This document shows, piece by piece, positions 1-64,000 of a stretch of DNA of 64,000 nt. The stretch lies in NCBI RefSeq assembly GCF_038594945.1, contig NZ_JBCFYD010000003.1, positions 62,001-126,000 of the forward strand, given 5' to 3'. The translations under genes were made by a program, and so were the position numbers. The first letter of the stretch is position 1; each line of letters starts with the position of its first letter. Source of the DNA: Fodinibius sp. Rm-B-1B1-1. GTDB lineage: Bacteria; Bacteroidota; Rhodothermia; Balneolales; Balneolaceae. The notes under the pieces are model-generated. The model did not search any database. It saw only the letters and a program-made list of their open reading frames with translations, and was not told the DNA's origin.

Positions 1-588
1 ATCACTTTTTTTAGTACGATACTCATCGTCAACTTCTTTCCACAGGGAGTGATCTTCAAAAAGCTGGTATTCAAAATGGCCTATCAGATACTCAATGTCA
101 TGTTTTTCATAGAGCTTTTGAATTAATTCTGTATTTGCTTCAAGTTGTGCTTCGGTAAGCCGAGCGGTATCCGTCCCTACATTTTCGATACCAATGGCGC
201 TGTGATTTAACCCAATAACGTGACGTGCAAACAACGTATCAGGTAACAGCTGATGCACTTCTCCATCTCGCTTTACTAAGTAATGAGCAGATACGTTAAG
301 ATTACTGGCATCGTCAATGTTTTTTCGGGAGGCATCCAGCCGAGAGTCATAAAAATAATTAAATGTATCGTTAAAAGAGGTAGAAGCCGTCCAGTGAACG
401 ACAACCATTCGGGGCGTGATAGTTGGTTCCTCCTGCATCATCCCATAGCGGGTTTCCAAGTATTCCAGCGACAAAACCGTCCGGGTGGAATCAAACTTGA
501 TGGGAGTATCCTGTATCGTCAGCCCTGATCTACTTTTACAAGATCCCAACAAAGCCAACACCAAAAAACCGAATAATACCTTTTTCAT
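1..588 (-). CDS. N-acetylmuramoyl-L-alanine amidase, lipoprotein (3' end outside window)
   Basis: This partial gene gives 196 residues and runs off the left edge. The start at 588 yields a lipoprotein signal ending in LLGSC (Cys17). The fold is the Amidase_2/AmpD type, which cuts the MurNAc-L-Ala bond. Residues VVVHW (His65), a central HYLVKRDG-like stretch, IGIE and GH (His171) are visible. The very last codon in the window, Asp196, falls where the family has its third zinc ligand, so the zinc site looks intact. It lies 15 bases after the dehydrogenase gene on the same strand and is probably co-transcribed with it. As a lipoprotein it would act on periplasmic or surface peptidoglycan fragments. 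The family is secure; the role in salvage rather than wall turnover is inference from context. Confidence 0.9.
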   Translation of the reverse strand, partial: MKKVLFGFLVLALLGSCKSRSGLTIQDTPIKFDSTRTVLSLEYLETRYGMMQEEPTITPRMVVVHWTASTSFNDTFNYFYDSRLDASRKNIDDASNLNVSAHYLVKRDGEVHQLLPDTLFARHVIGLNHSAIGIENVGTDTARLTEAQLEANTELIQKLYEKHDIEYLIGHFEYQLFEDHSLWKEVDDEYRTKKSD

Positions 589-603
589 CACATTATCTTC
601 TTC

Positions 604-1611
604 TTAATCCAAAACTGGAGCTTCCTGTTTGCTAAAGTAGGCTGGCGCGGTAATATCCAGCATGGTTTTAAGTCCAGGTGTTGCCCGGCTTATCGCTTGA
701 GTCGTATTTACAATAATGGCCGAAGTGGCAATATCTCCATTAACTCCACCCTCAACCGTCGAAGTAAAAGCAGGATCTCCGGTTATATAAATACTGTCAT
801 GCGAATGTTCAATTCCAACTGCTGCCTCAAAAATTAGTGTAATAACTTCTTGGTCATCCTGATAACCTCGTGCAACCTGTCGTACGCCTGCGACATCCCC
901 TCGTTTTACCGTTCCGCTTTCCGTTTGGATAGACTTGTCAGCCTGTATTGGTTCCAGCGTTTCACTCATATCCGTCAGCTCCCAATTCATAGCATCTGCA
1001 ATCATATACACCGATTCCGGCAATCCAACGTGGCGTATCGTGTCCCGCTTTTCATTAAACTCCTCTTCCGTTAGCCCAGCACCAATCTTATCCCGAAATG
1101 GTTTTCTACGCGGACGTGCATCTTGCATCCGCTTTACTTTAATATGCTCAACTTTCCTGCAGACTGATGTTAACACCGAAGGCAGAAAATCCATCAAAAA
1201 TCCGGGATTGACGCCCGTACCAACACAGCTAACTCCTTGCTGTTTGCAATAGTCGTCAATACGTCGGGCCAGCTCCGGTTGTGTTTGCCATGGGTGCGAA
1301 AGCTCCTCGCAAGTCGATACGATATCTAACCCACAGTCGGCAACTTCTTTGACCTGTGCTTCCAATTTTTTGAGCGACGATACAGTAGAAATGACGGCCA
1401 CATCAGCATCATCGACAGATAGACAGGAATCCAAATTGGGCGAAACCGTAATATTCATTTCCTGTATATCCGCCCATTTACCAAGATCTTTCCCCGTCTT
1501 TTGTGGGTCTGGATCGATGCCCCCCACTATTTGTATACCTTCCCGTTCCGATAAATACCGCGTTAATCGCTGACCAATAGGACCTAATCCCAGTTGTACT
1601 ACCTTAATCAT
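604..1611 (-). CDS. DapB-like NAD(P)-dependent amino-acid dehydrogenase (2,4-diaminopentanoate dehydrogenase family)
   Basis: The 335-residue protein opens with a Rossmann fold (GLGPIGQR at residues 8-15) followed by an acidic end of strand two (GGIDPDP). The overall pattern resembles dihydrodipicolinate reductase-like proteins and clostridial 2,4-diaminopentanoate dehydrogenase (Ord). It is longer than true DapB (about 270 residues), and the middle and C-terminal parts do not look like DapB, so biosynthetic DapB is unlikely. It sits 16 bases downstream of the class A serine hydrolase gene and 15 bases upstream of the amidase gene, within a run of murein-related genes. By context it may oxidise a diamino acid freed from peptidoglycan peptides, but the substrate cannot be read from sequence. 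Confidence 0.75.
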   Translation of the reverse strand: MIKVVQLGLGPIGQRLTRYLSEREGIQIVGGIDPDPQKTGKDLGKWADIQEMNITVSPNLDSCLSVDDADVAVISTVSSLKKLEAQVKEVADCGLDIVSTCEELSHPWQTQPELARRIDDYCKQQGVSCVGTGVNPGFLMDFLPSVLTSVCRKVEHIKVKRMQDARPRRKPFRDKIGAGLTEEEFNEKRDTIRHVGLPESVYMIADAMNWELTDMSETLEPIQADKSIQTESGTVKRGDVAGVRQVARGYQDDQEVITLIFEAAVGIEHSHDSIYITGDPAFTSTVEGGVNGDIATSAIIVNTTQAISRATPGLKTMLDITAPAYFSKQEAPVLD

Positions 1612-1627
1612 CTAAATATTATTTGAG

Positions 1628-2527
1628 TTATTTATTTTTAACAAAATCATAAATCAATCGGGAGATATCGGCAAACGTATTCAATACCTGTTCACGATCT
1701 TCCGCTTCTTTGGATAAAAGTACCAACACGTAACGCTGGCCTTCTGGAAGCTCAACAATCCCCACATCGTGGTTCACACCAGTAATCCAACCCGTTTTAT
1801 GGGCTACCTCAACATCATCGGGTAGCCGTGCGGGAATCATTTCATTAAATTTCTGTTGCTTTAAAATGCCAATCATTTCTTCTGATACTTCTTTACTTAC
1901 GGCTTCTCCTCGAGCCAATTTTTCATAGATAACAACTTCATCAAAAGCCGTAGTTCGGTTGCTTAACCCCCGCTCATATGCTTTAATATCTTCTACACCA
2001 CGCAACACCTTAATACTATCGGCCCCATAACTACGCATCGTTTGAGTTACATTTTCAGCACCCACTTTTTCAATCAGGATATTTGTAGCCAGGTTACTGC
2101 TCATGGTAATCATATCGTTGATGAGCGTTCGAATGGGACGCTGTTGGCCAACCAGCTCGTATAGTTCCCCTTCGCTATCCTCATCGATATCCATTTGATA
2201 ACGACTACTATCGACAATGCTCCGAAACTCATTTTTAACTTCAATAGAATCATCCAGCGAAAACTTACCAGCTTCTGCCTGTTTGAAAAGCTCAATCATC
2301 ACGGGTGTTTTCATGGTACTTGCCGCATGAAACATTTCGCGGTCGTTGATAAACAGTTGCTGATCACTTTCAATCATTTTAAACCCTACCGCAAACTGGC
2401 CCTCGAGTGTAGATAAATCCTGTCGGATTTCACTTTCCAAATCAGCCATAGTATTCGGATTTGAAGAACAAGCCGTTACCAAAAGCAATAACAGGCTTAA
2501 CTTTGATAAGTTCTTGAGCAGTTTCAT
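1628..2527 (-). CDS. Class A beta-lactamase-like serine hydrolase, lipoprotein
   Basis: The 299-residue protein has a lipobox ending at Cys20 (LVTAC). Class A motifs are present in order: S70-T-M-K73, S143-S-N145 in place of the usual SDN, Glu185 in an ExxL omega-loop-like segment, and K244-T-G246. The length is normal for class A enzymes (about 290). The SDN to SSN change and the serine after ExxL instead of asparagine are departures from typical penicillinases. The gene lies between an NlpC/P60 endopeptidase and a dehydrogenase in a murein-related run. It could be a true beta-lactamase or a related hydrolase; Bacteroidota genomes carry many such 'serine hydrolases' of unknown substrate. A lipid anchor implies location in the outer membrane. 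Confidence 0.85.
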   Translation of the reverse strand: MKLLKNLSKLSLLLLLVTACSSNPNTMADLESEIRQDLSTLEGQFAVGFKMIESDQQLFINDREMFHAASTMKTPVMIELFKQAEAGKFSLDDSIEVKNEFRSIVDSSRYQMDIDEDSEGELYELVGQQRPIRTLINDMITMSSNLATNILIEKVGAENVTQTMRSYGADSIKVLRGVEDIKAYERGLSNRTTAFDEVVIYEKLARGEAVSKEVSEEMIGILKQQKFNEMIPARLPDDVEVAHKTGWITGVNHDVGIVELPEGQRYVLVLLSKEAEDREQVLNTFADISRLIYDFVKNK

Positions 2528-2593
2528 ATATATAAAATTGAAAAAATACCTTCGGAAAACATTATCGAAGGTACTTTATAATTTGGCATTTAA

Positions 2594-3778
2594 TTAAATC
2601 TCGTACATATCTTCCACATCGAGAATATTGCCCTCTTTGTGCTGGAGATATCGACGCGTTTCGAGATAACGGTTGAGATTATATTCATCATAATATTCCG
2701 ATTCAGGATCAACACTACTTATTTTTACACGTCCGGCCGAATGAATAAACTGGTCATTGCCAATCCACATGCCTACGTGCACAACGCGCCGGTCGCGGTC
2801 TTCGGTTGCTTCTTGACCAAAAAACAACAAATCACCGGGACGTAAATTATCGAATCCATCGGAAGTATCGACCAATTCGCCCGCATGAATTTGCTGAGAA
2901 GCATCACGGGGGATAATCCAACCATTCATAAAATAGATCGTTTTCGTAAATCCACTGCAATCCATACCTTTGGATGATGTTCCTCCCCACAGATACGGTG
3001 ATCCCTTAAGCGACTTTGCCTGTTCAACTAACTCATTTTCAGAGGCTTCAACCGACGCTTTCCAATCATCAAATGAACGTGCCTCAGATTGGCTCACAAA
3101 ACCAGTCCGACCGTCAGGATAGCTAACCTCATAATAATTCCCGGAGGTACCTGTAGTTTTGAGAATACTACCGCTCACTAAATCCGAAACTTTTGTAGAT
3201 TCTGAAGAGGGCTTTTCATACGCATAGCCGTTGGTTTCAAGAAAAATAATCTTGTCAGCTTCTTTCCAATCCGCATATTTCTTGCTATCCATTGGTTCAA
3301 CACCGCCATAATCAACCCACGAAAGATAATCATCCGGGGTCTGAATCATATACCAGCTGCCCTCTTTTTTAAGCACTTTTACAGGCATGCCCAACGTAGC
3401 TTGGGTAACCAACTGCGCGGGATGTGACGGACGAGATCGCAAGTTTGCTACTGAATTATTTACAATGCCAAAGGTTTTGCCTTCAAGCTCTTCTGCCGGC
3501 AATACCTTTATGCTGTCTACATTAGAAACATCCATTGCTGAAAGCGAATCCAGTAATGCCTCTTTGGCTTCGGGAAGATTTGTTTCGCCTTTCAGAAGCC
3601 ATTCTCCATTATTTGATATCGCTTTCACATCGAATAACGCCACCCTGCTGTCGGGAGCAAAGTGTTGAGAGGTATTGGTAATTTTCTGTTGAATATCCTG
3701 TTTTTGGGATGGACCACAAGCCACCAGTGAAACAAAAAACAAGACAATAAGTGACAATGATAGAACTCTAACCTTCAT
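2594..3778 (-). CDS. NlpC/P60 endopeptidase with two SH3-like domains (YkfC-like), lipoprotein
   Basis: The 394-residue protein has a lipobox ending at Cys21 (SLVAC), an N-terminal region to about residue 100, two bacterial SH3-like segments (about 105-160 and 175-235) and a C-terminal NlpC/P60 domain from about 250. The catalytic Cys274 lies in MDCSGF, His334 in VVHVGMW, and the third polar residue is probably His346 in FIHSAG. The SH3-SH3-NlpC/P60 layout matches YkfC, known as a gamma-D-glutamyl-diamino acid endopeptidase that recycles free murein peptides. The gene starts just downstream of the terminator after susD and leads the run endopeptidase, serine hydrolase, dehydrogenase, amidase. 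Its specificity for free peptides is inference from the family. Confidence 0.9.
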   Translation of the reverse strand: MKVRVLSLSLIVLFFVSLVACGPSQKQDIQQKITNTSQHFAPDSRVALFDVKAISNNGEWLLKGETNLPEAKEALLDSLSAMDVSNVDSIKVLPAEELEGKTFGIVNNSVANLRSRPSHPAQLVTQATLGMPVKVLKKEGSWYMIQTPDDYLSWVDYGGVEPMDSKKYADWKEADKIIFLETNGYAYEKPSSESTKVSDLVSGSILKTTGTSGNYYEVSYPDGRTGFVSQSEARSFDDWKASVEASENELVEQAKSLKGSPYLWGGTSSKGMDCSGFTKTIYFMNGWIIPRDASQQIHAGELVDTSDGFDNLRPGDLLFFGQEATEDRDRRVVHVGMWIGNDQFIHSAGRVKISSVDPESEYYDEYNLNRYLETRRYLQHKEGNILDVEDMYEI

Positions 3779-3816
3779 ATAACTTTACTCTTTAACCATA
3801 TGTTATAATGATATGT

Positions 3817-3852
3817 AAAAGGCACAGAAAGAAAATTTCTGTGCCTTTTTTT
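3817..3852 (-). terminator. Intrinsic terminator after susD
   Basis: A perfect 14-base stem (3817-3830 with 3836-3849) closes on a 5-base loop and is flanked by T/A tracts on both strands. It lies between the 3' end of susD and the start of the endopeptidase gene, so it separates the susCD transcript from the murein-enzyme genes or lets only part of the transcript through. Confidence 0.85.
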
Positions 3853-3898
3853 AAAAAATAAATTTAATGATACTACTCATCATTTTGGGGTGTTGTAA

Positions 3899-5320
3899 TT
3901 AATCAACATCCCACCAAATGTGATCAGATAGGGAAATATCAGGAACATTTTCAGAATTACGTTGTGTTTCTGAATCAGGATATGCTAATCGTCGAATAAA
4001 CTCTCCATTCAAATCAGGATTATGATTAGCAGGTAGTTCCATATCATCATATTGATAATCATACCGACGAGCATCTACCCAAGCCTCAGGATGGAGGTAC
4101 ATGGCTGTATATTTTTCTTTGAATATTAGGTCAAGTGTTAACCCACTTTCCCCTACTGCTACTGCAGGATCACTCATGTAATCTTGTTTATCTGATTCCG
4201 AAACACCCACCTTATCCATATGAGCCTCAATACCATCTAAATATGCATTGTAAGCACGTGCTGGTTGATTCGCTCGGAAAGCAGCTTCAGCTTCAATAAA
4301 CTTTTGTTCGGCGTATGTAGCAATTAAAACGGGAGCTGTTTCAGAGGCATAAAAATCATCTGTAGTTAAAACGCTTCTTGCTCCTTGTTCAGGTGCAGAA
4401 CCTCTTCCCGCCCCGTTTCGAGTACCTACATAATCTCCGTCATCATTGGGACCCATCAATGGTTCAATTCGGGGATCTTCCACACCGTAAAGAGTGCCAT
4501 CCAGATGCTTAACAATTTGCTCGGATATCCAACCGCCCAGGAGTAAGTTGGCGTTATCGATGGCAACCTCAGCCCATGGGTTAAATTGATCTTCAAAATA
4601 GTCAACCTGAGCATCATCAGCATTGTCCGTCAGACCTTGGTCAACCTCTGCCAATACATCAGTAGGCGAATAACTGGATTGCTTGCTCAGGTGATTAAGG
4701 TACCGAGCTTTAAGCATGTGGGCCAGACGAATCCACTGGTCGGTATTACCACCGTAGATAAAGTCATCATTTCCTAGCTCGATCGTTGAATTACCCTGTT
4801 CCAAGTTTTGAATTCCGTTATCCAAAAGAGTATGAACAGTATCGTAAAGTGCTTCTTGATTATCATAACTTGGCGTCAACGTTTCAACGAAAAAAGCATC
4901 GCTATAAGGCACATTGCCCCACACGTCTACAACAGTTGCCAAATTTAAAGCAGTCAGAATATTTGCTACCCCGAGATAATCGGTAGCTCCCTGCTCAGCA
5001 GCATCCTGTCTTAATACTGCCAAATCTGTCATCACATCATAGAAACCAAACCAAGTATTGTCGTAAGCAACATCGTCTTGGATATCCGTTGAACTACTTG
5101 GATTAGGAGAAGCTAAATACTGGACATAATAAGAGGTATTACTGCCCAAAGAATACATATTTTGAGATGTTTCAAAAGTCGTATTCGTCATTAATCCAGA
5201 AAGGGGAGCTTCTGTAGGATTGTTTGGATCTTCATTAATATCCAAATAATCACTACAACCGGCCATACTTACAAGTATGACGCTGAGCATACAAAACGCT
5301 AATAGTTTTAAGTTTTTCAT
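3899..5320 (-). CDS. SusD/RagB-family nutrient-binding outer-membrane lipoprotein
   Basis: The 473-residue lipoprotein has its lipidated Cys22 in SMAGC, followed by SDYLDINEDPNNPTE, the hallmark start of the SusD-like_2 subfamily. The segment with VVDVWGNVPYSDAF and C-terminal KYTAMYLHPEAWVDARRY are also typical. SusD proteins sit as a lid on the SusC barrel at the cell surface and capture oligomeric nutrients. The gene lies 23 bases after susC on the same strand. No glycan-degrading enzyme lies next to the pair; the adjacent genes are murein hydrolases, so a muropeptide or peptide ligand is a reasonable guess. The family is certain, the ligand is not. Confidence 0.95.
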   Translation of the reverse strand: MKNLKLLAFCMLSVILVSMAGCSDYLDINEDPNNPTEAPLSGLMTNTTFETSQNMYSLGSNTSYYVQYLASPNPSSSTDIQDDVAYDNTWFGFYDVMTDLAVLRQDAAEQGATDYLGVANILTALNLATVVDVWGNVPYSDAFFVETLTPSYDNQEALYDTVHTLLDNGIQNLEQGNSTIELGNDDFIYGGNTDQWIRLAHMLKARYLNHLSKQSSYSPTDVLAEVDQGLTDNADDAQVDYFEDQFNPWAEVAIDNANLLLGGWISEQIVKHLDGTLYGVEDPRIEPLMGPNDDGDYVGTRNGAGRGSAPEQGARSVLTTDDFYASETAPVLIATYAEQKFIEAEAAFRANQPARAYNAYLDGIEAHMDKVGVSESDKQDYMSDPAVAVGESGLTLDLIFKEKYTAMYLHPEAWVDARRYDYQYDDMELPANHNPDLNGEFIRRLAYPDSETQRNSENVPDISLSDHIWWDVD

Positions 5321-5343
5321 AATTATTCTGTTTTAAACTTTCT

Positions 5344-8300
5344 TTATAAGGAGAAATTCAGAGAGAATACAAAGCTTGCTACTCCAGGATGATCAAGTCC
5401 GGTAAAACCAGTTGCGTTACTTCCTGCGGGCCCACTGCGTGATTCTGGATCAAATCCATCAAATGGAGTATAAAGGATAATATTATTTGCAGTAGCAGAG
5501 GCGGTTACACTTCTAAAAGGTAACTGTTCAATCAGGTTATCTGGCAAACTATATGAAAGATTTATATTGCGTAGCTTAATAAAGGAGGCATCTTTCACAA
5601 AGTTTTCGGTAGCTGTCCGATAGGTATTTCGGTAAAATCCAGCCCCATAATCTCGACCATCGGGGCCAACACCTTGTCCCAACCAAACTTCTTGGGTATT
5701 GGGTTGCCCATCTTCTGTAACCCCTTCAAAAACCCTTGTTTCGTTACGATCAAGTGTATTTTTAGTAATACCAAATGCGGCAAAAAAGTTATCGTATTGG
5801 CTGTAAACGTCCAGTCCCTGTTGGATATCGATAAGGAATGAAAGACTTACATTACGATATGCAAAGCTATTTCTGATGCCCCCAATCCAATCGGGAAAAG
5901 CATTACCCAGCACTTTTTGATCAGTATTGACGACTGGGAATCCATCATCCCCAATTACAACGGAGCGATCTTCATCAAGATAGAGTTTATCATCTGGTTC
6001 ACCATCTTCATAATATCGCTGGTAACTTGTTCCATAAATATTACCAAATGGTTCACCTTCAACCAATCGAATGCTGGCAGAAGAACCCCCATATCCAAAA
6101 GAAGATCCTAGATTAATTTCGTCAATTCCTTCGCGGATAGAAATAACTTCGTTTCTATTTCGACTGAAATTAACGAGTACATCCCATTGAAAATTACGCT
6201 GTTCTATAGGCGTAAAATCCAATTGCATTTCGATACCTCGATTTTCTATTTCCCCAGCATTTGTAACAAGTCTGGTACCTCCTACAGCATTTGAAATGGG
6301 TACAGTAAGGATTTGATCAGCACTGTTGGCCTTATAATATGTTACATCAATACCTGCTCGACCATCCCAGAAACGTAAATCTGCTCCAACCTCAATTGAG
6401 GTTGTAATTTCTGGCTTCAAATCTGGACTACCAATAATTTGATTTCTTGTATATCCCACCTGTCCATTTATAGGATATTGAGTAGGAGAGTTAAATGTGA
6501 TGTTGGTTGAGTAAGGACTTGCATCTTTACCAACCTGTGCATAGGAAGTCCGTAACTTCGCGTAAGAGATGAAGTCTGGTAAATCAACTATCTCAGAAAA
6601 AACAAATCCTAAGTTAGCAGATGGATAAAAGAATGATCGATTATCAACTGGTAGTGTTGATGACCAATCATTACGTCCTGTTATATTTAAAAACAGGTAA
6701 TCGTCGTAATTAAGCATTAAATCACCATAAACACCAATAAGACGACGCTGTTCCAAATTTTGAGCATTCGATATCTCACGAGTGTTACTGAGATTATAAA
6801 AGTTCGGCGTTACAAAATCGCTTCCTGATGCTTCAACTTGCGTTTCCTCTCGGTCAAAAATATCATTTCCGAGTGTTAAATCAGCAGAAAGCTTTTCTGT
6901 AAGATCACCATTAAACATCAAGTTAAAAGTTGAGTTTAGATCACGGTTGGTGATTCTCAACTCATTAATAAAACCAGTGCTACTAAGCACATTTTCATTT
7001 TCTATTCCCTGTGGACCAGGCGTAATATTTGTCCGACTATCATTATAATAATCCATACCCAACCGGTATGATGCACTCATCCAATCAGTGAAGTTATAGT
7101 TAATACTCAAATTACCAATCACTCGATTAACATCATCCTCGTAGGTTGAATACTTTGCATCATAAATAGGATTCGTTCCTGCATTACCATTAGCATAATA
7201 TCCCTTCATTGTACCATTCTCTTTCTCAAAATCAGTAACCGGCTTAGTAGGAGCCCAGTACATTAAGCGTTCCATAAATCGGTCAGCCGGAACTCTATTA
7301 CCTCCCGAGTTAATAACGTTAACAGAAGATGAAATCTGGAGGTCTTCTCCAGGATTAATATCACCAGATAATTTTACAGAGGTGCGTCCCCAATTGCTAA
7401 AGGGCATTACCCCATCATGCGAAACATTAGAAACTGACCCATAGTAAGTAGCAACATCTCCACCACCGGAGACACTAATAGTGTTATCAATTTTCACACC
7501 GGTTTCCATGGAGTTTCTCCAGATGTCATGATAACGCCATCCATCAAGAGTATCAGCAACGTCTTCAATAGGAGCTCCCCAATTTGGCCAGAAACTATCC
7601 GTTGTAGCCTCTCCACCAAATCCTTGGCCATAAACTTTTTGGAACTCCGGATAACTGTTGACACGATCAAATCCGATAGAGTTTTTAAAATTTATTTGAG
7701 TATCACCGGATTGACCACTTTTAGTAGTAATTATCACAGCTCCGTTTGCTGCTCTAACACCATACAGTGCAGATGCTGCAGCCCCCTTAAGAACACTCAT
7801 AGATTCTATGTCCTCGGGATTTAAATCTGCGGCACGATTACTGAGTCCCCGTGGAGTATCTCCAGCCTCTACAGTTGAGTTATCAATGGGAACACCATCA
7901 ACGACAAATAAAGGCTGATTATCGGCACTGGGATCTAACGAGCTAATTCCACGAATTAATATTCTTGAACTACTTCCAGGAGCTCCACCTGTATTAGTAA
8001 TTTGCACCCCAGAAACTTTACCCTGCAAAGAACTTACTACATTTTCATTTTTCCCAAGCGTTAACTCTTCACTATCAAGCTGCTGAACAGAATATCCCAA
8101 TTGTTTTTCTTCTTGCTCAACACCAAACGCAGTTACTACAACATCTTCAAGTGCTTCAACCTCGGGTTTTAACAAGATGTCTATAGTTGAACGATCATTA
8201 ATACTCACTTCTTGTCGCTGATATCCAACAAAAGTAAAGGTTAGTGAAGAAACATCATCGGGGACCGTTAATGAATATCGACCATCCTGATTTGTAGAAG

Positions 8301-8538
8301 TACCAATTGAAGGGTTTTGGGTAGCCCTTACATTTACTCCAGGTAGCGGATCACCGGTTTCAGCATCAGTAACCACGCCAGAAATCTCCTGCTCAACATT
8401 TGTAACTTCATTTTCAGCAAGAGCAATATATCCGTCCTGCATGTCGTTAGATAATGCTTGGGTTCCCGGCAAAATTAAAAACACTGCCAGACACCAAAGC
8501 ATATACTTTGGCAAAGTATGTAACAACAATTTTTTCAT
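5344..8538 (-). CDS. SusC/RagA-family TonB-linked outer-membrane transporter
   Basis: The 1064-residue protein has a signal peptide (about residues 1-30), then a carboxypeptidase-regulatory-like beta-sandwich (ISGVVTDAETGDPLPGVNV to about 130), a plug domain with VVVTAFGV, LQGKVSGVQI and LFVVDGVPIDN, and a long beta-barrel ending in FVFSLNFSL with the terminal aromatic-rich strand. This is the standard architecture for a TonB-driven importer of oligomers. A good Shine-Dalgarno site (GGAGG) lies just before the start. The pair with SusD forms a two-gene operon closed by the terminator at 3817-3852. Two LacI-type operator-like sites lie upstream. Confidence 0.97.
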   Translation of the reverse strand: MKKLLLHTLPKYMLWCLAVFLILPGTQALSNDMQDGYIALAENEVTNVEQEISGVVTDAETGDPLPGVNVRATQNPSIGTSTNQDGRYSLTVPDDVSSLTFTFVGYQRQEVSINDRSTIDILLKPEVEALEDVVVTAFGVEQEEKQLGYSVQQLDSEELTLGKNENVVSSLQGKVSGVQITNTGGAPGSSSRILIRGISSLDPSADNQPLFVVDGVPIDNSTVEAGDTPRGLSNRAADLNPEDIESMSVLKGAAASALYGVRAANGAVIITTKSGQSGDTQINFKNSIGFDRVNSYPEFQKVYGQGFGGEATTDSFWPNWGAPIEDVADTLDGWRYHDIWRNSMETGVKIDNTISVSGGGDVATYYGSVSNVSHDGVMPFSNWGRTSVKLSGDINPGEDLQISSSVNVINSGGNRVPADRFMERLMYWAPTKPVTDFEKENGTMKGYYANGNAGTNPIYDAKYSTYEDDVNRVIGNLSINYNFTDWMSASYRLGMDYYNDSRTNITPGPQGIENENVLSSTGFINELRITNRDLNSTFNLMFNGDLTEKLSADLTLGNDIFDREETQVEASGSDFVTPNFYNLSNTREISNAQNLEQRRLIGVYGDLMLNYDDYLFLNITGRNDWSSTLPVDNRSFFYPSANLGFVFSEIVDLPDFISYAKLRTSYAQVGKDASPYSTNITFNSPTQYPINGQVGYTRNQIIGSPDLKPEITTSIEVGADLRFWDGRAGIDVTYYKANSADQILTVPISNAVGGTRLVTNAGEIENRGIEMQLDFTPIEQRNFQWDVLVNFSRNRNEVISIREGIDEINLGSSFGYGGSSASIRLVEGEPFGNIYGTSYQRYYEDGEPDDKLYLDEDRSVVIGDDGFPVVNTDQKVLGNAFPDWIGGIRNSFAYRNVSLSFLIDIQQGLDVYSQYDNFFAAFGITKNTLDRNETRVFEGVTEDGQPNTQEVWLGQGVGPDGRDYGAGFYRNTYRTATENFVKDASFIKLRNINLSYSLPDNLIEQLPFRSVTASATANNIILYTPFDGFDPESRSGPAGSNATGFTGLDHPGVASFVFSLNFSL

Positions 8539-8614
8539 AGAACCTCCGTGTTAATTAACTTTTTTATTGATAAGATTTGAGATACAGAAAAAGAACTTCA
8601 ACATCAATTTTTAA

Positions 8615-8628
8615 TGTAAGCGGTTACA
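8615..8628. promoter_or_regulatory. LacI/CcpA-type operator-like palindrome upstream of susC
   Basis: The 14-base site TGTAAGCGGTTACA is a dyad with a central CG and only one mismatched pair. It fits the LacI/GalR family operator pattern (TGTAAnCGnTTACA). It lies about 80 bases upstream of the susC start. No regulator gene is in the window, so the binding protein is unknown. Confidence 0.55.
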
Positions 8629-8691
8629 AAAATTAACATCAAAATTACCAGTAGAATACTATCTATTTTGTCCTTCCTTTAAACAAGATAG

Positions 8692-8704
8692 ATTAACCGC
8701 TTTT
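8692..8704. promoter_or_regulatory. Second, degenerate LacI-type half-conserved site upstream of susC
   Basis: The core TAACCGCTT at 8694-8702 repeats the core of the nearby 14-base operator in opposite orientation, but the outer arms diverge. Two sites about 78 bases apart could allow looping repression. This one is weak on its own. Confidence 0.3.
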
Positions 8705-8797
8705 AATTAAAAAAAATTAATTAAAGTTTAAATATACTTTCGTTGATTTTTTTGAAGGAAATTCTCCTCATATAACAATCTAAGAAAAGTTTATCTA

Positions 8798-9886
8798 TTA
8801 AGATGAGGAAGAGTCAACAGAAGGGGTTTCTTGTTCGACATCCTCGGGCACAATACCCAGCCGCTTGGCGCGCTCCATCCATTTTTTGCGAGCCATTTTC
8901 TGCATATCTTCGATGGTATCTACTTCGTCAATAATCTCCATTCCCAACAGTGTTTCCACCAAGTCTTCCATTGTCACAACCCCGGCAAAACCACCGTACT
9001 CGTCTACAACAATGGCAATATGCTCCTGTTTTTTCATAAGCTGCTCAAAGAAATCCTGTAGTGGCATCATCTCGGGGACGATCAAAATATCACGTTTTAC
9101 TTCTTTCAGCTCCTTATCTTTTTCTCCACGAGCCAACATCAGCAATAGATCATTTTTAAGCACATATCCCGTTACCTCATCACGACCATTTCCATAAACC
9201 GGTAAGCGTGAAAAATGAAGTTGTTCGATATTATCCCTGACGTCATCGACTTTGAGCGTTTCATCAAAACCAACCACAACTGTGCGCGGCGTCATAATAT
9301 CCTTAACCCGCAATGAATTAAAACGAATCAGGTTTTTAAAAATTCGCGACTCCTCTTCTTCAAAAATTCCTTCCTCCACTCCCCGATCGGCCAGCGCGCC
9401 GAATTCCTCACGGCTAAAGCTGGGAAGTTTTTCGTCCTGCGAAAGCCAGCGTGTAATGGCTTGTGACATTACTACCAACGGATACATCAAGAACATCAGT
9501 ACGCGAAGTATTTTTGCTGCAGTCGGAGCTAATTTCCTCCAATAAGTAGCTCCAATCGTTTTGGGAATAATCTCCGAAAGTACCAAAATCAAAAAGGTAA
9601 GTACTGCTGAGGTAATAGCTACATAAGCATCCCCAAAAACAATCTGAGCCTGTGCCCCCACCCCGGCAGCACCAACGGTATGGGCAATCGTATTTAAACT
9701 CAGAATGGCAGAAAGCGGACGATCTACATCCTCCTTATAATGGCGCAGTAGCTTTCCAACTTTTGTCCCCTTTCGCTCCATGATAGCAATATAGGAATGA
9801 CTCACCGACAGTAGTACTGCCTCCAAAATCGAACACAAAAAGGATACTCCGATAGCAAGCCCTAAATAAAAAATCAGTAAATACAT
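8798..9886 (-). CDS. CNNM/HlyC-CorC-type membrane protein with DUF21 and CBS pair
   Basis: The 362-residue protein begins with hydrophobic segments of the DUF21/CNNM transmembrane domain (residues 1 to about 130), followed by a linker (about 130-195) and two CBS motifs (about 195-310: VKDIMTPRTVVVGFDE... and HIAIVVDEYGGFAGVVTMEDLVE). It lacks the C-terminal CorC_HlyC domain of longer relatives and ends with a polar tail. Members are implicated in magnesium or cobalt efflux. The gene stands alone on the minus strand, divergent from the ABC-F gene. The family call is firm, the transported ion is not. Confidence 0.88.
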   Translation of the reverse strand: MYLLIFYLGLAIGVSFLCSILEAVLLSVSHSYIAIMERKGTKVGKLLRHYKEDVDRPLSAILSLNTIAHTVGAAGVGAQAQIVFGDAYVAITSAVLTFLILVLSEIIPKTIGATYWRKLAPTAAKILRVLMFLMYPLVVMSQAITRWLSQDEKLPSFSREEFGALADRGVEEGIFEEEESRIFKNLIRFNSLRVKDIMTPRTVVVGFDETLKVDDVRDNIEQLHFSRLPVYGNGRDEVTGYVLKNDLLLMLARGEKDKELKEVKRDILIVPEMMPLQDFFEQLMKKQEHIAIVVDEYGGFAGVVTMEDLVETLLGMEIIDEVDTIEDMQKMARKKWMERAKRLGIVPEDVEQETPSVDSSSS

Positions 9887-10034
9887 AGATCAAAAATAGG
9901 GGTATTAAAGCTGATTAAAAAACCTTATTGGCCCGGCTTCTCTAAAGAAATTTCAAAAAAATTATCTGAAATTATCATTTAGCCAAAGCACTTTGTTGAT
10001 TATATTAAGTGCCAATTTTAAAGAACTTATCTCC

Positions 10035-11993
10035 TTGCTTCAACTCGAAAATATATCACTTTCTTTTGGGGATGAAACCCTGCTCGACGAAATAAGCACC
10101 ATTATTAATCCCGGTGAACGCGTTGGACTCGTAGGTCCTAATGGCGCTGGCAAATCAACACTCCTGAAAATTATTGCCGGTGAAATTGAGCCCAATGGCG
10201 GAAATATCACCATGTCTAAGGCCGCAACCGTCGGTTACCTGCCGCAAGATGGGGTAGATCCCGATCCCAATTTGACGGTCTATGAAGAGATGGAAAGTGC
10301 TTTTGCGGATATCCAGGAGCTCGAAGATAAGGTTCAAAAAGCACGTGAAGAATTGGCAACGCTCGAAGAAGGGACATCAGAATATCAATCGGCGATGGAG
10401 GAAGTGGGCAAACTTCAAAATCGCATCGAGCAATCTGGGGCCTACGCACTGGAATCGAATATTGAGAAAGTGTTAATGGGACTTGGTTTTACACCGGATG
10501 ATTTTGAGCGCTCCACAACTGAGTTTAGTGGTGGTTGGCTGATGCGTATTGCTCTGGGGAAACTGCTACTTCAACGTCCAATGTACCTGCTGTTGGACGA
10601 GCCCACAAACCACCTTGATATTGAGTCGCTCCGCTGGATTGAACAATTTTTAAATGGCTACGAGGGCGCAGTCATTATTGTATCGCACGACAAGGCTTTT
10701 CTGAATAAGATCACGACCCGTACGTTAGCATTGGAATATGGCGACCTGCTGGATTACGCCGGCAATTACGACTACTACGAAGAGAAACATGCTGAGCGGA
10801 AAGAACATTTACGTAAGGCTTATGAAAATCAGCAGCAGGAGATTAAAGAAATCCAGGAGTTTATTGACAAGTTTCGCTACAACGCCAGCAAAGCGGCACA
10901 GGTGCAGAGCCGGATCAAACAGCTCGAAAAGATGGATAAAATTGAGCTGGATGAACGCGAAGAGGAGATTTTCTTTGAGTTTCCTCCCCCCGAACGCAGC
11001 GGTGCGGTTGTGATGCGACTCAAAAATATCCGTAAGCAATACGACGATAATATTGTTTTTGAGGATCTTTCCTACGCTATCGATCGCGGGGATAAAATTG
11101 CAGTTGTAGGTCCCAATGGCGCGGGAAAATCGACGATGATTCGCATGCTGGCCGGGCTTGAAGATTTTGATGCCGGCGAACGAGAACCGGGCCACAATGT
11201 GACGACCTCCTACTTTGCCCAGCACCAGGCCAATGAGCTGGATCTCAATAAAACGGTTTTTGAAATCATGCGGGAAGCTGCCCCAAAGACCGACGAAACG
11301 CAACTTCGCACCATCTTGGGATGCTTCCTTTTCCAGGGCGATGATGTTTTTAAGAAAGTCTCGGTATTATCCGGCGGAGAAAAAAGTCGACTTGCCCTGG
11401 CACGTATGCTCGTACAGCCAGCTAACTTCCTAATCTTTGATGAGCCTACCAATCACCTCGATATGCAATCCAAGGATATTCTTCAGCAAGCACTTGATCA
11501 ATACGAAGGTACCTATATGATTGTGAGTCACGACCGCGACTTCCTTGATCCTATTGTGGATAAGGTACTGGAAGTACGTCCCGATGAAACGAACACCTTT
11601 CATGGCAACGTCTCCTATTATCTTGATAAGGTTGAAGAACGTGAAGAAGATGACAAAAAAGATCAGCAAGAAAGTAGTTCGAATTCTTCCAGCAACGGAT
11701 TATCACGCAAGGAAGAGCGGCGAATTGCTGCACAAAAACGACAGAAAAAATATGACAAGCTCAAACCGCTAAAAAAGAAAATTGATCCGTTGGAGGAAAA
11801 AATTGAGAAACTCGAAGAGCGTAAAGATGAGATTGAGGACCTCATGGCCGAACCGGATTTTTATGATGATGAAGAGCAGGTCAAAGAGATCTCGATGGAA
11901 TACGAAAAGCTCAAAGGAAAACTCGTTGAAGTATATGCTGAATGGGAAGAATTGGCGATGAAGATGAGCGAAATCGAGGAAGAGTTTAGTTAA
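10035..11993 (+). CDS. ABC-F family ATPase (Uup/YdiF-like)
   Basis: Two ABC domains without membrane segments are present. The Walker A motifs GPNGAGKST lie near residues 34 and 359, the signatures are FSGGW and LSGGEKSR, and both Walker B motifs end in DEPTNHLD. A linker of ABC-F type (about 235-320) joins them, and a charged coiled-coil C-terminus (about 545-652) resembles Uup. ABC-F proteins act on the ribosome in translation rescue or antibiotic protection. I chose the TTG at 10035 because it gives the usual beginning MLQLENISLSFG; a TTG at 9993 would add 14 residues without homology and no ATG is available nearby. The start is therefore uncertain, the family is not. Confidence 0.93.
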   Translation: MLQLENISLSFGDETLLDEISTIINPGERVGLVGPNGAGKSTLLKIIAGEIEPNGGNITMSKAATVGYLPQDGVDPDPNLTVYEEMESAFADIQELEDKVQKAREELATLEEGTSEYQSAMEEVGKLQNRIEQSGAYALESNIEKVLMGLGFTPDDFERSTTEFSGGWLMRIALGKLLLQRPMYLLLDEPTNHLDIESLRWIEQFLNGYEGAVIIVSHDKAFLNKITTRTLALEYGDLLDYAGNYDYYEEKHAERKEHLRKAYENQQQEIKEIQEFIDKFRYNASKAAQVQSRIKQLEKMDKIELDEREEEIFFEFPPPERSGAVVMRLKNIRKQYDDNIVFEDLSYAIDRGDKIAVVGPNGAGKSTMIRMLAGLEDFDAGEREPGHNVTTSYFAQHQANELDLNKTVFEIMREAAPKTDETQLRTILGCFLFQGDDVFKKVSVLSGGEKSRLALARMLVQPANFLIFDEPTNHLDMQSKDILQQALDQYEGTYMIVSHDRDFLDPIVDKVLEVRPDETNTFHGNVSYYLDKVEEREEDDKKDQQESSSNSSSNGLSRKEERRIAAQKRQKKYDKLKPLKKKIDPLEEKIEKLEERKDEIEDLMAEPDFYDDEEQVKEISMEYEKLKGKLVEVYAEWEELAMKMSEIEEEFS

Positions 11994-12028
11994 TGGTTAT
12001 TAGTTATTGGGGGTCCTAATAACCATTA
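11991..12028. terminator. Inverted repeat between convergent genes
   Basis: A 13-base perfect inverted repeat (arms 11991-12003 and 12016-12028) starts at the stop codon of the ABC-F gene and lies before the 3' end of the convergent VOC gene. There is no clear T tract, so this may be a weak or factor-assisted terminator. Confidence 0.4.
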
Positions 12029-12043
12029 ACCAATAATACATAA

Positions 12044-12472
12044 CTACGTAGCAAAAATCTGATCCTTATTCCGGAAGGCCTTGAATTCAAGTGCATTACC
12101 GCTGGGGTCTTTGAAGAACATCGTGGCCTGTTCGCCCGGCTTTCCTTCGAATCGTACATAGGGCTCGATAATAAAATCAACGTCTTTCTTTTCTAATCGA
12201 GTAGCCAACTCCTCCCACTGTTCCCATTCCAAGATCAATCCAAAATGCTTGGCCGGTACAGCATGTCCATCCACGTCGTTCATGCTCGACTTACCTGCTT
12301 CTTCGGGACTTAAATGCGCTACAACCTGGTGTCCCCAAAAATCGAAATCAATCCATTTATCTGAGCTGCGTCCGGTGTCACAGCCAAGAACATCTCGATA
12401 AAACGTTAATGTCTCGTCTAGATCAGAAACCGGAAATGCTAAATGAAAAAGCGGAGTAGGTTGATCAGCCAT
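12044..12472 (-). CDS. VOC-superfamily protein (glyoxalase/extradiol dioxygenase-like)
   Basis: The 142-residue protein has the two beta-alpha-beta-beta-beta halves of the vicinal oxygen chelate fold. LFHLAFPVSDLDETLTFYRDVLGC gives the first metal-ligand histidine (His10) and MFFKDPSGNALEFKAF gives the C-terminal glutamate ligand (Glu in LEFK). A histidine in the middle (KHFGLIL) provides another potential ligand. Sequence suggests a metal-dependent enzyme rather than a fosfomycin or bleomycin binding protein, but the substrate cannot be named. It is divergent from the alpha/beta hydrolase gene, with 69 bases between starts. Confidence 0.85.
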   Translation of the reverse strand: MADQPTPLFHLAFPVSDLDETLTFYRDVLGCDTGRSSDKWIDFDFWGHQVVAHLSPEEAGKSSMNDVDGHAVPAKHFGLILEWEQWEELATRLEKKDVDFIIEPYVRFEGKPGEQATMFFKDPSGNALEFKAFRNKDQIFAT

Positions 12473-12541
12473 AGTAAGAAAATTCTTTTATATCTTGTTT
12501 GTTATCTGAATGACTAACAAAATATAAATCAATGAGGACTC

Positions 12542-13297
12542 ATGCGATCAGAAAAAATTACGTTTGAAGGCGCTTTTGGTGACCAACTTTCGGCACGAGT
12601 AGATCAACCACCTGATGAACCTCGAAGCTACGCCCTTTTTGCACACTGCTTTACGTGCTCAAAAAACCTGAAAGTAGTTTCAAATATCAGTAAAACCCTT
12701 ACTAAACATGGTATAGGAATATTTCGCTTTGATTTTACCGGTTTAGGCGAAAGTGAGGGTGATTTTGCGGACACAAATTTTTCATCCAACATTGAAGATC
12801 TCATTGCTGCAGCTGAGCATATGGCATCACATTATCGCGCGCCGGCGATACTCATTGGTCATTCGTTAGGAGGTGCTGCCGTATTACAAGCCGCACAAAA
12901 AATCCCAAACAGCAAAGCAGTAGCAACCATTGGGGCTCCGGCAAATCCCGATCATGTAAAGAAGAATTTTGGAGCCCAACTTGATAAAATTGAGCAAAAA
13001 GGTATTGCCACGGTTACGCTGGCAGGACGTGATTTCACGATCAAAAAGCAGTTCATTGATGATCTCGAAGCCACTCATATGGATGAAAAGATTCAAAGCC
13101 TTGACCGAGCATTGATGATTTTTCATTCTCCGGTAGATAATACAGTGGGAATTGAAAATGCCGCTCATATCTATAAAAAGGCCAAACATCCCAAAAGTTT
13201 TGTCTCCCTCGATGATGCCAACCACCTGCTCACAAAAGAAGAAGACAGCATTTACTTGGCTGAAGTTCTTGCCGCCTGGGCTGATCGATACTTTTAA
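12542..13297 (+). CDS. Alpha/beta hydrolase (OsmC-associated esterase type)
   Basis: The 251-residue protein contains RFDFTGLGESEGDF, the nucleophile elbow GHSLGG (serine near residue 104), an acidic residue in HSPVDNTVGIENA and the catalytic His in DDANHLL. It begins with MRSEKITFEGAFGDQLSARVDQP, as in the hydrolase half of hydrolase-OsmC fusions found in many bacteria; here the OsmC half is absent. No signal peptide is seen, so it is cytoplasmic. It lies 81 bases upstream of the superoxide dismutase gene on the same strand, which fits a link to peroxide or oxidative stress, though that is inference. Confidence 0.88.
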   Translation: MRSEKITFEGAFGDQLSARVDQPPDEPRSYALFAHCFTCSKNLKVVSNISKTLTKHGIGIFRFDFTGLGESEGDFADTNFSSNIEDLIAAAEHMASHYRAPAILIGHSLGGAAVLQAAQKIPNSKAVATIGAPANPDHVKKNFGAQLDKIEQKGIATVTLAGRDFTIKKQFIDDLEATHMDEKIQSLDRALMIFHSPVDNTVGIENAAHIYKKAKHPKSFVSLDDANHLLTKEEDSIYLAEVLAAWADRYF

Positions 13298-13378
13298 CTT
13301 TCATTGAATGCCAATACATTGGCTCTTGTTAACAAATTAGGATTGAAACTCGAACAAAAACCAAACATCATATTATTT

Positions 13379-13945
13379 ATGCAATCATTAAAAAAGTATT
13401 TGCTGTCATTAGTATTGGTCTTTTTTGCCATGGGATGTGCCCAGCAGGAGATGGAACAGGAGGAAACTTCAACTGAACCGACTACTGACTTTACAGAAGC
13501 TGTTGCAGTTGTCCATCCTACGGAAAGTGGCAATGCCACGGGTCATGTTACCTTTACAAAAGTGGATGACGGGGTTCGCGTACAGGGTGAATTTGAAGGC
13601 CTTGAAGAAGGTAAGCACGGCTTCCATATTCACCAATATGGCGACTGTCGCGCTGCTGATGGAACCTCAGCCGGCGGACATTATAACCCTGCTGATAATC
13701 CGCATGCTGGCCCCGATGCCGAAAGTCGTCACGTAGGTGATATGGGGAACCTCGAAGCTGATGCCGACGGCAATGCTACCATCGATTATGTGGATTCTAC
13801 TATTGAATTAAATGGTGCTGACAGCATACTGGGACGTGGTATTGTAATCCACGCCGGTGAAGATGACATGCAATCACAACCTACCGGTGCTGCTGGAGCA
13901 CGCATGGGATGCGGCGTGATTGGCGTTGCTAATGCTGATGCGTAA
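13379..13945 (+). CDS. sodC: Cu/Zn superoxide dismutase, lipoprotein
   Basis: From the ATG at 13379 the protein is 188 residues, with a lipobox ending at Cys20 (FAMGC). All metal ligands can be placed: copper His83, His85, His101 and His158, and zinc His101, His109, His118 and Asp121. Cys90 and Cys178 form the expected disulfide, and Arg175 is the active-site arginine. An upstream TTG at 13304 would add 25 residues before the signal peptide and is not used. The lipid anchor places it in the periplasm or at the surface, where it would convert superoxide to peroxide. Confidence 0.96.
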   Translation: MQSLKKYLLSLVLVFFAMGCAQQEMEQEETSTEPTTDFTEAVAVVHPTESGNATGHVTFTKVDDGVRVQGEFEGLEEGKHGFHIHQYGDCRAADGTSAGGHYNPADNPHAGPDAESRHVGDMGNLEADADGNATIDYVDSTIELNGADSILGRGIVIHAGEDDMQSQPTGAAGARMGCGVIGVANADA

Positions 13946-13965
13946 ATCATTACGGATTCAAACAA

Positions 13966-14003
13966 AAAAGGAGTTCACTTTCGAAGTGAACTCCTTTTCT
14001 TAT
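13966..14003 (+). terminator. Intrinsic terminator after sodC
   Basis: A perfect 15-base stem (13966-13980 with 13984-13998) with a TCG loop is followed by a T-rich run. It lies between sodC and the convergent glycyl-tRNA synthetase gene and is flanked by A and T tracts, so it could serve both. Confidence 0.9.
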
Positions 14004-14064
14004 TTAATAAAGCTAAAACTACGAATCCCAACTAAGTTTAGGATGATACAAAAATAGCTTCCAT

Positions 14065-15537
14065 CTACTCAGGTTTCCAGCTCTTCATTTTATCATCAAT
14101 CACCTCTTTCAGCCGACTTACCGGAACGCGATCCTGCGTCATATCATCGCGGTAGCGGATGGTCACCGTATCTTCGCCTTCGGTTTCAACGCCGTCAAAA
14201 TCAACCGTTACACAGAACGGCGTACCCGCTTCATCCTGGCGACGATAGCGCTTGCCGATTGATCCGGACTCATCATACAGCACATTGTAATCTTCGCGCA
14301 AATCATCCGTAATCTTATGCGCCAGATCTTGCAACTTATCTTTTTTGATAAGCGGAAAGATACCCACTTTAGTCGGTGCCAACTGTGGGTTCATCTTCAA
14401 CACGGTTCGTGTATCGCCATCTACCTCTTCCTCGCGGTAGGCATCACAAAGCACCATCATCACCGTGCGGTCAAGCCCTATTGAGGTCTCAATAACATAC
14501 GGCACATACTTCTCCTGCTTCTGTTGATCATAGTACTCCAACTTTTTACCCGAATATTCCTTGTGCTGTCCCAAATCAAAATCAGTACGATTGTGAACAC
14601 CCTCAACCTCTTGCCAGCCAATGGGATATTCGTATTCAATATCGGCAGCAGCTTCAGCATAGTGCGCCAATTTATCTTCGGGATGTGGATGCGTGCGTAG
14701 CTTCCCCTCACGAATACCCAACTTCTTATGCCAGTCGAGGCGCTTGTTGAGCCAATGCTCGTAACTTTCGGCATCGGTGCCTGGCTCTACAAAGTATTGC
14801 ATCTCCATCTGCTCAAACTCCCGCATTCGGAATATAAATTGTCGGGCTACCACCTCGTTCCGAAATGCCTTACCGACCTGGGCAATACCAAACGGCACCT
14901 GCTGACGAGCCGTATCCATTACATTTTTAAAGTTTACAAAAATTCCCTGGGCTGTCTCGGGACGTAGATAAACCGCATCATCACCATCACCGCCCGAAGA
15001 GGTTGCCCCAAACTGAGTCTTGAACATCAAGTTAAACTGACGCACTTCGGTCCATTCAAAGGCTCCCGATTCCGGAGCGCGAATCTCTTCATCCATAATA
15101 ATTTGATGCAGATCCTCGCACACTCCTTGGCGTGAACCGGCTGTATCGAGCAATTCTTGGAGCTCATCGGCCTTTTCGGCCTTCCCGTCACTACGCAACT
15201 TGGCAATATGATTTTCAATCAACATATCGGCTCGATAGCGTTTGTTCGACTGCTTGTCATCAATCATAGGATCATTAAATCCATCCAAGTGACCGCTGGC
15301 CTCCCACACTTTAGGATGCATAAATATGGCCGAATCGAGTCCCACAATATTATCATGACGCTGGGTCATCTCTTTCCACCACATATCACGAATATTTCGC
15401 TTGAGCTCAACGCCAAGCGGGCCATAGTCATATACGGCTCCGAGTCCGCCATAAATTTCTGAAGATTGATAAATAAAAGCGCGGGCCTTTGCCAACGATA
15501 CAATCGTATCTAAACTATCGAGTTCGGTAACTGACAT
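14065..15537 (-). CDS. glyS: Glycyl-tRNA synthetase (alpha2 type)
   Basis: The 490-residue protein begins with SLAKARAFIYQSSEIYGGLGAVYDYGPLGVELKRN, the typical start of the dimeric eukaryote/Gram-positive type synthetase. Class II motif 2 (FRNEVVARQFIFRMREFEQ) and motif 3 (ETSIGLDRTVMMVL) are clear, followed by an anticodon-binding domain from about residue 380. It charges tRNA-Gly. The gene is a single unit transcribed away from asd. Confidence 0.97.
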   Translation of the reverse strand: MSVTELDSLDTIVSLAKARAFIYQSSEIYGGLGAVYDYGPLGVELKRNIRDMWWKEMTQRHDNIVGLDSAIFMHPKVWEASGHLDGFNDPMIDDKQSNKRYRADMLIENHIAKLRSDGKAEKADELQELLDTAGSRQGVCEDLHQIIMDEEIRAPESGAFEWTEVRQFNLMFKTQFGATSSGGDGDDAVYLRPETAQGIFVNFKNVMDTARQQVPFGIAQVGKAFRNEVVARQFIFRMREFEQMEMQYFVEPGTDAESYEHWLNKRLDWHKKLGIREGKLRTHPHPEDKLAHYAEAAADIEYEYPIGWQEVEGVHNRTDFDLGQHKEYSGKKLEYYDQQKQEKYVPYVIETSIGLDRTVMMVLCDAYREEEVDGDTRTVLKMNPQLAPTKVGIFPLIKKDKLQDLAHKITDDLREDYNVLYDESGSIGKRYRRQDEAGTPFCVTVDFDGVETEGEDTVTIRYRDDMTQDRVPVSRLKEVIDDKMKSWKPE

Positions 15538-15713
15538 GTACGTACTAAAAATTTGAATTGTAAAATAATTTTAGGATGCCCAAAGATAGAAAAAATTACT
15601 GCTTTAATTAATTATCCTTTTATGTGTATTTTTGCCGACTCATTGGGAATGATTTTATACTCATCCCCTTTTATTAACCTAACTTGAAATCTTACCAACT
15701 AACCAAAACTATT

Positions 15714-16772
15714 ATGCATTCTTTCCAGGTTGGCGTACTCGGTGCAACCGGTGCTGTCGGACAAAAGTTTATCCGCTTACTCGAAAATCACCCGTGGTTC
15801 ACGGTCAAAGTATTGGGCGCTTCAAAACGCTCGGCCGGGAAGAAATACAAACAGGCCGTCCACTGGATAGAAAAGACCGAGCTTCCAACAAACGCAGCCG
15901 AGCTGGAAGTCCAGCAATGTGATCCGGCTAATTTTAAAGGGGTAGACTTTGTCTTTTCTGGATTAGATTCTTCCGTTGCCGGAGATATCGAAAAGGACTT
16001 TGCCGAAGCGGGCATTCCCGTGATCTCCAATGCCAAAAACTATCGGATGCATGACCAAGTACCACTTTTAGTGCCCGAGGTCAACCCCGATCACGCAGAG
16101 CTTATTAAAAAGCAGAATTTTGATCCCAACGGTAATGGCTGGATTGTCACCAATCCTAACTGTGTTTCTGTACCCCTTTCTATGTCGTTGCGGCCGCTGC
16201 ACGATGCTTTCGGCATCGACTCATTAGTCGTCACTTCTATGCAATCAGTTTCCGGAGCTGGTTATCCCGGCGTTTCCAGCATGGATATTGTGGCAAACGT
16301 GGTGCCCTATATCGGCGGCGAAGAACCCAAAGTACAAACCGAAGCCACTAAAGTGTTGGGAAGTTTGTCGGATGATTCTATTGCCTTCAATGATTTTACT
16401 ATTCAAGCTACAGCTGTACGCGTCCCTACCATCGAAGGACACTTGCTTTCGGTATCCGTTAAATTGCAAAATGCGCCTACATCTATAAAAGAGGCTGAAA
16501 AAGCTTATACCGATTGGCAAAATCCCATTGAGGATCTGGATCTACCGTCATCACCAGATAATCCTGTTCGACTTTATACAGAAGACCGCCATCCCCAACC
16601 TCGGCTTCATGCCGATCGGGAAGGAGGTATGCAAACGGCCGTGGGACGACTTCGCGAAGGAACCGTCATGGATTTAGGATATGTGACTATGGCGCACAAC
16701 ACTATTCGCGGAGCTGCCGGTGGAGCCATTCTCAATGCCGAGCTCTTGGCTTCGAAAGGATATATCAACTAA
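15714..16772 (+). CDS. asd: Aspartate-semialdehyde dehydrogenase (archaeal/fungal-type)
   Basis: From ATG 15714 the protein has 352 residues and starts MHSFQVGVLGATGAVGQKF, a classic NADP-binding loop. The catalytic cysteine lies in TNPNCVSVPL. SGAGYPGVSS and the C-terminal VTMAHNTIRGAAGG fit the archaeal/fungal subgroup rather than the common bacterial one. It makes aspartate semialdehyde for lysine/DAP, threonine and methionine synthesis. The in-frame TTG at 15684 adds ten residues without homology, so the ATG is preferred. A strong terminator follows. Confidence 0.95.
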   Translation: MHSFQVGVLGATGAVGQKFIRLLENHPWFTVKVLGASKRSAGKKYKQAVHWIEKTELPTNAAELEVQQCDPANFKGVDFVFSGLDSSVAGDIEKDFAEAGIPVISNAKNYRMHDQVPLLVPEVNPDHAELIKKQNFDPNGNGWIVTNPNCVSVPLSMSLRPLHDAFGIDSLVVTSMQSVSGAGYPGVSSMDIVANVVPYIGGEEPKVQTEATKVLGSLSDDSIAFNDFTIQATAVRVPTIEGHLLSVSVKLQNAPTSIKEAEKAYTDWQNPIEDLDLPSSPDNPVRLYTEDRHPQPRLHADREGGMQTAVGRLREGTVMDLGYVTMAHNTIRGAAGGAILNAELLASKGYIN

Positions 16773-16798
16773 TCTCTCTTTAACAATCTTATTCCCAG

Positions 16799-16831
16799 AG
16801 CCCTGTCAGAGTTCAAAACTCTGACAGGGCT
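16799..16831 (+). terminator. Intrinsic terminator/palindrome after asd
   Basis: A perfect 15-base stem (16799-16813 with 16817-16831) with a 3-base loop is followed by TTATTTAAT. It lies between asd and the convergent small gene. The stem has an AACTCTGACAGGG arm, a sequence I recognise as a common dispersed palindrome in Bacteroidota genomes, so it may be a REP-like unit acting as terminator. Confidence 0.8.
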
Positions 16832-16845
16832 TATTTAATCAGTTT

Positions 16846-17250
16846 TCAATCTCCGCTTTTGTCATCAAGTTCTTTTAGCTTCTGCTCGGAAAGGTGAACT
16901 CGTGCCGATGAAACAGCATTTTGGGCATCATCCCTATTAGAACGCTTTACTTTCAATGTTAACCGCCCTTGTTCACTGCCGGGGAAGTTATCAAAAACCT
17001 TCATAGAAGTACCTTCTAAAACAACTTTCCCATTCCACCATCCTTTCTCAAAACGTATTCCCTCCAAATCTCTGTAAAAAATCGTCTCTGTTTTAACTCC
17101 TGATTTTATCATTCCAAGGAAACTGTCTTCCACTTCAAATTCAAAATGGAGCCCCTCTTCCCTCACTTTCAACAATCCTTTAGCCACCTGTATGCCGTGA
17201 TAAATATTGGGAATCTCGAAAGGAACTGAAGGGATTGAAGTATAATTCAT
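16846..17250 (-). CDS. Conserved hypothetical protein, PH-domain-like
   Basis: The 134-residue protein has no signal peptide or membrane segment. The pattern of short beta strands (GLLKVREEGLHFEFEVED, TIFYRDLEGIRFEKGWWNGKVVLEG) followed by a C-terminal helix (NAVSSARVHLSEQKLKELDD) resembles bacterial PH-like or GRAM-like proteins. I cannot assign a function. It stands alone between asd (convergent) and the lamin-tail protein gene (divergent). Confidence 0.7.
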   Translation of the reverse strand: MNYTSIPSVPFEIPNIYHGIQVAKGLLKVREEGLHFEFEVEDSFLGMIKSGVKTETIFYRDLEGIRFEKGWWNGKVVLEGTSMKVFDNFPGSEQGRLTLKVKRSNRDDAQNAVSSARVHLSEQKLKELDDKSGD

Positions 17251-17310
17251 GATGGATTTATTTGAATTTAGAAGATGATAAAAAAGTATATAAAAATTTC
17301 TGAAAAAATT

Positions 17311-17340
17311 TTGTAAGGATTTGCCATCTCAAGGGTCTTA
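17311..17340 (+). promoter_or_regulatory. Candidate ECF-sigma promoter upstream of the lamin-tail protein
   Basis: GTAAGG at 17313-17318 and GTCTTA at 17335-17340 are separated by 16 bases. The pair resembles promoters of extracytoplasmic-function sigma factors in Bacteroidota (GTAAC/GTAAG with CGTCTTA-like -10). Transcription would start near 17348 and give a leader of about 165 bases. Confidence 0.4.
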
Positions 17341-17347
17341 CTAACAG

Positions 17348-17444
17348 AAACGCTGAAAAAGCGTATAAGCCGTTGAAATAGAGAGCAATATCAAATGTCC
17401 TTCCGGGGTGAGGCTGTTGGTAGCAGTTTCACCCTATTTTTTTG
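17348..17444 (+). promoter_or_regulatory. Structured 5' leader with intrinsic terminator (possible attenuator)
   Basis: A small hairpin (ACGCT-GAAAA-AGCGT, about 17349-17363) is followed by an 11-pair stem (17406-17416 with 17424-17434, two G-T pairs) and seven Ts at 17437-17443. This is a strong intrinsic terminator lying 68 bases before the start codon of the gene it precedes, the arrangement of an attenuator or riboswitch. It matches no riboswitch class I can recognise. Confidence 0.5.
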
Positions 17445-17511
17445 TAAGGACTACAACCATCGTTTCCCACTCTACTACTGTATATCAAAACTTTCGGGGA
17501 GACAAATCATC

Positions 17512-20500
17512 ATGGGATATAACATCAAGACAATTGTTCTACTTCTATTCACATTCCTTCATTCGGGGGTCATTGCCCAAACAGTAAATTTTGAAGATGG
17601 TTTTGAGGACGGAAATTTCACAAATAGCCCTACATGGAGTGGTAATATCGAGGCGTTTACGATCATTGACGATACCCCCAATTTTCTGCTTCAGCTGGAT
17701 GCATCTACAAGCCCTGCCTATTTGTCAACTCCCTCCACTAATATAACTGGCAGCTGGACTTTTTTCATTGAATTCCGCGGATTTGAACCTTCGGGATCTA
17801 ACCAGGCCGAAATATTTTTGATGAGTGACATCGCCGATCTTAACGGATCGGTCAATGGTTACGCCGTGCAAGTAGGCGAATCTGGCGATGATGTCTTTAA
17901 AATTGTGCGTTATGACAATGGCACCGAAGCCACTACCGTACTTACCGGTACTACTGTTGTACAATCCAGTGGCACCTATACCGTGCGGGTGAACCGTGAC
18001 GCAAGTGGCAATTGGCAAATGGAGGTTTCCGACAACTATGGAGGGCCATTCGACACCAATATCACCGGAACCGATAATACCCATACGAGTGCATCATATT
18101 TGGGCCCGCGTATAAATTTCACTTCTACACGTTCCGATAAATTCTTTTTTGATTTCAAAATTGATCTTCCGCCTTTTGACATTAACCAAACCTCAGTCAG
18201 TAGCAACGAGATAGATATAATATTCAATCGAGAATATAAGCAATCGACCGTTCAAACTTCTGATTTTAGTATAGATAACGGCATTGGTACTCCCAACTCG
18301 GTTACTTTTAAGAATAGTACTACCGTGCAACTTGATTATGGAAGTACAACCTTTCCCAGTGGTGAGTACACGATTACTATTAATGATGTGGATGATCAAA
18401 ATGGAATAACTATTGCTCAAAATACTACAAGTAATTTCCTCATCTATGATACATACGCTGAAGGCGATATCATCATAAACGAGTTTGCCTATGATTACCC
18501 TACCACTATAAGCGAAGAATATATTGAAATCCGAAATACCAGCGATAAATACCTCAACCTTGCCGGCTGGGAAATTGCAGATAACAACAGCAACTCCGGT
18601 CTGGGTTCTGATCCCATCCCAATAGAACCCGACAGCTTTTTGGTTATTTCGGCTGATACCGTTGAACTGTCTTCTGTTTTTGGGGACCGAGCATACCACC
18701 AATCCGGCTTTCCCGCTCTCAATAACACTTCTCCTGATGCGGTACAATTGATTACTAACACTGGAGCTAAGGCAGATTCTCTAACCTACAACTCAACCTG
18801 GGGCGGTATCGATTTAGCCCTGGAACGACGCTCAGCGTCAACTCCGAGTACTTACCAGGAAAACTGGGGCGACTCTCCTAATCCCGATGGAGGCACGCCG
18901 GGAACCGCCAACGAAATAGCACCCGATTATACTCCTCCGGAGCTAATTGATCTCAATATCATATCCACGCAAACACTGCAACTGGTTTTTGATGAACGGC
19001 TGGGTCAATCCGGCAACTATAATATTACCAATAACAGTACATCCATTAATCAAACGACAGCTGATACTGTAGAACTTTCGCTTGGATCAGCCCTGCAAGA
19101 CGCACAGCATTATACCCTTTCAATCGAAGGTGCAACAGATATTTTTGGCAATACCATCACATCCATTGATACTTCTTTTACTTTTTACAATCCCTCTCCG
19201 GTCGATTCTGGTGATGTCGCTATAAACGAATTTATGTACGATCCACCTTCGGGAAATACCGAATATATCGAACTCTATAACCACTCTGATAAATCGCTTG
19301 ACCTACATGACTGGACGCTTAGTGATAACCGAGAAACCTTTGAGGGCACGATATCCAACAGCCAATTTATCCTCCCACCCGACAGTTTTGTGGTTATAGC
19401 TCCCGATAATACTATTGAGACCGAATATCCTGACATAGCATTGATAGCCATGAATAGTTTTCCTGCCCTCAACAACGGCGGCGATCAAATCATCATACGA
19501 GACCAAAATGGTTCGTTGTTGGATTCTCTGCAATACAATTCGAATTGGGGCGGCAACGAAATAGCCATAGAGCGACGTACTATTGACGTTTTGGGAACCT
19601 ATCAAAGCAACTGGGGCGATGCGCCCAATGGAGTTGGTACCCCGGGAACTCAAAATGAGATAGCTAAAGATAACACGGCTCCATCATTTGATGATGTCAT
19701 TGCTGTAGATAACAATAAAATTGAGCTTACCTTCTCAGAAAATATAACCGTCGAGTCAGCCACCAATACCCAAAATTATCAACTTTCTCCCTCTATTGAC
19801 ATACAACTGATTTCTGTTGAAAGGACAACGGTAACACTCTTTTTAGAACAACCACTTACTGATGGAGAGATGTATAAAGTTACCGTTTCGAACCTGTCCG
19901 ATATATTTGGGAATAGCCTTTCAACTTCAACGCGTACATTCGAGTACCTTCAAATTGATGAAGCTCAAACCGGCCAAATTGTAATTAATGAAATTTTATA
20001 TGATCCCGGCAGCGGAAACAAAGCAGATTTTATTGAACTCTATAACACCTCTGATAAAAACTTTGACCTCACCAACTGGACGGTCGGCGATTATAGTACT
20101 AAAATGACCATCGAAAAAACGGTACAACTTGAGGCTGGCCAATATCTCGTACTTACCGGCAATCAAAATTTTGCGACAGATATTCCCGATGCTGTTACCA
20201 TTAGCGGTTTTCCTGCTTTGAATAATAATATGCCGGATGATGTCTATATCAAGAATGCCAGTGGAATAACAATTGATTCTTTACACTATCATCAACATTG
20301 GGGTGGAAATCTCGGGGGAACATCATTAGAACGCAAAGATCCGCTGGCAGCCTCAAATGACCCATCTAATTGGCAAACAAGCAATTCTGAAAGCGGCACG
20401 TCAGCAGGAACACAAAACACCATCTTCAAAAAAGATACCGATGGTCCCGAAATCATATTTTCAAAAACAATACCTGATGGCACTTTTGAAGTTCACTTTA

Positions 20501-21624
20501 ATGAGTTTATTCAACTTACTGATGAGCTCGCCTTTTATAATGGGGGACAACAACTTTCGGTATCAGCTTATGATTCAACCAATGCAAATCGCATTATTCT
20601 CAAAAAATCACCTGCTAAAACAACCAATACTGATAATATCAAGATACGAGCCGAAAATCTGCAAGATGTTAAAGGGAATATAACATCTGCCGTCGATATT
20701 CCTGTTGCTCAACCCATCCAGAACGGCGACCTTGTGATTAATGAAATCATGTTTAATCCCTTATCTGATTCTGACGACAACCTGCCGGATCAGTCTGAAT
20801 ATATCGAATTGCGAAACACACAAGACTATGCTATTTCTCTTGAGGGATTATTTTTACACGACGAGCCGGATGAAAATGGGAATACTCGTAATATCCAGCC
20901 TGTTTCATCCACTGCAAAATGGGTACTGCCACAGGAACACGTGCTCGTCCATGCCGATGAAGCCACTGATTTTGAGGAAAGTCTAACAGCTACTTTTTTT
21001 GAATTAGATTCGCCAAATCTCCAATCAATAATGCGAGCAGATCGATCCAGTCTAAGCTTGGCGTCATCTGGCGATGCTATCTATATTGCTGATAGTATCG
21101 GTACAACTATCGATTCCGTTTTTTATGATGAAAGCTGGCACAATCCCAACATCATTGATACGCGTGGCATCACCCTCGAACGTATTAGTCCGAATGGGCC
21201 CAGTAATGACGATTCAAACTGGGGTTCCAGCATTACCGACAAAGGTGGTACCCCAAACAGCAAAAATTCTATCTACCAGGAAAATACTGACATTACCGAA
21301 GGTACCGGCCTCAGCTTCGAACCGAACCCTTTTTCACCGGATGATGATGGCTACGAAGATAACTTATTTATTAACTATAAGCTGGATCAGCAGGACTACC
21401 TGATGAAGGTTCGCATTTATGATCGGTATGGCCGTTACGTTCGGACATTGGCGGATGGCGAACAAGCCGGGTTTGAAGGTCAACTAATTTGGGACGGACG
21501 CAAAGATGATAACAGTCGTAACCGTATCGGCATTTACATTGTCATTTTTGAAGCCTATGACAGCGCTTCGGGAAGCGATAAAACATTCAAAGAAACCGTT
21601 GTATTAGCTCGACGACTCAATTAG
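17512..21624 (+). CDS. Large secreted protein with four lamin-tail domains and a FlgD/CHU_C-like C-terminus
   Basis: From ATG 17512, with a GGGGAGA site before it, the protein has 1370 residues and a signal peptide cut after Ala22 (VIA-Q). Residues about 25-215 form a concanavalin/LamG-like region. Four lamin-tail domains begin near residues 317, 567, 821 and 1072, each with INEF/INEI and YIEL/FIEL motifs, and are separated by bacterial Ig-like (SbsA-type) segments. The last 100 residues (FEPNPFSPDDDGYEDN...RIYDRYGRYVRTL...LIWDGR) resemble FlgD Ig-like or T9SS type-B sorting domains. It is probably a surface or released adhesin/binding protein. An upstream in-frame start at 17395 is rejected because it would read through the leader terminator and hide the signal peptide. 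Confidence 0.9.
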   Translation: MGYNIKTIVLLLFTFLHSGVIAQTVNFEDGFEDGNFTNSPTWSGNIEAFTIIDDTPNFLLQLDASTSPAYLSTPSTNITGSWTFFIEFRGFEPSGSNQAEIFLMSDIADLNGSVNGYAVQVGESGDDVFKIVRYDNGTEATTVLTGTTVVQSSGTYTVRVNRDASGNWQMEVSDNYGGPFDTNITGTDNTHTSASYLGPRINFTSTRSDKFFFDFKIDLPPFDINQTSVSSNEIDIIFNREYKQSTVQTSDFSIDNGIGTPNSVTFKNSTTVQLDYGSTTFPSGEYTITINDVDDQNGITIAQNTTSNFLIYDTYAEGDIIINEFAYDYPTTISEEYIEIRNTSDKYLNLAGWEIADNNSNSGLGSDPIPIEPDSFLVISADTVELSSVFGDRAYHQSGFPALNNTSPDAVQLITNTGAKADSLTYNSTWGGIDLALERRSASTPSTYQENWGDSPNPDGGTPGTANEIAPDYTPPELIDLNIISTQTLQLVFDERLGQSGNYNITNNSTSINQTTADTVELSLGSALQDAQHYTLSIEGATDIFGNTITSIDTSFTFYNPSPVDSGDVAINEFMYDPPSGNTEYIELYNHSDKSLDLHDWTLSDNRETFEGTISNSQFILPPDSFVVIAPDNTIETEYPDIALIAMNSFPALNNGGDQIIIRDQNGSLLDSLQYNSNWGGNEIAIERRTIDVLGTYQSNWGDAPNGVGTPGTQNEIAKDNTAPSFDDVIAVDNNKIELTFSENITVESATNTQNYQLSPSIDIQLISVERTTVTLFLEQPLTDGEMYKVTVSNLSDIFGNSLSTSTRTFEYLQIDEAQTGQIVINEILYDPGSGNKADFIELYNTSDKNFDLTNWTVGDYSTKMTIEKTVQLEAGQYLVLTGNQNFATDIPDAVTISGFPALNNNMPDDVYIKNASGITIDSLHYHQHWGGNLGGTSLERKDPLAASNDPSNWQTSNSESGTSAGTQNTIFKKDTDGPEIIFSKTIPDGTFEVHFNEFIQLTDELAFYNGGQQLSVSAYDSTNANRIILKKSPAKTTNTDNIKIRAENLQDVKGNITSAVDIPVAQPIQNGDLVINEIMFNPLSDSDDNLPDQSEYIELRNTQDYAISLEGLFLHDEPDENGNTRNIQPVSSTAKWVLPQEHVLVHADEATDFEESLTATFFELDSPNLQSIMRADRSSLSLASSGDAIYIADSIGTTIDSVFYDESWHNPNIIDTRGITLERISPNGPSNDDSNWGSSITDKGGTPNSKNSIYQENTDITEGTGLSFEPNPFSPDDDGYEDNLFINYKLDQQDYLMKVRIYDRYGRYVRTLADGEQAGFEGQLIWDGRKDDNSRNRIGIYIVIFEAYDSASGSDKTFKETVVLARRLN

Positions 21625-21710
21625 CAAATTGAGAAATTAGGAATTGGGATATTTTTCTTAGTTTTAGATCATTTGCAAAAGTTCTTAATTCATAAGTTCT
21701 AAACTATTCA

Positions 21711-22532
21711 ATGAGTACTGCCCCAATCGGTATTTTTGACTCGGGCTATGGTGGTTTAACGGTCATGAAAGAGATCGTGAAAAATCTTCCCGAATATGAT
21801 TACCTTTACCTTGGTGACAATGCTCGAGCTCCATATGGAGGTCGCTCGTTTGATACCATTTACCAATATACCCGGCAATGTGTGGAATATCTTTTTGATC
21901 AGAATTGCCACTTGATTATTCTGGCTTGTAATACAGCTTCGGCCAAAGCGTTACGCAATATTCAGCAAAAAGATCTTCCCAACATTGCTCCCGATCGAAG
22001 GGTACTCGGTGTTATTCGTCCCACTGCCGAAGTCATTGGCCGTTACTCTAAAACCGGCCACGTGGGAGTTCTTGGGACAAGTGGAACTGTAAACTCCAAT
22101 TCATATGTCATGGAAATTCGACAGCAGTTTCCCGAATTAACAGTCTATCAAGAGGCATGCCCTATGTGGGTACCGCTGGTTGAAAACCAAGAGTATGACA
22201 GTGACGGAGCCGACTATTTTATTCAGCAACATATTGATGGGATTCTATCCCAATCACCCAAAATTGATACGTTGCTGCTTGCTTGTACACACTACCCGCT
22301 GTTACTTGATAAAATTAAAACATATGTTGGGGATGATATTACTATTTTAAGTCAGGGGGAAATTGTCGCCAAAAGCCTCGATGATTACCTTCAAAGACAT
22401 CCCGAAATAGCGGAAAAATGTACAACAGGTAGATCTAAAAAATTTCTTACCACTGATTCTACCGACGATTTTGATGATCATGCTAAATTCTTTTGGGGCA
22501 AAGAGATAGCCTCTGAGTTTATCGATCTGTAA
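21711..22532 (+). CDS. murI: Glutamate racemase
   Basis: The 273-residue protein has the racemase motifs FDSGYGGLTV (catalytic Asp region), LACNTASA (first catalytic Cys) and LLACTHYPLL (second catalytic Cys). It makes D-glutamate for peptidoglycan in the cytoplasm. It is followed after 5 bases by the flavoprotein gene, so the two are likely co-transcribed. Confidence 0.96.
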   Translation: MSTAPIGIFDSGYGGLTVMKEIVKNLPEYDYLYLGDNARAPYGGRSFDTIYQYTRQCVEYLFDQNCHLIILACNTASAKALRNIQQKDLPNIAPDRRVLGVIRPTAEVIGRYSKTGHVGVLGTSGTVNSNSYVMEIRQQFPELTVYQEACPMWVPLVENQEYDSDGADYFIQQHIDGILSQSPKIDTLLLACTHYPLLLDKIKTYVGDDITILSQGEIVAKSLDDYLQRHPEIAEKCTTGRSKKFLTTDSTDDFDDHAKFFWGKEIASEFIDL

Positions 22533-22537
22533 ATATT

Positions 22538-23770
22538 ATGCCCAACTCCCAAAAAATTGCCGTTGTTGGCGGTGGAGCGGCAGGCTTTTTTGCTGCTGTC
22601 AATACTGCCCGACTCCATCCAAATTTACAAGTAACTATCTTTGAAAAAAGCCGAGAAGTCCTTTCCAAAGTACGTATTTCAGGCGGCGGGCGGTGCAATG
22701 TTACCCACCATTGTTTTGACCCAGAAGTGATGTCTAAAGCTTATCCGAGGGGGTCGAGGGAACTACGCTGGGCGTTCGAGCAGTTTCAGCCTGCTGACAC
22801 CGTATCTTGGTTCGAAGATCGCGGGATTGACCTCAAAACAGAGGATGACGGACGCATGTTTCCCACGACTGATGATTCAGCTACCATTATCAATTGTCTA
22901 AAAAGAGAAGCTCAAAAACATAACGTTGATGTTTACAATCGGTATCGGGTTGAAGCAATTACTCCAACCAAAAATCAACAGTTCATCCTCTCCATAAAAA
23001 AACAAGAGTCCCAAATTTTTGATGCTGTAGTTATTGCAACGGGTGGCTCAAACCGGCGTAGTACCTACCAATGGCTGGAAGAGCTGGAACATTCTATTGT
23101 TGAACCGGTACCCTCACTGTTTACATTCAATTTTAAGGAGAAAATATTTGAAGATCTCGCTGGCATCGCGATAGAACATGGCTCTGTAAACATTAAGGAT
23201 ACATCTTTCGAACATCATGGTCCCATTTTAATTACACACTGGGGACTAAGCGGTCCGGCCGTGTTAAAAACATCGGCTTGGGCAGCACGATACCTACATA
23301 ACCAGGAATACTCGTTTACCATTAATGTGAATTGGCTGCATCCCAACAAACCCCATGAGGTTCAGGAAGAGCTCAAAACACTCCGGGAAAAGAACGCCCG
23401 CAAAACAGCTCAAAAACAAAATGTCTTCCCTATCCCCAACCGCTTGTGGATACGTTTTCTTGAACTTGCTAATATTGCCCCCACTATGCGGTGGGCCGAG
23501 CTCTCTAATCAGCAGATACATGATTTGACTCAAGAGTTAGTCAATGCACAATATGATATTGAGGGTAAGACCACTTATAAAGATGAGTTTGTCACCAGTG
23601 GCGGCATTCCACTGGATGAAATCAATATGGGAACGATGGAAAGCCAAAAAGTACCCAATCTTTATTTTGCCGGCGAAGTGCTCAATATTGATGGTATCAC
23701 TGGCGGCTATAACTTCCAGTCGGCCTGGACTACGGGATGGATTGCCGCTCAAAATATTGGCGGAGAATAG
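22538..23770 (+). CDS. FAD/NAD(P)-dependent oxidoreductase of the HI0933/BaiN family
   Basis: The 410-residue protein starts with the dinucleotide-binding loop VVGGGAAGFFAAVN, then SKVRISGGGRCNVTHH typical of the HI0933 family. The C-terminal FAD-contact region carries TSGGIPLDEIN and FAGEVLNIDGITGGYNFQSAWTTGW. Relatives include YhiN and BaiN; the physiological substrate is generally not known. It is cytoplasmic and probably translated from the same mRNA as murI. Confidence 0.92.
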   Translation: MPNSQKIAVVGGGAAGFFAAVNTARLHPNLQVTIFEKSREVLSKVRISGGGRCNVTHHCFDPEVMSKAYPRGSRELRWAFEQFQPADTVSWFEDRGIDLKTEDDGRMFPTTDDSATIINCLKREAQKHNVDVYNRYRVEAITPTKNQQFILSIKKQESQIFDAVVIATGGSNRRSTYQWLEELEHSIVEPVPSLFTFNFKEKIFEDLAGIAIEHGSVNIKDTSFEHHGPILITHWGLSGPAVLKTSAWAARYLHNQEYSFTINVNWLHPNKPHEVQEELKTLREKNARKTAQKQNVFPIPNRLWIRFLELANIAPTMRWAELSNQQIHDLTQELVNAQYDIEGKTTYKDEFVTSGGIPLDEINMGTMESQKVPNLYFAGEVLNIDGITGGYNFQSAWTTGWIAAQNIGGE

Positions 23771-23771
23771 C

Positions 23772-23827
23772 CACAGATTATCACCGATGTGAACATATAT
23801 ATCACATACAATCTATGTGAATCTGTG
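23772..23827. repeat. Palindromic intergenic element (CACAGATT arms)
   Basis: Eight-base arms CACAGATT (23772-23779) and AATCTGTG (23820-23827) enclose further short ATGTGA/TCACAT inverted matches. It lies between the convergent flavoprotein and PhoH genes. It resembles the CACAGAT-type dispersed palindromes of Bacteroidota and may act as a bidirectional terminator. Confidence 0.45.
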
Positions 23828-23835
23828 ACCTATTT

Positions 23836-25158
23836 TCATAATAATTTACTGGCCAAGTTAGCAAGCTCCGAGCGCTCTCCTTTTTCGAGATTGATATGTG
23901 CATAAAGCTCGTTATCCTGCATGCGATCCACCAAAAATGATAACCCGTTACTTTGGGTATCAAGGTAGGGCGTATCAATCTGGAAAATATCACCCGTGAA
24001 AATAATCTTCGTATTTTCTCCCGCTCGCGTAATAATTGTTTTCACTTCATGAGGCGTCAGGTTTTGGGCTTCATCTACAATAAAAATCACATTTGAGAGG
24101 CTGCGTCCCCTGATATACGCCAGAGGAATAATTCGCAGCTTATCATTCTCCAACATCTCATCCACCTTCTGAAACTTCTTACTGGATTCCGAAAACTGGT
24201 TTTTGATAAACGAAAGATTATCCCAGAGCGGCTGCATATAGGGATCAATTTTTGACTCAATATCTCCCGGCAGGTAGCCGATATCACTATTACTGAGTGG
24301 CACAATGGGTCGTGCTAAAAAGATCTGATGAAAATTCCGCCGCTGTTGTAATGCCCCAGCCAATGCCAACAAGGTCTTGCCCGTACCCGCCGCACCGGTA
24401 ATCGTCACCAGTAAATTATCAGGATTCATAATAGCCTGCAGCGCAAAAGTTTGTTCGGCATTACGAGGCGTAACACCATAGGCCGTTTGCTTTTTCACCA
24501 GCTCTACAACATTATCCTGGGCATTGTAACAAGCCAACGCCGAGCTTGACGATCCCTTTAGGATAAAAAACTGATTACTATTCGGTTTCTCCTCCACTAT
24601 CTCAGTATAAGGTACACTCCCATCTTCATACAGTGTGGCAATAACTGAATCATCACAGGCTACTTCCTTCTTCCCTTTGTACAGATGATCAATATCCTTA
24701 ATCTGGATCGTCTCATAATCCTCTGCATCAATATTCAGTGCCCGTGCCTTAATCCGCAGATTGATATCCTTCGATACCAGGATTACCTTTTTCTTGGGTT
24801 CCTCTTCCATCAGTCTAAGCACCGAATTTAAAATCCGGTGATCGTTTTTCTCCTTTCCAAATACTTTCGAAGCATCCAGCTCACTATTCTCGTTACTAAT
24901 CACCCGCAACTTTCCGTGCGTTTTCCCATTCAAAGGAATCCATTTTTGAAGTAAATTCTTGTCCGAAATCTTATCCAAATAGCGGCTAAACTCCCTTGCA
25001 TGCAAGTTGATCACATCATTGCCCTTCTTAAAGGTATCAATCTCCTCAAGCACTGTAATGGGAATAGCGATATCATTTTTCTGAAAATTCTTCACCGCTT
25101 CGGAATCATACAGCAGTACCGACGTATCCAGAACGTATATTTTCTTCATCTTGGTCAT
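23836..25158 (-). CDS. PhoH family protein with N-terminal PIN domain (YlaK-like)
   Basis: The 440-residue protein combines a PIN domain (residues about 5-150; Asp11, Asp106 and Asp131 as likely acidic metal ligands) with a PhoH ATPase/helicase domain (Walker A GAAGTGKT at 255-262; Walker B VIFIVDEAQNL; and IIFTGD). PhoH-PIN proteins are thought to be RNA helicase-nucleases. The gene is alone on the minus strand, followed by a palindromic spacer. Confidence 0.94.
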   Translation of the reverse strand: MTKMKKIYVLDTSVLLYDSEAVKNFQKNDIAIPITVLEEIDTFKKGNDVINLHAREFSRYLDKISDKNLLQKWIPLNGKTHGKLRVISNENSELDASKVFGKEKNDHRILNSVLRLMEEEPKKKVILVSKDINLRIKARALNIDAEDYETIQIKDIDHLYKGKKEVACDDSVIATLYEDGSVPYTEIVEEKPNSNQFFILKGSSSSALACYNAQDNVVELVKKQTAYGVTPRNAEQTFALQAIMNPDNLLVTITGAAGTGKTLLALAGALQQRRNFHQIFLARPIVPLSNSDIGYLPGDIESKIDPYMQPLWDNLSFIKNQFSESSKKFQKVDEMLENDKLRIIPLAYIRGRSLSNVIFIVDEAQNLTPHEVKTIITRAGENTKIIFTGDIFQIDTPYLDTQSNGLSFLVDRMQDNELYAHINLEKGERSELANLASKLL

Positions 25159-25261
25159 ATCACAAAGTATTTATGTTGCACAGAATAATCATGCCGAACC
25201 GTAGCAAACAGGTTATAGAATCCAAAATCCAGAATCAATAGCAAGTGTACAAAATCAGAAA

Positions 25262-26059
25262 TTATCCTACTTTTGCCGACAGGTCATACAGCGCAATAGA
25301 CGTCGCAATAGCCGCATTTAAGCTCTCCACATTATCTACTCCCACTGGCGATGGAATTTTTACTCTATTTCGTTCGCCCGTCATCAACCCATCATCAATA
25401 CCGTGCCCCTCATTTCCTACCACAATCACTCCTTTTTCAATGGATGTTACTTCGTTTAGTGCCTTTGCTCCAGCTCCGGCATCCAACAGAAATATCTGCC
25501 AGTTTTTATGCTCCATGGTATCAAAAACCTCGGGCAGTTCCCCATTCATAAATGGAATCGTCCCTGTTGCCCCGGCGGTCCCCCGCACCACTTTAGGATG
25601 AAACATATCCACCGTACCCTTGCCGGAAATAATACCCGATATATTAAACCACCCCGCTGTGCGAATGATCGTTCCCAAATTCCCCGGGTCCTGCAACCCA
25701 TCAAGCGCTACAATTAACCCTGATTTTGATGCCAGGTGGTCTACAGTTGCCTCTTCCGGCATATGGCACAATGCCAGAACCCCCTGTGGAGTATCTGTAT
25801 CAGATACTTCCCGAAAAAGCTCTTGGCTTACCATTGCTGTATCAAACTCGCTAATCACCTCACGCCAATCCTCTTGCTCCCAATACCGCTTACTTTCATC
25901 AAAAAACAACACCTTAATACGAACCGAATTATTGGCTACCACCTGCTGTACCGCGCGTGCTCCCTCGATTAGAAACAGGCGTTCTTTGTAACGGTATTTT
26001 TTTCGGTTTAATTTTCGCAGAAGGGTCTGTTGTCGATTGGAAGCCGAGGGTAAATGCAC
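25262..26059 (-). CDS. TrmH/SpoU-family RNA 2'-O-methyltransferase
   Basis: The 265-residue protein has an N-terminal substrate-binding domain (KLNRKKYRYKERLFLIEGARAV) and a SPOUT knot with motifs 1 (LDGLQDPGNLGTIIRTA), 2 (VVVGNEGHGIDD) and 3 (IPSPVGVDNVESLNAAIATSIALYDL). It methylates a ribose 2'-hydroxyl in rRNA or tRNA using SAM. The target site cannot be given. The 103-base gap to the PhoH gene holds nothing recognisable. Confidence 0.93.
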   Translation of the reverse strand: MHLPSASNRQQTLLRKLNRKKYRYKERLFLIEGARAVQQVVANNSVRIKVLFFDESKRYWEQEDWREVISEFDTAMVSQELFREVSDTDTPQGVLALCHMPEEATVDHLASKSGLIVALDGLQDPGNLGTIIRTAGWFNISGIISGKGTVDMFHPKVVRGTAGATGTIPFMNGELPEVFDTMEHKNWQIFLLDAGAGAKALNEVTSIEKGVIVVGNEGHGIDDGLMTGERNRVKIPSPVGVDNVESLNAAIATSIALYDLSAKVG

Positions 26060-26194
26060 TATGCTTTACGTGATATATTTTAGAATTAGCAACAATGTCT
26101 TCAAACAATAAGAAACTTTTCAAAACTGGTCTTCATATCATGAAAAGTATCCTTATTTTAAAACAAAAATTTAACAAATCATTCAACCAAAGCT

Positions 26195-27724
26195 ATGGAC
26201 TTTCTTAAAAAATTAGGTATTGAAGGCACAAACTTAGGTACCAGTACCGGGCAAAAGTTTTTGGGATCAGAAAGTAAAGAAACAATATCCAGCCATACCC
26301 CTATCGATGGCTCACAAATTGCTGACACTACGGTAACTACTCGCGAAGATTATGACAAAGTGGTTACCAAAGCACAGGAGGCGTTTGAGGAATGGCGAAT
26401 GATCCCTGCGCCAAAACGTGGTGAGATTGTTCGCCAAATTGGCCTCGAGCTTCGCAAACACAAAGAAGATCTTGGCCGACTTGTTACCTACGAAATGGGT
26501 AAAATCTATCAGGAAGGCTTGGGCGAAGTACAGGAAATGATTGACATCTGTGATTTTGCTGTTGGTCAATCGCGGATGCTCTATGGAAAAACAATGCAAT
26601 CTGAGCGTCCCCAACATCGTATGTATGAACAGTGGCACCCATTGGGCATTACTGGAATTATCTCAGCCTTTAACTTTCCCGTTGCGGTTTACAGCTGGAA
26701 CGCCATGATTGCCGCTATTTGTGGAAACGTTATGATCTGGAAGGGATCAGAAAAAACACCTTTATGCGGGATTGCAGTCCAAAATATTATTGCCAAAGTA
26801 TTAAAGCGAAATGACTTGCCAGAAGGAATCTTTAACCTCATCACTGGTGGACGTGAAGTCGGCGAATGGATGACTGAGGACGAACGTATTCCGCTTATTT
26901 CTGCTACCGGCTCTATTCGCATGGGTAAAGAAGTAGCCAAAACCGTAGGCGCTCGTTTAGGTAAAACTATTTTAGAACTCGGCGGAAATAACGGCATTAT
27001 AGTATCTGAAAATGCTGATCTTGAAATGGCAGCCCGTGCTACCGTATTTGGTTCTGTTGGTACGTGCGGTCAACGGTGTACCTCAACTCGTCGCCTAATT
27101 GTCCACGAAGATGTTTTTGATGACTTAAAAGATCGACTCATCGAAATTTACAAAGATGTTAATATCGGCAATCCACTGGACGAAGATACGCTTGTTGGGC
27201 CTCTTATCGATGAAGATGCTGCCGAAAATATGCAACAAGCACTTAAAGAGGTACAGGAAGCTGGAGGAGAAATTATTTATGGGGGAGAGAAATTAGAGAA
27301 AAAGAAACTTAATGGTGGGCATTATGTTAAACCAGCTATTGTTACTGCTGAAAATGAATACAACATCGTCCAGGAAGAAACTTTTGCTCCTATCCTCTAT
27401 CTCATAAAATATAGTGATCTTGATGAGGCTATTGCGAAACACAATGGCGTTAAACAAGGGCTTAGTTCATCAATATTTACCCTAAATATGCGCGAAGCTG
27501 AAACCTTCTTAAGTGCTCGAGGTTCTGATTGCGGTATTGCCAATATCAATGTGGGTACCAGTGGTGCCGAGATTGGCGGAGCTTTTGGCGGTGAAAAAGA
27601 AACCGGCGGTGGTCGCGAATCAGGTTCCGATGCCTGGAAAGCATATATGCGTCGACAAACCAATACCATTAACTGGAGTGATGAAATGCCGTTGGCACAA
27701 GGTATTGAGTTTGACGTGGAATAA
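26195..27724 (+). CDS. Aldehyde dehydrogenase, ALDH7/antiquitin-like
   Basis: The 509-residue protein shows antiquitin-like features: YGKTMQSERPQHRMYEQWHPLG, ISAFNFPVAVYSWN, WKGSEKTPLC, ELGGNNGI with the general base region, and GTCGQRCTSTRRL with the catalytic cysteine. The close of the protein (GSDAWKAYMRRQTNTINW) also matches ALDH7. The family oxidises alpha-aminoadipate semialdehyde in lysine breakdown. It is a single gene with its own terminator, and no other lysine-catabolic gene is nearby, so the natural substrate is open. Confidence 0.92.
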   Translation: MDFLKKLGIEGTNLGTSTGQKFLGSESKETISSHTPIDGSQIADTTVTTREDYDKVVTKAQEAFEEWRMIPAPKRGEIVRQIGLELRKHKEDLGRLVTYEMGKIYQEGLGEVQEMIDICDFAVGQSRMLYGKTMQSERPQHRMYEQWHPLGITGIISAFNFPVAVYSWNAMIAAICGNVMIWKGSEKTPLCGIAVQNIIAKVLKRNDLPEGIFNLITGGREVGEWMTEDERIPLISATGSIRMGKEVAKTVGARLGKTILELGGNNGIIVSENADLEMAARATVFGSVGTCGQRCTSTRRLIVHEDVFDDLKDRLIEIYKDVNIGNPLDEDTLVGPLIDEDAAENMQQALKEVQEAGGEIIYGGEKLEKKKLNGGHYVKPAIVTAENEYNIVQEETFAPILYLIKYSDLDEAIAKHNGVKQGLSSSIFTLNMREAETFLSARGSDCGIANINVGTSGAEIGGAFGGEKETGGGRESGSDAWKAYMRRQTNTINWSDEMPLAQGIEFDVE

Positions 27725-27755
27725 GCGCGATTTAGAAAAACCTATCGCAAAAAAC

Positions 27756-27785
27756 AAAAAGCCCCGAATTTCGGGGCTTTTTTTA
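27756..27785 (+). terminator. Intrinsic terminator after the aldehyde dehydrogenase gene
   Basis: A GC-rich stem (GCCCCGA with TCGGGGC, 27761-27767 and 27771-27777) extended by A/T pairs and followed by seven Ts. It is flanked by A and T runs and can serve the convergent DUF3078 gene as well. Confidence 0.92.
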
Positions 27786-27810
27786 TAGTCTAATAATTTC
27801 GATCGGTAAG

Positions 27811-28746
27811 CTATAAAATACTATACGAAATGCCAGCAGAAAGAACCTGCTTAACCTGTAGCTCTCTCGAAAAGTCACTATCATAAACCATCACAAACTG
27901 AAACGACATATTCAGATAATCATTAACTTTTCCAATTAATTCATTCGAGAAATGAACATCTGTGTTATCGACATGACGCTGTAAGTTTGTAAAAGTTTCA
28001 ACTGAACTGATCAATCGAACATTTGAAACAATTTTCTTCTCAAAGTTCATGGCCAGTGAATAACCCGGCTCAAACCGAAACGTTTCCCCCTCTTCCAAAC
28101 CATATCGCGTAGATAAATCGGTATCTGATACAATCGTTTGCTTCATTGCCATACCCGCTTCAGCTGTAAAGTACTCTTTAGGCTGAAAAGCTATACCCGC
28201 AATTTGTGTAAAATAGGCGGGGGCAAAAAAGCTGGAAATTTTTGTAGACGGTTCCGTAGAATAATCAAACCCCTCATCAAACTGAGTACTGAAATTAATA
28301 TTTCCAAAGGCGCTCCAACGCTCATCTTCAAATAAGTAACTAAACTTATTATTAACAGCAATACGGTCATCCGTTTTGCGGGTTCCCTCATCTTCGATGC
28401 GGGCTTGTCCGTATTTAAAATTTGTTGCCAACGCATATGCAAACTGTCCTTTTCGATACTTCGCATTAAAAACAGTTGAAGCAGTAACACTAATAGTATT
28501 AACACCACCCTGGCTCCAGTTATCGTACGAGGCCTGTGAACCATTCAATCCACCTTGCCAATCCACAGCCCAACCCCTGAGGGTATCTGATACAACAACC
28601 TTGCTATTTACATTTGACATATCCCGAACTGAAATATCAGACTCGGTCTCAAGTAACTTACTTATCTCAATAGCTTCTTGAGCTAAGCTTGGGGATGTTA
28701 CCATTAGAAAAAAACAAATGAGAAAGAGAAAAGGGGACTTTTTCAT
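27811..28746 (-). CDS. DUF3078 outer-membrane beta-barrel protein
   Basis: The 311-residue protein has a signal peptide (residues 1-22, SLA-Q), then W-rich strands including WQGGLNGSQASYDNWSQGGVNTISV, the hallmark of DUF3078, and ends in an aromatic strand. It is predicted to be a small outer-membrane barrel of unknown function found across Bacteroidota. It is a single gene. Confidence 0.88.
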   Translation of the reverse strand: MKKSPFLFLICFFLMVTSPSLAQEAIEISKLLETESDISVRDMSNVNSKVVVSDTLRGWAVDWQGGLNGSQASYDNWSQGGVNTISVTASTVFNAKYRKGQFAYALATNFKYGQARIEDEGTRKTDDRIAVNNKFSYLFEDERWSAFGNINFSTQFDEGFDYSTEPSTKISSFFAPAYFTQIAGIAFQPKEYFTAEAGMAMKQTIVSDTDLSTRYGLEEGETFRFEPGYSLAMNFEKKIVSNVRLISSVETFTNLQRHVDNTDVHFSNELIGKVNDYLNMSFQFVMVYDSDFSRELQVKQVLSAGISYSIL

Positions 28747-28842
28747 AATAACAGTGAAAAAATAGTGTAGATGAATTTATACTTTATTTAAATTTTAATA
28801 GCCGAATATATGGACATTAAAGGTAGCAATAAAGTTCCAATC

Positions 28843-29352
28843 CTACTGTTTCTGAAGAATTACATGCCTCAACTCTTCTCCTTCCACTTCAACTGACACA
28901 TGCTCATCTAATTTAGTAGGCAATTCTTTTCCACAAAACTCAGCTTTAATAGGAAACTTGCGATGCCCACGATCTATTAATACTGCTGTATGTATTTCCG
29001 CAGGTTGTAAGTGTTCAGATATTGTTTTAAGAGCACTAAACATCGTTTTTCCCGAAAAAATCACATCATCGACAATGATCGGGTAATGCTCTTTAGATAA
29101 TGAAATTTCATTCAACTCTTCAGTTAACGTATCGGCATTCAACATCAGTTGATTTAACCGAACCTTACTATTAGGCATCTTTTTCAAAATATCATTCAAT
29201 ACCTCTGCAACTATATATCCCCGCTTGTTAATACCAAAAAGATATATTGGAGCATCATCAATATTTTGCTCCACGATCTCGTGCGCTATGCGATTTAGCG
29301 AGCGTACCATTCGAGCTCTCGACATCAAAACTAATTGTGACTCTACACCCAT
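28843..29352 (-). CDS. PyrR-like phosphoribosyltransferase
   Basis: The 169-residue protein has the PRPP loop PIIVDDVIFSGKT and the downstream AVLIDRGHRKFPIKAEFCGKELPT, both characteristic of PyrR (pyrimidine attenuation regulator and uracil phosphoribosyltransferase). The N-terminus MSRARMVRSLNRIAHEIVEQN also matches PyrR. No pyr operon is next to it; pyrF lies 13 kb away. Whether it regulates by RNA binding or acts only as a phosphoribosyltransferase cannot be decided. Confidence 0.85.
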   Translation of the reverse strand: MGVESQLVLMSRARMVRSLNRIAHEIVEQNIDDAPIYLFGINKRGYIVAEVLNDILKKMPNSKVRLNQLMLNADTLTEELNEISLSKEHYPIIVDDVIFSGKTMFSALKTISEHLQPAEIHTAVLIDRGHRKFPIKAEFCGKELPTKLDEHVSVEVEGEELRHVILQKQ

Positions 29353-29406
29353 TGATCTATCATTTTTCCTTAAAATGTTGGCATTAATTTATAATAAACA
29401 AACAGC

Positions 29407-29434
29407 TTTGTACATTACTTATATAGTTTATAAT
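29407..29434 (+). promoter_or_regulatory. Candidate sigma70-type promoter for the YtxH-like gene
   Basis: TATAAT at 29429-29434 is preceded by TTGTAC at 29408-29413 (15-base spacer) or TTTGTA at 29407-29412 (16-base spacer). It lies 25 bases before the start codon of the YtxH-like gene. Confidence 0.35.
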
Positions 29435-29459
29435 CACATCATAAATAAGAGAGTATATT

Positions 29460-29741
29460 ATGAGTCGCAAAACAAATTTTTTACTGTTTACCACTTCATT
29501 CATAGACGGGCTTACAGCAGGGTTTCTTCTTTCTCCCCAAAAAGGCACCGAAAACAGAGCTTGGCTTGCTAAAAATGCGGAGAAAGCAGGGCGCTGGGCA
29601 ACGTTAGAACACTATCTTGCCAAGCAGAAAGGAACCAGCAGATTAGACCGACTCCGCAAAAGCATCCAACGTAGAATACATCAGAACATACCAAACCTCT
29701 ATGAAGCAACAGAGACCATTCCTCTAAGCAAAAAGATGTAA
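29460..29741 (+). CDS. Small YtxH-like protein
   Basis: The 93-residue protein has one short hydrophobic segment (about residues 7-24, FLLFTTSFIDGLTAGFLLSP) with the phrase GFLLSPQKGTENR, close to the GLLLAPKSGKE motif of YtxH-domain proteins. The rest is basic and helical. Such proteins are general-stress linked in other bacteria. It overlaps nothing, and its stop codon lies 3 bases before the ATG of the DUF2851 gene, so the two are translationally close. Confidence 0.6.
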   Translation: MSRKTNFLLFTTSFIDGLTAGFLLSPQKGTENRAWLAKNAEKAGRWATLEHYLAKQKGTSRLDRLRKSIQRRIHQNIPNLYEATETIPLSKKM

Positions 29742-29744
29742 TTG

Positions 29745-30935
29745 ATGAACGGTGAAAAGTCCTCATATCACGAAAAACTGCTGCATTGGATTTGGAATAA
29801 TCGCCAGTTCCAGTTTCGGAACCTCCAAACCGTCAATCAACAAGCTATTCAAATCCACGATACCGGCACGCTCAATAAATCGGATGGACCCGACTTTCTG
29901 TCCGCAGAAATTATGATTGACGGCTTACGATGGTATGGAAATGTAGAACTTCACTGGTCACTACCTGATTGGAAAGCCCATAACCACCATACCGATGTCA
30001 ACTATAACAATGTTATTTTACATGTGGTGTTTACCTCCACGGACGAACGTAGCCAGCGAGAAGATCATACTAAAATTCCTACCCTTTGCCTGGCTCCGTA
30101 TCTCAAAAAACCTTTGCAAACTTTTTTGAGCCAATATCAGCAAAGCCCACAACTGCCTTGCGCAGGACAACTGTCGTTTATATCAGAAGAGGTATTTGCT
30201 CAACAGCTTCAAAAAGCTCACCACGAGTATTTTGAACAAAAAGTAGATGACTTGTTGGACTTTTATACTCCATCACTTCCTCCATCGCAAGCATGGCGTA
30301 AAATGCTTGTTTTTGGTCTTTGGGATGGCCTTGGCATTTCTCACAATCGTGACCAAATGCAACAATTGGCAACTCTTATCTTTCAGGACAAAAAGTTAGA
30401 TACCTACAGCAAAAACAAATTGCGAATCCGAGCGCTAAGCTTGTCAGGAATTAACGCAACAGATAATACCCCGAAAACAATCAGTTGGAACCATAAAGGA
30501 TGTCGTCCCGGCAACCATCCACACCTTCGTATACAACAGGCCGCAGAACTACTTTGGCACATCAATCGAGCACCTTTCGAACAATGGATGCGAAATAATC
30601 CCAAAGAACTCTGGCAGAATCTACTCAATACTATTGAAACTAAGCCTGGACTTGGCCAAGAGCGGGCATCTATTTTATTTGGAACTGTATTTTTACCAGC
30701 CCTATATTTTTTAGGTAACTTGTTCTTTAATGAGTCACTAAAAAGTCGTTGTTGGTCGTTATGGCAAACACACGAAGCTAATATCCCTTCGTCCCTGCTT
30801 AAACTTCTTGACAAAACAGCTATTCCAGAATCAATATATGCCCAAAAGCTTGGAGCCATACATCAATTGCGATCGTATTGTCGCCCCCGCAATTGTCAAC
30901 ATTGCAAAATATTTAAAAGTGTAATTTCTTCTTGA
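29745..30935 (+). CDS. DUF2851 family protein
   Basis: The 396-residue protein shows the DUF2851 pattern: GTLNKSDGPDFLSAEIMIDGLRWYGNVELHWSLPDWKAHNHHTD near the start and a C-terminal cysteine cluster CRPRNCQHC. The histidine- and aspartate-rich motif suggests a nuclease-like or metal-binding fold, but no function is established to my knowledge. The ATG at 29745 is used in place of the in-frame TTG one codon earlier. The gene runs in the same direction as, and just before, tRNA-Gln. Confidence 0.85.
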   Translation: MNGEKSSYHEKLLHWIWNNRQFQFRNLQTVNQQAIQIHDTGTLNKSDGPDFLSAEIMIDGLRWYGNVELHWSLPDWKAHNHHTDVNYNNVILHVVFTSTDERSQREDHTKIPTLCLAPYLKKPLQTFLSQYQQSPQLPCAGQLSFISEEVFAQQLQKAHHEYFEQKVDDLLDFYTPSLPPSQAWRKMLVFGLWDGLGISHNRDQMQQLATLIFQDKKLDTYSKNKLRIRALSLSGINATDNTPKTISWNHKGCRPGNHPHLRIQQAAELLWHINRAPFEQWMRNNPKELWQNLLNTIETKPGLGQERASILFGTVFLPALYFLGNLFFNESLKSRCWSLWQTHEANIPSSLLKLLDKTAIPESIYAQKLGAIHQLRSYCRPRNCQHCKIFKSVISS

Positions 30936-30987
30936 TTCCAAACCATTAAATTCATATCATCTGCATCTGTTGAAAAAGGCATGAAAT

Positions 30988-31058
30988 TGCCCGGTCGTCT
31001 AATGGCAGGACAGCGGTTTTTGGTACCGTCAGTGGGGGTTCGAGTCCTCCCCGGGCAA
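30988..31058 (+). tRNA. tRNA-Gln (anticodon TTG)
   Basis: The 71-base sequence folds into a full cloverleaf. The acceptor stem is TGCCCGG with CCGGGCA, the anticodon stem is GCGGT with ACCGT around loop TTTTGGT (anticodon TTG), and the T arm is GGGGG-TTCGAGT-CCTCC. The CCA end is not encoded (ACA follows). It lies 52 bases after the DUF2851 gene. Confidence 0.95.
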
Positions 31059-31065
31059 CAAATAC

Positions 31066-31100
31066 AAAAGGATGACTTTACAGCCATCCTTTTCTCTTTT
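31066..31100 (+). terminator. Intrinsic terminator after tRNA-Gln
   Basis: Stem AAAAGGATG (31066-31074) pairs with CATCCTTTT (31085-31093) around a 10-base loop and is followed by a T-rich tract. It lies between the tRNA and the prs gene. Confidence 0.75.
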
Positions 31101-31125
31101 TATAACTCCCTGAAAATTTGCTTCG

Positions 31126-32058
31126 TTGGATACTCCCTTAGCCATATTTGCCGGACGCAGCAACCTTGCTCTTTCCAGAGCTATTGCTGAAAAATACGGT
31201 ACTGATTTAGGTGAAGTAACAATTAAACCTTTTTCGGATGGTGAGCTCTATGCAAAATATGAGCAGAGCATTAGAGGTGAAGATATTTTTGTGGTGCAAT
31301 CCACACCTCCACCGGGCGATAACATCATGGAGTTATTATTGTTGCTGGATGCTGCCAAGCGGGCTTCGGCCAAACGTGTTACAGCTGTAATTCCCTATTT
31401 TGGGTATGCTCGTCAAGATCGTAAAGATCAGCCGCGTGTTTCTATCGCCTCAAAGTTAATGGCAAATTTGCTAACTGAGGCCGGTGCTGATCGTATTTTG
31501 ACGATGGATCTGCATGCAGCACAAATTCAGGGATTTTTCGATATTCCGGTTGACCATTTATATGCCAGCCGGCTTTTTATAGATTATTTCAGCGACCACC
31601 CTATTGAAAACCTGGTCGTTGTTGCTCCTGACGTAGGCAGTCTTAAAATGGCTCGAGCTTATGCCAAACGTTTGGGAGCACGGCTTGCTTTTATTGATAA
31701 AAGGAGGCCCAAACAGAATGTCGCCGAAGTAATGAATATAGTCGGCGAAGTTGAAAACAAAAATGTGCTGATTGTTGACGATCTCATAGATACAGCCGGC
31801 ACATTAACAAATGCAGCCTCCGCACTGAAAGATCGCGGAGCATTAAATATTATTGCGACATGTACGCATCCGATTTTATCTGGACCTGCGTACCAACGCA
31901 TTGAGGATTCACCTATTGATCAACTGTTGGTTACCGATACAGTGCCGTTACGTAAGCCTTCGAGCAAGATAAAGGTTTTGAGTGTAGCGGGTATTTTTGC
32001 TGAAGCAATTCAACGTATCCACACCAACGACACGATAAGTGCACTTTTTGACGATTAA
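31126..32058 (+). CDS. prs: Ribose-phosphate pyrophosphokinase
   Basis: The 310-residue protein contains IFAGRSNLALS, the YFGYARQDRKDQPR flexible loop, and the PRPP-binding motif VLIVDDLIDTAGTL. It makes PRPP from ribose 5-phosphate and ATP for nucleotide, histidine and NAD synthesis. The start is a TTG at 31126, forced by an in-frame stop at 31111-31113 with no ATG between. It is the first gene of the prs-rplY-pth operon; 18 bases separate it from rplY. Confidence 0.95.
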   Translation: MDTPLAIFAGRSNLALSRAIAEKYGTDLGEVTIKPFSDGELYAKYEQSIRGEDIFVVQSTPPPGDNIMELLLLLDAAKRASAKRVTAVIPYFGYARQDRKDQPRVSIASKLMANLLTEAGADRILTMDLHAAQIQGFFDIPVDHLYASRLFIDYFSDHPIENLVVVAPDVGSLKMARAYAKRLGARLAFIDKRRPKQNVAEVMNIVGEVENKNVLIVDDLIDTAGTLTNAASALKDRGALNIIATCTHPILSGPAYQRIEDSPIDQLLVTDTVPLRKPSSKIKVLSVAGIFAEAIQRIHTNDTISALFDD

Positions 32059-32076
32059 ATTAACGTTTTTAGCATT

Positions 32077-32787
32077 ATGATTACTCCCGAAGTAGTAGAA
32101 TTAGAAGGAAAAGTCCGAGAAACAGGTCGTAAAGCAGCTGATGCTTTGCGCGATGCCATGCGAGTACCGTGCGTTCTGTATGGGCCCGAAGTTGATGAGA
32201 ATGTTCACTTTTCGATCGACGAATTGGAATTTGAAAAAATTCTGGCCGAAAGCCAGCGACAGATTCTCACCATCACAGTTGATGGCGATGAGTATCGTAC
32301 TCTTCTTAAGGAAGTTGAATTTCATCCGCTGACTGACCGTCCAGTACACGCTGACTTTTACGTGTTAGCTGATGACCATAAAGTGAGCCTAAGTGTTCCC
32401 ATCAAGCTTGAAGGAACGCCTGTTGGGGTTACCGAAGGCGGTGGTCGAATTTTCCAACCAATGCATATTCTGCGCATTCGTGTTACGCCTGATCGTATTC
32501 CGGGAGCTTATACGGTGGATATCAGCGAACTACAAATCGGAGATTCTTTGCACGTCCGTGATCTGGAACTTGAAGGTATTATTCCGCTCGACGATCTTGG
32601 TCGTACACTTGTAACTATTCGTCCTCCAAAATCCGAAGCTCTGCTTACCTCTTCCCTCATTACCGAAGAGCCAGGCGAAGAAGAGCTCGAAGAAGGAGAA
32701 GAACTTGCAGAAGGCGAAGAAGCTACAGAAGGTGAAGAAGCCGAAGAGGGCGAAGAAGCCGAAGGCGACGAAGAGGATACCGAATAA
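32077..32787 (+). CDS. rplY: 50S ribosomal protein L25/general stress protein Ctc
   Basis: The 236-residue protein has the L25 beta domain (residues 5-95) with VKLEGTPVGV and TPDRIPGAYTVDISEL of the Ctc C-terminal TL5-type domain (about 96-185). It binds 5S rRNA. After residue 190 comes a tail of about 45 residues that is nearly all Glu, Gly and Ala, much longer and more acidic than usual. The neighbours prs and pth are the classic partners. Confidence 0.94.
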   Translation: MITPEVVELEGKVRETGRKAADALRDAMRVPCVLYGPEVDENVHFSIDELEFEKILAESQRQILTITVDGDEYRTLLKEVEFHPLTDRPVHADFYVLADDHKVSLSVPIKLEGTPVGVTEGGGRIFQPMHILRIRVTPDRIPGAYTVDISELQIGDSLHVRDLELEGIIPLDDLGRTLVTIRPPKSEALLTSSLITEEPGEEELEEGEELAEGEEATEGEEAEEGEEAEGDEEDTE

Positions 32788-32817
32788 TAGTATTGACCAA
32801 ACCAGCGTAACTGCTCT

Positions 32818-33375
32818 ATGCCGTTAATTATAGGTCTGGGAAATCCCGGAAGTAAGTACGCTGGCACTCGTCATAACATCGGTTTTGAATTTATCGATAA
32901 GCTGGCAACATCATTGTCAGCACGAATGGGGCCTGGGAAAGGCCCTTTTCATGTTGGTAAAGGAAATCACGCTCGTCATTCCATCTATTTGATAAAACCC
33001 ACTACCTATATGAATAATAGTGGGAAAGCTGTTTCTGAAGCCATCAATTGGTATAAAGAAGATATCAGCAACTGTCTGGTATGTTATGATGATTTGGCTT
33101 TAGACGTTGGTACGATCCGTTTGCGCCCCGGAGGTAGTGCGGCAGGCCATAATGGAATCAAAGATATTATCAACCAGCTGGGAACAAAGTCATTTCCCCG
33201 GTTACGCATTGGCATTGGCGATGATTTCCCTCAAGGTCAACAGGTACAACACGTACTTTCCTCTTTTTCTGATGACGAACGTACAATCATCGATACTACG
33301 CTGGATGAGGCCGTCGATGCTGCCCTTTGTTTTGTAAGAGAAGGGATTGATCAAGCAATGAACGAGTTCAATTAA
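32818..33375 (+). CDS. pth: Peptidyl-tRNA hydrolase
   Basis: The 185-residue protein has the family motifs LIIGLGNPGSKYAGTRHNIGF (with the catalytic His20), KPTTYMNNSGKAV and RPGGSAAGHNGIKDI (catalytic His and Asp region). It frees tRNA from stalled peptidyl-tRNA. It is the third gene of prs-rplY-pth, 30 bases after rplY. Confidence 0.96.
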   Translation: MPLIIGLGNPGSKYAGTRHNIGFEFIDKLATSLSARMGPGKGPFHVGKGNHARHSIYLIKPTTYMNNSGKAVSEAINWYKEDISNCLVCYDDLALDVGTIRLRPGGSAAGHNGIKDIINQLGTKSFPRLRIGIGDDFPQGQQVQHVLSSFSDDERTIIDTTLDEAVDAALCFVREGIDQAMNEFN

Positions 33376-33402
33376 ATACTGGCTATCCTCTTTTTTGAGT
33401 TT

Positions 33403-33419
33403 AATACGTAATACGTATT
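33403..33419. promoter_or_regulatory. 17-base palindrome upstream of an unknown gene
   Basis: AATACGTA and TACGTATT form perfect 8-base arms around a single A. It lies 57 bases before the start of the unknown gene at 33477. The size and form suit a dimeric repressor operator, but no regulator is nearby. Confidence 0.35.
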
Positions 33420-33476
33420 GCATATCTTTTACCCTTGTCATTTCTTCTATACAATGCCTAATACGCACCACTATTT

Positions 33477-34145
33477 ATGGATATTTTCAAACTCTTCTTC
33501 AATCATGATCTGCGTCTTGACAGATTAGCCAAACGTAATGCCAATAAATCTAAAGAAGAGGTAGAGGCTACGCTTCAAGATTTTATGCACCCCGATCCGA
33601 CCTACTCCAAGTTCTATATCACAGGGACCAGTTTAGACGACGAAAAATTTGGAATCAATGCCCTCTCAAAAAGTAAGGACGTTCTTGACCAATTAAATAA
33701 GGTATTTAACAACCAGTCTATTATCTCTACTAATAATAAATCCTTCCCCTCTCTGCCCCGGGCATTTGAGAACATTGCTTTTGGTGAGGCAGTTATTATA
33801 AAAAATCCCGATCAATCATTAGAGGTAGATTTAACCGCGCTTACCTTAGATGAGGAATCGAAAGTAGGTCATAAGAAAGAAGAAATTCGATCTATTATTG
33901 AATCGGGGGCCTATCTTATCTACAAAGAACCCGCTCATCACGGATTTGACTTACATCTCTTTTCTGAGAAAAACATATATGATCAACTATTTGAAGCCTT
34001 TCAACCCTTAGTTGATAATAACTTCCGATTTTTCAGTATCAATAATAAGCGAATGAAATCGGAACGACATTTTTATTTCGAAACATGGACCTTAGATAAA
34101 CTGCCCCATGGAGCGGAGGAAGTGTTTCAATCAACGACCTTATAG
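33477..34145 (+). CDS. Hypothetical protein
   Basis: The 222-residue protein has no signal peptide, membrane helix or known motif. It is rich in charged residues with alternating helices and strands (for example EEVEATLQDFM, EEIRSIIESGAYLIY, EPAHHGFDLHLFSEKNIYDQLFEAFQPL). I do not recognise the family. It follows pth after a 101-base gap containing a palindrome, so it is probably its own unit. Base composition is like that of its neighbours. Confidence 0.75.
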   Translation: MDIFKLFFNHDLRLDRLAKRNANKSKEEVEATLQDFMHPDPTYSKFYITGTSLDDEKFGINALSKSKDVLDQLNKVFNNQSIISTNNKSFPSLPRAFENIAFGEAVIIKNPDQSLEVDLTALTLDEESKVGHKKEEIRSIIESGAYLIYKEPAHHGFDLHLFSEKNIYDQLFEAFQPLVDNNFRFFSINNKRMKSERHFYFETWTLDKLPHGAEEVFQSTTL

Positions 34146-34224
34146 TCCCTTCCTGACTATAACAAACCCAAAATACGGCCTATCCTATCCTAAATTTTTA
34201 AAACACCTTCCCTTTTTGTTATTT

Positions 34225-34247
34225 AAGACTTAATATTATTAAGTCTT
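34225..34247. promoter_or_regulatory. 23-base perfect palindrome upstream of the TonB receptor gene
   Basis: Arms AAGACTTAATA and TATTAAGTCTT pair perfectly around a central T. It lies about 175 bases before the start codon. It could be an operator or a weak terminator stem; there is no T tract, so an operator is favoured. Confidence 0.45.
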
Positions 34248-34290
34248 GCTGGGATACATTAAATTAATTTAAAGGGTGATGGGTTCATGG

Positions 34291-34308
34291 TTGATATATC
34301 TATATCAA
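34291..34308. promoter_or_regulatory. 18-base palindrome upstream of the TonB receptor gene
   Basis: Arms TTGATATA and TATATCAA are perfect 8-base inverted copies around TC. It lies about 115 bases before the receptor start and 43 bases after the longer palindrome. A second operator-like site with a different sequence. Confidence 0.35.
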
Positions 34309-34422
34309 AATCATATTGCAGAAATCAGTGGACCGGTGATACGTTGGCTATAAACCATCAGCTATAGGTAAATGATTGCTGTCATCCCCTTACTATTTAA
34401 CATTCACTAAATCTAAAAACCT

Positions 34423-37314
34423 ATGAACAGATCGATTCTAAAAAAGGTAGCATTACTTGGCGTAATCGGATTTGCCTTTACCTGGTTTACCAGTAATACG
34501 GCCTATGGCCAAACCCAAATATCAGGAACCGTTATCGTTGCTGATGAGGGCACTACAATGGGTGGGGTAAATGTAAGTGTCAAAGGAAAGGTAATTGGAA
34601 CCTCAACCGGGGTAGATGGAACATTTACTCTGAATGTCCAGCAATCTCCTCCTCTCACGCTTGTTTTTTCGATGGTTGGATTCAAAACAAGAGAAATTGA
34701 AATCACGGAGTCTTCGGTAACAGATTTAACCGTCGAACTCACCGAAGCGGCTATTGTCGGGGATGAAGTTGTGGTCTCAGCATCACGAGTTGAAGAAAAC
34801 ATTTTAGAGTCACCGGTATCAATCGAAAAAATAGATGCTATTGGCATTCAACAAGCTGCATCACCAAGTTTTTACGAATCTATTGCCAATTTAAAAGGAG
34901 TTGACTTTAGCACACAGAGTATCACTTTTAAATCCATAAACACACGGGGTTTTAATGCCAATGGCAATACACGTTTTGTACAACTCATCGATGGAATCGA
35001 CAACCAAGCCCCGGGCCTAAACTTTCCTGTGGGCAACGTCGTAGGTATTCCAGAGTTGGATCTGGAAAGTGCCGAACTTATTCCGGGTGTTGCCTCAGCC
35101 CTCTATGGCCCCAATGCCTTAAATGGTATTCTTTTACTCAACAGTAAAAGTCCGTTCGAATACCAGGGACTTTCGGCACAGGTAAAAATGGGAGCCAATC
35201 ATTTCGATTCAAATGTCGAAGATAATCCCCAACTCTACCAAGATTATGGATTGCGTTATGCCAATGCTGTGAATAACAAATTTGCCTATAAGTTTAATTT
35301 CTCATACCTCCGTGCTCAAGATTTTGTAGCCCAAGATACCCGCGATATGGGGCCCGCTTCTTTTGGAGCCGTGGAACGAGGAGCGACATCACGCAACGGA
35401 AACCGCGTGTATAACGGCGTAAATGTTTATGGGAATCAGCTTCTAACCATTGGACAGATAGCAGACCAACAAATTGCGCAGGGGAATCAAAATGTAGCTG
35501 CTATTCGTAATCTATTACCAGATGGCGAAGCAGGCGCATTTACCCCTACCGGCTTTCCAGAATCATCATTCGTAGATAATACCTCGGAAAGTTTGAAGTT
35601 AGGAACCGCGCTGCACTATCGTGTTACCGATGACTACGAAGTATTGGGACAATTCAATTGGGGAGCCGGCAGTTCGGTCTATACCGCAAATGATCGGTTT
35701 GTATTGGATGATTTCAATATCTGGACAGCAAAGTTAGAACTCAAAAATCCTAACTTCTTTGTCCGTGCTTATACTACTCAGGAAGATGCCGGAGATACCT
35801 ATGCTGCAAATACCCTGGCTACACTGATAAATGTGGAAAGCTTTGTTCCTGCCTATTTTCAAACCTTTGCTAATGCCCGAACCCAAGGGGCAACGGTTGA
35901 AGAAGCCCATGCGCAAGCCCGGGTAGCAGGTAATAATGCACAAGTGCAGCCCGGAACCCAACAATTTGAAAGCCTATCTAATCAATTACGAAGTACCCCG
36001 ATTTCGGAAGGCGGTGCCTTGTTTGTCGAGAAAACAGCACTGTGGCATGCCGAAACCAAGTATAACTTTGCAGATATCATCGATCCTTCTACCGTTGAAC
36101 TTATTGTAGGAGGAAGTGTACGCCGTTATGACCTCAACTCCGAAGGTACGCTTTTCGCCTTACGCGATAACGGTGAAGAATTCGATATTGATGAGTTTGG
36201 AGCTTATGCACAAGCTTCGAAAACAGTACTGGATGATCAATTAGACCTACAAGGATCACTTCGGTACGATAAAAACAAATATTTTGACGGGCAGTTGAGC
36301 CCAAGATTATCAGCTGTATTTACAATCGCTGGCAATCATAATATTCGTGCTTCCTATCAGCGTGGATTTCGTATGCCCAATACGCAAACCCAGTTTATTG
36401 ATCTGGATGTGGTACAACGACGTCTGATTGGAAGTAATCCGCAACTGGTTGACCGGTATAACTTTGAAACGAATACCGTTTACTACGAAAATAGCATTGC
36501 TGAAGCACGACAAGCCCTTAACGAAGGTGCATCTATGGGCGAAGCACGAGCTTTGCTGGAACCGGTTACATTTGATGAGTTCAAAACGGAGAAGGTTGAT
36601 TCTTATGAAATCGGATATAAAACACTGATCGGAAATAAGCTCTTTTTGGATGCGTACTATTATTATAGTGCTTACAAAGATTTTATTGCCGAGATCCGGT
36701 TTACACAGGCCGTTGATATTAACGAGCGAGGAAATGAAGATGCTCGCGATGGATTTGATCCGGTACCCAGTGGATTCAACAGTGAAGAAGAACGCAGGGA
36801 TGCCATTATCACCAATAACTTTCCAAATAATGACGGCCGTCTCCAGTCTTACGGTTTTGATGTGAATGCGGATGGTACGGTTGAAGCTCACGGCTTTGCC
36901 TTCGAAACCAAGTATGTTCTGGGGAATGGATTTTCATTAGGAGGAAATGTCGCTTTTAACAAGCTCATCTCGCAAGAAGATTTGATTGACCAAGGCTTCC
37001 GCGCCGAATATAACACCCCCGAATGGCGATATAATATCCAACTCGAAAACCGCAAACTCACCGACCAAGTTGGTTTTAATGTGGTATATCGCTGGCAAGA
37101 TGCCTTCTTATGGGAATCTTCATTCGGAAAAGGAGTCATAGATTCATATGGCACGCTTGATGCCCAGGTTAGCTATCGCATCCCACAGTTTAATACTTCA
37201 ATTAAGCTAAGCGGAAGCAATATCCTAAACAGCCAACATGTAACTTCATTTGGTAACCCACGGCTTGGAGCCATTTACATGGTATCCTTTACCTTCGATC
37301 AATTTATGAATTAA
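34423..37314 (+). CDS. TonB-dependent outer-membrane receptor with carboxypeptidase-like N-terminal domain
   Basis: The 963-residue protein has a signal peptide (residues 1-29, AYG-Q), a CarboxypepD_reg-like domain (about 30-115, ISGTVIVADEGTTMGGVNVSVKG), a plug (DEVVVSASRVEENILESPVSI, TRGFNANGNTRFVQLIDGIDNQ, GVASALYGPNALNGILLL) and a beta-barrel ending in MVSFTFDQFMN. It differs from SusC in plug motifs and has no SusD partner. Instead an SGNH lipoprotein gene begins 12 bases downstream. Together they suggest surface hydrolysis of an ester followed by import of the product; the ligand is unknown. Confidence 0.95.
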   Translation: MNRSILKKVALLGVIGFAFTWFTSNTAYGQTQISGTVIVADEGTTMGGVNVSVKGKVIGTSTGVDGTFTLNVQQSPPLTLVFSMVGFKTREIEITESSVTDLTVELTEAAIVGDEVVVSASRVEENILESPVSIEKIDAIGIQQAASPSFYESIANLKGVDFSTQSITFKSINTRGFNANGNTRFVQLIDGIDNQAPGLNFPVGNVVGIPELDLESAELIPGVASALYGPNALNGILLLNSKSPFEYQGLSAQVKMGANHFDSNVEDNPQLYQDYGLRYANAVNNKFAYKFNFSYLRAQDFVAQDTRDMGPASFGAVERGATSRNGNRVYNGVNVYGNQLLTIGQIADQQIAQGNQNVAAIRNLLPDGEAGAFTPTGFPESSFVDNTSESLKLGTALHYRVTDDYEVLGQFNWGAGSSVYTANDRFVLDDFNIWTAKLELKNPNFFVRAYTTQEDAGDTYAANTLATLINVESFVPAYFQTFANARTQGATVEEAHAQARVAGNNAQVQPGTQQFESLSNQLRSTPISEGGALFVEKTALWHAETKYNFADIIDPSTVELIVGGSVRRYDLNSEGTLFALRDNGEEFDIDEFGAYAQASKTVLDDQLDLQGSLRYDKNKYFDGQLSPRLSAVFTIAGNHNIRASYQRGFRMPNTQTQFIDLDVVQRRLIGSNPQLVDRYNFETNTVYYENSIAEARQALNEGASMGEARALLEPVTFDEFKTEKVDSYEIGYKTLIGNKLFLDAYYYYSAYKDFIAEIRFTQAVDINERGNEDARDGFDPVPSGFNSEEERRDAIITNNFPNNDGRLQSYGFDVNADGTVEAHGFAFETKYVLGNGFSLGGNVAFNKLISQEDLIDQGFRAEYNTPEWRYNIQLENRKLTDQVGFNVVYRWQDAFLWESSFGKGVIDSYGTLDAQVSYRIPQFNTSIKLSGSNILNSQHVTSFGNPRLGAIYMVSFTFDQFMN

Positions 37315-37326
37315 ACTATTGACACC

Positions 37327-39003
37327 ATGACATCCTACTTCAAAACAATTTATGTACTTGTATTTGCTGTCGTTTTTGTATTCGCATGTGAAGGCAACTA
37401 TGATTCACTGGTGGAAGAGCAGCTTGAAGAAAATCCGACGCCGGATGAAGTTTCAGGTGATGCCGGATCTGCTGACTTTAGCAACTATGTAGCCATTGGA
37501 AACTCCCTAACAGCCGGCTATATGGATGGTGCCCTCTATAATATGGGACAAGAATATTCGCTGGCCGCCCTGCTTCACCAACAGATGCAACTTGCAGGAG
37601 GCTCCGGCAATTTTAACCAACCGGATATCAATTCTGAGCTGGGTTTTAATACCTCTGTTGATCCCAATCCCCAAAACGGAACAATCTTGGGCAGATACAA
37701 ACTCGATACCAGCATTCCGGGCCCCTCTCCCACTGTGGGAGGTGATGAAATTGCTTCCTATGATGGAAATACTGCCGAACTTAATAACTTCGGCGTTCCG
37801 GGTATCGTCGTAGGCCAACTGTTGACCGAAGATACCGGCAATCCACAGACCCAGGCTTACAACCCTTTTTATGCCCGTTTTGCAAGCAGTCCCGGAAGCT
37901 CTACCATCATAGGTGATGTTTTGGCTGCCCAACCATCATTTTTTACGCTCTGGATTGGCAATAATGATGTTTTAGGATATGCCATTTCGGGCGCATCAAA
38001 CCCAAATATTCTGACCGCGGAGCAAGATTTTGAGAATTACTTTAACAAAACGGTAGATCAGCTGTTAAATAATTCAGAGGCCAGTGGTATCGTTGCAACC
38101 ATTCCACCAGTAACCGCTATTCCATTCTTCCAAGCCGTGTCGTACGATGCAATCGAATTGGCGGAAGAGGAAGCCATGCAACTCAATCAGGCATTGGCTG
38201 GTGTTAATGATGCCTTAGATGCCGTTGCAGCAAACTTTCCCAATCGCTCACAAGAAGATATGGATGCTCGTAAGATAAATTATCAAGAAGGAAACAATCC
38301 TATTTTAGTAAATGATCCTGCGTTGGATGATTTAGAGAATGAATTTGACGCGCTGGGTCTCCCTCAAGAGCAGCGGCAGGCCTTAGTACCCTACGAACAA
38401 TCACGACCGCTTACTGCTGATGAACTGGTAACATTATCAGCTGGTTCTGTTTTGGGGACAGAGTATAATCCCCAAAGTGAAACCCCTACTACTATTGGCG
38501 TTGTCATTCCACTTGGTTTTGATTCCCAGTCCTCTGCATTTGGTGATGCTTATTACCTGACCGTTCAGGAACAGGTTGAAATTCAGAATCGAACTACTGC
38601 ATTTAATACAACCATTGCTACCAAAACTGCTCAACATTCTGATCGATTAGCCCTGTTCGATATTAACGCCGGCTTTCCGGGGAATCCTAATACCGAAATG
38701 GGCGCTTTTGCTGATCTGTTTGGTATTGATGGTGAACTGGGCATTCGCGTTCAGGGTACGCTTTTACAGCCAGACTTTAGTCCCAATGGCGTTTTTTCTA
38801 CCGATGGCATCCATCCCAATGCCCGTGGAAATGCGATACTTGCTAATGAGTTTATAAAGGTCATTGAGGATGCTTTTGGTGCTGACATACCGGATGTGGA
38901 TGTCCTTAATCTGCCCAGCGTGCAGCTTTGTGCAGGAGATTGTGTAAGCCAACAACAGCAAAAAACAGTAGCCGAAATCGGTAAAATTACTTTTGATATG
39001 TAG
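37327..39003 (+). CDS. SGNH/GDSL-type hydrolase lipoprotein
   Basis: The 558-residue lipoprotein has Cys21 (VFAC) as lipid site. SGNH blocks are present: block I AIGNSLTAGY with Ser60 (Asp to Asn change in the GDSL motif), block II NFGVPGIVV, block III GNND (Gly211-Asp214) and block V DGIH (Asp493, His496). The spacing between blocks III and V is large because of an inserted region (about 240-440). It should be an esterase or lipase on the cell surface or in the periplasm. It shares its whole layout with the second SGNH lipoprotein at 41425 and is translationally coupled to the TonB receptor. Confidence 0.92.
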   Translation: MTSYFKTIYVLVFAVVFVFACEGNYDSLVEEQLEENPTPDEVSGDAGSADFSNYVAIGNSLTAGYMDGALYNMGQEYSLAALLHQQMQLAGGSGNFNQPDINSELGFNTSVDPNPQNGTILGRYKLDTSIPGPSPTVGGDEIASYDGNTAELNNFGVPGIVVGQLLTEDTGNPQTQAYNPFYARFASSPGSSTIIGDVLAAQPSFFTLWIGNNDVLGYAISGASNPNILTAEQDFENYFNKTVDQLLNNSEASGIVATIPPVTAIPFFQAVSYDAIELAEEEAMQLNQALAGVNDALDAVAANFPNRSQEDMDARKINYQEGNNPILVNDPALDDLENEFDALGLPQEQRQALVPYEQSRPLTADELVTLSAGSVLGTEYNPQSETPTTIGVVIPLGFDSQSSAFGDAYYLTVQEQVEIQNRTTAFNTTIATKTAQHSDRLALFDINAGFPGNPNTEMGAFADLFGIDGELGIRVQGTLLQPDFSPNGVFSTDGIHPNARGNAILANEFIKVIEDAFGADIPDVDVLNLPSVQLCAGDCVSQQQQKTVAEIGKITFDM

Positions 39004-39044
39004 AAATCTTTCCAAACCGATCTGATGGCTAACGTATTTATATC

Positions 39045-39082
39045 AAGGGACTGTCTCCAAATAAGGCAGTCCCTTTTATTTT
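39045..39082 (+). terminator. Intrinsic terminator after the first SGNH gene
   Basis: Stem AAGGGACTG (39045-39053) with CAGTCCCTT (39067-39075), 13-base loop, then TTTATTTT. It closes the TonB receptor/SGNH operon. Confidence 0.85.
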
Positions 39083-39180
39083 AAGATGAGTCATCTCTAA
39101 ACACTGTTTTAGAACGTCAATAAATAAGTTCTGATAGAAGTTTAACTAATTCCACACCGTTCCATCGGCACTACCTGTAT

Positions 39181-39924
39181 TTACTTGGTTAATTTGCTGA
39201 TAATTAGTAACCGCGGACTCTTTTGCGGATCAAAATCACTCCCCTGATAATCTCCATTCACATCTATAATTTTAAGATCACGTTTCGCCATCTCCTTCTC
39301 AAACCAATCCAGTCCATACAACTTTACACGCTCCCAGTATACACGAGGTTTGTCCAATTTATCTCCTGCAAATGCTATGTCTTTATGAATTGCACCATTT
39401 TTGATATATCGTTTAATCTCATATCTAAGCTCCTGAAACTCTCCCTTTTCTTCAGGTACAAAGTTTTGTCTCACTTTTTCAGCATTTAAATAATCGAAAA
39501 CAAAAAGCCCCTCCCTCTTCAACATTGCTGTAACACTATCCAGCACCGAAGCATTTTCATCGTCATCTTTAAAATAGCCGAAAGTCGTAAACAAGTTGAC
39601 AATCGCATCAAACTGTTGGGGCAGTGGATTTCGCATATCTCTAACTTCAAAGCGCGTATTCGTTAACCCAAGCTCATCAGCCTTTTCCTTGGCTGTTTGT
39701 ATAGCTGCAGGAGAAAGATCTATGCCTGTAACATCATATCCACGTTTAGCTAAATTATGCGAATGTCGTCCCCGGCCGCACCCCAAATCTAAAATAGAAT
39801 GATACTTCTCTGATAAAAGCGTGTGTTCTAAAAACTCAATTAATTGTTCTGCTTCTTTTTCATCGCGATCGGCATACAGTTTTTCATAAAGTGGACTGTC
39901 AAACCACTCTTCAAACCAATCCAT
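39181..39924 (-). CDS. Class I SAM-dependent methyltransferase
   Basis: The 247-residue protein has motif I ILDLGCGRGRHSHNLA, motif II GIDLSPAAIQTA and DAIVNLFTTFGYF, all of the Methyltransf_25/11 type. The substrate cannot be told. It is transcribed opposite to its two neighbours and divergent from fadL-like gene 40150, with 225 bases between starts. Confidence 0.9.
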   Translation of the reverse strand: MDWFEEWFDSPLYEKLYADRDEKEAEQLIEFLEHTLLSEKYHSILDLGCGRGRHSHNLAKRGYDVTGIDLSPAAIQTAKEKADELGLTNTRFEVRDMRNPLPQQFDAIVNLFTTFGYFKDDDENASVLDSVTAMLKREGLFVFDYLNAEKVRQNFVPEEKGEFQELRYEIKRYIKNGAIHKDIAFAGDKLDKPRVYWERVKLYGLDWFEKEMAKRDLKIIDVNGDYQGSDFDPQKSPRLLIISKLTK

Positions 39925-40030
39925 ACATCAGTATTAATAATATTTACATTATTTAATGCACGAATGAAGTAAAAAAGTAACCCTATTGCAAACCTTCCCT
40001 TTTATATTTGCTGATCTTTTAATTTTTTAT

Positions 40031-40047
40031 AGTTAACACTGTTAACT
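40031..40047. promoter_or_regulatory. 17-base perfect palindrome upstream of the FadL-family gene
   Basis: Arms AGTTAACA and TGTTAACT enclose a single C. It lies in the divergent promoter region, about 35 bases before a TATAAT box at 40082-40087 (a TTAATA at about -35, 16-base spacer). The form suits a TetR- or GntR-family operator, a common kind of fatty-acid regulator. No regulator gene is in the window. Confidence 0.5.
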
Positions 40048-40149
40048 TTTTAATTATGATTAATACTGAAACCGGTTACAATATAATAGTGTTTAGAACA
40101 AATCATTTACATGACGATCTTTTAAACCTAACAAAACACTTTTGAATCT

Positions 40150-41403
40150 ATGCGAAAACTAATAGCTACGGTATTTCTATTATTGATGTGTTCGGGATCG
40201 GCTTACTCAAGCGGATTCTCGATCTATGAAGCCAGCGTACGAGCCAATGGAATGCTCGGTGCATTCTCGGCCTATGCTGAAGATGCCTCTTCTATCTTTT
40301 ACAATCCTGCAGGTCTGGGCGGATTAGAAGGTATAAACATCACGGGCGGAGCCACTATTATTGCTCCACGTTCCACCTTCCGAAACCTCTCCCCCCTGGC
40401 CCCTGCCGGACAAGAAACTGTAATGGAGAAACAGGAATTTCTTGTACCTAATTTCTATGGGTCATATCAAATAACCGATAATCTGACGGCGGGTATTGGC
40501 GTCAATGCTCCATTTGGTTTAGGCACAAAATGGCCTGAAGATTGGGTAGGTAGAGGTTCCTCTATTGAAACCAGTATTCAAACACTATTTGTTACTCCAT
40601 CTGTTGGTTATGAATTCTCCAATACAGGTATTGGGAACATCCGTGTTGGGGCCGGTCTTAGAATTGCAGCACATGGAGAAGTAAAACTAAGTCGTGCTGT
40701 TACTTCTTTTAGCCCCGAAGGCACTTTTACCCTCGATGGAGAACTCAAGGAACCGGCTTTTGGATTTAATGCCGGTGTTCAATATGATCCCACCGATAAC
40801 ATAACGCTCGGCTTTATGTACCGTAGCGAAGTTACCACTGAATTTGAGGGGGATGCTACCTTCCAAAACCTAAGCGTAGGATTCCCCTCCTCGGCACAAG
40901 GTGGAGCCGAAATTACGCTGCCTGCCAGTTATGTTGTCGCCCTCAATGTAGAACCTATTGAAGGATTAACTACCGAACTTGATTACGTGTGGTGGGGCTG
41001 GTCCAGTTATGATGAATTGAATATTGAGTTTGATCAGCCAGTACCTGCACTGGGAGGTAATACTATCACCAATGAACGAAATTACAAAGATTCTTGGCAG
41101 CTGCGCTTTGGTGCTGAATACACGGAACTGCCCGTTGAAAATCTCACCGTTCGCGGGGGTATTGCGTATGATGAAAACCCTATTCGAGATCGCTATGTGG
41201 ATCCCACCCTCCCAGATTCCGACCGCTGGTTATTTTCAGGTGGACTAAGCTACCAGGTTACCGATTACTTGGCTGTTGACGCTTCATACATCTTTATCCG
41301 GGCCAAACAACGCAAGGTAACCAATACACACGAGGGTGCTATTGACGGTGTCTATACTACCTATGCCAATCTACCGGGCTTAGGCTTTACACTGAATTTA
41401 TAA
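40150..41403 (+). CDS. OmpP1/FadL/TodX-family outer-membrane channel
   Basis: The 417-residue protein has a signal peptide ending near residue 20 (AYS-S), then SGFSIYEASVRANGMLGAFSAYAEDASSIFYNPAGLGGLEG, the N-terminal hatch pattern of FadL-like long-chain fatty-acid and hydrocarbon channels. The C-terminal strand ends LPGLGFTLNL. It would pass hydrophobic molecules across the outer membrane. The SGNH lipoprotein gene begins 21 bases after its stop, so the two are likely one unit. Confidence 0.94.
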   Translation: MRKLIATVFLLLMCSGSAYSSGFSIYEASVRANGMLGAFSAYAEDASSIFYNPAGLGGLEGINITGGATIIAPRSTFRNLSPLAPAGQETVMEKQEFLVPNFYGSYQITDNLTAGIGVNAPFGLGTKWPEDWVGRGSSIETSIQTLFVTPSVGYEFSNTGIGNIRVGAGLRIAAHGEVKLSRAVTSFSPEGTFTLDGELKEPAFGFNAGVQYDPTDNITLGFMYRSEVTTEFEGDATFQNLSVGFPSSAQGGAEITLPASYVVALNVEPIEGLTTELDYVWWGWSSYDELNIEFDQPVPALGGNTITNERNYKDSWQLRFGAEYTELPVENLTVRGGIAYDENPIRDRYVDPTLPDSDRWLFSGGLSYQVTDYLAVDASYIFIRAKQRKVTNTHEGAIDGVYTTYANLPGLGFTLNL

Positions 41404-41424
41404 TTGAATAAAGGGACTTACGCT

Positions 41425-42804
41425 ATGAATTATTTACTGACACATTCCAAAAAATTACTTTCGCTGGTTCTGATACTGGCACTTTTTACAGCCTGTGAGG
41501 ATTATCAGGATCTGGATGTTGATCCAGTCGATACCGGCGATGCTGATTTTTCTTCATATGTTGCTGTGGGTAACAGTTTGACTGCTGGATTCCAGAATAA
41601 TGCACTTTATCAATCCGGACAGAAATACTCTTATCCAAACCTTATTGCACGGCAAGTAAATCAGTCGGAGGGTTTTACACAGCCAATCATCAGCGATCCG
41701 GGCATCAGCAGTGGAGATGGACGTATTGAACTCACGAATCTGGATCCCGTTCAGACAATTACAAATAGTTCCATGGGTTCTCCAACCACACAAGCAGAAA
41801 AACCATTTGCTAACCTTGGGATTCCCGGTGCTGTGCTTGTCGATTATTTAAATCCAAATAACAGCGGGGATTTAAAAGAACGAGCAACTGATGACAGTCG
41901 TCCCGATTATAATCCCTTTTACGGCATTGTGATAGAACAATCAGAACTGGCAAAAGATGCACCTAACCTACATAACCAAGTTGCCAAACAAGATCCTTCT
42001 CTTGTTACCTTTTGGTTAGGCAATAACGATGTATTAGGCTTTGTTACTTCTGGTGGAGAAGGGCAACCGATTACCAATCCCAATGATTTCGATCAGCTTT
42101 ACCAAGGCTCAGCACAAGCGCTTGGATCAACGGGAGCAAATGTGGTCGTATATAATATTCCCGATGTAACTACTATTCCCTATGTATTCTATCTTAGAAC
42201 ACAGTTAGAACAACAAGGAGCGATAGTATACAATGAGGAAAGCCAAAGTTACCAACTGGTGACCGAGCAAGGGAATTTCGATATCTATATTGAAGCTAAT
42301 GGCGGATCACGTGTTATGCGTCAAGCAGATTTTCCTCTGCTTTCGGCCCAAGAATATTTTGCGCAAGTTCAAGCCGGAGAAGCTCAACCTCCGGTTCAAC
42401 CACAAACAGCAATTCCCGATCAGTTAGTGCTTGATGGACCTGCGGGAGGCCCGCAAGGTAGTTCTGAATTGGAACAGGCAGCCGGTGCTGTCCAACAGTA
42501 TAATGCCACTATTGAGAATGTGGCTGCTTCTGCTGGATTTACGGTTGTAGATATCAATCAGATCTTCGCTGAAACCTTTAATACCTTTCAGAGTTCTGGG
42601 GGCGAAGAGGGCTACCAAACAAATGGACTAAATCTGCGGCCAGTGCCCGGAGAGCTGTTCAGTTTTGATGGCGTACATCCCACAAACCGGGGATCTGCTG
42701 TTATTGCCAACGAAACTATTGAAGCAATTAACAACTCCATGAATGCGGGAATTGAGAAAATAAATGTATCCAAAATTCCGGAAGGGTTTCCTGTAGCCAA
42801 TTAA
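41425..42804 (+). CDS. SGNH/GDSL-type hydrolase lipoprotein, paralogue of the first
   Basis: From ATG 41425 (preceded by AAAGGGA) the protein has 459 residues and a lipobox ending at Cys24 (LFTAC). Blocks match the first SGNH protein: AVGNSLTAGF (Ser51), NLGIPGAVL, GNND (Gly199-Asp202) and DGVH (Asp415, His418). An upstream TTG at 41404 would add seven residues and is not used. Its job next to a FadL channel is presumably to release fatty acids or similar products from esters at the surface. A strong terminator follows. Confidence 0.92.
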   Translation: MNYLLTHSKKLLSLVLILALFTACEDYQDLDVDPVDTGDADFSSYVAVGNSLTAGFQNNALYQSGQKYSYPNLIARQVNQSEGFTQPIISDPGISSGDGRIELTNLDPVQTITNSSMGSPTTQAEKPFANLGIPGAVLVDYLNPNNSGDLKERATDDSRPDYNPFYGIVIEQSELAKDAPNLHNQVAKQDPSLVTFWLGNNDVLGFVTSGGEGQPITNPNDFDQLYQGSAQALGSTGANVVVYNIPDVTTIPYVFYLRTQLEQQGAIVYNEESQSYQLVTEQGNFDIYIEANGGSRVMRQADFPLLSAQEYFAQVQAGEAQPPVQPQTAIPDQLVLDGPAGGPQGSSELEQAAGAVQQYNATIENVAASAGFTVVDINQIFAETFNTFQSSGGEEGYQTNGLNLRPVPGELFSFDGVHPTNRGSAVIANETIEAINNSMNAGIEKINVSKIPEGFPVAN

Positions 42805-42824
42805 CATTAACGAATCACATTACC

Positions 42825-42857
42825 AAAGCGGAGGGGATTCCCCTCCGCTTTTTTTAT
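42825..42857 (+). terminator. Intrinsic terminator after the second SGNH gene
   Basis: A GC-rich stem (AAGCGGAGGGGA with the matching TCCCCTCCGCTT-like arm) is followed by seven Ts. It closes the FadL/SGNH unit. Confidence 0.92.
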
Positions 42858-42920
42858 TAGTAGGATTTCGATTCCCTCTTGCCCTTTGTATCTTCCGCTG
42901 AACTTAAATTGATTTACTAA

Positions 42921-43760
42921 ATGACTTTTAACGAAAAACTTCTATCAACGGTAAAAAAGAATCGTTCTACCTTGTGTGTAGGTCTTGATCCCAATCTCGA
43001 CCTCATGCCGGAACCTATTATTTCCTCGGATCAACCTGCCCACCAAAAAGTAGAGCAGTTCCTCAAAAAAGTAATTAATGTAACGGCTGATTACTGTGCG
43101 GCCTACAAACCTAACTTAGGTTTTTTTGAGGCCTTGGGCCCTAACGGATGGGATACATTTGCTAATATTTTAGATCATATTCCAGAAGATAAAATCGTTA
43201 TTGCTGATGCTAAACGCGGGGATATCAGTTCCACCGCTGAACACTATGCCAAAGCCTTTTTCAAACGCTTTGCAGTAGATGCAGTAACCCTGAACCCATT
43301 GATGGGTTTTGAAACGCTTGATCCCTTTCTGAATAATGCCACAAAAGGGGTTTACGTACTCACGCTTACCTCAAATATCGGTGCCAAAGATATTCTGCTA
43401 AAAAATTTATCGAATGGAAAAACTGTTTCCAGCTTCATAGCTAAAGAACTTCGTACAAAACAAAGAAACAGTAAAACAGCCATTGGAATGGTGGTTGGCG
43501 CAACAAAGGCAAACGAGCTGACCCCAGTTATCAACCAGTTTTCTGAATCACCACTACTTATTCCCGGGGTGGGTAAACAGGGGGGATCAATATCGGCACT
43601 AAATGAGGTGCTGGATCAGCATTCTGGAATTCCGCTTATCAACTCGAGCCGAAGCATTATTTATGCCGGAGGAGATTCTTCAAACTGGGCGACGGCTGTA
43701 GCCGAATCTGCACAACATACAACTGCAAAATTAGCTCCAATTACTAAACGCTATGTCTAA
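42921..43760 (+). CDS. pyrF: Orotidine 5'-phosphate decarboxylase, type 2
   Basis: The 279-residue protein has LCVGLDPNLDLMP, YKPNLGFFEALG and IADAKRGDISST, the catalytic Asp-Lys-Asp of the family, with the long type 2 insertions. It makes UMP in pyrimidine synthesis. Its stop overlaps the start of rnhA by 8 bases, so translation is coupled. Confidence 0.96.
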   Translation: MTFNEKLLSTVKKNRSTLCVGLDPNLDLMPEPIISSDQPAHQKVEQFLKKVINVTADYCAAYKPNLGFFEALGPNGWDTFANILDHIPEDKIVIADAKRGDISSTAEHYAKAFFKRFAVDAVTLNPLMGFETLDPFLNNATKGVYVLTLTSNIGAKDILLKNLSNGKTVSSFIAKELRTKQRNSKTAIGMVVGATKANELTPVINQFSESPLLIPGVGKQGGSISALNEVLDQHSGIPLINSSRSIIYAGGDSSNWATAVAESAQHTTAKLAPITKRYV

Positions 43761-44205
43761 CAAAAAGAGGAAAACGGTTATTGTATTCACAGATGGTGCC
43801 TGCAGCGGAAACCCTGGCCCGGGTGGATGGGGCGTACTCCTGCAATGGAACGGGGAAGAAAAGGAACTCACCGGCGGGGCCGACCATACCACAAATAACC
43901 GTATGGAGATGCGCGCCGTCATCGAAGCACTAAATGCTATTAACCAACCCTGCCATGTAAAAATCCACAGTGACAGTGCGCTTATTGTTAATGCTTTTAA
44001 GCAGGGCTGGATTGACAGTTGGCAAAAGCGTGGATGGAAAAAGGCGAATAAAAAACCGGTTGAAAATCAGGATTTATGGAAGGAGATGCTTGAAGCTATG
44101 AAACCTCATAAGGTTGAATGGATTAAGGTCAAAGGTCATGCTGATAATGAACGCAATAATCGAGTAGATGCGTTAGCTGTGGCAGCTTCCAAGCGTTTTC
44201 AATAA
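43753..44205 (+). CDS. rnhA: Ribonuclease HI
   Basis: The 150-residue protein holds all four acidic catalytic residues: Asp14 in FTDGACSGNPGPGGWG, Glu52 in NNRMEMRA, Asp74 in HSDSALIVNAF and Asp139 in NNRVDALA; His129 lies in KGHADN. It cuts RNA in RNA-DNA hybrids. Its start lies inside the end of pyrF. Confidence 0.96.
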   Translation: MSNKKRKTVIVFTDGACSGNPGPGGWGVLLQWNGEEKELTGGADHTTNNRMEMRAVIEALNAINQPCHVKIHSDSALIVNAFKQGWIDSWQKRGWKKANKKPVENQDLWKEMLEAMKPHKVEWIKVKGHADNERNNRVDALAVAASKRFQ

Positions 44206-44208
44206 CTG

Positions 44209-44294
44209 ATCCCTAAAAACATAACTATGTTTTTATCAAAAGATAGTTATGTTTTGTCTAAATCATGCGCATGTTTTTGATAAAACATAGGGAT
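44209..44294. repeat. Nested inverted repeats between convergent rnhA and tsaD
   Basis: Outer arms ATCCCTA (44209-44215) and TAGGGAT (44288-44294) enclose a 13-base perfect stem (44216-44228 with 44243-44255). A second TGTTTTATCAAAAA-like unit also appears on both strands (about 44227-44241 and 44271-44290). The spacer could serve as a bidirectional terminator, but it is more elaborate than that requires. Confidence 0.6.
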
Positions 44295-44384
44295 TGATGT
44301 GAAAAGCTATACTGTAAAATGTGTGTAATCGCTGAGCTAATACCTTAGGTATAGCAATTTCAAAAAGGTTTTGGTAACCCCTCC

Positions 44385-45398
44385 TTACATATTCATTCTC
44401 TCCAGGGCCTTCAAGTTTGCAAAGGGCTTCATATTCATATCCGCATACATTTGGCGTTCGGCCATCATATAACCGGTGATAGCAATCATCGCAGCGTTAT
44501 CAGTGCAGTAGGCTAACTTGGGGATGTACAATGTACACCCTGTTTGTTCAGCTAATTCAGTAGCTTTTCTGCGCAGCATGGAGTTTGCAGATACCCCTCC
44601 TGCAAGAGCTATAGTGCTCACTTTTGTATGCTCAATGGCATTACGCAACTTTTTCACAAGAACTTCAGTAATGGCATACGAAACGCTGGCACAAATATCA
44701 TCCACATGATCTTCCAGAAATTGCTCCCGATTATCCTGCTCCTCAAGAAAGTATTTCACTGCGGTCTTTAATCCCGAAAAACTAAACTCAAAATCGTTGT
44801 CCAGCATTGCCTGCGGAAAGTCATGAAAATCAGGATCTCCCTGCTTCGATCGCTCATCAATAACCGGACCTGCGGGATATGGTAGACCTAATATTTTCCC
44901 AATTTTATCAAAGGCTTCTCCGGCCGCATCGTCACGGGTTTGTCCCAATAATGTATGCTCAAAAGCCCCCGTAACATGAACTAACTGTGTATGTCCACCA
45001 GAAACCGTAAGCGACACAAACGGATATTCCGGCTGATTATCAATGAAATTAGCATAGATATGTGCATCCATATGATTGACTCCTACAAGTGGAATATTTC
45101 GGGAAAGAGACAATCCTTTGGCAAAACAAAGTCCTACCAGCAGCGACCCCATCAGCCCAGGCCCTTGTGTTACGGCTACGGCATCAATAGCGTCCAGTGA
45201 AGTATCAGCTTCATCCAGCGATTGCTGCACTGTACGCCAAATCGTTTTATGATGAGCTCGGGAAGCCAACTCGGGCACGACTCCTCCATACTGCTCATGC
45301 ACTGCTTGCGAAGCTATAATATTTGACTGCAAGCCACCATCTGTATAAACAGCCGCCGCCGTTTCATCACATGATGACTCTATACCTAAGATATTCAT
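44385..45398 (-). CDS. tsaD: tRNA N6-adenosine threonylcarbamoyltransferase
   Basis: The 337-residue protein starts MNILGIESSCDETAAAVY and has the metal-binding HMDAHIY motif, SGGHTQL, and the C-terminal ALAGGVSANSMLR. It transfers the threonylcarbamoyl group in t6A synthesis. It lies downstream of the nad genes but is separated by a REP-like repeat, so it may have its own promoter. Confidence 0.97.
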   Translation of the reverse strand: MNILGIESSCDETAAAVYTDGGLQSNIIASQAVHEQYGGVVPELASRAHHKTIWRTVQQSLDEADTSLDAIDAVAVTQGPGLMGSLLVGLCFAKGLSLSRNIPLVGVNHMDAHIYANFIDNQPEYPFVSLTVSGGHTQLVHVTGAFEHTLLGQTRDDAAGEAFDKIGKILGLPYPAGPVIDERSKQGDPDFHDFPQAMLDNDFEFSFSGLKTAVKYFLEEQDNREQFLEDHVDDICASVSYAITEVLVKKLRNAIEHTKVSTIALAGGVSANSMLRRKATELAEQTGCTLYIPKLAYCTDNAAMIAITGYMMAERQMYADMNMKPFANLKALERMNM

Positions 45399-45439
45399 GA
45401 GATACTTTCTAAAATCTAAATGACTTTTGAAGGGTTTAC

Positions 45440-45466
45440 AGATCCTGAAACAAGTTCAGGATGACA
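45440..45466 (-). repeat. REP-like repeat copy (single unit)
   Basis: The unit ATCCTGAAACAAGTTCAGGAT (core CTGAAACAAGTTCAG) followed by GACA matches the sequence of a second element at 51082-51152. This family of GTCATCCTGAAC-type palindromes is widely scattered in Bacteroidota-type genomes. It lies between nadA and tsaD. Confidence 0.75.
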
Positions 45467-45511
45467 TGCAGTTTTCAAGAGTCTATCAAAAATTAAAACA
45501 ATTGTAATGTT

Positions 45512-46453
45512 TTAGGCGATGCTCAACATTCGTTCGATTGGCAAATGGGCCCGCTCGGCCAATTCAGCATCTACTTTCACCTCATACTGCTCGTATTTCA
45601 AGGCATCATACAACTTCTCGAGATTGATCATTTTCATGTATTCACAAACTGCATTTTCATTCGCCGGGTAAAACTTCTTACCTGGATTTTCTTTTCGCAT
45701 GCGATGCAATATGCCGGTCTCCGTAGCCACTACAAATTCTTCGGCATCCGATTCTTGCGCTTGCTCTAACATACCACTGGTGGAGTGAATATGACCGTCT
45801 TTACAATCAAAATACATGGCCGATTTCATCATACAAGAGGTTGAGCAACCACATTCGGGATGTATCAAAATTTCAGCATCGGGATATTCTTCCTGTTTTT
45901 CGGCTAAATTAACTTCTCCAATTTTTTCGTGCACATGACACGCACCGTCCCATATATTAAGCTCGCGTCCGGTAACCATCTCTACATAGGATCCCAAAAA
46001 CTTATCCGGTAAAAACAGAATTTCTTTATCCTCGGGAATCGACTCCACAATATCTACGGCATTCGAAGAGGTACAGCAATAATCACACTCGGCTTTAATA
46101 GCTGCTGTCGTATTAATGTAGGTAACTACTACTGCATCAGGATGCTCTGTTTTCCACTCCCGAAGCTGTTCAACGGTAATACTGTCGGCCAATGAACAAC
46201 CGGCATCTAAATCAGGAATAAGCACCGTTTTATCCGGCGAAATAATCGACGCTGTCTCCGCCATAAAGTGTACGCCACAAAAAACGATCATCTCGGCATC
46301 CGTTTCGGCCGCCTGGTGCGAAAGACCAAGAGAATCACCCAAATAATCAGCAATATCCTGCACCTCAGGCACCATGTAATTATGTCCTAAGATGACCGCA
46401 TTCTTTTCTTCTTTTAGTTTCTTAATCCCATCAACAAGTTCCTGGGTCTTCAT
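45512..46453 (-). CDS. nadA: Quinolinate synthase
   Basis: The 313-residue protein has LGHNYMVPEVQDIADYLGDS at the start, FCGVHFMAETA, and cysteines for the 4Fe-4S cluster in DYCCTS, HPECGCS and related positions. It condenses iminoaspartate with dihydroxyacetone phosphate. It is the third gene of the run nadB-nadC-nadA, 21 bases after nadC. Confidence 0.96.
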   Translation of the reverse strand: MKTQELVDGIKKLKEEKNAVILGHNYMVPEVQDIADYLGDSLGLSHQAAETDAEMIVFCGVHFMAETASIISPDKTVLIPDLDAGCSLADSITVEQLREWKTEHPDAVVVTYINTTAAIKAECDYCCTSSNAVDIVESIPEDKEILFLPDKFLGSYVEMVTGRELNIWDGACHVHEKIGEVNLAEKQEEYPDAEILIHPECGCSTSCMMKSAMYFDCKDGHIHSTSGMLEQAQESDAEEFVVATETGILHRMRKENPGKKFYPANENAVCEYMKMINLEKLYDALKYEQYEVKVDAELAERAHLPIERMLSIA

Positions 46454-46474
46454 AATTGTTATTGAATTCTACTT

Positions 46475-47344
46475 CTAATGATTATTGATATACGTTAAAC
46501 GCTGACTAATATCGAACGCTTTCACCGAATGTGTTAGCGCTCCAATGGAAATATAATCCACACCAGTCGCAGCAATTTCTTTCACAGTATCAAGTGTTAC
46601 ATTGCCCGATGCTTCAGTATGAGCTCTCGAACCAATAATTTCCACGGCTTTGTTCATCTGCTCAATACTCATATTATCAAGCATAATGACATCGGCCCCA
46701 GCGGCAAGCGCTTCTCTTACCTGATCTAAAGTCACAGTCTCTACCTCAACTTGAATCTCAGGACTGGAGTTTCTAATCTTCTGAACTGCTTCTGTGATAT
46801 TCCCTGCTGCCACAATATGATTATCTTTAACCATAGCCATATCGTAGAGTCCCATGCGGTGATTCGTTCCGCCACCGGCCTGTACGGCATATTTATCTAA
46901 CTGCCGAAAGCCCGGAACCGTTTTTCGAGTATCTAAAATTTCTACAGAATATTCATCAACAGCATCTACAAACTTTTGTGTCATAGTAGCAATTCCAGAC
47001 ATTCGCTGAGCTATATTCAAGGCAATCCGCTCGGCGGTCAAAAGTGCTCGGGCTCTTCCTTTTAGAGTAACGATTTCAGTACCTTCGTCTACTATAGTTC
47101 CATCTTCAACATTCGGTTCCCAGACTACTAAAGGATCCAAATATTCAAACACTTGCTTTGCAACATCGAGTCCTGCTACAATCCCCTGCTCTTTTGCCAC
47201 CCAAACGGCACGTGCCTGCTGCGTTTTATCAACAATAGCATTTGTAGTTACATCGCCGGATTGTACATCCTCATCAAAAGCACGATCAATCAGTGCTTCA
47301 ACAACTACATTATCAACTGTTATAGAATCTAAGTTATTCGTCAT
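46475..47344 (-). CDS. nadC: Nicotinate-nucleotide pyrophosphorylase (carboxylating)
   Basis: The 289-residue protein has the motifs GDVTTNAIV, ERIALNIAQRMSGIAT, DTRKTVPGFRQLDKYAV and GADVIMLDNMS. It turns quinolinate and PRPP into nicotinate mononucleotide. Its start overlaps the end of nadB by 4 bases (ATGA), so the genes are translationally coupled. Confidence 0.97.
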   Translation of the reverse strand: MTNNLDSITVDNVVVEALIDRAFDEDVQSGDVTTNAIVDKTQQARAVWVAKEQGIVAGLDVAKQVFEYLDPLVVWEPNVEDGTIVDEGTEIVTLKGRARALLTAERIALNIAQRMSGIATMTQKFVDAVDEYSVEILDTRKTVPGFRQLDKYAVQAGGGTNHRMGLYDMAMVKDNHIVAAGNITEAVQKIRNSSPEIQVEVETVTLDQVREALAAGADVIMLDNMSIEQMNKAVEIIGSRAHTEASGNVTLDTVKEIAATGVDYISIGALTHSVKAFDISQRLTYINNH

Positions 47345-48903
47345 ACTGATAAAACCTTAAAACGTTCTCTATAAAATGTATTGTGATTACTTTGAGGATC
47401 CAATTCAGGATAGTCGGTGCGTGTATGCACCCCACGGCTTTCTTCACGCTGCAGGGCTGACATTGTTATAAATTTTGCAATCTGTAACATTCCTTGCGAA
47501 CGCAAAGTGTAATATTCATTTTTGCTCGATGGTAAATTCATCTGCAATTGATCGAACACATCATAAGCCTCTTCCAAACCTTTTTTATGGCGTTGGATTC
47601 CTACATGCTTACTCAATATGTTGGAAACGTTCTGTTGTAACTCAGAAAAAAGTGGCTCCAACTCTTTGTTTACTTCAAAACCACCTGGAACAGAAGTCAC
47701 GGTGACAGTCCGATCATTTGTAACTGCGTGATCGATCGCTCGTTTACTAAACACCAAACATTCGAGCAACGAATTGCTTGCCAATCGATTAGCCCCATGG
47801 ACTCCTGTTGCAGCCACTTCACCACAGGCATAAAGTCCCGTTACGGATGTTTGCCCATCTAAATCAGTAGCAATACCGCCAATACAATAATGGGCAGATG
47901 GAGCAACCGGAATACCTTCACATGTTATATCAACTCCTTGATCTTCAATTCGCTGCATTAAAGAAGGAAAATGATTTCGCAATTTATCAACATCCAAATG
48001 ACGAACATCCAGATACACAAATTGGGATTTATGCTCTTGGATCTGTCTGAATATTTCTTGGGAAACGATATCTCTCGGGGCCAGTTCTTTTTGGGGATGA
48101 TCATTCATAAACCGTTCACCGGCTTCATTATACAAACGAGCTCCTTCCCCACGGACGGCTTCACTAATCAAAAAGGTAGTCCCATCTTCGGCGTAAAAAA
48201 CAGTAGGATGAAATTGGATAAATTCTAAGTCCTTAAGCTCGGCACCCACATTGTATCCCAGCCACAGTCCATCACCGGTTGAGGTGTGTGGATTGGTACT
48301 GCGCTGATATAGTCTCGAATATCCGCCGGTTGCTAAAATAGTTATGGGACTTTGCAACGTCAGCAATTTTTCATCCTGATAACAATAGGCCTTAGCTCCA
48401 AAACACCCATCCTCATTAATCATTAACGCATAAACAAAAGTGCTCTCAATAATTTCGATATTAGGTTGGTTGATAACCTGAGCCATCAAGAAATCAATCA
48501 ATGCTTTTCCGGTAGCCGCTCCATTGGCATGTAACACACGCCGATTGGAGTGTCCTCCTTCCAGACCGAGTTCAAGCTTACCATTTGAGCTATCAAACGC
48601 CATTCCTCTATCAATTAACTCTCGAACCCTTTCTGATCCCTCTTTAACTATAATTTCGACCGCTTGCTCATCACAATATCCGCGGCCGGCATCAAGAGTA
48701 TCCTGTTGGTGACTTTCAAAACTGTCGTTGGCATCACATACAGCTGCAATGCCACCTTGGGCCCAGTAACTGCTACTGGCTTTAAGACTGGATTTGGTAA
48801 CAAGAATAACTTCACCAAATTGACTGGCATGTAGTGCTGCATTTAAACCGGCAGCACCACTTCCAATAATTAGAAAATCTGTTGTAAAGATATTGCTGTT
48901 CAC
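47341..48903 (-). CDS. nadB: L-aspartate oxidase
   Basis: The 520-residue flavoprotein has the FAD loop LIIGSGAAGLNAALHA, SSYWAQGGIAAV, the active-site region EFIQFHPTVFY and HYCIGGIATDLDGQT, and the C-terminal helical domain. It makes iminoaspartate for NadA. It is the first gene of the operon. Confidence 0.97.
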   Translation of the reverse strand: MNSNIFTTDFLIIGSGAAGLNAALHASQFGEVILVTKSSLKASSSYWAQGGIAAVCDANDSFESHQQDTLDAGRGYCDEQAVEIIVKEGSERVRELIDRGMAFDSSNGKLELGLEGGHSNRRVLHANGAATGKALIDFLMAQVINQPNIEIIESTFVYALMINEDGCFGAKAYCYQDEKLLTLQSPITILATGGYSRLYQRSTNPHTSTGDGLWLGYNVGAELKDLEFIQFHPTVFYAEDGTTFLISEAVRGEGARLYNEAGERFMNDHPQKELAPRDIVSQEIFRQIQEHKSQFVYLDVRHLDVDKLRNHFPSLMQRIEDQGVDITCEGIPVAPSAHYCIGGIATDLDGQTSVTGLYACGEVAATGVHGANRLASNSLLECLVFSKRAIDHAVTNDRTVTVTSVPGGFEVNKELEPLFSELQQNVSNILSKHVGIQRHKKGLEEAYDVFDQLQMNLPSSKNEYYTLRSQGMLQIAKFITMSALQREESRGVHTRTDYPELDPQSNHNTFYRERFKVLSV

Positions 48904-48987
48904 TTCTGAGGTATCACTAAATTTCCTTCCAAATATAAGGCTTTGAAATCAGCTCCCCTAACTTCTGTTTTAAGACATGGACTAAAT

Positions 48988-49022
48988 AAAAAAGCCCCTC
49001 ACCACATGGTGAGAGGCTTTTA
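48988..49022 (-). terminator. Intrinsic terminator after dnaK
   Basis: Stem AAAGCC...CTCACC with GGTGAG...GGCTTT around ACAT (one mismatched pair), with a T-rich run on the minus strand. It lies 20 bases after the dnaK stop codon. Confidence 0.85.
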
Positions 49023-49042
49023 ACTGTCATTAAGGTCTGCTG

Positions 49043-51019
49043 TTATTCTTTGTCGTCTTCATCGACAACTTCAAAATCAGCATCAACGGCATCGTCTTCA
49101 TCACCGCCGCCTTGATCAGCTTCAGCTCCCTGGGCTCCGTTTGGAGCACCTGCTCCGGCAGCAGCACCTGCTGCGGCACCGGGTCCAGCGCCTGCACCTG
49201 GCTGACCTTGTCCTTGAGCAGCTGACTGATAAATCTCTTGTGAAGCTTCTGACCATGCATTATTCAATTCTTCCATGGCATCGTCGAGTTCATCCACTTT
49301 TTCTTGATCGTGGAGCTCTTTCACTTTCTCAAGTGCAGCTTCGATCTTCTCTTTATTTTCATCAGAGATTTTATCTTCATGCTCATCAAGTTGCTTTCGT
49401 GTAGAGAACACAAGACTGTCGGCCTTGTTGAGTTTCTCGGCACGCTCGCGGATGCGTTCATCCTCTTCAGCATGCTCTTCGGCCGCTTCCTTCATTTTCT
49501 CGATCTCTTCTTCGGATAATCCGGAAGAAGATTCAATGCGAATGCTCTGTTCTTTGCCAGTACCTTTATCTTTGGCACTTACATTGAGCACACCGTCAGC
49601 ATCAATATCGAACTTAACCTCAATTTGGGGAACGCCACGTGGTGCCGGTGGAATTCCGTCTAAGTGGAATCGTCCAAGCGTTCGGTTATCCTGCGCTTTG
49701 GCACGCTCACCCTGCAGCACGTGAATTTCTACGCTGGTTTGATTGTCAGCAGCAGTAGAGAATGTTTCCGTCTTGCTGGTTGGGATGGTCGTGTTTGCTT
49801 CGATAAGCTGCGTAGATACACCGCCGAGCGTTTCAATACCAAGCGACAATGGTGTAACATCAAGTAGTACAACGTCATCTACATCACCAGACATTACACC
49901 ACCTTGGATAGCAGCACCCACGGCAACAACCTCATCAGGGTTTACGCCCTTGCTTGGATCTTTGCCAAAGAAATCTTTAACAACTTCCTGAATCTTTGGA
50001 ATTCGGGTAGAACCACCGACCAATATAACCTGATCAATATCACTCTTACTCAAGTCGGCATCGCCTAACGCCTTCTTGCAAGGATCCATTGTCTTCTGAA
50101 CCAAGTCGTCGATCATTTTTTCAAACTCTGATCGAGTAATATCTATATTCAGGTGCTTAGGTCCTGAATCCGTAGCGGTAACAAACGGTAAGTTCACATT
50201 CGTTTTTTGTGAGCTGGAAAGCTCAATTTTTGCTTTCTCAGCAGCATCTTTTAGGCGCTGCATTGCCATTGGGTCTTCGCGCAGATCAATACCTTCATCT
50301 TTCTTAAACTCTTTGGCCAAATGATCGATCAGACGAGAGTCGAAGTCGTCCCCACCAAGGTGTGTATCACCGCTGGTAGATTTCACTTCAAACACCCCGT
50401 CGCCAAGCTCAAGGATGGAAATATCAAACGTACCACCACCTAAGTCATAAACGGCAATCGTTTGATCTTGATCTTTCTTGTCAAGACCGTAAGCCAGCGA
50501 AGCAGCAGTAGGCTCATTAATAATTCGTTTTACATCAAGACCGGCAATTTCACCTGCTTCCTGCGTAGCCTTACGCTGCGCATCATTAAAATAAGCAGGA
50601 ACCGTAATTACGGCTTCCGTAACTTTTTCACCGAGATACTCTTCTGCAGTTTGCTTCATCTTTTGAAGCACCATAGCAGAAATTTCCTGCGGAGCATACT
50701 TACGATCTTCAATCTGAACGCGCGCAGTATCATCATCGCCTTTAACGATTTTGTAAGAGGCCTGCTTAGATTCTTCTTTTACCTCATCAAAGAAGCGCCC
50801 CATAAAACGTTTAATTGAAGAAATCGTTTTCTCCGGATTCGTAATTGCCTGTCGTTTGGCAGGTGCGCCAACAAGACGTTCACCGTCTTTGGAGAAAGCC
50901 ACAACCGATGGGGTTGTGCGTCCGCCTTCTGAGTTTTGAATCACAGTAGGCTCACTTCCCTCCATTACAGCAACGCAGGAGTTGGTCGTACCTAAGTCAA
51001 TTCCAATAATCTTTCCCAT
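49043..51019 (-). CDS. dnaK: Molecular chaperone DnaK
   Basis: The 658-residue protein has the Hsp70 signatures [34 protein letters not shown] and [15 protein letters not shown], the substrate-binding domain and a Gly/Ala-rich, acidic C-terminal tail ending EVVDEDDKE. Its partners grpE and dnaJ are not in the window. A REP-like palindrome pair sits between it and hsp20 upstream. No CIRCE element is visible. Confidence 0.98.
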
Positions 51020-51081
51020 AATAGTAGTTTATGATTTTTTGTTTTATTGTTAATTCTTTTTGCTCAAATTCTTGAACTTCA

Positions 51082-51152
51082 TGTCATCCCGAACTTGTTT
51101 CGGGATCTCATTACGTTATGTGCTCAGTGGCTGAAACAAGTTCAGCATGACA
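51082..51152. repeat. REP-like inverted pair between hsp20 and dnaK
   Basis: Unit one (51082-51108, TGTCATCCCGAACTTGTTTC...) and unit two (51131-51152, CTGAAACAAGTTCAGCATGA...) are oppositely oriented copies of the same repeat, spaced 22 bases apart. It is a mosaic of the kind formed by REP doublets. It could form a large mRNA hairpin between two chaperone genes and uncouple their expression. The single copy at 45440-45466 is a relative. Confidence 0.75.
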
Positions 51153-51168
51153 CTATTGTTTAAACTGT

Positions 51169-51606
51169 TTATTTGATCGGAATAGATTCTCCGTCATTGA
51201 GAACTTCCGACTTTGGCATTGTAATTGATAAAACACCATTGCGGAATACCGCATCTATTTCAGCAGTATTCACATTTTGTGGCAGCGCAAACGAACGTGA
51301 AAACACACCCGTTGAACGCTCCTGTCGGCGATAAACTTCAGAATCATTCAATTCCTCGGCCCGTTCGCCCTTCACTGTTAACACATGCTCTTTAAGAGCA
51401 ATATTAATTTCCTTTTTCGACAAACCAGGTAAATCCAGTTTTATAATATAGGTTTCATCACTTTCCACAATATCGCAAGCCGGGGCAAAATCATGTCCGC
51501 GATCTTCGAGCGGTACAATCCGCTCAACAAACTCTTGGATATCTTTACCCAGCTTGTTTAGCTGTTGTTCGATGTCAATCGTAAAATCATTCATGGATTT
51601 ACCCAA
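51169..51606 (-). CDS. Small heat-shock protein, Hsp20/alpha-crystallin family
   Basis: The 145-residue protein has the alpha-crystallin domain (about residues 45-135) with YIIKLDLPGLSKKEINIALKEHVLTVKGE and the closing GVLSITMPK, and a C-terminal IPIK, the I-x-I type motif that joins subunits. It holds unfolding proteins. It lies 149 bases upstream of dnaK on the same strand, and a sigma54-like promoter precedes it. Confidence 0.95.
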   Translation of the reverse strand: MGKSMNDFTIDIEQQLNKLGKDIQEFVERIVPLEDRGHDFAPACDIVESDETYIIKLDLPGLSKKEINIALKEHVLTVKGERAEELNDSEVYRRQERSTGVFSRSFALPQNVNTAEIDAVFRNGVLSITMPKSEVLNDGESIPIK

Positions 51607-51630
51607 TTATTTCAAATTCACTTTTATATG

Positions 51631-51647
51631 AGCAATCACAATGCCAA
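51631..51647 (-). promoter_or_regulatory. Candidate sigma54 (-24/-12) promoter of hsp20
   Basis: On the minus strand TTGGCATTGTGATTGCT matches the sigma54 consensus TGGCACG-N4-TTGCW at 10 of 12 informative positions, with GG and GC exactly 10 bases apart. Transcription would start near 51620, about 14 bases before the hsp20 start codon. An 8-base inverted repeat (ATGACGTA and TACGTCAT, 51670-51695) lies upstream. Confidence 0.5.
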
Positions 51648-51732
51648 CCTGTTTCGGGGGGATACTTTTATGACGTATTGGCATTATTACGTCATGAATA
51701 AAAATGAATTGTCAGATTTGCGGAATGGAAGA

Positions 51733-53019
51733 TCAATTCGTCAGAAGTGCGACATCATCCCAAAAGGAAGGATAAGAAATGGCAGTACATTCGGCACCCT
51801 GTATTTGGGACGATTTACTTGCCATTAAACTAAGTACAGCAGCAGACATTGCGATACGGTGATCGTGATAACTGTTATACGTTGCTGCCTCAGGCATAAA
51901 ATCGGGATCTCCCTTAATTTCGAAACCATCCTCATATTCAGTAAAGTCAGCCCCAGCTTTTTCCAATATTTCTGCCATAGCGGCCAACCGATCGGTTTCT
52001 TTATGACGCAGCTCTTCAGCCCCTGAAATCCGGGATATGCCATCAGCAAACAACATCGCAATCGTCAAAATGGGGAGTTCATCAATACAGTTGGGGACGA
52101 TTTCTTCGGTTATCTCAACCGGTTGAAGGTCAGAACTGCAAACGGTTACATTCGCTACCGGCTCGGCCCCTTCTTTGTGCCTATTTTCGATAGTAATATC
52201 AGCACCCATTTTTTGCAGGATATCCAGCGCGCCCGTTCGGGTGGAATTCATACCCACATTGGGCAACACAATTTCTGCATCGGGATGAATTGCCCCAGCC
52301 ACCAACCAGAATGCTGCCGCTGAAAAATCATTGGGGATACGATACGACTGTTCTGGAATCGTATCCTGTTTAGAGCTCGTAATAATTTTCTGATTTCCGT
52401 TTTTTTCAATCGGCAAACCTAACAAACGCTCCGTATGATCCCGACTGGGTAACGTTTCAATAACTTCGGTCTCCTCATCCCCAAATAAACCAGCCAACAG
52501 TACACACGATTTTAACTGTGCACTGGGAATAGGCAGCGGAAAATGCAGCGGCTTTAACGCATTAGACCGAGAGATGTGTAATGGAGCATAATCATCATTA
52601 CGAGCATCAATAGTCACTCCCATTTCCGCAAGCGGGTCGATAATACGCTTCATCGTTCGGGCTGAAAGCGACTCATCTCCAATTAACGTTGCCGATACCC
52701 CGGCCCCGCCAACAATACCACTCAGCAGGCGCATGGTAGTTCCAGAGTTGCCGCAGTCCAGTGATTCATCAGGTTTAACGAACCCGCTTCGGCCAACACC
52801 TTCCACCACTATTTGGTCTCCATCCTCCTGAATGGAAACCCCCAGACCACGCATACAGTCAATTGTGCTGTGAGGATCAGCGGCATCTGAAAAATTTGTA
52901 ATCGTTGAGGTTCCATCATGTAATGATGCAAACATGATGGAACGGTGGGAAATAGACTTATCTGCTGGTAGGTGCAGGGTTCCTAAAAGTGATTGCGCCG
53001 GACGTACTTGCTGATCCAT
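51733..53019 (-). CDS. aroA: 3-phosphoshikimate 1-carboxyvinyltransferase (EPSP synthase)
   Basis: The 428-residue protein has DKSISHRSIMFASL, LDCGNSGTTMRLLSG, SRDHTERLL and ELRHKETDRLAAMAEIL. It carries out the sixth step of the shikimate pathway. Its start lies 3 bases after the stop of the TPR gene, so it is the last gene of the run that begins with the BatA protein. Confidence 0.96.
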   Translation of the reverse strand: MDQQVRPAQSLLGTLHLPADKSISHRSIMFASLHDGTSTITNFSDAADPHSTIDCMRGLGVSIQEDGDQIVVEGVGRSGFVKPDESLDCGNSGTTMRLLSGIVGGAGVSATLIGDESLSARTMKRIIDPLAEMGVTIDARNDDYAPLHISRSNALKPLHFPLPIPSAQLKSCVLLAGLFGDEETEVIETLPSRDHTERLLGLPIEKNGNQKIITSSKQDTIPEQSYRIPNDFSAAAFWLVAGAIHPDAEIVLPNVGMNSTRTGALDILQKMGADITIENRHKEGAEPVANVTVCSSDLQPVEITEEIVPNCIDELPILTIAMLFADGISRISGAEELRHKETDRLAAMAEILEKAGADFTEYEDGFEIKGDPDFMPEAATYNSYHDHRIAMSAAVLSLMASKSSQIQGAECTAISYPSFWDDVALLTN

Positions 53020-53022
53020 AAA

Positions 53023-56013
53023 CTACTGGTTATCCAAAAGTTGTTTTGCTTCTTTTGCCTGTGGGGTATCGGGATGGTTTTCAATTAACGTATTGAGTGT
53101 AGAACGCGCCTCTCCTCGCTGCCCCATTTGAATATAGCTTTCTGCTCGTCTAAGAAGGGCTTTTGCCACCCAATCGCTAAATGCTTCATACAAAATATTT
53201 ACATTGGAATACGCTTTCACAGCCTGCTCAAAACTTCCCTGCTGCTGATAAATAATCCCTAAATAATACTGTGCTTCCGCTCCTATTTCTGTGGTATTTG
53301 ATTCTGCAATGGGATTTAAAAACTCTTCCGCCCCCTCATACCGCTCTTCTTCAATAGCAACTTTAGCAAGGCCAACTTGAGCGGGAGCATATGCCGAATC
53401 ATTTTCTAATGCAGACTGATACCACTTTTCAGCCTCGGCTAAGTTATTCATTGCCAACTGGGCATTGCCCATACCAATGTAGGCTTCCTGCCGATATTTG
53501 CCCCCCTCTTCTGCAAGACGTTCAAAATAATTAAACGATTCTTGATAATTCACACGGGAATAAGCAATTCGTCCTAATGAGGCCAATGATGGTCCAACTC
53601 GTTCTGAGCTCGGAAATTCATCCACGATCCGCTCGTACTCCTCAACAGCTTTGGCAATTTTGTCGGTTTGCTCGTAAGCATTGGCCAAATTAAAGTACGC
53701 ATCAGGTAATAACTCTTGGTTATTCGTAATGCGGATATATTGCTGAAATTCATCGATCGCCGCTTGGTAGTTTCCTGATTGCATCCGGTTATCGGCCTGA
53801 CGGAACCGTAATCGATCGGCCATTGAGGTTTGCGGATGATCGGCGATAAAATCCTCCAAAATAGCTGAACTCGAATCGGCTTGTCCCAACGACATCTGGG
53901 AATACTGAATGCCATTTACGGCCTCAATAATGTATTCACTCTGTGGATATTCTTGCATCACGCCTTTATAGGCCGCGATCGCTTCTTCGTAATCACCCGC
54001 ATTATAGTACGCATCCCCAATATTGTACTGTGCCCGAGCTGCCCATTCCGTATTGGGATATTTATTAATTACTTCTTTAAACTCTTCGATGGCCTGCGTA
54101 AAGTTCCCGGTATTCAGATAAATATAAGCAATGTTATATTGGGCCTGCTCACGAAATTTACTATAAGGATAAATCCGTAAAAAACGGCGAAAGGTCGTTA
54201 CTGCATCATAAGTTTCATCATCGCGATAATAACTATTCGCCATCTGAAACATCGCATAATCACCGCCAGGCTCGGCACCAATTGCTTCCTGATAATATGA
54301 AACAGCATTGTCATAATCGCTTATCGCGTAGTAGGCATCTCCAATGCGAAGCTGAGTATCGGTATCATAGGGATATAAAGCCACATCCGGGGCTTCATAA
54401 TCCTCATAAAATGTTATAAACGGGTCGATGGCACGCTCATATTCTCCATTTTTGAAATAGCTCCATCCCAATGCATAGTTGGCCGGACCTATCATTTCAT
54501 GATCCGGGTAGCGTGATACGAACTCTGCAAACTGTTGTGCAGCAGGACCGTAATCCTCCATTTTATAAAGCGCATCGGCACTCCAAAACAGTGCTTCCTG
54601 ACCCAGTTTTGAATCGGGGGCTTCGCTGTATATCGATTTAAAAGTAGGTTGAGCTACTCCATACGCTTGATTGCTGTACTGCACCCACGCTTTTTGAAAT
54701 TTTGCTTGCCGTTTAATTTGGGGATCCACATTCGTTACCTTCTCTGCGGCTTCAAAAGCCTGCAATGCCCGAGTATATTCTTTATTGGCAAAATAAGCCT
54801 CCCCTAACAACGTATAAACCTTTCCTTTCCAATCGAGCTCTTCATCACTTCGCACCAGCGGTAAAAGAGCATTAATTGCTTCAGTATGCCGTCCTACCTC
54901 GTAAGCTGTTACTGCCCATTCGTAATAGGCCTGTTCAACCCAAAGTCCCTCTTGAAAACGGTCCCCAAAAGTACGAAACGTACCGAGGGCCTCGGGATAT
55001 CGCGAACCAAGTTTTTCATTTACCGCTTTGTAATACAGGGCCTTTCGGGCTGTCTCATCATTTCCTTCGGCAGCTTTACCAAATTCACGAGCGGCCCAGT
55101 GATAAATTTCTTGTTTGTGATACAACCAACCCAATCCATAGTGAGCTACCCGTACCTTGTCGCTGCCCTTATTCTGATTGATATATTGGAGGTAGTATTT
55201 GGAAGCCTCATCATAATTGCCCAAATAATTATGACTTTCGGCAATAAGGTATACCCCTTTTGAGCGTAGTTCCCCATCAAGATGCGGCATCGCGTTTTCA
55301 AGTGCTTCAATAGCCTTTTTATACTTTCCCTGCTGATAATATGATTCTCCTAATGCCGTACCCACTCGGCGGCTCATCTCATTATTAGGATACCGATCTT
55401 TCAAGATCTCAAATGCTACTGTTGCAGAATCATATTTATTTTCACTCAGGTATAACCGTCCTCGTGCATAAAGAGCTTTGGGGGCCCACTCAGATCGGGG
55501 GTGATCCTCGGCAAGCGTCATAAAATAGCTTCGGGCATTCACAAAATTGCTATCAGCGGCAGCCGCTTCTCCAAGCCAGTAATATGCTCGAGCGGAGTTC
55601 TTATCATTTAACCCCAGCTTTAATGCCCGGTTGTAATAATTCTCTGCATGTTTATAGTTGCCTACACTGTCAGCAGTATTACCAAGATCAAATAACAGTT
55701 TTGAAGAAAAATCAGAGTAGGGATATTCATCTATAAATTCTTCGAAAAACACCGTCTGGTTTAGCGAATCCATTTTGGCTTTCGCACGGACCAAATAGTA
55801 ATTCGCTGAGGTAGCTAATTGATGCTCATTGTGCGAAGCTAAAAACTTTTCAAACTCAGCAGCGGCCTCTTCATAAAAGCCGTTATCAAAAAGCTCCCTC
55901 CCCTCATTATAGTCCTGCGAAACAGGTTGCTGTACTTCTTGAGCTTGTAATTGCAGAAATCCCAATAAAAAACCGACTAAAAATAGGCTTAGAATTCGGC
56001 GCACGTTAATCAT
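53023..56013 (-). CDS. Large periplasmic TPR-repeat protein
   Basis: The 996-residue protein has a signal peptide (residues 1-24, LQA-Q) and then tandem tetratricopeptide repeats nearly to the end, many in the YbgF/BamD-like form with AQYNIGDAYYNAGDYEEAIAAYKGVMQEYP. No enzyme domain is seen. TPR proteins of this kind scaffold envelope complexes; a role in cell division or outer-membrane biogenesis is only a guess. It runs directly into aroA. Confidence 0.9.
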   Translation of the reverse strand: MINVRRILSLFLVGFLLGFLQLQAQEVQQPVSQDYNEGRELFDNGFYEEAAAEFEKFLASHNEHQLATSANYYLVRAKAKMDSLNQTVFFEEFIDEYPYSDFSSKLLFDLGNTADSVGNYKHAENYYNRALKLGLNDKNSARAYYWLGEAAAADSNFVNARSYFMTLAEDHPRSEWAPKALYARGRLYLSENKYDSATVAFEILKDRYPNNEMSRRVGTALGESYYQQGKYKKAIEALENAMPHLDGELRSKGVYLIAESHNYLGNYDEASKYYLQYINQNKGSDKVRVAHYGLGWLYHKQEIYHWAAREFGKAAEGNDETARKALYYKAVNEKLGSRYPEALGTFRTFGDRFQEGLWVEQAYYEWAVTAYEVGRHTEAINALLPLVRSDEELDWKGKVYTLLGEAYFANKEYTRALQAFEAAEKVTNVDPQIKRQAKFQKAWVQYSNQAYGVAQPTFKSIYSEAPDSKLGQEALFWSADALYKMEDYGPAAQQFAEFVSRYPDHEMIGPANYALGWSYFKNGEYERAIDPFITFYEDYEAPDVALYPYDTDTQLRIGDAYYAISDYDNAVSYYQEAIGAEPGGDYAMFQMANSYYRDDETYDAVTTFRRFLRIYPYSKFREQAQYNIAYIYLNTGNFTQAIEEFKEVINKYPNTEWAARAQYNIGDAYYNAGDYEEAIAAYKGVMQEYPQSEYIIEAVNGIQYSQMSLGQADSSSAILEDFIADHPQTSMADRLRFRQADNRMQSGNYQAAIDEFQQYIRITNNQELLPDAYFNLANAYEQTDKIAKAVEEYERIVDEFPSSERVGPSLASLGRIAYSRVNYQESFNYFERLAEEGGKYRQEAYIGMGNAQLAMNNLAEAEKWYQSALENDSAYAPAQVGLAKVAIEEERYEGAEEFLNPIAESNTTEIGAEAQYYLGIIYQQQGSFEQAVKAYSNVNILYEAFSDWVAKALLRRAESYIQMGQRGEARSTLNTLIENHPDTPQAKEAKQLLDNQ

Positions 56014-56112
56014 TAATGAATAAAGTTCGTGTTTCAGTTATTACTGAATATATCAAGAGTTGCGTTTTTGTTCCGCAACAATGAGAGGGGAATCCGAAGA
56101 TTATACATAGAT

Positions 56113-56781
56113 TTACATGTCTATGTATTTTAACAGTTCGTCGGCCCGATACTCTAAATCATTTTCAAAAACCGTATTTTCCGACTCAGCCAGCACGCTA
56201 TATCCATATCTTTTTAAAGCGGCTGTCACACGCGAAATATCCTTTAAATTAAGCTTCACTGATACCTCAAATGCCTGATGATTACGATCAGGCCGTTCTA
56301 CCGTAATCCCCAATATTTTTGCTCCTTCCGTTTCAATCACTTGTACTACTTCGGATAACGAAAAATCAATGGGTTCAATTTCAATAGTCAATACTGACCC
56401 TGTTTGTTCCAGGTTCAACATGTGGGAAATGGATTCCAAAATTTTCTGTTTGGTAATCACACCTAAAAATGTTGACTCTTCATTGACTAACGGTAGTAGG
56501 TTAAGCTCATACTGCAACATCAACCGAGCCCCTTCAAAAACATGTTGCCCTTCAAAAAGTTTAATAAGTTGATCCACTTGGAGCTCAGAGACCTTCTGAT
56601 CATCCTCAACTTCCGAAAGTTGCTCACTCCGAATTTGTCCCACTAATTTTTTTGTCGTTGGGTCTACCACAGGCAGCGCGTTTACTTGCTCATCGCGCAT
56701 ACGATTTCTGGCCTCTCCAACGGTATGACTACCTTTCAAGGGCTGGAACTCAGTTTTCGTTATGGATTTATTTGCAAGCAT
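56113..56781 (-). CDS. CBS-pair protein with C-terminal ACT-like domain (AcuB-like)
   Basis: The 222-residue protein has two CBS motifs (residues about 5-65 with VNALPVVDPTTKKLVGQI, and about 70-125 with LNLLPLVNEESTFLGVITKQKIL), then a ferredoxin-like ACT segment (about 135-215). The layout is like AcuB. It probably senses a nucleotide and an amino acid; the partner is unknown. It follows hflX by 24 bases. Confidence 0.85.
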   Translation of the reverse strand: MLANKSITKTEFQPLKGSHTVGEARNRMRDEQVNALPVVDPTTKKLVGQIRSEQLSEVEDDQKVSELQVDQLIKLFEGQHVFEGARLMLQYELNLLPLVNEESTFLGVITKQKILESISHMLNLEQTGSVLTIEIEPIDFSLSEVVQVIETEGAKILGITVERPDRNHQAFEVSVKLNLKDISRVTAALKRYGYSVLAESENTVFENDLEYRADELLKYIDM

Positions 56782-56805
56782 CAGTAGATAATATAATACA
56801 TTTTA

Positions 56806-58095
56806 TTACATAACCGATTCGGCAGTATCAATATTGTCAAGTATTGTATTAAGCCTCATCAGGTCTGCCTTGTCTATTCTAAACGTAACCTTTATATCCG
56901 AACCTACATATTTCTTTTCCAAAATATTCGCCTCGCGATGTAAAAAAGCAACGCCTTCATATTTCGCGGCCGGTATCATCATAGTTTCTGTTACGAAATC
57001 CTCTTCAATAAGTTCCTTAATTCTACCTTCTAACTTATCGAGTCCAATTCCCCGTTCGGCAGAAATAAATACTGCATCGGGGTAGGCCCTTTTAAGTTCA
57101 GTAATACGAGGAGCATCAATGGCATCCATCTTATTAAACACCAAGAGATTCTTTTTATCACTAACGTCCATATCCTCAAGCGTATCATCGACCACATCAA
57201 TATAATCTTGGACCACCCGCGATGAAGCATCGACGACATGTAATAAAATGTCGCACTCACGAACCTCATCCAGCGTCGATTTAAAGCTGGCTATAAGATC
57301 ATGAGGCAGTTTCCGTATAAAACCAACAGTATCTGACAATAGCGCTTCGTGGTTCCCGATTTCGTACTGCCGCACCGTCGAATCGAGGGTAGCAAAAAGT
57401 CGGTTTTCTGCCAATACTTTAGTATTCGTTAAGGCATTCATCAACGTTGATTTACCAGCATTGGTATATCCAACCAACGAAATACGCACTTTGTCTGACC
57501 GTCCCTTACGTTGTGTCTGTCGCTGCTGATCAATCTTATCCAACTTATCTTTTAACGTGGCAATGCGTTTATCAATCATACGACGGTCCATCTCAATTTG
57601 AGATTCACCAGGTCCACGCGTTCCAATACCCCCTTGCTGGCGGGATAAGTGTGTCCAAAAGCGGGTCAATCGGGGCAAGAGATATTGCAACTGAGCCAGC
57701 TCAACCTGCGTTTTTGCTGCGGCCGTTTGAGCACGCGAAGCAAAAATATCCAAGATTAAGCCACTGCGATCTAACACCTTGGCCTTGGTCTCCTTTTCAA
57801 TATTCCGTATCTGTGTGGGGGACAGATCATCATCAAAAATAAAGGTATCGATATTTTTTTCGCCCTTCATAGACTTTAGCTGGCGCAACTTTCCCGAACC
57901 CACATAGGAGGAAGGATCAGGGTGCATCCGATTTTGCAATACCTTGTCGACCGTAACGCCACCAGCCGTATAGGTAAGTAGTTCAAGCTCATCTAAATAC
58001 TCCTCAGCTTGCACGCGGGGAGTTTCAGGACCATACACACCTACCAAGATGGCCCGTTCCTGAACAATGTCTGAATTTCGTATCTCTTCGAACAA
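56806..58095 (-). CDS. hflX: GTPase HflX
   Basis: The 429-residue protein has the N-terminal HflX domain (residues about 15-110 with GGVTVDKVLQNRMHPDPSSYVGSGK), a coiled-coil linker (RQQGGIGTRGPGESQIEMDRR), and the G domain with G1 GYTNAGKST, G3 DTVGF and G4 NKMD. It splits stalled or dormant ribosomes under stress. It lies within the minus-strand run after the small membrane protein. Confidence 0.96.
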   Translation of the reverse strand: MFEEIRNSDIVQERAILVGVYGPETPRVQAEEYLDELELLTYTAGGVTVDKVLQNRMHPDPSSYVGSGKLRQLKSMKGEKNIDTFIFDDDLSPTQIRNIEKETKAKVLDRSGLILDIFASRAQTAAAKTQVELAQLQYLLPRLTRFWTHLSRQQGGIGTRGPGESQIEMDRRMIDKRIATLKDKLDKIDQQRQTQRKGRSDKVRISLVGYTNAGKSTLMNALTNTKVLAENRLFATLDSTVRQYEIGNHEALLSDTVGFIRKLPHDLIASFKSTLDEVRECDILLHVVDASSRVVQDYIDVVDDTLEDMDVSDKKNLLVFNKMDAIDAPRITELKRAYPDAVFISAERGIGLDKLEGRIKELIEEDFVTETMMIPAAKYEGVAFLHREANILEKKYVGSDIKVTFRIDKADLMRLNTILDNIDTAESVM

Positions 58096-58119
58096 ATGAG
58101 TAAAATCTAAAAGTTGATA

Positions 58120-58707
58120 TTATAACTGTTTAAACTGCTGGATATTTATGTCATCCTTTACATAACAACGAATTCGCCGACCGAGTTTATGTGATATTAA
58201 CTTCTGGAAATATTCCTTTTTGTGATTAGGAACCTGTAGCTCTAACCTCAACAAATCATCGACTTTACTGTATTTACCGGTATCATATATAAAAATATAT
58301 TTAGCATGTGTGTCAGACTCTGTTTCTACAAAATCACAAATCTGATGCCAAGCAACTGTCTGGGATGGTTCATTAACATTTTTGACAATTCCGTTATCAG
58401 TAATAAATCGCTTTGCAGCAAAATAACTGGTAGTAAACCAACAAAAACCAAGCCAGCAATATAATCCTGCCAAAATCATTGCATTCATCGCCCCCTGATA
58501 AAACGCCAGGGCTCCGGCAGCAAATACTGTTATCATAAATAACGTTGAAAAAAGCGGGTATCCGCCTAATTTGCCGGTTTTCCAACTGAGCCGCACATTA
58601 CGCAACCGTACAACATTAATTACAGATACTGTAGCCAAAATGGCAGCACCCAGCGTGAAAACACTCAGCACAAACAAAAAAACGATATCAGCATCAAGAT
58701 TAATCAT
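58120..58707 (-). CDS. Small membrane protein of unknown function
   Basis: The 195-residue protein has three hydrophobic segments (about residues 8-32, 50-71 and 74-95) followed by a soluble C-terminal part with a PH-like beta pattern (ITDNGIVKNVNEPSQTVAWHQICDFVETESDTHAKYIFIYD). I do not recognise a family with certainty; it recalls DUF5673-like proteins. It begins 4 bases after the BatA gene stop, so they are co-transcribed. Confidence 0.7.
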   Translation of the reverse strand: MINLDADIVFLFVLSVFTLGAAILATVSVINVVRLRNVRLSWKTGKLGGYPLFSTLFMITVFAAGALAFYQGAMNAMILAGLYCWLGFCWFTTSYFAAKRFITDNGIVKNVNEPSQTVAWHQICDFVETESDTHAKYIFIYDTGKYSKVDDLLRLELQVPNHKKEYFQKLISHKLGRRIRCYVKDDINIQQFKQL

Positions 58708-58711
58708 ATCA

Positions 58712-60844
58712 TTAAGAGATAGACTCTGCTTTATATAGGCGACTAACCAAGGTTTCTGTAATTAAAAAAAGCAATGCGATCCAAACAAACCAATTCCATA
58801 TTTCTTTACCAAAAACGGCTGTTCGAAGTTGTTCTTGTAGTTGTTCGTTGGAAATATTTTCTGCAGTCAACATATCGGAAATCACCAGTTGGTCATCCAT
58901 CATATCATTCCATTGCTCGTTGTCTAACGTTTCGAAATCCGATTCCATTATATGTTGATTTACGGCAATATCAATTTCTTCTTCCGGCGATCTAACACGT
59001 AGTATTCCGGGCTCCCATTCTCGTCCTTCGTATGCTATATTCACCCCCTGTGATTGTCTTTGTACGTTTGGTTTGTATTCGGTGCCGTTAATCGTGAGCG
59101 TCACATCTGTGCTTTTCAGCATACTGTTCCATTCAAAAGGTTCACCAAGTTGATGTTGCTGCAGACCTCCCCGTTCGGGAGATGAGGTATAGAGTACAGC
59201 CCGGTAATACAATGGCGCAAACAATGGGTTTATTGGAAGGTTCGACCAGCCGGGATCAGTACCTACTGCAGACTTTAGAAAAATACCATCTCCAAAACGG
59301 TATTCCGTCAATAAAGCATCACCATTTACTGCTTTAAGCACAGGGAGTGCATCAGCTGTGGATGCAACCTGCTCGTGATAATAATAAAACAGCGAAGGTA
59401 ACTCGATTCGAATTTCCTCATCCTCTCGCTTCCTGAAAATATCATCTAACACAGGATGCCCTTCTTCCAAAGGAGCCATCTTGGTAACCGTTTCGAACGA
59501 GCCGTACTCCCCAATTACATTGTCAAAACGTCCGGCATTTAATAAGCTAAAAAACTGGTTATAATTTTCGACATCTCCCTTTTCTGAGGGAAAAAACAAA
59601 ATCCCCCCACCATCTTGTACATATTGACGCAATTCTTGCTGCCAGTACGACGGGATGTTGTTCAAACCGTTTAAGATAACACCATCATAGTCGACCCACT
59701 TTGCCTGCTCTACTTCATCAACCGTGGCTTCATCAAACCTAATTCGGGCATTTGATTCTCGTGCAGCTTCTAATGCCGGAGTAATATATGACTTAAAAGT
59801 AGTGGTCTCTTCACCATTATTCACCAATAATATAGAACGCTGTTGTGGGATATGAACAACAAAGTGTCTACTGTTATCAAACTCCACTTCATCCCCTTCC
59901 AGTAAAATTCGCCCCGATATATATCCTACCTCATCAGGGATGATCTCAAAGGAAAACGTTTTGGTTTCGCCGGGGTCCAGCGATGTCTCATACTGCCCTG
60001 ATAGCTCTTCTTCCACCTGCAATGATACATATTGATTGACCACCGGTGCCTTTCCCGTATTTTGTAATTCTACAGATAACGTTAGCGGAGAACCCGGCCC
60101 TAATAGTTGGCTTTCCAGTGATAATGAGGTAACCGCCACGTTTCGCTGTTCAGCCTCTTCCAGTGTTATTAACTGTACCGACACTGACTTTGATTCGGAT
60201 GACTCTTCCTGGATATTGATCTCTGCTAACTCCGAAAGTTGACTCTGCTGTCCGTCAGAAATAATATAAAGTACCGACTGCTTTTCCGGTGCATCCAAAA
60301 GTTGATCGTACAGCTGTCGAAATTGTTCAGCTGTATAATGTCCGCGGTTTACAGCCGTTATATCTTCGAGTTGATTACGAACCCTTCCACGATTCATAAA
60401 TCCGGCCTCCGTTATCTCAGCAGTATTTGTTGTTTGAAGTAAAAACTGATCATTACTGGTACTATTTTCAATAATTTGGGTTACTACATTCTTAGCCTGC
60501 TCAATAAGAGGTCCGTCGGGGCCCACACGGCTCATGCTTGCACTGTTGTCGATCAGGATCGCTACTGATCGGGATTCTGTGGAACTTTCTGATCCTGTAA
60601 TCGTTGGAGGCAAAAAAGGGCGGGCCAAGGCAAGTGCTAAAAAAAAGATAGCAAGCGTTCGCAGGGCAAGCAGCAAATATTGTTTGATTCGTATTCGACG
60701 AATGGTACTTTTACGCAGCTCATTAAAAAAGGAAAGTGTCGAAAAAGCTACCTTTTGTGGTCGTCGTAAATTTACCAAGTGAATGATAATTGGTATTGCA
60801 ACAGCCAACAACCCAAATAAAAATAACGGATTAAGAAAGTTCAT
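58712..60844 (-). CDS. BatA-domain and VWA-domain membrane protein
   Basis: The 710-residue protein starts with the aerotolerance-type BatA domain (MNFLNPLFLFGLLAVAIPIIIHLVNLRRP, residues 1-78, two membrane helices), then a VWA-like domain with the metal site DNSASM (about residue 92), a large extracytoplasmic region and one C-terminal helix (WFVWIALLFLITETL). Relatives occur in Bacteroidota and Planctomycetota and may work with MoxR ATPases. It heads the run to aroA and is divergent from the lipoprotein gene at 60953, 108 bases apart. Confidence 0.9.
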   Translation of the reverse strand: MNFLNPLFLFGLLAVAIPIIIHLVNLRRPQKVAFSTLSFFNELRKSTIRRIRIKQYLLLALRTLAIFFLALALARPFLPPTITGSESSTESRSVAILIDNSASMSRVGPDGPLIEQAKNVVTQIIENSTSNDQFLLQTTNTAEITEAGFMNRGRVRNQLEDITAVNRGHYTAEQFRQLYDQLLDAPEKQSVLYIISDGQQSQLSELAEINIQEESSESKSVSVQLITLEEAEQRNVAVTSLSLESQLLGPGSPLTLSVELQNTGKAPVVNQYVSLQVEEELSGQYETSLDPGETKTFSFEIIPDEVGYISGRILLEGDEVEFDNSRHFVVHIPQQRSILLVNNGEETTTFKSYITPALEAARESNARIRFDEATVDEVEQAKWVDYDGVILNGLNNIPSYWQQELRQYVQDGGGILFFPSEKGDVENYNQFFSLLNAGRFDNVIGEYGSFETVTKMAPLEEGHPVLDDIFRKREDEEIRIELPSLFYYYHEQVASTADALPVLKAVNGDALLTEYRFGDGIFLKSAVGTDPGWSNLPINPLFAPLYYRAVLYTSSPERGGLQQHQLGEPFEWNSMLKSTDVTLTINGTEYKPNVQRQSQGVNIAYEGREWEPGILRVRSPEEEIDIAVNQHIMESDFETLDNEQWNDMMDDQLVISDMLTAENISNEQLQEQLRTAVFGKEIWNWFVWIALLFLITETLVSRLYKAESIS

Positions 60845-60952
60845 TTACAGCAAAATTATTACTTTTACAGGCTAATGTTCAGACCCCGTGCCATAAGCTA
60901 TTAAATAAACAGCGATATTTTAATAATATTACAGATTAATTAGTTCAATTTT

Positions 60953-63616
60953 ATGAACACGATACGAGTTTTAGGTTATTATTTCCTTTCCCTGTTTTTA
61001 ATCACAGCATGCTCTAATATTCCTGATCGGCCTTGGTCAGATGCCGTTCCGGAAAAAGCACCTTTTGTTGTTATTCCTGATGACGGAGCAACCCTTAATT
61101 CGGTACTCAACGCCAATCAAACACCTCTGCTTGATGATATCACATCATCAGCCGTACAGGTATTGTCGCGAATCGATTCTACAGCTCAATCCTCCATCCC
61201 CCTGAATGCTATTACGTTATATCCCGATGTGCATAACCAACTTGCTATCGTTTGGATGGCTGAGGCTTCGGATGGACTCTTAAATCGGATGACAAACAAC
61301 TTTTATCAAAGATTTGAACAAAATAAGTATGATTTTAAGGATGTAACTATCCACATTTTACACTTGGATGATCGTCAACTTTATGCGGCGCAGCTTCATG
61401 ATGATCTTTTGATTTCCGAATCGAGTCTTGGACTTGAAGATGCTATCCGGGCCTATACCGGTAACCAACCTCGGGCTAACCTATCCAACATTTCTCCTCA
61501 ACCGGGAAATATTATCATGAACACTCCTTCGCTTGACCGGTGGGCCCAACAGCTTTCGATGGTAACCTATCGTCCCCTAATCAAGAATGCCTTACAAGGC
61601 ACTGATCCTACCCTACTTTCGGTCTCACGAAAAAATAAAGACCAAGGACAGGAAGTTGAGCTTTCGGGTACAATACCGCTTAATGATCAGGTCCCTTCAG
61701 ACCTGGTAGCTGCGGTATCATCAACGAATGCTCCTATTAGTTTGGACCGATACGTTTCCTCCAATGCAGCAGCAACCGGATTCTTTCGGCTTACCCCCCG
61801 AAAAGTAATTCCAAGTTCCCTGCCCGATACCACGGCTTTAGATTCTGTTCTCATTGAAGATCGAATTCCTTATACAGATATTGCCAATACGCTGAATCCA
61901 GAATTTTCTCTGGTAATGTATGCCCAGTCAGGTTTTCTCTCAACAGGCGAACATTTGTTCTTGCGAAAAGTTGGGGATATACCTGCCCTTCGCAGAGCAC
62001 TAAATTCGCTCGTACGTGATGGACACATTAGCCGTACTGACGGCACATATTTAATCCAAAGCAGAGCCATTGCCCAGCTTATCGGCAGCTCGTTCTGTAC
62101 CTTTCAAAATTTTTATTTAGATATCATTGGCGACGTGGTTGCAATCTCCAAGCGAAAAGGACTTGTCGAAGCGGTATCATCCGACCGAAGCAGACGCCGC
62201 ACCTTATTTTATGAACAAACGTTTCGGGATATTAAAGAAAACTTGGCTAATGAAGTGAGTGGGTTCTTTATCGCCAATAAAGACTTTAACTCTTTTATTG
62301 AACCTTTCCTCTCGCCCAATAATTATTTTAATGCGCTCACTTCTAATTTTGATTTGTTCACATTTACTACAACGGTGGAAGCTGACAATAATATTGGTTT
62401 CAGTATGAAAGCCTACCAAACACAAGATCGATCGGCCCCTTATCGAGAAAAATGGCTATTTCCTACTGGATCTAACCTGACAAGCGCTCCCGTATTAGCT
62501 GATATGGGGGGAAGTGATCGTGAAGAGCTGGTCTTTGCCACCAAATCCGGTAATGTTTATGCCCTTGCTGCCGATGGTACAGTAATATTAGAAGCCAGTA
62601 CCGGTGGCGATACTCCTGTAGGCTCTCCAGTTATATACGATTGGTACAATACCAACCAAAATGTAATTCTTCTGGGAGCAGGTAATAAAATTTATGGATG
62701 GGATGATAATGGCGAACTACTTCCACAGTTCCCTTTTGAATTTGAAGAACCAGTAACATCTCCCTTGGTCGTTGAAGATATTGACCGCGATGGGTTACCA
62801 AATGCCTTAATTGCCACTGCTGATCGAAAGTTACACCTCTTGGGTGGACGTGGTAATAATATCAATGGGTGGCCCGTCACCACCAATGCTGAAATCACAA
62901 CTACTCCTACTATAGAAAATTATCAGGGAGCAACAACGGTTTTTGCTTTCGCTGAAAATGCACTGCATAGTTGGCTTGCTAATGGTGATGAGTTAGATGG
63001 ATATCCGAAATTTATTAATGCTTCACTCAATGGTTCTCCTATACTTTACGAGGAAAACATACTGGGTAATGCTGCGGATGGTTACCTGTACTCCATCGGA
63101 CCGAACTCACTGTTTGCAGATTCCTTAAATGTGTTTGATACCAGTACGGAGTCTTCAGATATCGAAGCTGTTTACGCTTCCAACAGCGCCTTGGTAGGCT
63201 CACCTTCGGTACAAAACCTCCGTGTTAAAGATAACAACCAGACGTTTAACGAAACCATGATCTTAACAATGAGCTCCAATGGATCTGCCTTTTTAATTAA
63301 TACTGAAGGTCAGCTTCGTTTTACGCAAAATATGGGGCAACCAGCAGCAACAGATTTCTCACCATTTATTTCTGATATCGACCGGGATGGGCAGGATAAT
63401 ATTATCGCTCTGGCTAATTTTGGTCGGCTCTATGTCTGGAATGTCCAAACTGGTGAACGACTATACAGCGTGCCTACCAGTGGTATGCAACATCCCATAA
63501 TTGCTGATATTGATGGCGATGGTTATAATGAGCTTGTTGCCCAAACACGAGAAGGATTACGCACGTGGACAATCTTTGGAAATTCTGATGAAGAAAGTAG
63601 TTCTGACTCAGAATAA
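60953..63616 (+). CDS. Lipoprotein with DUF3352-like N-terminus and beta-propeller-like C-terminus
   Basis: The 887-residue protein has a lipobox ending at Cys20 (LITAC). Residues about 35-500 resemble the DUF3352-type two-lobed domain (SLVMYAQSGFL, VVAISKRKGLVEAV). From about residue 500 on are FG-GAP/PQQ-like repeats with IDRDG or ADMGGSDREELVFATKSGNVYAL motifs, ending with ADIDGDGYNELVAQT. The repeats look like calcium-binding DxDxDG-type beta-propeller blades. No function can be given. It is divergent from the BatA protein. Confidence 0.8.
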   Translation: MNTIRVLGYYFLSLFLITACSNIPDRPWSDAVPEKAPFVVIPDDGATLNSVLNANQTPLLDDITSSAVQVLSRIDSTAQSSIPLNAITLYPDVHNQLAIVWMAEASDGLLNRMTNNFYQRFEQNKYDFKDVTIHILHLDDRQLYAAQLHDDLLISESSLGLEDAIRAYTGNQPRANLSNISPQPGNIIMNTPSLDRWAQQLSMVTYRPLIKNALQGTDPTLLSVSRKNKDQGQEVELSGTIPLNDQVPSDLVAAVSSTNAPISLDRYVSSNAAATGFFRLTPRKVIPSSLPDTTALDSVLIEDRIPYTDIANTLNPEFSLVMYAQSGFLSTGEHLFLRKVGDIPALRRALNSLVRDGHISRTDGTYLIQSRAIAQLIGSSFCTFQNFYLDIIGDVVAISKRKGLVEAVSSDRSRRRTLFYEQTFRDIKENLANEVSGFFIANKDFNSFIEPFLSPNNYFNALTSNFDLFTFTTTVEADNNIGFSMKAYQTQDRSAPYREKWLFPTGSNLTSAPVLADMGGSDREELVFATKSGNVYALAADGTVILEASTGGDTPVGSPVIYDWYNTNQNVILLGAGNKIYGWDDNGELLPQFPFEFEEPVTSPLVVEDIDRDGLPNALIATADRKLHLLGGRGNNINGWPVTTNAEITTTPTIENYQGATTVFAFAENALHSWLANGDELDGYPKFINASLNGSPILYEENILGNAADGYLYSIGPNSLFADSLNVFDTSTESSDIEAVYASNSALVGSPSVQNLRVKDNNQTFNETMILTMSSNGSAFLINTEGQLRFTQNMGQPAATDFSPFISDIDRDGQDNIIALANFGRLYVWNVQTGERLYSVPTSGMQHPIIADIDGDGYNELVAQTREGLRTWTIFGNSDEESSSDSE

Positions 63617-63626
63617 GAGTTCCTGG

Positions 63627-64000
63627 TTATAATATTTCTCCCAGCGCTTGGCGCAGAAAAGGAAATTTAAATTCGAAGCCGTGCTGTTGTAATTTTTGGG
63701 GTTGTATCCTCTTGCTGGTAATGACAGGATTTGCTGCTTCTCCCAATACTATATTCAGTACAAATTCGGGCACTTTAAAAAGTGAGGGACGATGCAGCTG
63801 CGAAGCCAATTCGCTGGCAAACTCATCCATCGTAACTGGATTGGGAGCATTTAAATTATAAGCGCCTTCCAAGGCCTCTTTCTTCAGCGGAAATAATAGG
63901 CCACGGCATAAATCCAGCATATGAATCCAGGGAAAGTATTGCTCTCCACTTCCTATTGGACCGCCTACTCCAAGCTTAAACGGTAACAACATCTGCTGCA
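63627..64000 (-). CDS. TIGR01777-type NAD-dependent epimerase (5' end outside window)
   Basis: The open frame continues past the right edge; 124 residues are seen. The C-terminal DUF1731 pattern is clear: LPFKLGVGGPIGSGEQYFPWIHMLDLC, GAYNLNAPNPVTMDEFASELASQLHRPSLFKVPEFVLNIVLGEAANPVITSKRIQPQKLQQHGFEFKFP. The N-terminal Rossmann part (YfcH family) is missing from the window. An ATG-initiated reading at 63992 would be internal, not the start. Confidence 0.9.
   Translation of the reverse strand, partial: QQMLLPFKLGVGGPIGSGEQYFPWIHMLDLCRGLLFPLKKEALEGAYNLNAPNPVTMDEFASELASQLHRPSLFKVPEFVLNIVLGEAANPVITSKRIQPQKLQQHGFEFKFPFLRQALGEIL

Follow-up and report, generated by a model that had tools for sequence, protein, structure and literature searches.

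Two outer-membrane barrel genes each paired with an SGNH-fold lipoprotein gene in Fodinibius: a candidate ester-use unit around FadL and a possible SusD-like partner of a TonB receptor

What would a lipid-anchored hydrolase do directly behind an outer-membrane channel? In the 64,000-nucleotide stretch of DNA analyzed here, hereafter named the window, a TonB-dependent receptor gene and a FadL-family gene are each directly followed by the gene of an SGNH lipoprotein, and the gaps of 12 and 21 bp given in a first-pass annotation of the sequence were confirmed. That annotation read both pairs in the same way: a surface esterase frees a product, which its own channel then imports. To our knowledge, the source of the fatty acids imported by FadL in this group is an open question, and so are the non-SusD partners of TonB receptors. 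A conserved esterase-channel pair, together with a palindrome also found at beta-oxidation genes, would offer a direct and testable answer for one class of FadL. Features of the locus are summarized in Table 1.

Table 1. Position and basis of the features of the two units (coordinates of the window).
Feature	Position	Strand	Basis
Perfect palindrome AAGACTTAATA-T-TATTAAGTCTT, ~175 bp 5' of the TonB receptor gene	34225..34247	.	sequence
TonB-dependent receptor P0001, 963 aa	34423..37314	+	CarbopepD_reg, Plug and barrel domains
SGNH lipoprotein P0002, 558 aa, partner of the TonB receptor	37327..39003	+	PF00657, 8e-14
Terminator-like hairpin with T tail, closing the TonB receptor-SGNH unit	39045..39075	+	terminator scan
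SAM-dependent methyltransferase gene, between the units, divergent from FadL	39181..39924	-	neighbour
Palindrome AGTTAACA-C-TGTTAACT, putative operator for a fatty-acid regulator of the TetR family	40031..40047	.	sequence
FadL/OmpP1-family barrel P0003, 417 aa	40150..41403	+	PF03349, 2.4e-68; mature N-terminus SGF...
SGNH lipoprotein P0004, 459 aa, partner of FadL	41425..42804	+	PF00657, 1.4e-17
Terminator-like hairpin with T tail, closing the FadL-SGNH unit	42825..42851	+	terminator scan

A single operon for both units was ruled out by their separate terminators and by the gene lying between them on the opposite strand. The two hairpins have 12-pair stems, the longest in a terminator scan whose total was near shuffle level (12, versus 9.2 in shuffles), and promoter-like matches in the region were no more common than in shuffled sequences. 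The 21 bp gap before P0004 corresponds to the ATG at 41425; from an alternative TTG start, its reading frame would abut FadL at 41404.

Comparison with known systems placed the two barrels as follows. P0001 matches PF00593, Plug and CarbopepD_reg_2 in Pfam. As in the SusC-SusD glycan importers, a TonB-dependent receptor with a CarbopepD_reg domain is followed by a lipoprotein gene, but P0001 falls below the SusC/RagA cut-off (NCBIfam TIGR04056, 72.5 versus 368 bits). Unlike SusD, P0002 has a predicted SGNH hydrolase fold, with a triad usually intact in its family, and it has no SusD domain; no SusD family was found among the Pfam matches of either lipoprotein at E 0.1. P0003 scores 231 bits on PF03349 (cut-off 29.7). 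Like FadL/TodX channels, it aligns along the E. coli FadL chain (its residues 22-390 with chain residues 2-397) and has a canonical N-terminus without extension, but its gene is followed by that of an SGNH lipoprotein. It is a member of the family and not an E. coli FadL equivalog (NCBIfam, 96.8 bits for a cut-off of 585). The alkane uptake pair AupA-AupB of Marinobacter, in which AupB is the lipoprotein partner, likewise associates a FadL-family channel with a lipoprotein, but the AupA model (cut-off 840) gives P0003 only 15.7 bits.

Both lipoproteins have the residues expected of SGNH/GDSL enzymes, namely the Ser of block I, the Asn of block III and the Asp-x-x-His of block V (Ser60, Asn213, Asp493 and His496 behind the lipid Cys21 in P0002; Ser51, Asn201, Asp415 and His418 behind the lipid Cys24 in P0004). 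GNSL, GNND and DG(I/V)HP blocks are present in both. The first of these had been described as unusual, a view we had to abandon: GNS[LI] is the usual form among catalytic members of this SGNH lipoprotein family. The AlphaFold model of P0004 (mean pLDDT 75.9) superposed on the GDSL esterase 8hwp with a Z score of 19.7 (241 aligned, rmsd 3.5), and that of P0002 (mean pLDDT 81.1) with a Z score of 17.7 (244 aligned, rmsd 3.3); EstA, PlaA and Vibrio PlpA were among the fold neighbours of both. The predicted fold is that of SGNH hydrolases in the two cases. For P0002, Foldseek alone gave weak matches and VIA-align strong ones; a PDB sequence search stopped at a best E of 0.04, and a profile search recovered SGNH enzymes with E-values as low as 4e-6. 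The EstA autotransporter and other SGNH lipolytic esterases have the same fold and catalytic blocks as P0002 and P0004, but EstA is fused to its own barrel, whereas here the barrel is encoded by a separate transporter gene. EstA-type lipases likewise remain attached at the outer membrane, according to the part of PMC13304423 consulted; that part contains no FadL-SGNH or TonB receptor-SGNH pairing, and neither do the titles and abstract openings returned by a literature search.

As a sign of surface exposure we used the presence of at least two acidic residues among the six that follow the lipid Cys, a rule that comes from Bacteroides and is unproven in Balneolota. The corresponding stretches are EGNYDS in P0002 and EDYQDL in P0004, and two such residues were found in 38/38 TonB-partnered and 93/103 FadL-partnered genes (duplicates included). 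From these residues we infer that both lipoproteins are surface exposed.

The pairing recurs widely. In a co-occurrence survey, 148 of the 157 SGNH-family genes examined had a FadL gene (103) or a TonB receptor gene (45) directly 5', with a spacing of -10 to 40 bp for 138 of the 148 paired ORFs. Two large sets had been chosen by SGNH alone, and the paired fractions there were 58/61 and 77/82 (3 genes in both sets); as an informal background, the whole genome that contains the window (G000) has 3 Toluene_X matches. Five more distant FadL homologues are without an SGNH neighbour. P0002 and P0004, which had been described as paralogous, are related (28% identity, E 5e-35, besides the common GNSL block), but the gene duplication invoked for them is misleading. 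On the family tree, for which no root was inferred, the two are separated by a supported branch (97) with 71 members on one side and 80 on the other. A recent local duplication of the hydrolase was rejected on this ground, and partner type (FadL versus TonB) requires at least three changes.

The two units also differ by the palindromes that precede them. The exact sequence TTAACANTGTTAA occurs twice in G000, before FadL-SGNH and before fadIJ, the thiolase-hydratase/dehydrogenase pair of beta-oxidation, and a copy with one mismatch (GTTAACACCGTTAAC) lies just 5' of a TetR gene at C2:196174. In 12 genomes of the genus, 31 sites were found, versus 5 for a reversed control pattern: 8 at FadL-SGNH, 7 at thiolase, 5 at tetR and 2 at cydA genes, one between a TonB receptor and a methyltransferase gene, and 8 elsewhere (5 of these 8 examined). 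Among the genes at these sites, one cydA, one thiolase and two TetR were named by Pfam, and the others from those protein starts that were visible. In G000, three of the four sites with one mismatch are inside ORFs; with two mismatches allowed, the scan of this genome was at background level (52, versus 64 for the control). In G068, FadL-SGNH is present and the exact palindrome was not found before it. Occurrence at uptake, beta-oxidation and regulator genes, with the one mismatch at tetR in G000, is the pattern that a TetR regulon would leave. The TetR protein weakly resembles FadR, its best NCBIfam family by E-value, tied with another TetR family; the FadR cut-off of 200 bits was reached by neither of the two TetR proteins scanned (55.7 bits for this one, and 53.7). 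A literature search on TetR control of fatty-acid genes in Bacteroidetes returned nothing relevant, judged by titles.

At the TonB receptor-SGNH unit of G000, the fad-type palindrome was not found. The palindrome upstream of the receptor differs from it, and one operator for both units is unsupported in this genome. Its exact core, ACTTAATATT[A/C]TTAAGT, is present once per genome in 4 of the 12 genomes (G000, G048, G023 and G414), in all four upstream of the TonB receptor gene by 178-199 bp. In G094, the exact fad-type palindrome lies upstream of the receptor, between it and the methyltransferase gene, so that separate control of the TonB unit is not certain genus-wide. As its distance to the methyltransferase gene is about the same as beside FadL, we judge this site to be a remnant, albeit an unproven one, of a lost FadL unit.

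The reading we favour, with moderate confidence, is that of two independent units, each made of an outer-membrane barrel and a lipid-anchored partner of SGNH fold. Beside the FadL barrel, P0004 would hydrolyse acyl esters, for instance exogenous lipids or lysophospholipids, and the fatty acids set free would pass FadL before breakdown by FadIJ. A TetR-family repressor would bind TTAACA-N-TGTTAA at three loci (FadL-SGNH, fadIJ and the repressor gene itself), and the unit would be switched on together with beta-oxidation. P0002 would serve the receptor as a capture protein or lid, in the way that SusD serves SusC, but with an SGNH fold that is predicted to be still catalytic in G000, and it would be under separate control. 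For the FadL pair, the initial proposal of an esterase that feeds its channel is well supported by the residues, the predicted fold, the canonical N-terminus of the barrel and the palindrome common with fadIJ and tetR.

The same pair might instead serve envelope-lipid recycling, a housekeeping role in which the SGNH protein strips misplaced outer-leaflet (lyso)phospholipids and FadL returns the fatty acids. Phospholipases and the lysophospholipase PlaA among the fold neighbours, the presence of FadL-SGNH across several phyla of the FCB group, and the palindrome common to FadL-SGNH and fadIJ are all compatible with such a role. We nevertheless regard it as unlikely: at E 1e-10, members of the SGNH family turned up in no more than 159 of the 394 genomes of the phylum, which is odd for housekeeping, and an SGNH part of 46% identity was found behind a FadL of 91% identity. 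Allele exchange is seen at the sequence level, and this combination of a variable partner and a near-constant barrel suits changing outside substrates.

For the TonB pair, the proposal of hydrolysis followed by import is weaker. The triad is intact in 37/37 distinct TonB-partnered proteins of catalytic lineages, but nine TonB-associated homologues, 7 of them directly behind a TonB receptor, form a single clade on the family tree and have kept Asp in 9/9, Ser in 2/9, and Asn and His in none; two acidic residues follow the Cys in 1/9. Hydrolysis is thus not an indispensable part of the TonB pair, and these dead relatives provide a natural test of how the partner acts, by cutting or by holding. 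Nor does this receptor type need an SGNH partner, since none of the 24 loci fetched for a receptor relative has an SGNH neighbour (one of them, L301, ends at a contig edge); in related species, a solo receptor occupies the address of P0001-P0002. We read the TonB-paired lipoprotein as a probable SusD-like partner that has an SGNH fold and in most cases remains catalytic.

Could all these lipoproteins be purely structural or binding lids, with inherited SGNH residues and incidental hydrolysis? SusD-type lids are a precedent for lipoproteins that cover barrels, and the non-catalytic clade behind TonB receptors is what such a function would permit. Outside that clade, however, the triad is kept not only in the catalytic TonB lineages but also, with each residue counted separately, in 99-100 of 101 FadL-partnered rows, which suggests selection for catalysis and makes the lid-only explanation rather improbable.

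Extending the two-unit reading beyond the genus is more tentative. It is possible that, throughout the FCB group, there is a class of outer-membrane uptake complexes in which a lipid-anchored SGNH esterase docks onto the barrel and forms a catalytic lid. If FadL was the ancestral partner, there would have been two or three recruitments to TonB receptors (Balneolales, Flavobacteriaceae and one lone case), with decay in one TonB lineage to a SusD-like lid that binds without catalysis.

In the BAM complex of Bacteroidota, the FadL-family barrel BamG bears the surface lipoprotein BamH, and the Bacteroides paralogues BamG2-BamH2 are in a putative operon (PMC12611786, PMC12578637); P0003-P0004 likewise associate such a barrel with a lipoprotein, but their identity with BamG-BamH is very improbable and was rejected on cut-off, N-terminus and fold. 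P0003 scores 31.3 bits on the NCBIfam BamG model for a cut-off of 250, which is reached by 0/8 other SGNH-paired FadLs; the model itself is weak for this phylum, since the likelier BamG of G000 (L093:8235-9725) has no match to it at E 0.01. The mature start of P0003 is level with that of FadL, without the extended N-terminal tail of BamG, and by eye the ten paired FadLs inspected look the same. For BamH domains a single fold has been assigned, a carbohydrate-binding one, and neither SGNH nor GDSL appears as a word in the text of the two papers (PMC12611786, PMC12578637), whereas here the lipoprotein has a predicted SGNH fold and its unit a palindrome in common with fatty-acid breakdown genes. 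One SGNH-paired FadL, L167, has BamG as its best NCBIfam match, below the cut-off.

The methyltransferase gene located between the two units, taken here as a neighbour of both, also adjoins FadL-SGNH in genus-mates.

The four genes noted by the first-pass annotation, a TonB receptor and a FadL-type channel each followed by an SGNH lipoprotein, were all borne out in the window, which belongs to a 3.41 Mb genome (G000). A terminator-like hairpin closes each pair, and a methyltransferase gene lies between them on the opposite strand, so that the receptor-SGNH and FadL-SGNH pairs are two units.

Features of the two gene pairs in the window
Feature	Position	Remark
TonB receptor (P0001)	34423-37314	
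SGNH lipoprotein (P0002)	37327-39003	behind TonB receptor
Terminator-like hairpin	39045-39075	12 pairs, end of receptor-SGNH pair
Palindrome AGTTAACACTGTTAACT	40031-40047	upstream of FadL
FadL (P0003)	40150-41403	
SGNH lipoprotein (P0004)	41425-42804	behind FadL
Terminator-like hairpin	42825-42851	12 pairs, end of FadL-SGNH pair

Co-occurrence of SGNH lipoproteins with the two barrels, proposed earlier as a check, was surveyed by labelling every SGNH-family ORF (≥300 aa, >60 bits) across 176 fetched loci (L034-L089, L096-L175, L277-L316) and the window. It held for 148 of 157 ORFs: directly upstream was a FadL in 103 cases and a TonB receptor in 45, at a median gap of 16.5 bp (-10 to 40 in 138/148). 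The labelling profiles were built from the first loci and thus trained on paired genes, which bears on the naming of FadL and receptor, not on gene position. Among the nine other ORFs, two follow a paired ORF as its tandem copies (L074), three start less than 330 bp from a contig end (L116, L128, L168), one is flanked by a receptor on the opposite side (L050), and three have neither FadL nor receptor beside them (L154, L158, L315). In two large sets picked by SGNH alone, which have three genes in common, a barrel was upstream in 58/61 and 77/82. The 80 named loci, the best 80 of at least 567 candidates, came from Balneolota, Ignavibacteriota, Calditrichota, Kryptonia, Chlorobiota, Bacteroidales, Sphingobacterium, Pontibacter, Hymenobacter and many Flavobacteriaceae, with one labelled Gammaproteobacteria. 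The family was matched (E 1e-10) in 159/394 genomes of a phylum sample, 109 of the 159 lying outside the class; loci were fetched from 9 of these. The twin arrangement is found again in a genome of another class (G157, L316), as receptor-SGNH-FadL-SGNH in series.

Both P0002 and P0004 contain the SGNH blocks, and their structure models match a GDSL esterase (Z 17.7 and 19.7, respectively). Over 154 distinct rows, Ser, Asn, Asp and His are retained in 37/37 TonB-partnered rows outside a catalytically dead clade and in 99-100/101 FadL-partnered rows; L111 lacks the catalytic Asn, and two FadL-partnered rows of L080 resemble halves of one frameshifted gene. At two loci (L043:6374-7909, L044:6362-7897) the SGNH partner is 45-46% identical to P0004, versus 89-91% for FadL. 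The L043 protein matches P0004 at 52 of residues 1-60 and at about 30% from residue 121 on, a pattern resembling exchange of the catalytic part with the anchor left unchanged. For both pairs, we infer docking, surface exposure, activity and substrates.

For the FadL pair we favour, with somewhat better than even confidence, an esterase-fed fatty-acid uptake unit, mainly because of the distribution of the palindrome upstream of FadL, a putative operator of a TetR-family regulator. Its core, TTAACANTGTTAA, occurs exactly twice in G000, upstream of FadL and again 80 bp ahead of a gene for a thiolase. The thiolase scores 475 bits on a FadI model (cut-off 560) and 422 on the acetyl-CoA C-acyltransferase model (cut-off 241); downstream lies an enoyl-CoA hydratase/3-hydroxyacyl-CoA dehydrogenase of 707 aa. 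A one-mismatch copy ends 10 bp before a tetR gene (C2:196174), and the other three one-mismatch sites are all within ORFs. For two TetR relatives in genus-mates, the best NCBIfam E-value was FadR, far under its cut-off. Across 12 genus genomes we counted 31 sites, against 5 for the reversed control pattern: 8 at FadL-SGNH, 7 at thiolase, 5 at tetR, 2 at cydA, 1 between receptor and methyltransferase (G094) and 8 elsewhere, the last examined except for G068:C1:1811608, G080:C33:344573 and G113:C5:80298. An exact site is present in 8/10 genus genomes known to possess FadL; G113 has one with a single mismatch and G068 no exact one. A search of G094 (L049) found no FadL-SGNH unit; a receptor-SGNH pair occupies its place beside the methyltransferase, with an exact fad-type palindrome between them. 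Fad-type palindromes precede cytochrome bd oxidase subunit I genes at L226:4077 (G076, named by Pfam) and L233:4040 (G080, named by protein start).

Alternatively, P0003-P0004 could be BamG/BamH of the Bacteroidota BAM complex. The 2025 papers on this complex (PMC12611786, PMC12578637) describe, together with BamH, BamG as a FadL-family barrel whose N-tail is extended. P0003, also of the FadL family, has no extension, falls under the BamG cut-off and has an SGNH-fold partner, and we rejected this identity. G000 has a second clear Toluene_X protein (L093:8235-9725), with no SGNH neighbour at its locus; we read its longer initial tail as reminiscent of BamG, and it fails the BamG model as well.

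For the TonB pair, the best reading, which we hold at about even confidence, is a receptor with an SGNH-fold partner, catalytic in G000. A palindrome different from the fad one was found with its exact core once per genome in four genomes, every time 178-199 bp ahead of the receptor; because of this the receptor there seems to be under other control than FadL.

Nine SGNH proteins without the catalytic set form one clade (SH-aLRT 100), from six family-mates (G005 x3, G060 x2, G007, G033, G070, G100). Asn and His are absent in 9/9 and Ser in 7/9, and Asp is retained in 9/9, yet the proteins align as homologues over their full length (profile-profile probability 100). In seven cases the gene immediately follows a receptor gene; the other two are tandem copies downstream of the first. 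As receptor-adjacent homologues remain although the catalytic residues are gone, partnership with the receptor outlasted catalysis in this clade. Their surface position is less sure, since 8/9 lack two acidic residues after the cysteine, which are present in 38/38 TonB-partnered and 93/103 FadL-partnered catalytic members. A candidate further member in G357 scores 289 bits on the clade profile. At L074:6108-11119 (G005), one TonB receptor is followed by three tandem dead homologues.

In a tree of the SGNH proteins (151 rows, quick method, unrooted), TonB versus FadL partnership needs three changes: TonB-partnered groups are a mainly Balneolales clade (support 98), a Flavobacteriaceae clade (94) and the lone row L127, and a branch (97) splitting the tree 71 to 80 separates P0002 from P0004. 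The receptor locus, adjoined by grpE-dnaJ in G005 (L047), holds in related species either receptor and SGNH or a solo receptor from a sister clade. In 4/4 genome pairs (L047 vs L277, L061 vs L278, L057 vs L287, L056 vs L279), receptors are 43-47% identical, against 57-98% for BLAST-matched flanking genes, which looks like allele exchange at one address, a surface-receptor switching. Since the address holds either the pair or a divergent solo receptor, the two genes of the pair seem to move together. Such a receptor can also do without SGNH: among 26 loci fetched for the receptor, it stands alone in 24 (counting L301, which is truncated by the end of its contig) and is paired with a catalytically dead SGNH protein in 2. 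L047:13509-14201 encodes a second GDSL hydrolase, a small one (230 aa, PF13472) oriented divergently to the receptor, and L283, L285, L287 and L302 have weak SGNH-profile matches in the corresponding position.

G000 encodes a further GDSL-like protein (L095:7789-9288, 499 aa) without obvious signal peptide, having GDS and DGLHP blocks and sub-cut-off Pfam matches. TonB-partnered SGNH proteins carry two near-invariant cysteines in the C-terminal tail, within an LCAGDCVS motif, which in P0002 (38926-38949) borders the low-confidence part of the model.
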